Shown here: in pieces, positions 1 through 37,723 of the stretch
Position numbering within the stretch: the first letter of the stretch is position 1
How the letters are laid out: every line of letters begins with the position of its first letter
Assembly: GCA_018609755.1 (NCBI GenBank)
Contig: JAHENZ010000226.1
Coordinates: 1-37,723, forward strand
DNA: 37,723 nucleotides
Direction: 5' to 3'
Origin: Salinivenus sp.
GTDB lineage: Bacteria > Bacteroidota > Rhodothermia > Rhodothermales > Salinibacteraceae
Made by a program: the position numbers and the translations under genes
Notes under the pieces: model-generated
What the model was told of the DNA's origin: nothing
What the model saw: the letters and a program-made list of their open reading frames with translations, nothing else
Databases searched by the model: none

Positions 1-699
1 ACCATCCACGACGGGCCGGTCGGCATCGGCATCAAGCCGATCACCGAGTTTGGCACGAAGCGCCTCGTCCGCGAGGCGATCGACTACGCCCTTGAAAACG
101 ACGATAAACAGTTCGTTACGCTCGTGCACAAGGGCAACATCATGAAGTTCACCGAGGGCGCCTTCCGCGACTGGGGATACGAAGTGGCCCGCGAGGAGTA
201 CGGCGACGAGGTCATCACGGAGGACACCCTGTGGGAGGAGCGCGATGGAGAGCCGCCCGAAGACGCTGTTGTCGTCAACGACCGAATTGCCGACAACATG
301 CTCCAGCAGATTCAGACCCGCACCGACCAGTACGACGTGCTGGCCATGCCGAACCTCAACGGCGACTACCTCTCGGATGCCTGCGGGGCACAGATCGGCG
401 GCCTCGGCATAGCGCCGGGCGCCAACTTCGGAGAAGCGTCCTGCCTGGCCGAGCCGGTGCACGGCTCCGCCAACAAGTACGCGGGGCAGGACAAGGTGAA
501 CCCCTCGGCCCTCATCCTGTCGGGACGAATCATGTTCGAATACATGGGCTGGCAGGAAGCGGCCGACGCGATTCTCGACGGCTTGGAGAAGACGATCAGC
601 CAGAAGCGCGTGACGTACGACTTCGAGCGCAACCTGGAGGGCGCGGAGCTGCTGAAGTGCAGTGAGTTCGGCCAGGCGGTCGTGGAGAATATGAGCTAA
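1..699 (+). CDS. icd: NADP-dependent isocitrate dehydrogenase, C-terminal part (5' end outside window)
   Basis: Oxidatively decarboxylates isocitrate to 2-oxoglutarate in the TCA cycle, in the cytoplasm. The frame is open from base 1, so about 232 C-terminal residues are present and the N-terminal part lies upstream of the window. Recognisable family segments are the K-P-I-T-E-F region at the very start, [15 protein letters not shown], the metal/substrate segment [19 protein letters not shown], and the cofactor-binding [18 protein letters not shown]. The HGSA-K-Y pattern is typical of the NADP-dependent bacterial type. The stop at 697-699 is followed by a GT-rich tract and a strong intrinsic terminator, so transcription probably ends here. 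Family assignment is firm; cofactor preference is inferred from the motif. Confidence 0.95.
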
Positions 700-770
700 T
701 TCCGTGTGTGATTGTGTGCGTATGGGTGTATGTGCGTGTCGAGCGTCGCTGCTCCGCATCATACGCTATG
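700..770 (+). other. GT-rich tract with hairpin after icd
   Basis: Directly after the stop codon comes a run dominated by G and T (about 705-740), then a C/A-richer stretch that can fold back on it. GCGTATG at 718-724 is complementary to CATACGC at 760-766. A similar GT-rich run follows the mdh stop at 23707. It lies in the likely 3' UTR, ahead of the intrinsic terminator. Function unknown. Confidence 0.5.
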
Positions 771-789
771 CGCTCACCTTTAGAAGTAT

Positions 790-828
790 AAGCGGCATCG
801 TGGGCGAAGTCCGCGGTGCCGCTTTTTT
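790..828 (+). terminator. Rho-independent terminator of icd
   Basis: AAGCGGCA at 790-797 pairs with TGCCGCTT at 817-824, with further imperfect pairing inside (CG at 799-800 with CG at 814-815), followed by a run of six T at 823-828. It lies about 90 bases after the icd stop and about 180 bases before the probable desaturase promoter. Confidence 0.85.
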
Positions 829-1009
829 GTTGCGTGCTATCATGGGCCTTCCCTGGAGCAGCCTCCCTCCTCCCATCAGGCACCTTTCTACCTGCTGGTG
901 AGCAGCCCTGCGGACCAGAACGTCTTCTTTCAGAACAGTCTTTCAAGAGCACGACTGAACCGGTAGACCTCGACTGGAAAATTCGTTCGCAACCGGTGCT
1001 CCTGTTTTG

Positions 1010-1017
1010 TATATTTG
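1010..1017 (+). promoter_or_regulatory. Possible Bacteroidota-type -7 promoter element for the desaturase
   Basis: TATATTTG matches the TAnnTTTG -7 consensus known from Bacteroidota primary sigma factors. It lies 78 bases before the chosen ATG at 1095, in an AT-rich dip between the icd terminator and the gene. No clean TTG -33 element is seen at the expected spacing, only a TTCG, so the call is tentative. Confidence 0.4.
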
Positions 1018-1094
1018 TGAAATACCTGTAGTGGGCACTGCCATTTGCCGACACTGCCCCTCGGCTGCTCCTTTCACATTTGCGCCCCACCCTC

Positions 1095-2204
1095 ATGGCT
1101 CAGTCTACCGTCTCTTTCGACAACCAGAAGTCGAAAGAATTTACGAGCGAGCTTCGCGATCGGGTCGACGCGTACTTTGAGGAAAACGATCTCTCGAAGC
1201 ACGCGAACACGCGAATGGTCGTGAAGACGGTCGCAATGCTCGCGATGGTCTTCGTCCCCTATTTCCTCATTCTGTTCGGCGGCTTCGGCGTCTGGGCCAT
1301 GCTCGGCCTCGCCCTCGTCATGGGCGTGGGCATTGCCGGCTGCGGGTTCAGCATCTCGCACGACGCGCTCCACGGGGCCTATTCGTCCAACAAGACCGTC
1401 AATTACTGGCTCGGCCTCACCTTCGATCTTCTGGGCGCCAGCAGCTACCTGTGGAAGATCACCCACAACGTGATCCACCACACCTACACGAACATCCAGG
1501 GGATCGACGAAGATTTGGAGGTGTCGCCCCTGCTCCGCCTCTCGCCCGAATCAGACCACTACTGGTTCCATCGGTTCCAGCACTGGTACGGCTTCGCCAT
1601 TTATAGCTTCTCGACCCTCTTCTGGGTGTTTGCGAAGGACTACAAGTACCTTCTGGAGGAAGATCTCGGCCCGTACCAGGACATCTCCCATGATTGGGAA
1701 GATCTAGCCACCCTCTTCGGCATGAAGCTCTTTTACTACGGCTACATGATCGTACTGCCGCTCCTGGTGCTCAGCATCACGTGGTGGCAATTTGCCATCG
1801 GCTTTGTGGCGATGCACCTGACCGCAGGCCTCATTCTCGGTGTGGTGTTTCAATTGGCTCACGTCGTCGAAGGCCCTGAGCACCATACGTCTGAGGGCAA
1901 CGACATGATGAAAGACGCGTGGCTCGTGCACGAAATGAAGACGACGGCGAACTTTGCGCGGACGAATTCGCTCGTTTGCTGGTACGTCGGCGGCCTTAAT
2001 TTTCAGATCGAGCACCACCTTTTTCCCCGCATCTGCAGCGTCCATTACCCGGCCATTAGCGGCATCGTGGAGGAGGTGGCGGAGGAGCACGGGATTCCCT
2101 ATCACCATCACCCCACCCTCTGGCAGTCCATCCGCTCGCACTACCGGATGCTGAAAAAACTCGGCACGCCCCCTGCCGCCACTTCTCCCGTCCCGGCAAC
2201 GTGA
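1095..2204 (+). CDS. Membrane fatty-acid (acyl-lipid/acyl-CoA) desaturase
   Basis: A 369-residue di-iron membrane desaturase that introduces a double bond into fatty acyl chains. All three histidine boxes are visible: HDALH (residues 89-93), HNVIHH (124-129) and QIEHH (304-308). The third box begins with Gln, as in front-end and linoleoyl-CoA-type desaturases, but there is no N-terminal cytochrome b5 domain. Hydrophobic segments lie at about 43-85, 105-120, 165-180 and 210-260. An upstream TTG at 1080 would add five residues; ATG 1095 is preferred because it is the only ATG near the start of the conserved region. The leader is C-rich without a Shine-Dalgarno. The gene is transcribed alone, probably for membrane fluidity control. 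Position specificity cannot be told from sequence. Confidence 0.9.
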   Translation: MAQSTVSFDNQKSKEFTSELRDRVDAYFEENDLSKHANTRMVVKTVAMLAMVFVPYFLILFGGFGVWAMLGLALVMGVGIAGCGFSISHDALHGAYSSNKTVNYWLGLTFDLLGASSYLWKITHNVIHHTYTNIQGIDEDLEVSPLLRLSPESDHYWFHRFQHWYGFAIYSFSTLFWVFAKDYKYLLEEDLGPYQDISHDWEDLATLFGMKLFYYGYMIVLPLLVLSITWWQFAIGFVAMHLTAGLILGVVFQLAHVVEGPEHHTSEGNDMMKDAWLVHEMKTTANFARTNSLVCWYVGGLNFQIEHHLFPRICSVHYPAISGIVEEVAEEHGIPYHHHPTLWQSIRSHYRMLKKLGTPPAATSPVPAT

Positions 2205-2397
2205 CCCGAGAAGAGCTCTCCGTCCTACTCTGAACGGCATTTTCTTCCCAAACGGAGAGGGCCCGTTCAGCCCCCTTTTGAAGGCACTTCTCTGAAAGAG
2301 CACATCCGACGGTCCGGTCTGTATACGTGGCAGGGCAATGTGACCCTTATTCTATGAACGGTTCGTTTCGCCACTCTCCTTCCGTTCTGGATGCGGA

Positions 2398-3087
2398 ATG
2401 TCCCTCGCCCTTTGGTTCTTTTCGCTCGCCCGCGACCCTTTTAGCATGGGGAGCCACCTGCTGGGTGCGCTTTTGAGCCTGGTGGCGACCGTCGTCCTCG
2501 TACGGCGTGCTCGGCGAAACGGGATGAAAGGCCTGGGGGCCGGCACGTACGGCCTGCTGATGACCCTGGCGTTCTCCGCGAGTACCCTCTTCCACTACGT
2601 GGACGGCGCCTCGCCCCGATTTGAGCTCTACAACAAGCTGGACCACGTGGCGATCTTTCTCATGATCGCGGGAACGGGCACGGCGATCTACGCGGCCCTC
2701 AAGACCCAATGGTCCCCGCATCTCATGAAAGCATTGTGGGGATGTGCCCTTTTGGGGATTATCCTCAAGCTCGCCTTCTGGTCGATGCCTGACTGGCTCA
2801 CCGCCGGGGTGTATTTGAGCGTGGGATGGCTGGGAAGTGGGGGCGTGGTCGCCATTGGGCGATCGGTGGAGGACCGCTCCATCCGACTGTTTGTCTGGGG
2901 CGGCGTGGCCTTTTCGGTCGGGGCCGTCGTGTACGCCGTCGGGTGGCCTACTCTCTGGTCCGACGTGGTAGGTGCCCACGAGGTGTTCCACGTGCTCGTG
3001 CTGCTGGGCGCAGCGCTCCACTTCGAGTTCATCTACCGGCACTGCACCGTCCCCCTCAATCGGCGCGACGAGGCACCCGCTTCCTGA
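2398..3087 (+). CDS. HlyIII/PAQR family integral membrane protein
   Basis: A 229-residue protein with about seven hydrophobic segments and the family's conserved polar sites: S-x-L-F-H in STLFHY (about residues 62-67), the Asp and His of KLDHVAIFLMIAGT (about 80-93), and the C-terminal H-E-V-F-H motif (about 200-204). In PAQR proteins these residues bind a metal ion. The family is called hemolysin III from a Bacillus protein, but most bacterial members have no proven lytic role; ion homeostasis or ceramidase-like hydrolase activity has been proposed. It follows the desaturase by 193 bases on the same strand, which suggests a lipid or membrane link, and converges on the methyltransferase at 3144. 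Confidence 0.85.
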   Translation: MSLALWFFSLARDPFSMGSHLLGALLSLVATVVLVRRARRNGMKGLGAGTYGLLMTLAFSASTLFHYVDGASPRFELYNKLDHVAIFLMIAGTGTAIYAALKTQWSPHLMKALWGCALLGIILKLAFWSMPDWLTAGVYLSVGWLGSGGVVAIGRSVEDRSIRLFVWGGVAFSVGAVVYAVGWPTLWSDVVGAHEVFHVLVLLGAALHFEFIYRHCTVPLNRRDEAPAS

Positions 3088-3104
3088 GGTCCGCGTCTCG
3101 GACC
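3088..3104. terminator. Short hairpin between convergent genes
   Basis: GGTCCG (3088-3093) and CGGACC (3099-3104) form a perfect 6-bp stem with a 5-base loop immediately after the HlyIII stop and ahead of the convergent methyltransferase stop at 3144. No T-run follows, so termination activity is uncertain. Confidence 0.35.
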
Positions 3105-3143
3105 CCAATGTTGTACCCCTCGATCCCTCGCTCCGGCTTGAGA

Positions 3144-3785
3144 TTATTCCTTCACCGGACGCCTCCCCCGAAGCACCACGAAGCTCCCCTCTCCATACCC
3201 TTCGTTCACCGGGTCCGGCTCGGTCATCGTCTCCGGATCGGAGAAAAGGGTCTGCCGAGCCTTCAGATGCTCAAATCCAGCCTCCTCAAAGAGCGTGGCA
3301 ACGTCGCGGACCCCATGAAACCGGGTAGACTCGTAAAAGACGCTTTCCTGTTGCCGTTCCTCGTAGCGTCGTCCGAGCGGTCCGTCTCGATCGATAAACG
3401 CGACCACGAAGACGCCGCCGGGGCGAAGCACTCGGCGGACCTCTGAGAAGGCTGCCGCCGGATCGTCGAGGTAGCAGAGCGTCGTCGTCATAAGAGCTAC
3501 GTCGAAGCGCCTGTCGGGATACGGAAGGTCCTCGGCTATGCCATCTCGGACGTCGACCCCTCGCTCGCGTGCTCGCTCTCGCATCGCCGGCGAGGGATCG
3601 ACCCCGTATTTGAGGCCCAGCGGAGCGGCAAACCGACCGGTGCCTACACCAATCTCCAGCCCCTCTCCCTCTTCGGGCAGAAGCGCGCGGACGGCCCGGA
3701 GCTCGGACCGGTACGCGGCGGCCCGGCGGTCAAACCACTCGTCGTATCGGTCTGGATGTGCGTCGAACGGAGCTGTTTTTGCCAT
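3144..3785 (-). CDS. Class I SAM-dependent methyltransferase
   Basis: A 213-residue Rossmann-fold methyltransferase. Motif I is EGLEIGVGTGRFAAPLG (about residues 41-57), followed by the acidic GVDPSP loop, a DLPYPDRRFDVALMTTTLCY motif II/III region and LRPGGVFVVAFIDRD. The substrate is unknown; small-molecule methylation (UbiE/arsenite-methyltransferase-like fold) is plausible. An in-frame ATG at 3797 exists, but the ATG at 3785 leaves a 4-base gap to the upstream nucleoside phosphorylase and has an AGGA 11 bases before it. The two genes are therefore almost certainly co-transcribed. Confidence 0.85.
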   Translation of the reverse strand: MAKTAPFDAHPDRYDEWFDRRAAAYRSELRAVRALLPEEGEGLEIGVGTGRFAAPLGLKYGVDPSPAMRERARERGVDVRDGIAEDLPYPDRRFDVALMTTTLCYLDDPAAAFSEVRRVLRPGGVFVVAFIDRDGPLGRRYEERQQESVFYESTRFHGVRDVATLFEEAGFEHLKARQTLFSDPETMTEPDPVNEGYGEGSFVVLRGRRPVKE

Positions 3786-3789
3786 CCGA

Positions 3790-4596
3790 TCACGCATCCT
3801 GAGACTTAGGTAGAATGTCGTCGCACGCATCGACGGCCGCAGTCGTCAACGCGAGGGCGTCCCGCACCCCGTCGGCTTCTCCCTTCTCAAAATCGCCCTC
3901 GTCCACGGCCATCTGGTTCGTGACGTGGGCGAAGCAGACCACCGGGCGATCTCGCGCCTCGGCAAACGCGTAGAGGGCGGCCGCCTCCATCTCAACGGCG
4001 AGAATGTTTTCGTCCCGAGCCGCTGCGATAGCGGTCTCCGTCTCGCGGTACGGCGCGTCGGTGGTCCAGCTTCGTCCCGCATGCACCGGCACCGGAACGG
4101 ACGAAAACGCGTCGTCGAGGCAATCGCACAGATCCGACTGAAGTGTCGCGTACGTCGAGGGCGGACGATAGTGGTAACTGGTCCCTTCGTCGCGGAGGGC
4201 CTCATCGATGCGAACGAAGTAGGGGGGCTCCCCCTGCGGCACGATCTGCCCCGCGGAGGTGATGCTCAGCAGGAGCTCGCACCCTGCGGCAAAGAGCTGC
4301 TCGGCCACGAGCACGGCAAAGGACGCCCCCACGGCGCGCCCGAGGATCCCGATCGAGCGGCCGTTCAGCTCCGTCTCGTAGAGCGTGGTGTGGTAGCCGG
4401 GCCAGTGGGGATGCGGCTCGGCCCGATTGGCCGCCCGCAGCCGATCCACGATGTCGCCGTCCGGATCGAGGAGGCACACGTCCGGCACCGGTCCGTGCTC
4501 GACGTCGTTCTGCCGCCGCGCCTCGCGAAGCAGGTTCTCGGGGGCAAAGACCGACGGTTCGTCGTGGATTTTATTCTGAAGAAGTGGGGGGTTCAT
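3790..4596 (-). CDS. Nucleoside phosphorylase family protein (PNP/uridine phosphorylase type)
   Basis: A 268-residue member of the PNP/UDP superfamily, which cleaves nucleosides or methylthioadenosine-like compounds with phosphate or water. Supporting motifs are the phosphate/ribose-site loop LSITSAGQIVPQGEPPYFVR (about residues 109-128) and the nucleoside-binding AVEMEAAALYAFA (about 200-212), where the Met-Glu contacts the ribose. It is closest in style to uridine-phosphorylase-like proteins, but base specificity cannot be assigned. It is the first gene of a two-gene unit with the methyltransferase 4 bases downstream; a nucleoside phosphorylase with a SAM-dependent enzyme could suggest recycling of methylation by-products, which is inference only. 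Confidence 0.85.
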   Translation of the reverse strand: MNPPLLQNKIHDEPSVFAPENLLREARRQNDVEHGPVPDVCLLDPDGDIVDRLRAANRAEPHPHWPGYHTTLYETELNGRSIGILGRAVGASFAVLVAEQLFAAGCELLLSITSAGQIVPQGEPPYFVRIDEALRDEGTSYHYRPPSTYATLQSDLCDCLDDAFSSVPVPVHAGRSWTTDAPYRETETAIAAARDENILAVEMEAAALYAFAEARDRPVVCFAHVTNQMAVDEGDFEKGEADGVRDALALTTAAVDACDDILPKSQDA

Positions 4597-4655
4597 GGTT
4601 GCTGGCGGTCGTTGTCCTCTCGAACGGTGGAGTGAACGAGGATGAATAATACGAG

Positions 4656-5528
4656 CTATACTGGGATCTCCCCCTTTTCTGATTCGTCCGACGGAGCCTC
4701 AACGGACGCAATGTCAGCTCTCTTGATCGGGGCTCGAAGCATGCCCATCACGCTCTGGTCTTCAGGGGCGTCCCACCCGTGCAGCCCCAACTCGATGGCC
4801 GAGGGATCGTCGCGCAGCCGGAACGACCGCCCGATGCGGTCCCAGAAGGAAAAGAGGGAGCTATAGTTTGAGTCCGTCTCCGGCTGCCAGCGCGAGTGGT
4901 GCACTTTGTGCATGTTGGGCGTCACGATCACCGTCCGGAGCGCCCGGTCCACCCACTCCGGCAGCCCCACATTGGCGTGGTGGAACTGGACTACGGCAAA
5001 CATAACCGTCTCGTAGAGCACCAGCTCCCACAGGTAAATCCCGAACAGAAGAATCACCCCCAGACGGAGCGTCGAGGAAATGGCAATCTCGCCGACGTGG
5101 AAGCGACTGGCCGTCGTTACGTCCATGTTTGGGTCGTTGTGGTGGACCCGGTGGAAGCGCCAGAGGAACGGGATCACGTGGTTGATGCGGTGCCACACGT
5201 ACATCCAGGCGTCGAGCAAGAGCAGCGCGCCGAGGGCGTGTCCCCAGCTTGGAAGGCCGACTGCTCCAAACCAGTGGAGCAGACCGATGACCTGCTGATC
5301 GGCCCAAAGTGCCGCCGCGCCCCAGAGCCCCACGAAGACGACGGAGATCAAACCGGCGTTGAGGCCCCCGAGCAATAGGTTGCGCAGCGCGTGCTTGCCT
5401 CGTTCTTTTGGGGCCTTTTGGAAGTATTCGAAGAACGGATGGGCCGTCTCCCAGAGCATCAGGACCACCAGCCCGACGAGCATGGCGATCGTTTGGGTCT
5501 GCTTGAGGACGTCGAGAAGGGGAGCCAT
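4656..5528 (-). CDS. Sterol desaturase / fatty-acid hydroxylase superfamily protein
   Basis: A 290-residue membrane di-iron enzyme. The eight-histidine signature of the superfamily is present: HRINH, HRVHH, FHHAN and HKVHHS. Four or so hydrophobic segments surround these boxes. The family hydroxylates or desaturates sterols, carotenoids or fatty acids; the substrate here is unknown. An in-frame TTG at 5615 would extend it by 29 residues, but that extension overlaps the 3' end of the Cys-rich peptide gene and contains no family feature, so ATG 5528 is preferred. The leader has an ACGAATCC motif shared with other genes here. It is the last gene of the minus-strand block running from 11829. Confidence 0.85.
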   Translation of the reverse strand: MAPLLDVLKQTQTIAMLVGLVVLMLWETAHPFFEYFQKAPKERGKHALRNLLLGGLNAGLISVVFVGLWGAAALWADQQVIGLLHWFGAVGLPSWGHALGALLLLDAWMYVWHRINHVIPFLWRFHRVHHNDPNMDVTTASRFHVGEIAISSTLRLGVILLFGIYLWELVLYETVMFAVVQFHHANVGLPEWVDRALRTVIVTPNMHKVHHSRWQPETDSNYSSLFSFWDRIGRSFRLRDDPSAIELGLHGWDAPEDQSVMGMLRAPIKRADIASVEAPSDESEKGEIPV

Positions 5529-5602
5529 GAGCGAATGAGGATTCGTTTCAGTTCGGATCTCGTAAGGGTCAAGAAAGTGGGACTGGTCGAGCTCCTGTTC
5601 GG

Positions 5603-5740
5603 TTACCGCCGACAATTACAACAGCCCTTGCAACAGCCGCAGTTGTCACATCGGTTGCTACAACGACACCCGCACTGTTTGCAGGAGCCACTGTACGATC
5701 GAGAGTGTCTGGAGGTATGTCGAGAACAGCAGTGATTCAT
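5603..5740 (-). CDS. Small cysteine-rich peptide (metallothionein-like candidate)
   Basis: A 45-residue reading frame with 13 cysteines, several as CC, CxC and CxxC (GSCKQCGCRC, DNCGCCKGCCNC), ending in Arg-Arg, with a basic His/Ser/Arg-rich front. ATG at 5740 is the first Met next to the Cys-rich part; the frame is open further upstream to 5809. The composition resembles metallothioneins and other thiolate metal-binding peptides, but I recognise no specific family. It sits between the Met-rich cytochrome c gene (stop 5793) and the hydroxylase, all on the same strand. The DNA carries short repeated TGCAACA/GTTGC-like words, so a low-complexity artefact is possible. Expression is not shown by sequence alone. 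Confidence 0.5.
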   Translation of the reverse strand: MNHCCSRHTSRHSRSYSGSCKQCGCRCSNRCDNCGCCKGCCNCRR

Positions 5741-5792
5741 GGTTCTATCTGTAGAGCTTGATTGGTGTCGAGAAAATGAACGACTCGGATGG

Positions 5793-6767
5793 TCAATTTC
5801 CGTCCCCACTCGTCGACGGACGTGTCGTATCTGATTTCAATACGTTGGCGGTCCAGGCTCGGCGACGGTCGGCGTGGTTCTCACGAATATCGGCAATCTC
5901 GTTCGCCTCGACCGTGCCCTCGTTCTCGTTGATCGAGGTCCGCACATAGGTGAGGAGCTCCGCGAGTTCGGGATCGGAGAGTCGGGAGCCGAAGGCCGGC
6001 ATCACGCCGTCATAGCGTCTTCCCTCCACCTCGATCGGACCCTCGAGGCCGTGAATAACGATTCGTGCAAGCACAGAAACGTCACCGATCACCCACTCTG
6101 AATCGGTGAGGGGCGGAAACGTCCCCGATATCCCTTGCCCATTTTGGCCGTGACAACTCGCACACTGGCGGTCAAACAACGTTGCACCATCGCGGACTGC
6201 GTCGTCCGGGATTTGTGGGTTTTCTCCTGACACTCCCGACTGGAGCGCAGCGGACTCCCCCATCATCTGTTCGTGCCACTGAGCCATTTTCCAATGCCGG
6301 GCAGCCATCCGCCCCTGCCGTTCGGCGTGCATGCGAGCCATGGTTTCGTGCATGGCGCTCATGTCCCCGTGTCCCATGCGGGGGGAATCGACGGCTGTGT
6401 CTTCCCCTGAATTCCCTCCCCGTCCCATCATTCCCCCCCGACCCATTCGCCCTTGCATCCGACCCATCATCTCTCCTCCTCCATGCCCGTTCATCATAGA
6501 ATCCTTTCTCGCCATCATCCGTCCGTGCATGGCCTGCATTCGTCCCCGCATCCCTTGCATGGGAGACGGCATTGGGGTCCCCATCTGGGCGTACTGGTCC
6601 TTGAGCCACTCATAGCCCTCTGCTAGCGAGTCGACAAGGGCCGTCTCTTCTGGTGCTTCCTCATGGGATCCGGACTGACACCCCCAAACCGAGAGGCCGA
6701 CAACAAATGTGAGGATGATGGTAAGAAGCCTCAATTGGAGCAACCTTACTTTTGCGGGAAGGCGCAT
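5793..6767 (-). CDS. Lipoprotein cytochrome c with a Met/His-rich N-terminal domain
   Basis: A 324-residue protein exported by a Sec lipoprotein signal (hydrophobic residues about 8-28, candidate lipobox V-W-G-C with Cys30). Residues 62-171 contain 25 Met and 7 His among Gly and Arg, in MxxM, MM and MH patterns reminiscent of extracytoplasmic copper-binding proteins. A class I cytochrome c domain follows: heme-binding CASCH at 202-206 and a distal Met in the MPAFG segment near 262. The C-terminus (about 290-324) is charged and unstructured-looking. It should act at the outer face of the membrane or in the periplasm, transferring electrons and perhaps binding copper. Family of the heme domain is clear; the Met-rich part is not one I recognise. 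Confidence 0.8.
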   Translation of the reverse strand: MRLPAKVRLLQLRLLTIILTFVVGLSVWGCQSGSHEEAPEETALVDSLAEGYEWLKDQYAQMGTPMPSPMQGMRGRMQAMHGRMMARKDSMMNGHGGGEMMGRMQGRMGRGGMMGRGGNSGEDTAVDSPRMGHGDMSAMHETMARMHAERQGRMAARHWKMAQWHEQMMGESAALQSGVSGENPQIPDDAVRDGATLFDRQCASCHGQNGQGISGTFPPLTDSEWVIGDVSVLARIVIHGLEGPIEVEGRRYDGVMPAFGSRLSDPELAELLTYVRTSINENEGTVEANEIADIRENHADRRRAWTANVLKSDTTRPSTSGDGN

Positions 6768-6837
6768 GACAGACTGGATGTTTGCGGAAAATCGGGATCA
6801 AATACGGACTCGGTTTCCATACTGGCGACGGTGGGCG

Positions 6838-7518
6838 TCAGGAAGAATTGGCTCGCTGAACTGTCTTTTCCTCACGCCGAGCGGCCTGAGCAATCGTGTA
6901 CAGCCCGCCGAGCGCCGACTCTTTCGGATCCACGACGCCAAGATCGGCGTGGGCGAGGATCGGTTCCAGTTGATACGTGAGGTCGGAAAACAGAAACCGA
7001 GCAACGGGATTCAGCGCACGGCGGAGGAACGACGGCTCTGTCGCCTCTGGAATGAACTTGTCGTAGATGGAGACACGTCCCTCGGGGGTCAGAACTCGGG
7101 CCGCCTCGGTAGCTACCGCCGTAGGATTCGGTACGACCGATAGAATGAGGTGAAGCAGCACGACGTCGAACGCGTCGTCGTCAAACGGCACGGTTTGGGC
7201 ATCCCCGACCCGGGCCTCCACGTCCATGTCAAGGGCCTCGGCTCGCTCTCGCGTGCGGCGCACCATGGCCGGGGCGGCGTCGAGGGCTGTGATGGACGCC
7301 TCGGCCGGTAGGTATTCGAGATCGGAGCCGGGCCCGGAGCCGAGAATCAGGATGCGCTCGTCTCCGGTGAGGGAGAGCCGCTCGATGGCACGCCTGCGTC
7401 CGTCTTCCATGGGTCGGGCCACCCAGTCGTAGATCGGGGCGTAGAGTTGGTATCGGGTGCGGTTCCACCAGCGCGCAAGGTCGGTCGGGGCGGAAGATTC
7501 TTGGGCATCGTGAGACAT
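6838..7518 (-). CDS. UbiE-like class I SAM methyltransferase
   Basis: A 226-residue methyltransferase. After an N-terminal NRTRYQLYAPIYDWVARP region typical of small-molecule and phospholipid N-methyltransferases come motif I RILILGSGPGSDLEYLP (about residues 50-66), the LDAAPAM acidic loop and the DDAFDVVLLHLILSVVP segment, followed by VLTPEGRVSIYDKF. The frame stays open far upstream, but that part is an antisense shadow of the MFS gene; ATG 7518 gives a compact start 50 bases after the MFS stop. The substrate is unknown. It belongs to the minus-strand block with the MFS transporter and cytochrome c. Confidence 0.85.
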   Translation of the reverse strand: MSHDAQESSAPTDLARWWNRTRYQLYAPIYDWVARPMEDGRRRAIERLSLTGDERILILGSGPGSDLEYLPAEASITALDAAPAMVRRTRERAEALDMDVEARVGDAQTVPFDDDAFDVVLLHLILSVVPNPTAVATEAARVLTPEGRVSIYDKFIPEATEPSFLRRALNPVARFLFSDLTYQLEPILAHADLGVVDPKESALGGLYTIAQAARREEKTVQRANSS

Positions 7519-7568
7519 GGTCGCTGAAGTGCGTTGTGATGGAGTGAAGTGGAAAAGAGGGAGCCGGA

Positions 7569-8852
7569 CTATTCCGGCACGGATTCCGTGGACCGAGGTG
7601 CGGTCACGGACGCGTGCGTTCCAAACTCCGGATGCGTCTCCTCCATCCGGAGGAGCACGTAGGCGTCCGAGACGAGCATCGCGGCGGCCACGCCGTAGAA
7701 GGCGATCTCGATCGAGAAGAGGTCGACGGTGAGTCCAATGAGGACGGCCCCCACCGCGTAGCCGAGGTCCCGCCACATGCGGTAGACGCCCAGGCCGGTC
7801 GAGCGCCAGAGTGGATGGGCCACGTCGCCGGCCACCGAAATCAGGTTCGGATAGTGGAGCGCCATGCCCACGCCCGAGAGCCCGGAGAAGAGGATCCAGA
7901 GGGCGTATCCCTCGACGAGAACCATTCCGAGCACGCCTGCGCCGGCCAGGAGGAGTCCCGCCACGATGGGCGGCTTGCGCCCTACCTGATCCCCGAGGCG
8001 TCCCGTGTACACCTGCAGGAAGTAGGCCCCGCTGTGCACGCCGACGACGACCCCGATCTGGGCGGGGTCGAGGCCCTGCGCGGCGAGAAACAGCGGAAAT
8101 CCGATCCACACGAGCGTGTCGACAAAGTTCTCGACGTGCCCCGCCTGCGCGGCGGCGAAGAGGGTCGGATCTTCGTACGTGGCCCGTCGGACGATGTCCC
8201 AGAACGGAAGGTCGGCGTCGTCCCGATCCTCCCCCGAGGCCCCACCCGCCTCGGCCTTCGCGTAGGGGAGCGTTTCCTCAATCCAGAACACCGCAATGAG
8301 CAGGGCGAGAGCGACGACGCCCATGAGGAAGTAGAACGGCTCCGGGCGAAGGCTGTACGACGCGGCAATCACGCCGGTGAGCCACGCCCCAACGGCCACC
8401 CCGCCGTAGCCGAAGGCCTCGTCGATGCCCGCCGCCAGCCCCCGCTCGCTCGGCCCGGCCAGCTCGATCTTCGAAATCATGCTCATGCTCCACGCCACGC
8501 CCTGGTTGACGCCGAGCAGGACGTTGCCGACGGCAACCCACCCCCAGCTCGGCGCAAAAATCAGGAGAAAGGGAATCGGGACGGCCGACAGCCAGCCGGC
8601 GATGAGAACGGGCTTTCGCCCGTAGGCGTCTGCCCACTTCCCCGAGTACAGGTTGAGAAGGGCCTTCACCAGACCGAAGCTCACGACGAACGAGCCAATC
8701 ACGACCATCGACTCGACGCCGAAGGTCTCGTCCGCCATCAGCGGGACGACGGTGCGTTCGGTGCCCATCGTGAGCCCGACGGCGAAAACCGTGAAAACCT
8801 GGAGGCTGAACTGTTTCCAGTTTTCTCGAATGCCTTGCGTTGGATGTTGCAT
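7569..8852 (-). CDS. MFS transporter
   Basis: A 427-residue major facilitator with about 12 hydrophobic segments in two halves. Motif A is GKWADAYGRKP between TM2 and TM3, and its degenerate repeat GRLGDQVGRKP starts the second half. A charged loop near residues 195-215 separates the halves. The substrate cannot be read from sequence; drug or metabolite efflux is usual for the family. Because it follows the rhodanese-MBL gene in the same unit, export of a sulfur compound or a thiol conjugate is a reasonable guess. Its leader holds a CACTGAACACGAATCATC motif similar to those before the genes at 10902 and 5528. Confidence 0.85.
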   Translation of the reverse strand: MQHPTQGIRENWKQFSLQVFTVFAVGLTMGTERTVVPLMADETFGVESMVVIGSFVVSFGLVKALLNLYSGKWADAYGRKPVLIAGWLSAVPIPFLLIFAPSWGWVAVGNVLLGVNQGVAWSMSMISKIELAGPSERGLAAGIDEAFGYGGVAVGAWLTGVIAASYSLRPEPFYFLMGVVALALLIAVFWIEETLPYAKAEAGGASGEDRDDADLPFWDIVRRATYEDPTLFAAAQAGHVENFVDTLVWIGFPLFLAAQGLDPAQIGVVVGVHSGAYFLQVYTGRLGDQVGRKPPIVAGLLLAGAGVLGMVLVEGYALWILFSGLSGVGMALHYPNLISVAGDVAHPLWRSTGLGVYRMWRDLGYAVGAVLIGLTVDLFSIEIAFYGVAAAMLVSDAYVLLRMEETHPEFGTHASVTAPRSTESVPE

Positions 8853-8915
8853 GGACGCCTGAACGTCTGGGATGATGATTCGTGTTCAGTGTCGAGAATT
8901 CGGCCCATTCGGCCG

Positions 8916-9020
8916 CTACTCCCGCCGGTCGTCGGGGTCAATCCAGCGGGCGAGCGACCGCCGAGCCGACGGGGAAAACCAGAGGGCAACGAGGGCGAGA
9001 ATGAGAAGAAGGGTCCACAT
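8916..9020 (-). CDS. Predicted 34-residue single-span membrane peptide
   Basis: A short frame starting at ATG 9020: MWTLLLILALVALWF forms one transmembrane helix, followed by a basic and then acidic tail (SARRSLARWIDPDDRRE). It lies between the rhodanese-MBL gene (stop 9143) and the MFS gene (start 8852) on the same strand. The size and shape resemble small accessory membrane peptides of transporters. No named family is recognised. A longer start at 9116 is possible but its extra residues look unstructured. Confidence 0.45.
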   Translation of the reverse strand: MWTLLLILALVALWFSPSARRSLARWIDPDDRRE

Positions 9021-9142
9021 AGTGAGTAGGGCTTGATTCTGGTAAAATGGAGTACGGAGGCCGAAAGATAGGGACTTGTGATGCGTGACGGCGTAAAGCA
9101 TGAAGGAATCCCTCACGCATCACTCATCGCACTTCCCTCTCC

Positions 9143-10267
9143 TTATCCCACGGCGCAGCGATTGCCCCCGGCTTCGAGGTCGACGATCGTCTCGTCATCC
9201 GGCCAATCGCCGGTCTCGTTGCGGGCAATGACGGTCTCGTGATTCGGCGGCGTGGGCGGCACACGTTCGGTCACGGTGTCTACGAACCGATCCTCCGACC
9301 ACTGCAGCGCCTCAACCTGACGTTTGACGTCCCCCATCGGCGCGCCGACAACCTCCCCGTCGAACGGTACTGGCTCGGACGCGTGACCAGGCAACACTGT
9401 GATCTCGTCCGAAAGCTGAGCCAATCGTTGAAGCGAGGAGTAGAGCCGGCGGGCCTTGCGTCGTCCCTCCTCCGGACCAGCGTCTAGATCCGGGCGCCCC
9501 ACCCCGTTCAGAAACAGCGTGTCCCCCGTAAAGAGTGCGTTCTCGCCAAGCCGATAGGACGTGCTTTCCGGTGTGTGTCCCGGGGTGTGCACAGCCCTAA
9601 GCATCGCATCACCCACCGCGACCTCGTCCCCGTCGTCGAGCGACCGGTGGGCAAAGGACACGCGATCCTGGGTCGGAAGATAAAGGGAGGCCCCCGTGGC
9701 CTCAGAAAGGCGGCGGGCACGCGAGAGGTGGTCGGCGTGGACGTGCGTATCGAGCACGGCCGTGATCGTCCAGCCCCGGTCCGACGCCTGCTCTTCGTAA
9801 ACCTCCGGCGAAAGTGCCGGGTCAATCACGAGCGCCTCCTCTCCGCTCCCGATGAGGTACGAGAGACACCCCTTCCCCGTCCGGCGAAGCTGGACAATCT
9901 CGGCATCAGGAACGTACCGTGTGGCAGCATTCCAGGCAACGGTCCAGGCCCGCAGCCCGCCCTGTAGTGAATACGCTTCTACCCCCTGCTCACGGAGCCG
10001 ACGCGCAGCCGTTCGACTCGTCTTGCCCGCCCCGCAGACCGTGACGACAGGGCCGTCCTCCGGTATCGCACGGTCGTCGAATACGTCCTCTCGTCCCGCC
10101 TTCAGGGCGTGGTACCCACCCACGTGACGGCTCCCCGGTACGTGCCAGTCCTCAAAATCGTCGTGGGGCCGCACGTCGAGCACCCCGACGGACGTGCCCT
10201 TCGCAAGTGCATTTCGAAGTTCGTCGACTGTCACCTCCGGAACGTCTGTGGTTTGTGCATCGGTCAT
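9143..10267 (-). CDS. Rhodanese - MBL-fold persulfide-dioxygenase-like fusion protein
   Basis: A 374-residue two-domain cytoplasmic enzyme. Residues about 10-112 are a rhodanese domain with the catalytic Cys78 in the loop VCGAGKTSR. Residues about 120-340 are a metallo-beta-lactamase fold with THVHADH (His175, His177, Asp179, His180), HTPGHT (His227), GDTLF (Asp249) and LPGH (His295), as in ETHE1-type persulfide dioxygenases and glyoxalase II relatives. The expected role is handling sulfane sulfur: transfer by the rhodanese and oxidation of persulfide to sulfite. The rhodanese is N-terminal, the reverse of several described bacterial persulfide dioxygenase-rhodanese fusions. From memory, haloarchaea encode proteins of this layout ending in a similar NRCAV tail, which would fit exchange among halophiles. 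Confidence 0.88.
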   Translation of the reverse strand: MTDAQTTDVPEVTVDELRNALAKGTSVGVLDVRPHDDFEDWHVPGSRHVGGYHALKAGREDVFDDRAIPEDGPVVTVCGAGKTSRTAARRLREQGVEAYSLQGGLRAWTVAWNAATRYVPDAEIVQLRRTGKGCLSYLIGSGEEALVIDPALSPEVYEEQASDRGWTITAVLDTHVHADHLSRARRLSEATGASLYLPTQDRVSFAHRSLDDGDEVAVGDAMLRAVHTPGHTPESTSYRLGENALFTGDTLFLNGVGRPDLDAGPEEGRRKARRLYSSLQRLAQLSDEITVLPGHASEPVPFDGEVVGAPMGDVKRQVEALQWSEDRFVDTVTERVPPTPPNHETVIARNETGDWPDDETIVDLEAGGNRCAVG

Positions 10268-10350
10268 GGCTGCTCGTTGGTCGCTTTTTCAAAAGTAATG
10301 AGTAGAATACACCGGGAATGCGCGTCGGTGGGGTGCGTCGACCCTCGTTC

Positions 10351-10902
10351 TCAACGGCCAAAGCTCCAGCCGATGCCGACAGTCCCCCACGGCCCGAGCG
10401 GAGTGGACTCAAAGGTGTCCCCACCAATCGAAATCGATTCCCCGTTCAGGGTGTACGAGAGCCCGACCACCGGACTCACGTAGAGGTTGCCGAGGCCTAT
10501 GTACCACTGATATCCTCCACGCACCCCAGCGGAATACCGTAGGTGCCTTTCGCTCGTCTGACTGGACCGATGGGTCACGTCGAGTCGAACGATGCCGACT
10601 TCCGGTCCGACGTAAAAGCCCCCGGGGCTCTCTCCGAAAAAGCGTTCGAAATGAAGTTCGGCCCCGAAAGGAGAAGCGCTGAAGCGGTCATTCCCGTGAA
10701 GAGACCTCGGAATTTCAAGGCTGAAGACTTCGACCTCGTACTTCCATGCCCCCGCCTGAACGGCTACGTGGCCGCCGGCGCCGCCGAAGGTGTACGCGAG
10801 CGGTTCGACCTCAAGATCGACGTGATGCGCCTCCGGTTGGGCACTGGTCGGAACTGCGCAAACAAAGAGAATGATCGCGAGAAATGAAGAACGAAATCTC
10901 AT
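10351..10902 (-). CDS. Small outer-membrane beta-barrel protein
   Basis: A 183-residue protein with a cleavable signal peptide (hydrophobic residues 5-18, cleavage probably after TSA in VPTSAQ). The rest shows alternating hydrophobic and polar strands rich in Gly, Tyr and Trp (GGFYVGPEVGIVRLDV, GGYQWYIGLGNLYVSPVVGL) and ends near an aromatic residue (GWSFGR). This is the OmpW/OmpA-like barrel style, with eight strands likely. No specific substrate can be named. It is the first gene after the second putative ArsR-site at about 11014-11033, so it may head the sulfur operon as an outer-membrane component. Confidence 0.7.
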   Translation of the reverse strand: MRFRSSFLAIILFVCAVPTSAQPEAHHVDLEVEPLAYTFGGAGGHVAVQAGAWKYEVEVFSLEIPRSLHGNDRFSASPFGAELHFERFFGESPGGFYVGPEVGIVRLDVTHRSSQTSERHLRYSAGVRGGYQWYIGLGNLYVSPVVGLSYTLNGESISIGGDTFESTPLGPWGTVGIGWSFGR

Positions 10903-10996
10903 GACTCGGGAATGGGATTCGGTTCAAGTGTCGAACGAGATGCAATAATTCGGTTGGACTCACTCATCTCAGATATGCTCAGTGAGGATGAAGAAA

Positions 10997-11025
10997 GTTA
11001 TCTTTTACGGTTATCAATTGAACAA
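10997..11025 (-). promoter_or_regulatory. Weak candidate promoter for the 10902 gene block
   Basis: On the minus strand TTGTTC (11025-11020) and GATAAC (11002-10997) are separated by exactly 17 bases. The match to the sigma70 consensus is modest (3/6 and 4/6). The -35 element would lie inside the CAATTGAA repeat described next, as expected for a repressor-controlled promoter. The resulting leader would be about 90 bases. Confidence 0.3.
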
Positions 11026-11033
11026 TTGAATAT
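11014..11033. promoter_or_regulatory. Putative ArsR-rhodanese operator 2
   Basis: TCAATTG (11014-11020) and CAATTGA (11023-11029) form a perfect inverted repeat around AA; read another way, CAATTGAA is directly repeated in tandem (11015-11022 and 11023-11030). The 11-mer CAATTGAATAT at 11023-11033 recurs exactly at 11842-11852, next to the regulator gene. A second perfect palindrome, GAATATATTC, overlaps at 11028-11037. It is in the 234-base gap upstream of the beta-barrel gene. Confidence 0.6.
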
Positions 11034-11136
11034 ATTCGACACGTGTCCTCCCTAAGATCTTCCTTCCGATACGGACTTCAGCTGGCCGTAGAGGAGATTT
11101 CTAGGTCAACTGCTCAACAGTCGCTCTCCCTCACTC

Positions 11137-11829
11137 CTAAGAAGTACCGCCAGGGGTAGTGCCGCTTTTCACCGGTCGTCCCTCGTCGATCCAGTCGGGA
11201 AGCCCCTCCTGGAGACGACGAGCCGTGTGCCCCTCCTCTCGCAGCCGTCGCACCGCATCGTCGGAGTAGACGCAGTACGGCCCCCGACAGTAAGCCACGA
11301 TTTCCTGGTCGTCCGGCAGCTCATCTAGATGCTCCTCGATTTGATCGATCGGAATCGAGCGAGCGCCCGGAATGTGACCTGTCTGGTACTCTGCCTCGGG
11401 ACGAACGTCCAGAACGAGTACGTCATCCGTCTCCAGGCGCACTTCCAGCTCCTCCGGCGACAAGGCCTCCATTTGCTGCCGATCCGACAAGTACCGCTGC
11501 ACTGTTTCCTCTACCTCTGCCAGACGGGATTCTGCTAGCGTACGAACGGCCCGCCATGCGCGGTAGACCTCCGGCCCAGCGAGCATGTAATAGGCACGCG
11601 TTCCCTCCTTTCGACGGCGCACAAGGCGCTCCCCTTTCAGCACCTGAAGGTGGCGGGAGGTGTTGGCCACGGACATCTCCGTCTCTTCTGCCAGCTCGTC
11701 AACCGTGCGCTCCCGCTGCGCCAGCAGGTCAATGAGTTCCAGCCGCGACGCGCTGGAAAAGGCCTTCCCAATGCGGGAAAACTGATCGTAAATTTCGTCC
11801 TTGAAGGCGCGCTTTCGGCTATTTTCCAT
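11137..11829 (-). CDS. ArsR-family winged-helix regulator with C-terminal rhodanese domain
   Basis: A 230-residue fusion. Residues about 15-95 form an ArsR winged helix (AFSSASRLELIDLL, recognition helix MSVANTSRHLQVLKGERLV). Residues about 122-220 form a rhodanese domain with the active loop A-Y-C-R-G-P-Y-C, giving the catalytic Cys181 plus Cys186. The DNA-binding domain has no cysteine, so it lacks the Cys pair of BigR/SqrR-type persulfide sensors; sensing could instead run through the rhodanese cysteines, which is inference. ArsR proteins usually repress and are released by their ligand. A palindrome abuts its start codon, suggesting autoregulation. It lies upstream of the persulfide-related block on the same strand. 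Confidence 0.9.
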   Translation of the reverse strand: MENSRKRAFKDEIYDQFSRIGKAFSSASRLELIDLLAQRERTVDELAEETEMSVANTSRHLQVLKGERLVRRRKEGTRAYYMLAGPEVYRAWRAVRTLAESRLAEVEETVQRYLSDRQQMEALSPEELEVRLETDDVLVLDVRPEAEYQTGHIPGARSIPIDQIEEHLDELPDDQEIVAYCRGPYCVYSDDAVRRLREEGHTARRLQEGLPDWIDEGRPVKSGTTPGGTS

Positions 11830-11852
11830 TATTCAATTAGTCAATTGAATAT
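11830..11852. promoter_or_regulatory. Putative ArsR-rhodanese operator 1 (autoregulatory)
   Basis: TATTCAATT (11830-11838) and AATTGAATA (11843-11851) form a perfect 9-bp inverted repeat with a 4-base centre. It begins immediately upstream of the regulator's ATG at 11829, so a bound repressor would cover the promoter/start region and the mRNA leader must be very short. The right arm contains CAATTGAATAT (11842-11852), identical to the core of the site at 11023-11033. Confidence 0.65.
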
Positions 11853-11941
11853 GATTGCAATGGTCTTAGCACGCGAAGTCCGAACGTGTTTCGCACTTAC
11901 TTGAAGATAGTGTGTGATACACAAACCGGCGACGCCGACAT

Positions 11942-12364
11942 TTGCCACAGAATGACTGGACTCACGGTCTTGTGAACCGCTCCCCTTGCCCTACACTCAT
12001 TAATACCAGAGAGTCAGTTCCACTTTCGTGGACCGGCGATGCAGCCCACCTCACCAGTCCCGTGGGCGGGCAAGGAATGAATCTAGGGTTTCGAGACGCC
12101 GCTGGCCTAGTGAGCGCCCTGGACCGGGCCCTTGACCAGGGCACCTCGACGCCCCTGTGGAGGTACGCTTCCGAGCGACGGGACGCAATTGAGACAAGAG
12201 CTGTTTTGGCCACCGACCGGCTCACCCAATTCCTCCTGGCTCGCCGGGGAACCGTTCTCGTGCCGTTTCTACGTCTCTTTGGGCTTACGCTCAAACTTCA
12301 ACCGCTTCGCCACGCCATCATGCGACGGATGGCCATGCTGGATGAGCCCTCTCGGCGCCGGTAG
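11942..12364 (+). pseudogene. Truncated FAD-dependent monooxygenase remnant
   Basis: The frame encodes a C-terminal fragment of a UbiH/PHBH-type flavin monooxygenase. The diagnostic segment is GDAAHLTSPVGGQGMNLG, the second FAD-binding motif (GD motif), followed by FRDAAGLVSALDRAL and a helical tail. Full-length proteins have about 280 residues before this motif, including the N-terminal GxGxxG; here only about 30 unrelated-looking residues precede it, so the 5' part is deleted. Homology starts around base 12030. It lies between the ArsR-rhodanese gene and a 46-base ArsR-gene remnant, in a visibly decayed patch. Confidence 0.7.
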
Positions 12365-12373
12365 CCTTTAGTG

Positions 12374-12419
12374 CGGCCCGCCATGGGCGGTAGACTTCCG
12401 GCCCAGCCAGCATTTAATA
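12374..12419 (-). pseudogene. 46-base remnant of an ArsR-type regulator gene
   Basis: These 46 bases match 11547-11592, inside the ArsR-rhodanese gene, at 42 of 46 positions in the same orientation. The parent segment encodes YYMLAGPEVYRAWRA at the end of the winged helix. In the copy the frame reads Y-stop-M-L-A-G-P-E-V-Y-R-P-W-R-A, so it is broken. Similarity stops abruptly at both ends. It is either a leftover of a second ArsR paralogue that once neighboured the monooxygenase, or a rearrangement product. Confidence 0.7.
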
Positions 12420-12593
12420 CCAGATACCGAGGATGGTTGTGCACTTTGTTGAGAGAATTTCGGAACGACAGAGTCACGAGGCGCGCCTCGTAACGGACGT
12501 TCCATTCTGACCGAAGCAATTAAATGCATACTGATCCTTCGGAGCTGCTATAATACAGGCCTGTCCTCCCACCATCCAAGTGGGTGTGCCCAA

Positions 12594-13829
12594 TCAGGCA
12601 AACGCATTCTCCCCCGTCACGTCCTGCCCCACGACGAGCGTATGGATCTCGTGCGTGCCCTCGTAGGTGACCACGCTTTCGAGGTTTGCCATGTGTCGCA
12701 TAACGGGATACTGGCTCGTCACGCCATTTCCGCCGAGCATCTGCCGGGCGGACCGTGCCACGTCCAATGCCATGTCGCAGTTGTTGCGCTTGGCGAGGGA
12801 GACCTGCTGCGGGCGCATTGTGTCCTGATCCTTGAGCGTGCCGAGGCGCCAGTTGAGGAGCTGTGCCTTCGTGATCTCCTGCACCATCTCCACCAACCGC
12901 TCCTGCATGAGCTGAAAGCCGCCAATGGGCTTTCCGAATTGGTGCCGGTTCCGCGCGTGCTGACGAGCAGCGTCGTAGCAGGCCATCGCCGCTCCCACCG
13001 TTCCCCAGCAGATGCCGTATCGCGCCTGCGTGAGACACGAGAGCGGTCCTTTCAGCCCCTCCACGTCCGGCAGCCGGTGTGCATCCGGCACTCGTACGTC
13101 GTCCAGAACGACCTCGCTCGTGACCGCCGCGCGGAGAGACCAGGTGTCGTCGATCGTCGGCGTCGAGACCCCGTCGCGGTCCGTCTCCACCAAAAACCCG
13201 CGGACCACGTCATTCTCGTCCTTCGCCCAGATGACGGCCACGTCCGCGATTGTCGCATTGGTGGACCAGCGCTTGTGCCCCTCCAAAATCCAGTCGTCCC
13301 CGTCCCGGCGCGCACGGGTCTGCATCTCGGAGGGATTCGAGCCCACCTCCGGCTCCGTGAGTCCAAAGCAGCCGACGGCCTCCCCCTGCGCCAGCTGCGG
13401 CAGCCACCGCTCCTTCTGTGCCTCTGTGCCGTACCGCCAGATCGGGTACATCACCAACGAGCCGGTCACGGAGCAAAACGACCGGAGACCAGAGTCCCCC
13501 CGTTCTACTTCCTGCATCATGAGACCGTACACGATGTTGCTGTGTCCCCCGCCTCCGTACGCCTCCGGCAGATTTGGCCCCAACAGGCCGTGCTCCGCGA
13601 ACGCCGGAATGAGGTGTTTCGGGAACTCCGCCCGCTGCGCATACTTTTCGATGATCGGCTGAACCTCTTCCGTCACGAACGCTCGGATCTCGTTCCGAAT
13701 CGCCCTCGCATCATCGGACAGCAGATCATCGAGATTGTAATAGTCGGGAGCGTCGAAGGCCGCCGGGTCCCAGGTGTCCGTACTCTGCTCTTGATTGTTT
13801 GTGGAACGGGTGGTGGCTGCGTCGCTCAT
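12594..13829 (-). CDS. Glutaryl-CoA-dehydrogenase-like acyl-CoA dehydrogenase
   Basis: A 411-residue FAD flavoenzyme oxidising acyl-CoA at the alpha-beta bond. It follows the glutaryl-CoA dehydrogenase subfamily across its length: SLVMYPIWRYG, GCFGLTEPEVGSNPS, a KRWSTNATIADV active-site segment, LKDQD, LAKRNNCDMALDVARSARQMLGGNG, and the catalytic base Glu390 in TYEGTHEIHTLVVGQ. In this subfamily the enzyme also decarboxylates glutaryl-CoA to crotonyl-CoA in lysine and tryptophan breakdown; that exact substrate is likely but not proven. The N-terminal 30 residues are an acidic extension. It stands alone, with a pyrimidine-rich, Shine-Dalgarno-free leader. Confidence 0.85.
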   Translation of the reverse strand: MSDAATTRSTNNQEQSTDTWDPAAFDAPDYYNLDDLLSDDARAIRNEIRAFVTEEVQPIIEKYAQRAEFPKHLIPAFAEHGLLGPNLPEAYGGGGHSNIVYGLMMQEVERGDSGLRSFCSVTGSLVMYPIWRYGTEAQKERWLPQLAQGEAVGCFGLTEPEVGSNPSEMQTRARRDGDDWILEGHKRWSTNATIADVAVIWAKDENDVVRGFLVETDRDGVSTPTIDDTWSLRAAVTSEVVLDDVRVPDAHRLPDVEGLKGPLSCLTQARYGICWGTVGAAMACYDAARQHARNRHQFGKPIGGFQLMQERLVEMVQEITKAQLLNWRLGTLKDQDTMRPQQVSLAKRNNCDMALDVARSARQMLGGNGVTSQYPVMRHMANLESVVTYEGTHEIHTLVVGQDVTGENAFA

Positions 13830-14070
13830 GGAGACCAGGATGCTGTGAGGAAGAATTGTGAGGGCCGGACGTTACGATTCCCGACTCCGGATCGGCTTGA
13901 TGTACTGAATGAGTTTTCACCCCCAATTGCCGGAGCCGAGAGTTGACGATCCTCTGAAAGTCAACTAGGTTCCCTGGAACGCTGCCCACAGAGTGGCCCC
14001 GGCCTCAGCTTGGAGTCGGTGCTACGGCTCCTTCTCGTCGCTTGATTCCCAAAATCCTCGTTCGATCCAC

Positions 14071-14565
14071 ATGCGAATTGCCTCACTCATTCTCCTCTTC
14101 GGCCTCTTCCTGGGCAGCCTCAACCTCTCGCATGCACAGGAGCCTCGGTTCGGGGCCGGGTTACAGATGATGGGAACGACGGTCGACAACAACATCGGAC
14201 CGGGCGTTTTCTTCCGCACCTCCGTCCCCCTCAATCGAGACGTATCGTTTGGTCTCGGTGCGGGCCTGACGGGCTACATTTTTGAAGGTCGGGACGATGC
14301 GTCATACGCCTTTGATCCGTCCGCCTCCCTCATCGTCACCATTCCTGGCTCAGGGCAAGAGCGCCTGTACGTTCTCGGAGGGGGCGGGGCCTACGTGCCC
14401 TTCGGCGACACCTCTGCGCCAAGCGGGCCGACTGCCCACCTGGGCCTCGGAAAAGTGTGGCTCCTAAACGAGAGTTCGTTCTTCCTGGAGTTCGCTCCCA
14501 GCCTTTTCGTAGGGAAAGAGGAAACGAACGTCATTCTTCCCGTTCGAGTGGGCGTCATTTTCTGA
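14071..14565 (+). CDS. Secreted outer-membrane beta-barrel-like protein
   Basis: A 164-residue protein with a clear signal peptide (IASLILLFGLFLGSLNLSHA, cleavage likely after SHA). The mature part has Gly-rich amphipathic strands (FGAGLQMMGTTV, FGLGAGLTGYIF, YVLGGGGAYVPFG) and ends in Phe, the usual last residue of barrel proteins recognised by BAM. I recognise no named family. ATG 14071 is chosen because the signal peptide starts there; the frame is open 26 codons upstream. It is divergent from the acyl-CoA dehydrogenase and convergent with the gene at 14774. Confidence 0.65.
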   Translation: MRIASLILLFGLFLGSLNLSHAQEPRFGAGLQMMGTTVDNNIGPGVFFRTSVPLNRDVSFGLGAGLTGYIFEGRDDASYAFDPSASLIVTIPGSGQERLYVLGGGGAYVPFGDTSAPSGPTAHLGLGKVWLLNESSFFLEFAPSLFVGKEETNVILPVRVGVIF

Positions 14566-14773
14566 ACGCGGGGCGTCTCCTGCGACTACTTCCGTTCCGT
14601 CGGGCGGCTTCGGACCTGCGACGTGAATGCCCCATTCTTCCGGAGGCTAGTGACCTTGCACAACGACTCTGGCGGTTTCGAGCGTCGGTCCCCTGACGCC
14701 ACAATCGTCCCCGTTTGCTGACAGCGGTCGATCCCGAGTATATTCCGCGTAGGAGATACAGACGGAAACAGCG

Positions 14774-15136
14774 TCACGGTATCTGCGATTTCTCGCTTTT
14801 CAGTTGTGCACGCCCACTAGCTTCCGCTCCGTTCACCCAATCGTCCAGACGGTGACGAGGGGTCCCTCCTGTCGGTCGATCGGACGATGTCCCGTCAAGG
14901 GCAGAATACAGATCGACCCAGCGCTCAAACCGATCGCCCAGCCTCATGATGGCGTATAATGTCCCCCGTCCAGGAGAACGCCGAAATAATAGATCGATGC
15001 AGGCGGCTCCGAGGGATAACGGCATCAGCACAAAGTCTTTACACCCTTCGACCCAAAGCTTCGCCTGAAAAAGAACAAGGTCGCGGACAATTTGATTTCG
15101 CGACTCGGGAGACTCACTACTTGGCGGATTCGACAT
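14774..15136 (-). CDS. Conserved-looking hypothetical protein with one hydrophobic segment
   Basis: A 120-residue protein with no family I recognise. The N-terminus is polar and Ser/Pro-rich (MSNPPSSESPESR). Residues about 15-55 form amphipathic then hydrophobic helices (IVRDLVLFQAKLWVEGCKDF, LMPLSLGAACIDLLF), followed by a basic RRSPGR and a polar tail. The look is of a membrane-associated helical protein. ATG 15136 is chosen over the longer frame to 15337 because the upstream part lacks coding character, and the leader before ATG 15136 is pyrimidine-rich like other genes here. Confidence 0.55.
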   Translation of the reverse strand: MSNPPSSESPESRNQIVRDLVLFQAKLWVEGCKDFVLMPLSLGAACIDLLFRRSPGRGTLYAIMRLGDRFERWVDLYSALDGTSSDRPTGGTPRHRLDDWVNGAEASGRAQLKSEKSQIP

Positions 15137-15388
15137 AGAGATGACGAGGGATGGGTGGAACGAAAAGAGCAGAATACCCACAGGTTGAAAGACTGCTTTG
15201 ACTCTTGAACCGAAGTCCGCTCGAAGTGACTTCCCTGATGCTTGCGACAAGGAGTAAACGTCTGTGCGAGAATACCGGTTGACCTCAACCAGTCCGCTCT
15301 CGAGACAGGAGATTCCTTTCCCCAGCACAGAAATCAAAACAATCTCTCAGACTCGCAATATCGGGCAGGGCTCCGTGTTCCCAATGCG

Positions 15389-15988
15389 CTATAGCACACG
15401 TCGCAGAATGGACTGGAGGCGCTCGTGGTCGTCATCCAACAGGCGGCTCAGGGCGCGTCCGGCCGCGACCAACGCCTCCCGTCCGCCGTGCTCCCCCCCG
15501 TTCGCCTCATAGATGCGGCGAAGGACGGCCACCAACAAGTCATCGACGGGCACAGCGGGATCGGGGTGTTCTACCAGCGTGCGCAAAAAGTCGAATGGGG
15601 CGTCGAGGGTACGGACGTGCTCGTCCGTGCAGAGATGAACGAAGTCGTGGATGTCGGGGGGGTGCGGCGGAAGTGTCTGGCGGATTCGTCCCTCGCGGTC
15701 CCGGCACGCGAGCACCTGCGCGCGGACGGTGGTACGGAGCAGCTCTTGCACCATGGGCATCTCTTCGGCCCGCTCCTCGGGCGAGAGCCCAAGGGCCACA
15801 GCCTCTCGGTTCGAGTCGTAACTGCCCGTCTCCACGTGGCTCACGAGCCCGAATAGCGTACGGTCTCCGTCTCCCTCAACACGAATCCACGACCCGAAGG
15901 CCGGAGACTCCGCCTCCTCGTATACTTCTACGACAAACTGGCGTGTGCTGGACTCAATGACTTCACCGATGGGCTCCCGCTCGCTCAT
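15389..15988 (-). CDS. HAS-barrel-like protein, neighbour of NurA
   Basis: A 199-residue protein. Residues about 5-75 (IGEVIESSTRQFVVEVYEEA, FGSWIRVEGDGDRTLFGLVSHVETGSYDS) resemble the HAS-barrel domain found at the N-terminus of HerA ATPases and in stand-alone relatives in cyanobacteria. The rest is mostly helical, ending in a DDDHERLQSILRRVL helix. No ATPase (Walker) motif is present. It follows nurA by 161 bases on the same strand, which supports a role in the HerA-NurA DNA end-processing machinery, perhaps as a docking subunit. The HAS-barrel call rests on recalled family resemblance. Confidence 0.6.
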   Translation of the reverse strand: MSEREPIGEVIESSTRQFVVEVYEEAESPAFGSWIRVEGDGDRTLFGLVSHVETGSYDSNREAVALGLSPEERAEEMPMVQELLRTTVRAQVLACRDREGRIRQTLPPHPPDIHDFVHLCTDEHVRTLDAPFDFLRTLVEHPDPAVPVDDLLVAVLRRIYEANGGEHGGREALVAAGRALSRLLDDDHERLQSILRRVL

Positions 15989-16149
15989 GTCCGATGCCCC
16001 GTCAATGGAAGGAGAGACGATGATTCGTGCATATTCACCCTCAACGTGAGAAGTTGTTCAGCCCGGACGTTGACACACATCCCAACATACCTGAGCAATC
16101 CACGGCACGTGAGGCTGAGCACTATACTCACGCGAATGGCCAGGGCGCT

Positions 16150-17331
16150 TCACACACGCGGCGCCTGCTTCGACCGGCGCTTGCGCGAATCGGTCGGCGA
16201 GAGTCCCGCCCGTCGAAGCCGCCGCTCCATGAGACGAAAGAACGCCTCCCGCTCCGACGCCCGGATGACGGCCCGTTCGTGCGCCTCCGAGAGCGCCAAC
16301 GGGTAGCCGTCGCCCTTCTGGCACTCGCGCAACACCGTGGCGTGGATACGGTCGACGAGCGAGGGTTCGTCCACGACCCAGCGTGGCAGCTCGACACGAG
16401 CCATCTCCCCGGCTCCGGTCGACGACGGCACCTTCAGGTAGAAGTAACAGACCTCCGTCCCTTCCGGATACGAACGCTGGATGTGCGAGGTGGAGCCGAA
16501 GGTGGCCGACCGATGGCCCGGGGCCAACACCCCGTCGAACACGTGACGGTCGAGCAGTCCATTCAACGAGGGCCCCTCGGGCGAAACGCCGATGTTCTCC
16601 GGAACCGCCGCGTCGAGCTCGGCCAGGACAAAGCGGAGCAGGTTCACCACCTCTGTGGTGGCCGGCATGCTGACGTACGAGGCGATCGGCAACCCCGCCT
16701 GCTGGAAGGACCGAAGATGCTCAGTGTAGCGGGCGATCAAGGCCTCCTCCACCGCCTCGTTGTTCATGCCGCGGATCATCCATCGAATCAACGTCCCGTC
16801 GGCAAGGGCCACGAGGGGGCGCCCCTCGACCTGCGCCTCCTGCGCGACGGCGAGCAGGTGCTCCAGCTCCATTTCGTCACGGAGGGCAGACACAAGCTCG
16901 GTCGTCATCGAGCCCAGCACCTCGTCGATGTGCTCGCTAAGGTCATCTTCGAAGCGGAGGCGGGGCACGGACTCAAGAACCGGATCTTCTTGTGTCCCAT
17001 ACTGAAAGCCCACACGGCTCACGTTGAGCAGGAAGAAGGTTGGGTCCACGTGTCGGTCCGGATAAATTTGTGACCCGTCTGTGGCTACGACAGTAATGGG
17101 CGTGGGGCGGTCTGGCGCCCGAACCGTCCGGTCTGGGGACTCCTGCAGAGCGGCGACGAGTCGACGCGGTTGGGCTTCTTCGACTGCTGCCTGCACCTCA
17201 GGCCAGTGCTCAGCACAGGCGCGGAGTGCATCCGTGGCTCGTGTTCGTTGCTCGGCCCGCCGGTCGCGCACGGTTGCCTCGAACTTCTGAAAGTCGTCGA
17301 GTTGGGCCCGAAGCTGCGAGAGGTCAAGCAT
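16150..17331 (-). CDS. nurA: NurA-domain nuclease
   Basis: A 393-residue protein of the NurA family, 5'-3' nucleases of RNase H-like fold that work with the HerA hexameric ATPase in DNA end resection. The metal-binding Asp lies in VVATDGSQIYPDRH (about residues 83-96), and a second conserved acidic site in ALADGTLIRW (about 175-184). The N-terminal 60 residues are a charged helix, probably coiled coil; the C-terminus is very basic (RKRRSKQAPR). No full HerA gene is in the window; a HAS-barrel-like protein gene follows 161 bases downstream instead. Confidence 0.8.
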   Translation of the reverse strand: MLDLSQLRAQLDDFQKFEATVRDRRAEQRTRATDALRACAEHWPEVQAAVEEAQPRRLVAALQESPDRTVRAPDRPTPITVVATDGSQIYPDRHVDPTFFLLNVSRVGFQYGTQEDPVLESVPRLRFEDDLSEHIDEVLGSMTTELVSALRDEMELEHLLAVAQEAQVEGRPLVALADGTLIRWMIRGMNNEAVEEALIARYTEHLRSFQQAGLPIASYVSMPATTEVVNLLRFVLAELDAAVPENIGVSPEGPSLNGLLDRHVFDGVLAPGHRSATFGSTSHIQRSYPEGTEVCYFYLKVPSSTGAGEMARVELPRWVVDEPSLVDRIHATVLRECQKGDGYPLALSEAHERAVIRASEREAFFRLMERRLRRAGLSPTDSRKRRSKQAPRV

Positions 17332-17454
17332 GGAATGATTGGCGGTGTTGACAAATGCGATATCCTACAGCAGTTGGGGGCAAACCACGTAGCCCGTCCG
17401 TTGTCTCCAAAAACCCCCATTATCCGGACCCACACAGCACGAGACAGCCCCTGA

Positions 17455-18183
17455 TTACTGAAGGACGTAGACGAGTTGAACCGTGGCATTCACTTCAATT
17501 TCCCCTGCCGCGTAAGCGTCCGGTTCGGGGGCAGAGTCTTCCATCGATTTGGAGGAGAATTGCATCTGAACGCGAGGAGAGGGCTCGTTGAACCCAAAGG
17601 ATTGCTCTTGAATCTGCTGGACGGGGCCGAGCTCCGCCCCCAGCGTAGTGGCCAGAAGCTCTGCCTTGTCGCGGGCATTCTGAGCAGCCGTGCGAAGCGC
17701 GTCGTTGCGAAGAGACGCACGATCGCTCAAGCCATAATCAATTCCCTCTAAGCGGTTGGCCCCGCTTTGAACCACCCGGGTCACCAGCGTGGGCAACTGC
17801 TCAAGATCACTCACCTCCACCACCACTTGCCGGCTCGCCTCATAGCCCTTCTCTTCACGTTCTTCGGTCTTCGGGTTGTACTCCCGGCGCGGCTGAAGGC
17901 GCAGCATTTCCATCCGTATCTTGGACTCGGGGACGTCCAGTTCGCGAACAGCATTCATCGCCCCTTTTGCGGCCTCTGCGTTTTGGGCACGGGCCGCCTC
18001 TGCCGTCTTCGCCCGCGTTACGATGCCGAAGCGCACGGTGGCTTGATCGGGCGCAGTCTTAACGGTCGCCTCGCCGCTGACGCGCACCGTCCGAGACGGC
18101 GAATCGGACGTTTGGGCCTGAACCGGCACCGCGAGAAGAATGGAAAAGATCAGCGTACTGAGAAAATGTGGACGGAACGTCAT
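17455..18183 (-). CDS. SIMPL-domain (DUF541) periplasmic protein
   Basis: A 242-residue secreted protein. A signal peptide (FLSTLIFSILLAVPVQAQ) is followed by the SIMPL domain: RTVRVSGEATVKTAPDQATVRFGI, then the Ala-rich helix KTAEAARAQNAEAAKGAMNAV, VPESKIRM and a C-terminal strand VNATVQLVYVLQ. Family members are periplasmic or outer-membrane proteins of poorly known function, some linked to oxidative stress. ATG 18183 is preferred over the in-frame TTG at 18192. It is transcribed away from a 617-base gene-free region. Confidence 0.85.
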   Translation of the reverse strand: MTFRPHFLSTLIFSILLAVPVQAQTSDSPSRTVRVSGEATVKTAPDQATVRFGIVTRAKTAEAARAQNAEAAKGAMNAVRELDVPESKIRMEMLRLQPRREYNPKTEEREEKGYEASRQVVVEVSDLEQLPTLVTRVVQSGANRLEGIDYGLSDRASLRNDALRTAAQNARDKAELLATTLGAELGPVQQIQEQSFGFNEPSPRVQMQFSSKSMEDSAPEPDAYAAGEIEVNATVQLVYVLQ

Positions 18184-18800
18184 CGGAAGCAAAGAGGGAT
18201 CGGAAAGTAGATGTTGACGGACAGAATGAACGTCTGCCCTCTCCGGTTATTGTCTCTCTCGTGATCCTGAAACAAAAGACAACAGCAGGATGCCCACCGT
18301 AATCCTGAAGAGTGATGTTTTGAGCAAGTCTGCCGTTCCGGGGAGCGGAGCCTAAAAGTGCTCGTTTATGAGAATGGGCGCCGGCAGTTTGCGGCCGCGT
18401 GAACCCAGCCCTTGCTCTCTCTGACTTGCCAACGGAACGTTTCCCAATCTTCTCCTCCGCTGTGGGGAGTATCAGATTAACCGCAGCACGGAGAACCGAT
18501 TTCTTCGGACCTTTTGCTTCACAATGAGGGAACTGCCTGTCGTCAATCAAAAACGGTTCAATACTGCAAGATTGCATCTCGATGGAACCGAGATAACATC
18601 CTTCGGACATTCTCCAAAATCTATACAGGAGGAGCACTCGTACACCGCAAGGGACCGTACTTGGATGTTTTTAAATACCGCAGGCATTCGAGCCCTCTCC
18701 ACTCTCCACACGCCCGTACGTACATACGTTCCGGCACGATTGAGAGAAGCACACCAGACCGGCCCCCATCGTTTATCTCGAATCTCAACTGCCCCCCTAC
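18184..18800. other. 617-base intergenic region between divergent genes
   Basis: Separates the SIMPL gene (-) from the PLP enzyme gene (+) and must hold both promoters. I looked for a SAM-I, SAM-II or cobalamin riboswitch because the plus-strand gene belongs to sulfur amino-acid metabolism and found no recognisable core. A CA-rich word, CACACGCCCGTACGTACATACG (18707-18728), resembles the CA/GT tracts near 25010, 23720 and 705. Just before ATG 18801 the leader is C-rich with a CTCGAATCTCAAC motif. No coding frame here looks real. Confidence 0.5.
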
Positions 18801-19943
18801 ATGCCTACACTTGATACCCGGGCCATCCACGACGGTGAGCCCGACCCACGAATTGAGGGTGCGGTCTCGCTCCCCATTTTCCAGACGGCCACGTACACGC
18901 ACGAGGACCCGAACGACGAGGTCCGGTACATTCGGTACAACAACACGCCGAACCACGAGGCGCTCCACGGAAAACTCGCCTCCCTGGAAGCGACCGACGA
19001 CGCGCTGGTCACAGCCAGTGGGATGGCTGCGATTTCGTCGACCCTCCTCTCCCTCTTGAGCGCGGGCGATCATCTCGTCGCGCCGCAGAGCCTCTACGGT
19101 GGCACACTCGACCTCTTCGACGATCTCCTCCCCCGCTTCGACGTGGGGCATTCGTTCTTTCCCAAGGCCGACGATCCGTCGACCTGGAGCGAAGCGCTCA
19201 CCGACTCCACGACGGTGCTCTACGCCGAATCACTCACCAATCCGCTCCTGGAGGTGCCGGATCTGGAGGCGATGGTCGACTTCGCGGACAAGCACGATCT
19301 CATCACCGTGATCGACAACACCTTTGCGTCCCCGGCCAATCTCCGGCCTGCCGAGATCGGGTTCGACATCTCGCTCCACTCCGGCACGAAGTACCTAGCC
19401 GGCCACTCGGACCTCGCGGCGGGAGTCGTCGCCGGCCCGAAGGATCTCATGGAGCAGATCGGACACACCCACAAACTCTTGGGGGGAATGCTCGATCCCC
19501 ACGCCTGCTTCCTGCTCCACCGCAGTCTGAAAACCCTCGGCGTGCGGGTCCGGCAGCAGAATGAAACGGCCCTGGCTCTCGCAGAAGCCCTCGACAATCA
19601 CGACGCAATCGAGAAGGTCCGGTATCCGGGCCTCCCCGAGCACCCCGACCACGATCGCGCCACCGCGCTCATGGACGGATTTGGCGGCATGGTGAGCTTC
19701 ATTCTCACCCCCGAGACCGACGTGGCTGCCTTCTTCGACGACCTCACCCTCCCCATCCGTGCCCCCAGCCTGGGGGGAGTGGAAAGCCTCATCACACAGC
19801 CCATCCACACCTCCCACGCCAGCACGGACCCGGCACTGCGTCAAAAAATGGGCATCACCGACCGATTCGTGCGCATCTCCGTCGGCCTGGAGGGTACCGA
19901 CGATCTCGTGGACGACGTTACGTCGGCACTCGATCAGGCCTGA
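18801..19943 (+). CDS. Cys/Met-metabolism PLP enzyme (cystathionine gamma-synthase/lyase family)
   Basis: A 380-residue fold-type I PLP enzyme. The family landmarks are ASGMAAISSTLL (phosphate-binding), YAESLTNPLLEVPDL, VIDNTFASP (Asp contacting the pyridine nitrogen), the Schiff-base lysine in SLHSGTKYLAGHSD (about residue 198) and the C-terminal APSLGGVESLITQP. Members perform cystathionine gamma-synthase, cystathionine gamma- or beta-lyase, O-acetylhomoserine sulfhydrylase or methionine gamma-lyase reactions, and sequence alone does not settle which. It is monocistronic and convergent with the phosphatase gene, with 24 bases between stops. Confidence 0.88.
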   Translation: MPTLDTRAIHDGEPDPRIEGAVSLPIFQTATYTHEDPNDEVRYIRYNNTPNHEALHGKLASLEATDDALVTASGMAAISSTLLSLLSAGDHLVAPQSLYGGTLDLFDDLLPRFDVGHSFFPKADDPSTWSEALTDSTTVLYAESLTNPLLEVPDLEAMVDFADKHDLITVIDNTFASPANLRPAEIGFDISLHSGTKYLAGHSDLAAGVVAGPKDLMEQIGHTHKLLGGMLDPHACFLLHRSLKTLGVRVRQQNETALALAEALDNHDAIEKVRYPGLPEHPDHDRATALMDGFGGMVSFILTPETDVAAFFDDLTLPIRAPSLGGVESLITQPIHTSHASTDPALRQKMGITDRFVRISVGLEGTDDLVDDVTSALDQA

Positions 19944-19967
19944 TCGACAGAGAACCACCGAAAGCCC

Positions 19968-20915
19968 TCACTCAAACACGAGATCGGCCACGACCGGGAG
20001 GTGATCCGAGGGAAATGTGCGTCCCCACCGCGCACTGAGGTGGCCGTGCCGGAGCACACGCCCCCCTGGACTCGCAAAGATATAGTCGATGCGGGTGTTT
20101 TCCTCCACCTCAAATCCGAAGGCATTGTAGGTCGATTCCGGCCCGTGGGGCGGCGTTTCGGACATCGTCCGGGTGTCTTGCAAGGACACTGGAGCATCGT
20201 CAGCCACGAGAATCTGAATGGGCTCATCGTCCGGTCTCGAATTGAAATCGCCCATGAGCACGACGGGCTCCTCCCCCCGAATCTCAGAGAGTCGTCGCTG
20301 TAGGAGGCGGGCACTCTCGACACGAGCCGTTCCGCCCCGATGGTCGAAGTGGGTGTTCACGAGAAGGAAAACCTCGTCCGTGACGCGGTCGCGGAAGCGG
20401 GCCCACGTCGCGATTCGGGGAAGTGCCCCGTCCCACCCTTTACTCCCCGGCTCTCGCGGCGTCTCGGACAGCCAAAATGTGTCATATTCCAGGAGCTCCA
20501 GTCGGGTGGCCTGATACAACAGCGCGCTAAACTCACCGCCCCCACTCGTATTCCGCCCCACCCCCACGCGCTGATAGCGGTCTAGCTGCTCCGTCAGGTC
20601 CCTCAGCTGGTGAAGCTGCCCTTCCTGCGTCCCCACCACCGCCGGCTCGTGGAAGCGAATCATAGAGGCGACCTTCGGCCCCCGCTCCGTCCAAGAGCGG
20701 TCCTCCGGGTCGTTGTAGCGGATGTTGTACGACATCACCCGGAGCGGAATCGTCGTCGAATCCGCGGTACCCGGCACGTAGGCCGGAAGCTGGATGCCCC
20801 GCAGATCCTCATTTCCCTCCTGGCCTGAAGAAAGACCGCGGCAGCCGAGAAGCCCCACCACAAGCCCGAGCCCCACCAATAGCGGCAGTGAAGTTACGTA
20901 CGGACGTCGATCCAT
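19968..20915 (-). CDS. Lipoprotein endonuclease/exonuclease/phosphatase-family hydrolase
   Basis: A 315-residue EEP-fold protein anchored as a lipoprotein (hydrophobic LPLLVLGLGLVVGLLGC-like segment, lipobox L-L-G-C near residue 25). Catalytic landmarks are RVMSYNIRYND (Asn), VGTQEG (metal-binding Glu), VNTHFDHRG, LMGDFNSRPDD and the final SDHLPVVADL (Asp-His). The NTHFDHRG and DYIF-rich segments match secreted phosphodiesterases of the sphingomyelinase/inositol-phosphatase side of the family rather than DNA repair enzymes. ATG 20915 fits the signal peptide; the frame stays open to 21188 without signal character. Substrate unknown. Confidence 0.85.
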   Translation of the reverse strand: MDRRPYVTSLPLLVGLGLVVGLLGCRGLSSGQEGNEDLRGIQLPAYVPGTADSTTIPLRVMSYNIRYNDPEDRSWTERGPKVASMIRFHEPAVVGTQEGQLHQLRDLTEQLDRYQRVGVGRNTSGGGEFSALLYQATRLELLEYDTFWLSETPREPGSKGWDGALPRIATWARFRDRVTDEVFLLVNTHFDHRGGTARVESARLLQRRLSEIRGEEPVVLMGDFNSRPDDEPIQILVADDAPVSLQDTRTMSETPPHGPESTYNAFGFEVEENTRIDYIFASPGGRVLRHGHLSARWGRTFPSDHLPVVADLVFE

Positions 20916-21064
20916 TGGGGGAAATCCAATTCGTTTGGGGGAATGGCACGGGGACTCTCGACTGGGGAAGCTTACACTGAATATGGAGAGCTGTGATTTG
21001 CGCGGATGGTGAAAAGTGTCGTATCGGAAGAGCGAACCCGCTCTCACAATTGACGCATCACGAT

Positions 21065-22420
21065 TTACCTCGCCAGTACGTCCGCACTCTTCAACAGGGC
21101 GCGGGCGTTGTGGTACGTGCCCTTCCAAATCGTGCCCTTCGGCTCCGTCCGTGCGTCGGGCGACTCGTCGAGACCACTCACGTACCACCCGCCGTGCTCG
21201 TGATCAACGAGGTACTGGTCGATGTACTGCCAGGTTTTTCGAGCCTTCCCCCCATAATCGCGAGGATCCTGGGGAAATCGATTCTCCATCAGGAGGAACG
21301 TGTGCAATGCTTCGGCCTGTGCCCACCACGATTTCGTGGAGCGAGCGATCTGCACCGAATCGGCCCCCATCACGAAGCCGCCGTCGTGAACACCGCCCTC
21401 CTCCTCGTCCCATCCGTACTCCAGCGCATGATCCACCATCCGCTTGCCCACTCTGAGGGTCGGCGCCGGATCTTTTCCGAGTGCATTGGCCGCCTCAAGC
21501 ATCAGAAAAGCCGTCTCCACGTCGTGCCCGAAGGAGACGTGGTCGAGGTAGTAGTTTTCGTCGCGGACCGCGAACGAGGAATCTCGGTAGGACACCGGCG
21601 TCCAGTCCCGCTCGAAAAAGCGCCGGAGCGACCCGCGATCCCGAACCATCGTGTCCCGCGTGAGAACGAGTAGTTCCTCCAAACGGTCGCGCAGATGCGG
21701 CGTCTCGGGCGCCACCTCATAGAGTGCCGTAAAGGCCTCGAGCAGGTGTATGGTGCTGTTTTGGTCCTTCGGCGGCGTGGAATCGTCGTACCAGTCCGTG
21801 TACGGCGTCCCGTCCGGCCGCATCGACTGAAAATACCCGCCGTACTCGTCGTCGTGCGCGTGATTGTCGAGCCATTCAAACGTACGCTGGGCCAGATTCA
21901 GGGCAGTCGTATCTCCAGTCACGGCGTAGTGGCTGGTCAATCCGTAGATGATAAACGCGTGACCGTAGGCGGTCTTAATGCCCGTGAACGAATTGGAGTC
22001 AGCCTGTACTTCTCCTGCCCGATTCACCAGCGAGTGAATCCCGCCACGTGTCTCATCCCAGAACGCCGTCTGCAAAAAGTCCACGCCGTGCCGGGCCGCC
22101 CGGAGGTAGAGCGAGTCGTCACGGGGCATCGCGTCGTGCACCTGCGACAGCGTCCAAACGTGCCGCGCCTGGGTGACAATGAATTTGTTCTGCGGTTCCA
22201 GCGGGGTCCAGTCGTGGGCAAAGTGGCTGCGATAGCCGCCGTGGGTCGAGTCGATGGCACGGGGATACCATGGATCCAGTAGATCCTGCTGGAGCGACTG
22301 CCGGAGGGTGTCAGCAAACGCGCGACGATTGGACTTCGGCTCCGACTCCGATGAGCAGCCCACGAGGAGGACCACGAGGAGGAACGTTCCTAGCGTAACG
22401 CTACGAGAGAACGAGATCAT
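21065..22420 (-). CDS. Lipoprotein AGE-family sugar 2-epimerase (cellobiose/mannobiose 2-epimerase-like)
   Basis: A 451-residue protein with a lipoprotein signal (SVTLGTFLLVVLLVGCSS, Cys about 22) and an (alpha/alpha)6-barrel of the N-acylglucosamine 2-epimerase family. Repeated helix-loop motifs are seen: THGGYRSHF, TQARHVWTLSQVHD, GHAFIIYGLTSHYAV, HLLEAFTALYEV, the catalytic-His segment FGHDVETAFLMLEAANAL, WWAQAEALHTFLLM and TIWKGTYHNARALL. The pattern matches cellobiose 2-epimerases such as that of Rhodothermus marinus (recalled). A lipoprotein location is unusual, since described enzymes are cytoplasmic, and suggests periplasmic action on imported oligosaccharides. It lies just upstream of the phosphodiesterase lipoprotein gene on the same strand. 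Confidence 0.82.
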   Translation of the reverse strand: MISFSRSVTLGTFLLVVLLVGCSSESEPKSNRRAFADTLRQSLQQDLLDPWYPRAIDSTHGGYRSHFAHDWTPLEPQNKFIVTQARHVWTLSQVHDAMPRDDSLYLRAARHGVDFLQTAFWDETRGGIHSLVNRAGEVQADSNSFTGIKTAYGHAFIIYGLTSHYAVTGDTTALNLAQRTFEWLDNHAHDDEYGGYFQSMRPDGTPYTDWYDDSTPPKDQNSTIHLLEAFTALYEVAPETPHLRDRLEELLVLTRDTMVRDRGSLRRFFERDWTPVSYRDSSFAVRDENYYLDHVSFGHDVETAFLMLEAANALGKDPAPTLRVGKRMVDHALEYGWDEEEGGVHDGGFVMGADSVQIARSTKSWWAQAEALHTFLLMENRFPQDPRDYGGKARKTWQYIDQYLVDHEHGGWYVSGLDESPDARTEPKGTIWKGTYHNARALLKSADVLAR

Positions 22421-22759
22421 TTTAGATAACACAATGAGCGACAAAAGACTCGACAGGTCCAATTCATTAGATAGGTCTCTTCGTACTCCACCTGAATGGC
22501 GGTCCACACGTCTACGGAGCGCACTGCCGTCAGTCGTATCCGAGACGACGAAAAAGGCAGTGCATGGAGAAAAGCGGTTTCAGGGTACGAGATGTCCGCG
22601 GTAAGATCAAATGGATTTACTAACTTTTGGAGCGCCGCAATCTACAGATTTTCGCCGCTTGCTTTTCGCACAATATTGCTGGCAGTGGTACCGCCTACTC
22701 CTTTGCTTTAATACGCAAACTCCCCTTCGCTTTCTCCCCCACATCTACTCTTCTCAGTT
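22421..22759. other. 339-base divergent intergenic region before mdh
   Basis: Lies between the epimerase (-) and mdh (+), so it carries both promoters. TTTAATAC at 22707-22714 could be a -10 element for mdh, but no good -35 lies 16-18 bases upstream. The last 30 bases before the mdh ATG are almost pure pyrimidine with no Shine-Dalgarno. No coding frame is convincing. Confidence 0.5.
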
Positions 22760-23707
22760 ATGCAAAAAGTAACCGTTATCGGGGCCGGCAACGTCGGCGC
22801 CACCGTAGCGGACTGTGTCGCGCAAAAGGACATGGTCCACGAAGTCGTTATGGTCGACATCAAAGAAGGCATGCCGCAGGGCAAAGGCCTCGACATGTTG
22901 GAGTCGAGCCCGGTCCACGGCTTCGACACGACGGTGACCGGCACCAACGACTACGGCCCCACCGAAGACTCCGATGTCTGTATCATTACCGCCGGCCTGC
23001 CGCGCAGCCCCGGCATGAGCCGCGACGACCTCCTCGCCAAGAACACGGAGATCGTGGGCGGCGTCACGGAGCAGTTCGTCGAGGGGAGTCCGGACAGCAC
23101 GATTATCGTGGTGGCCAATCCGCTCGACGTGATGACGTACGTGGCCTACGAAGCGAGTGACTTCCCGTCCAACCGCGTGATGGGCATGGCCGGCGTGCTC
23201 GACACGGCCCGCTACCGTGCTTTCATCGCCCAGGAGCTCGACGTGTCGGTGCGCGACATTCAGGCCCTGCTCATGGGGGGCCACGGCGACACGATGGTGC
23301 CCCTCCCCCGCTACACCACCATCGGCGGCATCCCGCTCACGCAGTGGCTCGACGACGACACCATCACCGACATCGTGGAGCGCACGAAGGGCGGCGGCGG
23401 CGAAATTGTCGACCTGATGGGGACCTCCGCATGGTACGCTCCCGGCGCGGCGGCGGCTGAAATGACGGAGGCCATCATCAAAGACAACAAGCGCATTCTT
23501 CCGGCGGCGGCCTACTGCGACGGCGAGTACGGCCTCGAAGACCTCTTCATCGGTGTGCCGGTGAAGCTGGGATCCGACGGCGTCGAAGAAATTATCGAAG
23601 TGGACCTGACGGACGAGGAAAAGGATCAGCTCGACACGTCTGCTGAGCACGTCCACAGCAATCTCGACGACCTTCAGCGTCTGCGGGACGCCGGTGAAAT
23701 TGGCTAA
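22760..23707 (+). CDS. mdh: NAD-dependent malate dehydrogenase (LDH-like type)
   Basis: A 315-residue TCA-cycle enzyme interconverting malate and oxaloacetate. The N-terminal Rossmann motif is VIGAGNVGATVA (residues 5-16) with Asp34 in MVDIK selecting NAD. Substrate-binding arginines lie in AGLPRSPGMSRDDL, the NPLDVMTY segment follows, and the catalytic His lies in GGHGDTMVPLPRYTT. The sequence closely resembles the well-studied halophilic S. ruber malate dehydrogenase as I recall it, and it is rich in Asp and Glu. Its 3' end runs into a GT-rich hairpin shared with the convergent CDF gene. Confidence 0.95.
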   Translation: MQKVTVIGAGNVGATVADCVAQKDMVHEVVMVDIKEGMPQGKGLDMLESSPVHGFDTTVTGTNDYGPTEDSDVCIITAGLPRSPGMSRDDLLAKNTEIVGGVTEQFVEGSPDSTIIVVANPLDVMTYVAYEASDFPSNRVMGMAGVLDTARYRAFIAQELDVSVRDIQALLMGGHGDTMVPLPRYTTIGGIPLTQWLDDDTITDIVERTKGGGGEIVDLMGTSAWYAPGAAAAEMTEAIIKDNKRILPAAAYCDGEYGLEDLFIGVPVKLGSDGVEEIIEVDLTDEEKDQLDTSAEHVHSNLDDLQRLRDAGEIG

Positions 23708-23714
23708 CTCTTTG

Positions 23715-23815
23715 GGGGTGTGTAGGTGTGTACGTATGTGGGTGTGTAGGGGCCTTCGACATGGCCCCGCCCACCTACATACCTTCACACATCCATACAT
23801 TCACACCTATTCGTA
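23715..23815. terminator. Long imperfect stem-loop between convergent mdh and CDF genes
   Basis: The GT-rich run after the mdh stop (23716-23748) faces a CA-rich run (23770-23809). The apex is a perfect GGGGCC (23749-23754) / GGCCCC (23763-23768) stem with an 8-base loop, and TAGGTGTG (23723-23730) pairs exactly with CACACCTA (23802-23809); pairing between is imperfect. It overlaps the last codons of the CDF gene. The position suggests a bidirectional transcript end. Confidence 0.6.
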
Positions 23816-24784
23816 GAACACCTCCCGGAGTGGATCAGCCGGTTCGCGGTGGCCCTCCGGGTGGGCGTCGTCGTGGCGTCGCGGCTCGAGATGGGCCGTG
23901 ACGTGCACGTCGTCGTCCGGGAAGAGGGCATCGACCCGATCCTCCACCTCGTGCGAACGAGCGTGCGCTTCCCGGATCGACATGTCGCCCGGAAACATGA
24001 GGTGATATTCGACCCACACCTGATCGCCGGAGCGACGATGGCGCACCTGATGGTACTCTGCAATCGTCCCGTCGGCCTTCGCTTCGGTCAGCTCGTCCAG
24101 TAGGACCTGCGTGGCGTCGGGGTCGGCCTCGTCCATGAGCCCGTAGACCGAACGGCGGAGCAGGCTCGTGGCGGTCCAGAGGATGTTGCCTGCAACCAGC
24201 AGCCCGACCGCCGGATCGAGCCAGTGAATGCCTGTCATCCACACGAGCCCGACGCCCACGATCACGCCGAAGCTCGTCCACATGTCCGTCATCACGTGCT
24301 GGCCGTTGGAGACGAGCACGAGGCTGTTGGTGCGCCGCCCCGTGCGGATCAGGTACCAGCCGAGGGCCAGATTCACGGCGGTGAGGCTCCCAAGCAAATA
24401 CAGCCCGAGATCCAACTGCCGGAGCTCGACTCCCGTCAAAAGGTCACGGACCGCCATTCCCCCAATCCCGAGCGCCGCCAGCAAAATGAGGGTGCCCTCA
24501 ACGGCCGACGCAAAGTACGAGATTTTTCCGTGACCGTAGGGATGGTCCGGATCGGGAGGCGTAGCGGCGTACCAGAGACTAAATCCTGCGAAGCCGGTGG
24601 CGAAAAGGTGAATCACCGATTCTGCCGCGTCGGACAAAATCGCCGTACTGCCAGTCAGAAGTGTAGCGGTGACCTTTCCCACCAGCATCAGCAGGGACAC
24701 CGCGAGGCTCACCCCCATTGCCCACTGGCGAGCGCGCTGAGTTTCGGCTCGGGTCCGGTCGGTGTGCGAATCGTTAGCGGTCAT
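23807..24784 (-). CDS. Cation diffusion facilitator (CDF) metal transporter
   Basis: A 325-residue metal/proton antiporter of the inner membrane, exporting divalent cations such as zinc, iron or manganese. Six hydrophobic segments span about residues 22-205. The metal sites show in STAILSDAAESVIHL (TM2) and NGQHVMTDMWTS (TM5, HxxxD). The cytoplasmic C-terminal domain (about 210-310) carries the family's YHQVRHRRSGDQVWVEYHLMFP segment and a His-rich end (PRRHDDAHPEGH). ATG 24784 has one of the few good Shine-Dalgarno sequences in the window (AGGAAAGAG). A GTG at 24823 would add 13 residues. Confidence 0.88.
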   Translation of the reverse strand: MTANDSHTDRTRAETQRARQWAMGVSLAVSLLMLVGKVTATLLTGSTAILSDAAESVIHLFATGFAGFSLWYAATPPDPDHPYGHGKISYFASAVEGTLILLAALGIGGMAVRDLLTGVELRQLDLGLYLLGSLTAVNLALGWYLIRTGRRTNSLVLVSNGQHVMTDMWTSFGVIVGVGLVWMTGIHWLDPAVGLLVAGNILWTATSLLRRSVYGLMDEADPDATQVLLDELTEAKADGTIAEYHQVRHRRSGDQVWVEYHLMFPGDMSIREAHARSHEVEDRVDALFPDDDVHVTAHLEPRRHDDAHPEGHREPADPLREVFYE

Positions 24785-25040
24785 AGCTCTTTCCTGAACC
24801 TGCCACTTCCATTCCAGGTTCACGACGTCCGCCGCAGATTCAGCAAAATCACCTGTGGATCCCGACGCGGCGTCTTCGAACCAATCAGATGAGCATAACG
24901 AGCGGCCTTCGCTCCAGGAGTTATATCACATTCTGACTGGCCACTCGATCATTCTTCCCTCCGTCCTCGAACGGCCGAAGCCTCATCCGTAAAAAAAGAC
25001 TCGCCCTGCGCACACCCGTACACACGTCCAGACGCAGACC

Positions 25041-26201
25041 GTGCCTCAACTTGAACACATCGGCATCGCGATTGAGGAGGTCGAAGCTGTAATCGAGTGC
25101 TTCAACGACCTCCTCGGGATCCGTCCATACAAAACCGAATCCGTCGCCGAGCAGCAGGTCCGGACGCATTTTCTCGACGCCAAGTCGGGCAAACTCGAGT
25201 TCCTAGAGTCCCTTGACGAGGACTCCGCGGTGCAACGCTTCCTTGACCGGCGCGGGGAAGGGCTCCACCATCTCGCCTTCGAGGTTGACGATGCCGATGC
25301 CACGATGGAGCGGCTGCGCGCGGCCGAGTTTACACTGCTCAGCGAGTCTCCGCGGCCTGGAGCCGACGACAAGCGCATTTTTTTCGTGCACCCGAAGGAG
25401 ACCCACGGGGTGCTCGTCGAGTTCTGTGAATCGACGCCCGCAGACTGGTCCCCCCACTACGTTTCTAGGGGCGATCGCCCCCTCGCGACGTACGAGCGTG
25501 GAGACGAAAGCGCCCCCCCGCTCGTCCTCTTGCATGGGACCGCCGGCACGACCTGCCGAGACCTCGGGACACTGATGCGACACCTGGAGTCTCAATTTCA
25601 CCTCGTGGGCATCGACCTCTCCGGCCACGGTGCGTCCTCTCTCCCTCCCGGCGGCACGTTGACGATGAACCACTTCGTGGAGGACGTACGCACCGCGATC
25701 AAGGCCTATGATCTATCGTCGGTCCACCTTTTCGGCTTTTCCCTCGGAAGCGCCGTCGCCTTACAATGTGCCCATGCGGCGCCCGATTGCGTGAAGCGTC
25801 TCGCCCTGATGTCTCCGCATGATCTGTGGAGCGACTCATACGTGTCCGCGATGAAGGATCAACTTGACACCTACACTCTTCCTTCCGGGCAAAGCGAACG
25901 ATTCCACGCTCACCACGAACACGCAGATCGACTCCTTTCTGCCTTGCAGGATTTGGTTGACGCCCTACCTGCCCAAAACGACCATTTGAAAGAAACGCTG
26001 TCGGACATAACAACCCCCACACTCGTCGTCGGACTGGACGAGGATCCACTGATTCCGGTGGATACCCTTCTGCGAGTGCACGAAACGCTCCCCAACGCCC
26101 GCCTCTCGATCCTGCCGGGCACACAACACGATCTTGCACGCGGGCCCATTTCCCATCTCTCGGCCCTTCTGAAAGAGTATTTTTCTGAAGGCCCCGCGTA
26201 G
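25041..26201 (+). CDS. Methylmalonyl-CoA epimerase-like / alpha-beta hydrolase fusion
   Basis: A 386-residue two-domain protein starting at GTG 25041. Residues 1-130 are a vicinal-oxygen-chelate domain of the methylmalonyl-CoA epimerase type: His6 in QLEHIGIA, KLEFLESLDEDS, GEGLHHLAFEVDD (His76/77) and VLVEF (Glu127) supply metal ligands. Residues 145-386 are an alpha/beta hydrolase: oxyanion LLHGTAGTT, nucleophile Ser234 in FGFSLGS, Asp335 in GLDEDPLIP and His363 in GTQHDLA. Both active sites look intact. The epimerase half normally inverts (S)- and (R)-methylmalonyl-CoA; the hydrolase half could be a thioesterase or esterase. No frameshift or linker stop separates the halves. The product of the fusion is unknown. 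Confidence 0.85.
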   Translation: MPQLEHIGIAIEEVEAVIECFNDLLGIRPYKTESVAEQQVRTHFLDAKSGKLEFLESLDEDSAVQRFLDRRGEGLHHLAFEVDDADATMERLRAAEFTLLSESPRPGADDKRIFFVHPKETHGVLVEFCESTPADWSPHYVSRGDRPLATYERGDESAPPLVLLHGTAGTTCRDLGTLMRHLESQFHLVGIDLSGHGASSLPPGGTLTMNHFVEDVRTAIKAYDLSSVHLFGFSLGSAVALQCAHAAPDCVKRLALMSPHDLWSDSYVSAMKDQLDTYTLPSGQSERFHAHHEHADRLLSALQDLVDALPAQNDHLKETLSDITTPTLVVGLDEDPLIPVDTLLRVHETLPNARLSILPGTQHDLARGPISHLSALLKEYFSEGPA

Positions 26202-26210
26202 CACGGACGG

Positions 26211-27413
26211 TCAATTTGAATACGGCTCCTCCAGGTACTGCTCTGCCCGATCGTGTACACCGACCGGGTCATCCATCTGCAAGACGGCCCGATAATGGGC
26301 TTTGGCCATCTCCCGGTTCCCCCGTGCGTCGAACACCATGCCCACGTAAAGACGCCCAAGAATCCGATAGCGGTTGTCCTCAACGTCACGATCCGTGAGG
26401 GCATCCAGGCGATTGAGCTGGGCAAGTGCCTGATCGTACTGTTCGTCGTAGAGATACGTCCGCCCCAAGTAAAAGCGGGCAATTTCCTCCATGTGCACGC
26501 CATAGCCGGGCGCGTCCGCCTCACATCGTTCGACTACCTTCGCAAACACAGACTGAGCTCGGTCCCACCGCCCCCATCGTGCATACACGCGTCCCTCGAA
26601 ATTGTGGAAGTAGGGATTCTTCGGATGTCGCTTTCGCAGTTTCTGGACGTATTTCCGGGTGGTGTGATAATCTTCCTCGTACAGATAATTGATCTGCGTG
26701 AGATAGTAGATGGCCTCTGTTTTGACGTAGCGCCCCTGCTCGGCGGTCTTCCGTAAGAGTTCGAGGCCCCGCTCCCGATTCCCGTCTGGAATCATCCAGG
26801 TGAAGGTCTTCACGGCGGGATACTCTTCTTCCAGGATGGCCGTGTAGTAATCGTAGAGTCCCTTTCCAAAGACGTAATCCCCGTTTCCCGGTGGGGCTTC
26901 CTCCGCCACCTCACGGGCGGGCCCGATGGCCTTGCGTCCGTTCTGAAGGGATTTCCACCAGTTGCTGCGATTTGAGGCCAGACGTGCCTTAAAACCGTGT
27001 GCTGCGCCTTTGAAAAGCAAGGCGTCGAAGTTTTCCGGATTGTCGTCCAACAGCGCGTCGCAGCGGGCAATCACCTCGTCCATCTTCTCAAAAAAGGCCT
27101 CATCGTGTGAGGTGTCTGCGAGGTCGAGCATGATGGTCCACCACAGGTTAAGCCCCTGGAGGAACGGCCCGATGGGATGCTCTGGATACCGTGCATCAAT
27201 CTGCTGGAAGAGGGCACGGGCCTTCTCCGTGCGCATGTTATAAAGCAGGTTGAGCCCTTTTTTCCCCTTCGATCGCACGAACGGGTCGTTGAGCACGGTG
27301 GAGGGCGCCCGGTCGGCGGCCGCAGGCTCGGACGACGTTTGGGCGGAGAGGGGGTGATGAAGTGCCACAGTCCCCAGCAACACCATAACGCTGGCAAGGA
27401 CGCGACTATACAT
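26211..27413 (-). CDS. Secreted tetratricopeptide-repeat protein
   Basis: A 400-residue protein with a signal peptide (VLASVMVLLGTVALHHPLSAQ, cleavage after LSA). The rest is helical and contains TPR-like repeats, for example KALFQQ-type A helices near residue 65, the YLTQINYLYEEDYHTTRKYVQKLRKRHPKNPY unit near 245-275, and WDRAQSVFAKVVERC, YDEQYDQALAQLNRLDAL and GNREMAKAHYRAVLQMDDP further on. TPR proteins mediate protein contacts; here in the periplasm or at the outer membrane. It ends 9 bases from the convergent epimerase-hydrolase fusion stop and lies downstream of ddl on the same strand. Confidence 0.8.
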   Translation of the reverse strand: MYSRVLASVMVLLGTVALHHPLSAQTSSEPAAADRAPSTVLNDPFVRSKGKKGLNLLYNMRTEKARALFQQIDARYPEHPIGPFLQGLNLWWTIMLDLADTSHDEAFFEKMDEVIARCDALLDDNPENFDALLFKGAAHGFKARLASNRSNWWKSLQNGRKAIGPAREVAEEAPPGNGDYVFGKGLYDYYTAILEEEYPAVKTFTWMIPDGNRERGLELLRKTAEQGRYVKTEAIYYLTQINYLYEEDYHTTRKYVQKLRKRHPKNPYFHNFEGRVYARWGRWDRAQSVFAKVVERCEADAPGYGVHMEEIARFYLGRTYLYDEQYDQALAQLNRLDALTDRDVEDNRYRILGRLYVGMVFDARGNREMAKAHYRAVLQMDDPVGVHDRAEQYLEEPYSN

Positions 27414-27590
27414 ACAACTGAAGAAGAGCAGGAGCAGATAATGGACCGTGCCTAACCACCGCTCGAAACCCGCTGTTCCCCTCTACGACTGTTCTCTACC
27501 GCTTAGAAAGCCTACGAAGTCCCCCTTCAGGACTCCAGACGTGCTGAACAACCGTCCCCTAAGCTATCCGGTTATACATCGAGAAGGACC

Positions 27591-28865
27591 TCACCCCTCA
27601 TCTCCTCCCCCGGCCTTCAGCCCCTGCAAGCTCTTCTCGGAGAGGAGATTCACATCATAGGTCCGCACGCGGCCGTTATGCTCCCGATGGCGCCGACGCG
27701 CTATCTGGACGAGCCGGTCGACCAACTCATCGAACGGGACGCCGGACGGCTCCCATAGGTAGAATGAAAACGAGCCCGGAATGGTGTTGATTTCGTTGAA
27801 GTAGAGCTGTCCCGACGGCTGTCGGGACTCGTCAATCATAAAGTCGATGCGCACCACTCCGGCACATTCGAACAGGTGAAAGATCCGCAGAGCCAACTCT
27901 TGAATGTGCTCCGTGCGGTCGTCAGGGAGCGGTGCCGGCACGACGCGGTCGAGCGACGCCATGCCTTCCGGGGCCGACTCTGCCGATTTTGCCCCGCCGC
28001 CCTTTGCTCCGCCCCCGTCCCCCTCGTCGCGCATGTACTTGTCTTGAAAGGTCAGTACCTCGTCCTCATCGGATGGCTTTGGCTCTTCCAGCACGCTGGG
28101 CGTAGCCTCGTGCGCGTCGCCGAGCACCGAGCAATTGATCTCCCGCATTTCCTCTACGGCCCGCTCGACGATCACCTTACTGTCGTACCGAAACGCATCC
28201 TCGATCGCGGCGTCCAGCTGCCCACGAGTATCCGCTCGCGCAATGCCGATGGAGGACCCACAACGTGCCGGTTTTACGACCATCGGGTAGCCAATTTCCT
28301 CCTCGCATTGATCCAATCCCTCCTCTTCATCGTACGCCCACTGGTCCTCCCGAAACGAGACGAACTCCACCACCGGAATGCCAGCCTGCTCGCAAATGCG
28401 CTTCGACATGACCTTGTCCATGCCGAGGGCCGAGCCGAAGACACCGGTGCTGGTGTACGGCACATTGAACGTCTCGCAGAGTCCCTGCAGCCCCCCGTCC
28501 TCCCCCGCCCCGCCGTGCAGGCCCAGGAGCATGACGTCTACCGGAATGCGACGTGGTGGACGCATCAACCGCCCGAGTGCCCCGCTCTCCCGCTGTTCAA
28601 TGAGCTCGATGCGGCCGTGAGGGGTCGGGCGCAGGGCCACCCGAAATGCCTCGTCGAGCAGTGCATCGAGGTCGGCGTACCGGTCCACGTTGAGGAGAGG
28701 CTTCCCAGAGTACCACGTGCCATCCTTTGCGATATAGAGGGGCACGGGAGTATACCGGTCGCGGTCCAGCGCCGCGGTGGCCTGCAGAGCCGAAATGATG
28801 GAGACCTCGTGCTCGGGCGCCACTCCGCCGAGAGCAACTCCTACGTTCAGTTGATTCGTATCCAC
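27591..28865 (-). CDS. ddl: D-alanine--D-alanine ligase
   Basis: A 424-residue ATP-grasp ligase joining two D-Ala for peptidoglycan. Landmarks are GGVAPEHEVSIISA (residues about 13-26), LLGLHGGAGEDGGLQG, TGVFGSALGMDKVMSK, MVVKPARCGSSIGI (ATP-binding Lys and Ser), and RIDFMIDE with the metal-binding NEINTIPG. A low-complexity insert of roughly 30 residues (EGDGGGAKGGGAKSAES, near 280-310) lengthens the omega-loop region; typical enzymes have 300-370 residues. The start is GTG 28865 (GTGGATACGAATCAACTG). Alanine racemase, which makes the substrate, is 3 kb away on the other strand. Confidence 0.93.
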   Translation of the reverse strand: MDTNQLNVGVALGGVAPEHEVSIISALQATAALDRDRYTPVPLYIAKDGTWYSGKPLLNVDRYADLDALLDEAFRVALRPTPHGRIELIEQRESGALGRLMRPPRRIPVDVMLLGLHGGAGEDGGLQGLCETFNVPYTSTGVFGSALGMDKVMSKRICEQAGIPVVEFVSFREDQWAYDEEEGLDQCEEEIGYPMVVKPARCGSSIGIARADTRGQLDAAIEDAFRYDSKVIVERAVEEMREINCSVLGDAHEATPSVLEEPKPSDEDEVLTFQDKYMRDEGDGGGAKGGGAKSAESAPEGMASLDRVVPAPLPDDRTEHIQELALRIFHLFECAGVVRIDFMIDESRQPSGQLYFNEINTIPGSFSFYLWEPSGVPFDELVDRLVQIARRRHREHNGRVRTYDVNLLSEKSLQGLKAGGGDEG

Positions 28866-29130
28866 AAAGAGGGGTAATCAGTCGATCATTGAAGGAATCC
28901 GGTGAGCGGCAGGTACCCTGAAATACATCGGAAGGTGGAGCACAACTCCCACGGTCACTTCTGCGAGGCCTCCCCAAAACGCCCATTCTCGGCGTCGTGC
29001 AGAGGATCTCGAATTAGAGGCTGGTCTCGTCATAACTGTTCTGCTAAGAGTTACCTACAACCCAACGGCTGCCCGCCCGTCCGTTAGGTCCCTCAATTCG
29101 GCAGCACACAGGGGGACAGTTCTCTTCCCC

Positions 29131-31473
29131 CTACTGAGATGAGGCCATCCCCGTTTTCTGCATTTCCAGATTTTCCTCGACAAAGGTCGTCAGCATCCGG
29201 AAAAGATGCAGCCGTGTGGTGCCTCCTGCGATGCTATGCGTCTTTTTCGGATAGAGCATAAACTGAAACTGCTTTCCCTCCGACTGCAGCTGATCGATCA
29301 TCTGAATACTGTTCTGGGGGTGGACGTTGTCATCGAAGCTGCCGTGGGCGAGAATGAGGTCCTGCTGTTCCTTGAGTCGGCCCGCATACGTCTGCGGCGC
29401 CCCCTTGACGTATCCGCCTTCGTTGGCCTGGGGCGTGGACATGTAGCGTTCGGTGTAGATGGTGTCGTAGAGGCGCCAATCCGTAACCGGAGCCACCGAG
29501 AGCCCCGCCGCAAAGGTGGACGGCCCCTCGCCCCGCAGCATCGACATGAGCGTCATGTACCCCCCGTAGCTCCAGCCCCAGATGCCGATCCGATCCCCGT
29601 CGACCCACGACGAATCGGCCAGCGCCTGCGCGGCACTGATCTGATCCGCGGACTCCGGCTGGCCCAGACGCTGATACGGCACGTCCTGAAAGGCTTTGCC
29701 CCGCCCCCCGGTCCCGCGATTGTCAACACTAACGACAATAATGTCGTGACGCTCGACGAGGTACTGATGCCAGAGGTGCCGGCTCCCGCCCCACTGGTCC
29801 GTCACAGTCTGCACGCCAGGCCCCCCGTACACGTACATGAGCACCGGATATTGCTTCGCCGGGTCAAAGTCGGTCGGCCTTATTATGTAGCTGTTTAGCG
29901 GCGTACCGTCCGCCCCCGGCAGCGTCGTGAACGTGGTTGCGGGCAAATCAAGGCGATCGAGTCGCTGCTTGAGACTGTCATTTTGCTCCAGCGCGGTGAC
30001 CGTAGTCCCGTCCGTTTCGTAGAGGGTCCACGATGGAGGTGCATCCCTGGTCGAGTACGTGTCAATGTAATATTCGTAGTCTTTCGACACGTTGACGTTG
30101 TGCCAGCCGGGGGTTTGCGTGATTTTCTCCGGCTGCATGGCCGCTTCGTGCCGGCCGAGCGAGACGCCGACGCGGTACAGATGCCGCTCAATGGACGTAT
30201 CTCGTGTTGCCGTGAAGTACGCGGTCAACGACTCCTCGTCGAGGCCGTGAAACGTCGTCACTTCCCAGTCCCCACCCGTCACGGGGCCGAGGTACGTCCC
30301 ATCCGTGCGGTACAGATACGCATGGTTGTATCCGCTGCGTTCGGACTGGAAAACGAAGTGATTCCCATCCTCAAGAAAGCTAAGAAGGCCCTCCTCTACG
30401 TCGATGTAGGTGTCATTTTCTTCTTGAAGGACCGTGCGCACCTCTCCACTTTTCGGATCCCCGTACAGGAGATCAAGACGGTTCTGGTCGCGGTTCAGCC
30501 GAAACATCCACACCCGATGGCGCCCGTCGATGCTCGGGGTCCACTCCATGCGGGGCAGGTACTCGTGGGTCGTGCCGCCCTCATTCCAGGTATTCGTGTG
30601 GAAATACTGGGTCGCTTGCGGCTGTCCGTTGGACGTGGTGTCGACGGCCGACATCTCGATGACGCCCACCTTGATTTCGCTATTCTCCTCCCCGGCTTTC
30701 GGGTATCGGAATCGTTTGTACTCGGGGTAGCGAGTCGTGTGGTCGGTGAGGGCAAATTCACGGGTATTGGACTCGTCGAGCTTAAAGAAGGAAATGTAAT
30801 CGCCGTCCGGACTCCAACGCCAGCCGTCTCGCGCCCGAAATTCCTCCTCGTACACCCAGTCGAACGTGCCGTTGATGATGGTCCCGTCACTGCCGTCGGT
30901 GGTGAGGGCGGTTTCGTGGCCGGTTTCTAGGTCCACTACGTAGAGGTTTCGCTCTCGAACAAACGCCACTTTGGTCGCGGAGGGATTGAACTTCGCGAAC
31001 ATTTGGTAGCCGTCGCCGCGATCGGCCACCGGCGTCAGGGATTGCGACGAGAGGTCGTAGACGTAATAATAGCCCTTGGTGTTTGCCCGCCAGACCTGTT
31101 TCGAATCGGTGTAGATGAGAACTTTGTCCCGGTCCTCGCTGAACTGGTAGTCCTGAATCGGTACGACCCGATCCACATCCTCGGCGTAGAGATTTGTGCC
31201 ATCAATGACCCGGGTCTGCTCGTCGGTTTCCAGATTGTACCGCATCAGATGGGTTGCTTCCCCACTGTCTGCCGGCTCCACGAAGGTGATAATCGGTCCT
31301 TCGTCGGCCCACCGACCGCCCTCGAAGGACTCCGGCGAAAAGGCATCAGAGGCGTGAATGGCCTCCAACGTGAAGGCGGTCGAGTCCGTCGTCTGGGCGT
31401 AGAGGCTAGAGCCCCCGGGGGGGCCAAGGAGCAGACAAAGAGAAACAAAGACTGGAAATGCACGACGCAGCAT
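29131..31473 (-). CDS. S9B family dipeptidyl peptidase IV
   Basis: A 780-residue secreted serine peptidase releasing X-Pro or X-Ala dipeptides from peptide N-termini. A signal peptide (FPVFVSLCLLLGPPGGSSLYAQ) is followed by an eight-bladed beta-propeller (residues about 50-500) with the DPP-IV double-Glu motif in DWVYEEEFRARDGWRWSPDG, which anchors the substrate amino terminus. The C-terminal hydrolase has Ser635 in GIWGWSYGGYM, Asp in HGSFDDNVHPQNS and His in PKKTHSIAGG. All catalytic residues are present. ATG 31473 fits the signal peptide. It probably feeds peptide nutrition; an organism living on decaying halophile biomass would benefit. Confidence 0.92.
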   Translation of the reverse strand: MLRRAFPVFVSLCLLLGPPGGSSLYAQTTDSTAFTLEAIHASDAFSPESFEGGRWADEGPIITFVEPADSGEATHLMRYNLETDEQTRVIDGTNLYAEDVDRVVPIQDYQFSEDRDKVLIYTDSKQVWRANTKGYYYVYDLSSQSLTPVADRGDGYQMFAKFNPSATKVAFVRERNLYVVDLETGHETALTTDGSDGTIINGTFDWVYEEEFRARDGWRWSPDGDYISFFKLDESNTREFALTDHTTRYPEYKRFRYPKAGEENSEIKVGVIEMSAVDTTSNGQPQATQYFHTNTWNEGGTTHEYLPRMEWTPSIDGRHRVWMFRLNRDQNRLDLLYGDPKSGEVRTVLQEENDTYIDVEEGLLSFLEDGNHFVFQSERSGYNHAYLYRTDGTYLGPVTGGDWEVTTFHGLDEESLTAYFTATRDTSIERHLYRVGVSLGRHEAAMQPEKITQTPGWHNVNVSKDYEYYIDTYSTRDAPPSWTLYETDGTTVTALEQNDSLKQRLDRLDLPATTFTTLPGADGTPLNSYIIRPTDFDPAKQYPVLMYVYGGPGVQTVTDQWGGSRHLWHQYLVERHDIIVVSVDNRGTGGRGKAFQDVPYQRLGQPESADQISAAQALADSSWVDGDRIGIWGWSYGGYMTLMSMLRGEGPSTFAAGLSVAPVTDWRLYDTIYTERYMSTPQANEGGYVKGAPQTYAGRLKEQQDLILAHGSFDDNVHPQNSIQMIDQLQSEGKQFQFMLYPKKTHSIAGGTTRLHLFRMLTTFVEENLEMQKTGMASSQ

Positions 31474-31820
31474 TGAAAACGAGGATTGGATCCAGAGACA
31501 ATTAGAGGACAAGAGGGGACCTCTGCGCTTTCCTAACACGTTCAGTATTAAAAGCCGGGCACCGAAGATTTCTGGCAGTCCCCCTAAATTTTTCCCTTCG
31601 TGATCACGTGGCCAGAACAGTACCGATAAACTTCCTGATCGATTGTGCGACACTCGTGGGAGTGTCCCCAACTCGACGGCCGAACGTGTCGGTCGGGGAC
31701 CGCCGCATATCTTTATCGTGGTACACCTGGAGCCACCCTAACTTTTTGGAAAGATATCCGTCGACGCCCCTCCTTCGCAAGGCCCCACTTCGGAACCATT
31801 GGCAGAGATAGAATTTAACA
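31474..31820. other. 347-base divergent intergenic region between DPP-IV and alr
   Basis: Holds the promoters for the peptidase (-) and alanine racemase (+). A perfect 10-base palindrome, CGTGATCACG, lies at 31599-31608, near the centre, and could be a regulator site. A GTATTA (31545-31550; TAATAC on the minus strand) may be a -10 for the peptidase, but no matching -35 is seen. No coding frame is convincing. Confidence 0.4.
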
Positions 31821-33092
31821 ATGGCTTGCGTGCGCGCGACAGAGAACAGATCACCGAATCGGTACCCACCCATCGATCGCTCCTCTCCCCGTACAGACAC
31901 TCTCGTCCCCGTCACGGCGACGATTGACCTCGGCGCCCTTCGGCACAACGTCCGGACGCTCCAGGCTCACGCAGAAGGAGCCGAGCTCATGGCGATCGTG
32001 AAGGCCGATGCGTACGGGCATGGGGCCGCGTCGGTCGTTGAGGTGCTGCAAGACGAAGGAATCCGTCACTTTGCGGTCGCCCGCCCCGCAGAAGGTGTGC
32101 GACTTCGGGAAGCAGGCTGCTCTGAGCGCATCCTGGTCCTAGGGGCTCCCTTCCCCAACCAGTTGGCCGTCTACTCTCAACACGACCTCGACCTCACAAT
32201 CCCGTCCACTGAGGCTGCTCGCGCTGCCCTCGATCACGGAACCTCCACCGCTCCCCTCCGGGCACACGTGAAAGTGGACACCGGCATGGGCCGGATCGGG
32301 CTGTCCCCCGACGAGGCTCTATCGGTCCTTTCAGAACTGGCCCAGGCCTCCGGCGTGAGGATCGCCGGCATTTGGACCCATTTTGCCACTGCCGACGATC
32401 CAGAGAGCACGTTTGCTGAGACGCAACTCACCCGTTTCCAGGACGTTTTGGCCGACGTTCGCAATACGTCCGTCCCCATTCGTCCCGAACACGTTCACGC
32501 AGCAAACACCGGGGCGCTCCTTACCATTGGGGCTCGCGCCCACAATTTTCGGGCTCCGCTCATTCGAACGGGTATTGCCCTTTACGGACTTACGGCCCGG
32601 CCGGAGCTTGCCCCGCGCCTGAACCTTCGTCCGGTCATGTCTCTCCACGCTCGCGTCACACAACTAAAAACTGTTTCTCCCGGAACTCCCATTTCGTACG
32701 GTGCACACTGGCGGGCCCCTCGCCGTACCCGCATCGCGACCCTCGGCGTAGGCTACGGCGACGGGTACCCTCGACTGTGCTCAGGGCGTGCCGTCGTACG
32801 AATTGGAAACGAGAAACGGCCCATCGTCGGCTCCATCTGCATGGACATGTGCATGGTGGACCTCGGGCCGCCCGACCAATTGCCGGCCTCGGACGTCCAG
32901 GTGGGGGACAAAGCTGAACTGTTCGGGGCCACCGACCCTACCCTCTACGACGTGGCGGAGTGGGCCGACACAATACCGTATGAAATTTGCTGTGGCATCT
33001 CCCCGCGCGTCCCCCGCCGATACGAGGACGCCTCATCAGAAAATGAGGCCAAAACAGCCGCTCCCCCGCCGTCTTCTCACGATGTTCTTTGA
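31821..33092 (+). CDS. alr: Alanine racemase
   Basis: A 423-residue PLP enzyme converting L-Ala to D-Ala for peptidoglycan. The Schiff-base lysine lies in MAIVKADAYGHGA (about residue 62), the TIM-barrel continues through HVKVDTGMGRIGL and IWTHFATAD, and the C-terminal beta domain holds the catalytic Tyr in TPISYGAHW and the GVGYGDGYPR and GSICMDMCMVDLG motifs. It carries an unusual N-terminal extension of about 30 residues before TATIDLGALRHNVR, where the family normally starts; no better ATG lies inside it, so the true start may be a non-ATG codon near 31910. Confidence 0.93.
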   Translation: MACVRATENRSPNRYPPIDRSSPRTDTLVPVTATIDLGALRHNVRTLQAHAEGAELMAIVKADAYGHGAASVVEVLQDEGIRHFAVARPAEGVRLREAGCSERILVLGAPFPNQLAVYSQHDLDLTIPSTEAARAALDHGTSTAPLRAHVKVDTGMGRIGLSPDEALSVLSELAQASGVRIAGIWTHFATADDPESTFAETQLTRFQDVLADVRNTSVPIRPEHVHAANTGALLTIGARAHNFRAPLIRTGIALYGLTARPELAPRLNLRPVMSLHARVTQLKTVSPGTPISYGAHWRAPRRTRIATLGVGYGDGYPRLCSGRAVVRIGNEKRPIVGSICMDMCMVDLGPPDQLPASDVQVGDKAELFGATDPTLYDVAEWADTIPYEICCGISPRVPRRYEDASSENEAKTAAPPPSSHDVL

Positions 33093-33275
33093 TTTTGGAC
33101 ATGATCGTTACGTCTTCGTACGTTGCATTAAGGAAACTGGTGCATCTTGAGAGATTGGTTCTTTGTATGACGTAGTTGATCTGACTGAATACATGCCTGC
33201 AGTCGTCGTGCCTTGCACGCCGACTGCTGTGCGACGCTTTCTATATTGTCTCGTTCATTGAACCTGTATTGAGCT

Positions 33276-33989
33276 ATGCCGATTACTGCTGACCCTGGTG
33301 ACATTGACATTCTCGTCGTTGACGACGAAAAGGACGTCGTCGAAGTCGTGGGCCATTTTCTGGAAGAAGAAGGATACACCGTGCACGCGGCCTACGACGG
33401 CGAGGAAGCCCTGGAAATGGCGTCGGGAGACGTAGACCTGATTGTCCTCGACATCATGCTTCCGGGCGTCGATGGCTATGAGGTCTGCCGCAAGCTCCGC
33501 TCTCGCGTTGAAACCGAAGAGATTCCAATCGTCTTCCTCAGTGCCAAAACCGAGGAGGAGGATCAGATTGAAGGCCTCATGCTGGGCGGCGATGACTATC
33601 TCACCAAGCCGGTCTCCCCCCAGGTGCTGGTCGCGCACGTGAAGGCCGTGCTCCGCCGTTCCGGCGTGGAAGAAAGTAGCATTCTCGAAGTGGACGGCCT
33701 TAAAATCTACGAGGATGAGTACCGTGCGGAGCTGAACGGAGAAGACTTGGGGCTCACCCTTACGGAGTTTGAACTCCTCCGCTACCTCGTCCGTCACCCG
33801 CGGAAGGCCTTCACCCGTCAGCAATTACTCGAAACCATCTGGAAGGATGCTATGATGGTAACGGAGCGCACCGTGGACGCGCACATCAAGAATCTCCGGG
33901 AAAAGCTGGGCGAGTATGCCGAGCACATCCAGACGGTTCGAGGCGTGGGATACCGGTTCGTTCGGGAAGAAGAATCGGCAGAGGCGTAA
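33276..33989 (+). CDS. PhoB/OmpR-type response regulator
   Basis: A 237-residue transcription regulator. The receiver domain (about 8-128) has the acidic pair D16-D17, phospho-acceptor Asp59 in VLDIMLPG, Ser/Thr in VFLSAKT and Lys in YLTKPVSP. The winged-helix domain (about 138-232) shows TLTEFELLRYLVRHPRKAFTRQQLLE, TERTVDAHIKNLREKLG and the final VRGVGYRFV. It is phosphorylated by the histidine kinase encoded 99 bases downstream. The regulated genes and signal are unknown; the PhoB/PhoR-like pairing suggests envelope or nutrient stress. Confidence 0.92.
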   Translation: MPITADPGDIDILVVDDEKDVVEVVGHFLEEEGYTVHAAYDGEEALEMASGDVDLIVLDIMLPGVDGYEVCRKLRSRVETEEIPIVFLSAKTEEEDQIEGLMLGGDDYLTKPVSPQVLVAHVKAVLRRSGVEESSILEVDGLKIYEDEYRAELNGEDLGLTLTEFELLRYLVRHPRKAFTRQQLLETIWKDAMMVTERTVDAHIKNLREKLGEYAEHIQTVRGVGYRFVREEESAEA

Positions 33990-34000
33990 CCGTTTCTGGG

Positions 34001-34028
34001 GGGAGGACTCGGATTGTAGGGTCCTCCC
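34001..34028 (+). terminator. Hairpin between response regulator and histidine kinase genes
   Basis: GGGAGGAC (34001-34008) pairs perfectly with GTCCTCCC (34021-34028) around a 12-base loop, followed by the T-rich TATTCTTT. It lies 11 bases after the regulator's stop and could end part of the transcripts, making more regulator than kinase. A processing or stability role is equally possible. Confidence 0.5.
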
Positions 34029-34088
34029 TATTCTTTCCGTTCGGGCTCTCCCCCTCCGGGCCTGTGAGTCGGCTATAGGATTTTCTGC

Positions 34089-35537
34089 ATGTCCTTTCTG
34101 CGCTCCATCGGTGATCTCTTTCTGCCTCGTCGCGCCTCCACTCAGACGTGGATGGTGCTTACGTTTGCCCTGTTCGTGGGGATGGCGGTCGTGGCCGTTG
34201 GATTATACGTCGTTCTGGTCCTTCGCGGCGAGATGCGCACGGCGATGGAGGAAACCCTCCGCAACCAGGCCGAGCGCATTGCCGTCCAGGTCGAACAGGC
34301 CGACCCGCCCCGTCGACGAGACATTGTCGACAATTTGACCGAGCTTACGGACCTCCGCGTGGCGGTGGTCACGCCGGACACCAGTTATCGCGCCTCCGGC
34401 CCTTCGCAGTCCGGTGATTCCCTGGCGCGCGCCCCCTCTCTTCGTGAGTTGGACGGAGAAACGGCCCGCTTCACCCGTTCTAGAAATCCTGGGGGGGAAA
34501 CGGTCTTCACGGCTGCCCTGTACCGGCCAGATGCGGATCTTATCGTCCAGATCACCCAGCAGGCTCCTCCCCTCTACCACCTCGTCCAGCGCTCGCAAGT
34601 GGTGCTCATTCTGGGGATGGTGCTCGCTTTCATCCTCGCGTTGCTTGGGAGTTTCGTAGCAGCGTATCAGGTCAAGACGCCGCTCTCACGGATCGGAGAA
34701 ACCGCTCGGCGAGTCGCAGAGGGCAAGTTCGCCGGGAAAATCCGCATTACCTCGCGTGCCGCCGAATTTCAGGACCTGGCCGAAAGTCTAAATCAGGCCG
34801 GAGAAGCCATTCGGGAGAAGATAGACGAACTGGAACGACTGACGCGCCTGCAGAGCGAATTCATTGGCAATGTGTCCCACGAGGTCCGGAATCCGATCTT
34901 CGCCATCAGCGGATACCTCGAGGCGCTGGGCACCCCCGGGCTCGGTGACGAGCAGCGCAAATCCTACGCAGAGAAGGCCCTCACGAACCTGGAGCGACTG
35001 CAAAACCTCTTCAACGACCTCATCGACATTGCCCGGCTGGAATACCGGGAGGACCTGATCAACCGGTCGACCTTCAATCTGAAGGATCTCGTCGACGAGG
35101 TGGCCGAAATGCTTCGCCCCAAGGCCGAGGAAAAAGACCTTGACCTGCAGGCGGACGTCCCCCGCTTTTTCGTACATGCGGATCGCTCCCGGATCCGACA
35201 GGTACTTGTGAACCTCATCGAAAACGCCATTGCGTATACCAACAGCGGCTCCGTACGGTGCCGCGTGCAACGTCGTGCCGAGAAGATTCGCATCCAGGTC
35301 GTCGATACTGGCCAAGGGATTGACGAGGATCACCTTGAACGCATCTTCGAGCGCTTTTACCGGGTCGATGAGGACCGCGCGCGGGACAGTGGCGGGACCG
35401 GGCTCGGCCTCAGCATCGTGCAGCAAATCATCCACGCACACGACGAGGACATACACGTGGAGAGCACGAAGGGCCGAGGCACACGGTTTTGGTTTGAATT
35501 GCCTTATGCCCCGGCGCCTGAGACCGTAGAGGCCTGA
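34089..35537 (+). CDS. Sensor histidine kinase
   Basis: A 482-residue inner-membrane kinase. TM1 spans about 22-45, a periplasmic sensor domain about 46-170, TM2 about 172-195, a HAMP linker (KTPLSRIGETARRVAEGKF), a HisKA dimerisation domain with phospho-His264 in FIGNVSHEVRNPIFAISGYLE, and an HATPase domain with N box VLVNLIENAIAYT, G1 box VVDTGQGID, F box IFERFYRVDEDR and G2 box GGTGLGLSIV. The VSHEVRNP/T form is typical of PhoR-type kinases. It forms a two-component system with the regulator upstream. No PAS domain is evident. Confidence 0.92.
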   Translation: MSFLRSIGDLFLPRRASTQTWMVLTFALFVGMAVVAVGLYVVLVLRGEMRTAMEETLRNQAERIAVQVEQADPPRRRDIVDNLTELTDLRVAVVTPDTSYRASGPSQSGDSLARAPSLRELDGETARFTRSRNPGGETVFTAALYRPDADLIVQITQQAPPLYHLVQRSQVVLILGMVLAFILALLGSFVAAYQVKTPLSRIGETARRVAEGKFAGKIRITSRAAEFQDLAESLNQAGEAIREKIDELERLTRLQSEFIGNVSHEVRNPIFAISGYLEALGTPGLGDEQRKSYAEKALTNLERLQNLFNDLIDIARLEYREDLINRSTFNLKDLVDEVAEMLRPKAEEKDLDLQADVPRFFVHADRSRIRQVLVNLIENAIAYTNSGSVRCRVQRRAEKIRIQVVDTGQGIDEDHLERIFERFYRVDEDRARDSGGTGLGLSIVQQIIHAHDEDIHVESTKGRGTRFWFELPYAPAPETVEA

Positions 35538-35550
35538 TGCAAACCTTGAC

Positions 35551-35579
35551 TTGACAGGCTATTCATCTCAATCTATATT
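35551..35579 (+). promoter_or_regulatory. Sigma70-type promoter for the cold-shock gene
   Basis: A perfect -35 TTGACA (35551-35556) and a strong -10 TATATT (35574-35579) are separated by exactly 17 bases. Transcription would start near 35586, giving a leader of about 150 bases before ATG 35738, the kind of long 5' UTR seen in cold-shock genes. It is the best promoter match in the window. Confidence 0.8.
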
Positions 35580-35737
35580 CTGGATGCAGTTGGGTACGTT
35601 CTCCTTCCAGAATTGGCCGCTCGGGGGCTCCCGAAGCCTTCGGACTCGTCACCTCTCTTGCTAAGACGTCCGCTGGAGGCATCCCTCCTGCGTTGCCCCG
35701 CAAACGCATCCCGAATTGAGAGCTTCTCCCAAAAGCA

Positions 35738-36052
35738 ATGCCCCAAAGTACTGTCAAGTGGTTTGACGCGAAAAAAGGCTACGGCTTCATCCACCATCCG
35801 GATGGCGGCGACGATGTCTTCGTTCACTACTCTAACATTCAGTCGGACGACGATTTTAAAACCCTCCAGGCCGATCAGGAGGTGCAGTTTGAAATGAATG
35901 AAGGCCCGAAAGGCCTCAATGCCTCCAACGTCGTGCCCTATAACGACTCGGAGGACCGGACGCCTTCTGACAATAATCCGGACCCCGAATACGAGGTGGA
36001 TCCAGCGGAACTGGACCCCACGGCTGAGGTCGATCCAGTTCCCACTGAATAG
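35738..36052 (+). CDS. Cold-shock-domain protein with acidic tail
   Basis: A 104-residue RNA/DNA-binding protein. Residues 1-68 are a cold-shock OB fold with VKWFDAKKGYGFIHH (RNP1) and DVFVHYS (RNP2). It acts as an RNA chaperone. Residues about 69-104 form a Pro/Asp/Glu-rich tail (DNNPDPEYEVDPAELDP) absent from standard 65-70 residue CspA proteins; acidic extensions are common in salt-in organisms. A long leader and near-consensus promoter precede it. A pyrimidine-only stretch of 28 bases separates it from ybeY. Confidence 0.9.
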   Translation: MPQSTVKWFDAKKGYGFIHHPDGGDDVFVHYSNIQSDDDFKTLQADQEVQFEMNEGPKGLNASNVVPYNDSEDRTPSDNNPDPEYEVDPAELDPTAEVDPVPTE

Positions 36053-36080
36053 TTTTCTTTTCCTTTTCCCCTCCCCTTTC

Positions 36081-36539
36081 GTGTCGTCGCCGTACCCCGA
36101 AGCGATATCTTTAGAGCAGGACCATCCCTCCCTCGCACTCGATGAGGAGGTTCTGAATCGACTCATCCGACAGGTGGTGGAAGCAGAAGGAGCCTCGCTC
36201 CTCCACGTGAGTGTCGTCTTGAGCGACCATGACACTGTGCGTCGTCTCAATCAGTCCTATCTTGACCACGACTACGACACAGATGTCCTATCCTTTTCGT
36301 TGAGGGAAACCGACGACGACGCCAAAGTGGAAGGAGAAATCTACGTCGATTTAGATACGGCCGCTGAGCGACACGAGGAATTCGACACCTCATTTGAACG
36401 CGAAGCCTACCGCTACGTGGTGCACGGTTTGCTCCATCTCCTCGGATACGACGACGCAACGGAGGAGGGACAGAACACCATGCGGGCGAAGGAGGATAAG
36501 TACCTGAGCGACCTCCTGCCGACCGATTCTACGTCGTAG
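36081..36539 (+). CDS. ybeY: Endoribonuclease YbeY (rRNA maturation factor)
   Basis: A 152-residue zinc endoribonuclease for 16S rRNA 3'-end maturation and ribosome quality control. Signature segments are LNQSYLDHDYDTDVLSFSL, the GEIYVDLDTA strand and the zinc motif HGLLHLLGYDD. The third zinc ligand, His in most families (HGxLHLxGYDH), is Asp here; from memory Bacteroidota relatives often have Asp at this position. The start is taken as GTG 36081 after a pyrimidine-rich leader; the frame is open further upstream inside the csp gene without family similarity. Likely co-transcribed with csp. Confidence 0.88.
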   Translation: MSSPYPEAISLEQDHPSLALDEEVLNRLIRQVVEAEGASLLHVSVVLSDHDTVRRLNQSYLDHDYDTDVLSFSLRETDDDAKVEGEIYVDLDTAAERHEEFDTSFEREAYRYVVHGLLHLLGYDDATEEGQNTMRAKEDKYLSDLLPTDSTS

Positions 36540-36546
36540 ACTGTCC

Positions 36547-36867
36547 CTATTCCTCCGGCGGCTGCAGTTCACGGAGACGATCCCAGCGGTAAATTCCGCC
36601 GCTGTGCCCGTCGTCCCAGGTGATCCGGAGCCCGACGCTTCCCGCTTTCTCGACTTTTACGTCGGACCAGCGATTCTTCTGCCGGAAGATGTGTAAGAAT
36701 CCCGGCTTGGTAATATGATCGACTGATTTGCCTTTGCACTCGGCGCAGGGACACGCCTGGCGGAGGGCATCAAGCGGAAAGGTCGACACGTGGTCATCGG
36801 CCCACTCAATGTTTAGCCGTTGCATCTTCACGTCGATGGACACGCGTTCGGGCGCGGGGACGTTCAT
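36547..36867 (-). CDS. DUF971 (GBBH-like N-terminal domain) protein
   Basis: A 106-residue stand-alone DUF971 domain, the same fold as the N-terminal domain of gamma-butyrobetaine hydroxylase. Seen are LNIEWADDHVSTFPLDALRQACPCAECKGK, with a C-x-C-x-x-C arrangement, and the C-terminal GLRITWDDGHSGGIYRWDRLREL. In bacteria it is often found near iron-sulfur cluster assembly genes and may bind metal, but its function is not established. Convergent with ybeY (7 bases between stops) and 53 bases downstream of the phosphoesterase gene start. Confidence 0.85.
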   Translation of the reverse strand: MNVPAPERVSIDVKMQRLNIEWADDHVSTFPLDALRQACPCAECKGKSVDHITKPGFLHIFRQKNRWSDVKVEKAGSVGLRITWDDGHSGGIYRWDRLRELQPPEE

Positions 36868-36920
36868 GGCTCGCAGGAGCTGTGGGGGGATGTGGATGGG
36901 CTAGTGAACAACCGTTGGGT

Positions 36921-37541
36921 CTACTCTACATCGGCATCGGGCACGTCCCACAACCATCCCTCCGGCCCGGCATTCACGACTGGCGTAGAGGCCAGCGTCG
37001 CCTCCTCCCCCCAGCTTCCGTGAATGTGCCCGCACACCGTGAGGAGGGGCTGCCGCTCTTCAATCACGTCGCGAATGGCTGTACTCCCCAGCGATTCCCC
37101 CTTCGAGTCGCGGTCGACTGCCCCTTTCGGGGGAGAATGCGACACCAGCACGCTATCCTCAGGACAGTCCTCCAGTAGATTCCGGGCCTGTCTCTCAGAA
37201 AAGTCGTAGCTCCAGGGCCCAAACGGCGTGACGGGAATGCCGCCTCCAATGCCATAGAACGACACGTTTTCGAGCGTACATCCGTCCCCGTGTAGAATGT
37301 GCGACTCTTCCCAACCGCTACAGGCCTCCTCGAGTTCGTCTTCAGTCTCGGCATTGCCGGGCACCAAAACCGTCGGTGTGCGAATTTGACTGAGCACGTC
37401 GATCGGGGCCTGAAGGTTGCGTCGCATCACACAAAAGTCTCCGGCCCCAACGACGACGTCAGCCTCTTGTGCCTTCTCAACGATCCGATGGCAGGCTTCT
37501 CGATCCCCGTGGACGTCGCTGAAGAGAAGGAGGGTCGGCAT
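36921..37541 (-). CDS. Calcineurin-like metallophosphoesterase (YfcE/MJ0936-like)
   Basis: A 206-residue two-metal phosphoesterase. The metal-binding motifs are LLLFSDVHGDREA (D-x-H), VVGAGDFCV (G-D), LVPGNAETE (G-N), VLVSHSPP (H) and VCGHIHGSWG (G-H-x-H). The GNHE motif of classical members reads GNAE, so the usual catalytic His is absent; YfcE/MJ0936-type enzymes commonly vary here (GNCD and similar). Probably a phosphodiesterase of unknown substrate. It starts at ATG 37541 and is followed 53 bases later by the DUF971 gene, possibly one transcript. Confidence 0.85.
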   Translation of the reverse strand: MPTLLLFSDVHGDREACHRIVEKAQEADVVVGAGDFCVMRRNLQAPIDVLSQIRTPTVLVPGNAETEDELEEACSGWEESHILHGDGCTLENVSFYGIGGGIPVTPFGPWSYDFSERQARNLLEDCPEDSVLVSHSPPKGAVDRDSKGESLGSTAIRDVIEERQPLLTVCGHIHGSWGEEATLASTPVVNAGPEGWLWDVPDADVE

Positions 37542-37723
37542 GAGTTCGAAGGGAACGGGTGAGACAAATCGCGGGAGTATAGAGACTGTTTTGATTTCAA
37601 ACGTCGGATTCTTCGCACCGCGTAACGACTGCGATGTGATTCGTTCTAACCATTTTTCCGTCCGTGCACGCTTTTATCCTGACCCGACACTAAAAGAGCC
37701 GCACGTGTGCATTAGCCTGATCG

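Follow-up and report, generated by a model that had tools for sequence, protein, structure and literature searches.

The window analysed here, a stretch of 37,723 nucleotides of Salinivenus sp. (contig JAHENZ010000226.1), carries a gene for an ArsR-type regulator fused to a rhodanese domain, two palindromic sites and several neighbouring genes on the minus strand. The features considered are the following:

11831..11850, no strand: putative operator 2, ATTCAATTAGTCAATTGAAT, 12/12 to the family consensus, position weight matrix (PWM) score 33.0
11137..11829, minus strand: ArsR-rhodanese regulator, ArsR-type winged helix-turn-helix (HTH, about residues 1-103) with a rhodanese domain (124-215) fused to it
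11012..11031, no strand: putative operator 1, TATCAATTGAACAATTGAAT, 10/12 to the consensus, PWM score 22.5
10351..10902, minus strand: predicted secreted beta-rich protein, possibly of the outer membrane, 183 aa, no named family
9143..10267, minus strand: rhodanese-MBL fusion, its MBL half aligning to persulfide dioxygenase (PDO) and CstB-type enzymes
7569..8852, minus strand: MFS transporter; no other partner of the regulator is conserved as widely
6838..7521, minus strand: class I methyltransferase, start uncertain since the MFS gene is overlapped by a longer listed ORF; gene order shared with the relative G009
4656..5615, minus strand: fatty-acid-hydroxylase family protein, with homologs beside the regulator or in its cluster

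The first-pass annotation had noticed an 11-mer, CAATTGAATAT, in two places, and exact matches are indeed present on the plus strand at 11023-11033 and 11842-11852. The 7+7 and 9+9 bp palindromes described around them are both real: site 1 reads TCAATTG-AA-CAATTGA (7-2-7, 11014-11029) and site 2 TATTCAATT-AGTC-AATTGAATA (9-4-9, 11830-11851). The two palindromes are one element in the same register, TCAATTGnnCAATTGA matching site 1 (11014-11029) without mismatch and site 2 (11833-11848) with one mismatch. The 11-mer is a half-site plus flank, that is, one arm of a longer dyad, and the functional unit is likely to be the 20-bp dyad ATTCAA-N8-TTGAAT with the core TCAA-N8-TTGA. The two sites do share the 11-base core, but the true motif is the family-wide dyad and is not specific to this genome. 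Operator 2 is found 1 base upstream of the start codon (ATG) of the regulator, and operator 1, which contains the perfect TCAATTG-N2-CAATTGA core, is about 110 bases upstream of the minus-strand gene starting at 10902. As had been claimed, both sites are intergenic, precede minus-strand genes and lie in AT-rich DNA (43-45% GC, versus 60% for the window).

The gene of the secreted protein is the first one behind operator 1, and its ortholog in G009 also stands behind an operator. The rhodanese-MBL protein keeps the THVHADH, HTPGHT, GD, GRPD and GH motifs, which comprise the metal ligands of the MBL/PDO fold, and is predicted to be PDO-like; no viral relatives of it were found. Since its gene was not found in any of the 40 relatives searched, it seems to have joined a regulator-MFS core recently. 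The proposed link of the repressor to the rhodanese-MBL gene and its neighbours therefore needs rewording: a local regulon stands, but directly behind site 1 comes the gene of the secreted protein, and among the cargo the MFS gene is conserved best, while MBL or rhodanese-MBL genes do adjoin the regulator in many other phyla. The gap between the rhodanese-MBL and MFS genes is 290 bp, thus the operon may not extend to the latter. Between these two genes a possible 34-aa membrane peptide, MWTLLLILALVALWFSPSARRSLARWIDPDDRRE, is encoded on the minus strand at 8916-9020.

Among 52 loci of the regulator the cargo included MFS genes at 19 (and also in the window, for which the ORF caller had reported an overlapping frame instead), MBL or rhodanese-MBL at 15, SQR-like flavoproteins at 10, RND pumps at 9, DsrE/TusD-like proteins at 8, and fatty-acid hydroxylases and cysteine desulfurases at 5 each, MFS plus MBL being the commonest cargo. 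Hydroxylase homologs were present at a locus from Verrucomicrobia (L064) and also at L161, L169 and L039. No close type-III SQR was found in the window genome. The order regulator, rhodanese-MBL, MFS recurs in a Bacteroidetes genome (L074) and in Ktedonosporobacter (L069), in the latter with a cysteine desulfurase gene inserted after the regulator. Seven members of one lineage (L162, L164, L171, L172, L175, L178, L179) have the regulator and operator before a TolC-MFP-RND efflux operon; since no obvious sulfur gene accompanies the pump there, the inducer may not be limited to sulfane sulfur.

Occurrence of the dyad in the genome, its relatives and the family

The 11-mer occurs exactly twice in the whole genome (5,017,196 bases) and its reversed control pattern not at all. 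With at most one mismatch, TCAATTGnnCAATTGA was found genome-wide only at these two sites, and five others have two mismatches. About 0.26 sites per genome would be expected by chance, as scaled from those five, against two seen 819 bp apart; a chance repeat is ruled out by these genome-wide counts. Frequent occurrence in unrelated places, which had been named as grounds for giving up the proposal, was looked for throughout the genome and did not appear. The weaker genome matches examined with the matrix, which comprise part of the 2-mismatch matches to the dyad consensus, score about 11 or less, compared with 33.0 and 22.5 for the two sites, and most of them overlap open reading frames. Since the other candidate sites examined score far lower, the regulon looks local, and a regulon distributed across the window genome is disfavoured.

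The suggested palindrome scan of this genome and of its Salinibacteraceae relatives gave sites with at most one mismatch only at this locus, and the ortholog loci keep the dyad. Orthologs of the regulator are present in G009, G012 and G014 (83%, 76% and 72% identity), where the dyad is right at the regulator start codon and sites with at most one mismatch occur only at the regulator locus; no such site was found in seven relatives without an intact regulator. G009 resembles the window in having a second site, placed ahead of the MFS gene and of the counterpart of the 10902 gene, and in G012 and G014 the MFS gene directly follows the regulator with a single operator location. In G013 (L039, 3742-4089) a truncated regulator, of which the C-terminal rhodanese part is left, stands behind a degenerate operator (PWM 17.1) and ahead of hydroxylase and MFS genes; it is possible that this locus is a decaying copy of the system. 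Distant ArsR-rhodanese-like homologs from the same order (G027, G060, G066) were set aside as a separate branch, since they are without the motif, miss one or both loop cysteines and have other gene contexts.

Bacterial genomes were scanned with an alignment of the regulator, which gave 26 loci from many phyla, and further members came from plasmid records. Upstream of these genes the same 20-bp dyad, ATTCAA-N8-TTGAAT, was read: in 32 family members it was perfect in 15 and reached at least 11/12 in 21, whereas 12/12 and 11/12 were obtained in 0.02% and 0.2%, respectively, of dinucleotide shuffles of the same stretches. Since the consensus had been read off the original sequences, it was retested on 20 members from other genera of the phylum that had not been used in its derivation; all 20 reached at least 11/12 and 16 were perfect. 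Among 30 control ArsR loci taken from a PF01022 search none reached 11/12 (0/27 when L136, L150 and L157 are left out, whose open frames exceed 500 aa and whose true start may lie outside the scanned stretch). MFS orthologs in genomes without the regulator had no operator either. The dyad is not universal in the family, as its exact form is absent in Rubrobacter (L090), Bacillus (L077), Rhodococcus and Streptomyces members. Two Rhodococcus loci (L196, L200) have a different dyad, TTCCAAAGATGATTGGA (TTCCAA...TTGGA), at the same position, which suggests an operator switch in Actinomycetota. An ArsR-rhodanese gene with 49% identity is also present on a Salinibacter ruber plasmid (L088, 1-8211); the dyad at the start codon is weak there (9/12), and genes for iron transport and thioredoxin lie nearby.

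The matrix was built solely from sites upstream of regulators, and the sites of cargo genes did not enter it. Strong second sites were found before the MBL gene in Gemmatimonadetes (L065) and the MFS gene in Thiothrix (L091), and a strong site before a thioredoxin gene in Limosilactobacillus (L086). In Deinococcus (L089) the only operator heads an MBL-MFS-regulator operon and the regulator is without a site of its own. Since cargo genes are preceded by sites in unrelated phyla, the layout of the window, in which the regulator and the neighbouring operon have a site each, is a recurring one. The dyad ATTCAA-N8-TTGAAT is thus very probably the operator of the ArsR-rhodanese family, and on this comparative evidence we hold with high confidence that the two window sites would serve as operators of the regulator. 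The earlier proposal that they act in this way and define a local regulon is supported to that extent.

The regulator and its candidate signal

The regulator belongs to the ArsR winged HTH proteins by its scores against PF01022 (46.1 bits, cut-off 22) and NF033788 (72.6 bits, cut-off 55). Its AlphaFold model, for which four plasmid-record rows were left out of the input, has a mean pLDDT of 92.5 and two domains, the halves matching the ArsR winged HTH and rhodanese folds; the model also matches 3gw2, CzrA and SmtB. With an HTH joined to a rhodanese that bears a YCRGxxC loop, the window protein fits the definition of the family. The active-site loop reads Y180-C-R-G-P-Y-C186, and C181 and C186 are the only cysteines of the protein. 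Residues 1-180 hold none, in agreement with the earlier remark that the HTH part lacks cysteine. Among 52 members the loop follows the motif YCRGxxC, Cys186 being present in all 52 and Cys181 in 51 (in L070 Ser replaces Cys181), while no column of the HTH holds more than 6 cysteines, i.e. there is no conserved HTH cysteine. The CxC or other metal-ligand HTH cysteines of metal- and arsenite-responsive ArsR proteins were not found, a comparison that concerns cysteines and not metal sites made of His/Asp only.

On the most economical reading, sulfane sulfur acts as the signal and would be sensed by the rhodanese loop; we regard this as moderately likely on the grounds of domain identity, residue conservation and gene context. 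Sensing by the rhodanese had been argued from the lack of HTH cysteines; the conservation of the loop cysteines, together with the SQR-like, DsrE and cysteine desulfurase neighbours at other loci, is the stronger argument.

The sites could be true operators and the CRGxxC dithiol could still sense another thiol-reactive agent, such as hypochlorite, an electrophile, arsenite or another metal or metalloid, or NO, the MFS protein then being a drug or metalloid pump. Such an inducer would fit the lineage in which the operator precedes RND efflux operons, and also the automatic annotation of the regulator as a metalloregulator, the weak resemblance of the MFS protein to multidrug families, and the presence of merB close to the Rubrobacter member and of copper genes close to the Deinococcus one. 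However, the domain added to the HTH is a rhodanese whose catalytic cysteine is intact, genes of PDO-like MBL, SQR-like, DsrE and cysteine desulfurase proteins recur beside the regulator, and none of the recurrent neighbours belongs to an arsenic operon, so that we consider a different inducer unlikely.

The rhodanese might instead be a sulfurtransferase that feeds the MBL enzyme, the HTH serving as an anchor or in autoregulation and induction following another route. In favour of this, the catalytic Cys181 and its RG loop are kept and persulfide-handling enzymes adjoin. A second cysteine of the Cys186 type is unnecessary for ordinary rhodanese turnover. Since Cys186 (52/52) is dispensable in this sense and nevertheless as conserved as the catalytic residue (51/52), a dithiol switch is favoured, and the sulfurtransferase reading appears quite improbable. 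It is very improbable that the palindromes are sites of a different regulator or mere promoter elements that happen to be AT-rich: ArsR-type operators are generally AT-rich dyads near promoters and the two sites probably overlap promoters, but the dyad, always 20 bp long, accompanies regulators of this class in different phyla, and neither the 30 other ArsR loci nor the MFS orthologs without regulator are preceded by it. A link to defence systems was also dropped, the PADLOC matches being due to HTH similarity only.

Comparison with known systems and proposed mechanism

The closest solved HTH is that of Rv0324/Mb0332 (PDB 2kko, 3gw2), 43-44% identical over residues 1-100 only; Mb0332 corresponds to Rv0324 in M. 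bovis. Rv0324 has been described as having a part in bedaquiline tolerance (PMC9480834), and no operator or sulfur ligand for it was found in the open-access literature examined. In the SqrR/BigR/HlyU group (SSN cluster 4) a sulfur-bridge switch between two cysteines, which releases the DNA, has been proposed (PMC9774590, PMC10509353), and the defining feature of these persulfide sensors is that helices alpha2 and alpha5 of the HTH hold a pair of cysteines (PMC10509353). The window regulator shares with them the ArsR winged HTH and the adjoining rhodanese, persulfide dioxygenase and sulfur transport genes (PMC9774590, PMC10509353), but it has no HTH cysteine and its pair sits in the fused rhodanese loop. 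Since the defining pair is missing, the regulator falls outside the group, in line with its score against the BigR model NF040642 (29.9 bits, cut-off 155). It probably works like SqrR/BigR, although here the pair has its place in the enzyme domain fused to the HTH.

The BigR-Blh operon of Xylella and Agrobacterium, in which an ArsR repressor controls a bifunctional sulfurtransferase/sulfur dioxygenase (PMC5823870), resembles the locus in that an ArsR-type regulator gene has a rhodanese/MBL fusion as predicted target. Here, in contrast, the fusion is far below the cut-off of the Blh family NF040641 (64.9 versus 625 bits), its order is rhodanese-MBL and the transporter is of the MFS type. CstB and the persulfide dioxygenase-rhodanese fusions (PDB 3r2u, 3tp9, 5ve3) likewise have MBL and rhodanese on one chain and the MBL motifs kept, but in the window protein the order is reversed, with the rhodanese first. 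RexT, a peroxide-sensing ArsR protein, has the AT-rich dyad ATTCG-N15-CGAAT (PMC8960804); the ATTC/GAAT ends and the dithiol switch, the latter as proposed for the window regulator, are alike, whereas half-site and spacing differ, and the RexT cysteines are in the HTH domain and sense H2O2. No description of ArsR-rhodanese regulators was found in the open-access literature, a coverage that leaves out most subscription journals.

The model suggested builds on the observed site positions and their rarity, the conservation of the dyad in the family and its specificity for the regulator class, the cysteine conservation and the gene context. The reduced regulator dimer would bind the 20-bp dyad at its own start codon, which would amount to autorepression, and also the promoter of the neighbouring operon, where we infer that it blocks transcription and does not activate it. 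This operon would comprise the genes of the secreted protein, the rhodanese-MBL and MFS proteins and probably the methyltransferase and the hydroxylase. On accumulation of persulfide or polysulfide, the presumed ligand, the catalytic Cys181 would take up the sulfane sulfur and Cys186, which follows in this loop at a distance of five residues, would capture it as a disulfide or polysulfide; such a sulfur bridge may lower DNA affinity and thereby free the operon. The rhodanese-MBL protein would then oxidise the persulfide and the MFS pump may export a product. We judge it fairly probable that the whole model holds, i.e. that the sites are operators and that persulfide or polysulfide sensed by the rhodanese loop frees the operon.

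The family members are annotated as metalloregulators, yet their gene context is that of sulfur. We see an even chance that they form a widespread further ArsR route to the sensing of reactive sulfur, in which the catalytic and the second loop cysteine of a fused rhodanese trap sulfane sulfur, with one operator across about 10 phyla and a changing cargo (persulfide dioxygenase-like MBL, SQR, DsrE, MFS, RND pump). It would be a clean case in which an enzyme domain may have turned into the sensor of its own substrate. With the operator defined, regulons of ArsR-rhodanese proteins can be predicted in many genomes, the ligand can be tested with short DNA duplexes, and the MFS transporter and MBL enzymes that accompany the regulator, so far without names, can be assigned a function.

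A 46-bp stretch at 12374-12419 is 91% identical to 11547-11592 inside the regulator gene. It is what is left of a duplication that copied part of the regulator, and a truncated FAD-monooxygenase ORF (11942-12364) lies next to it.
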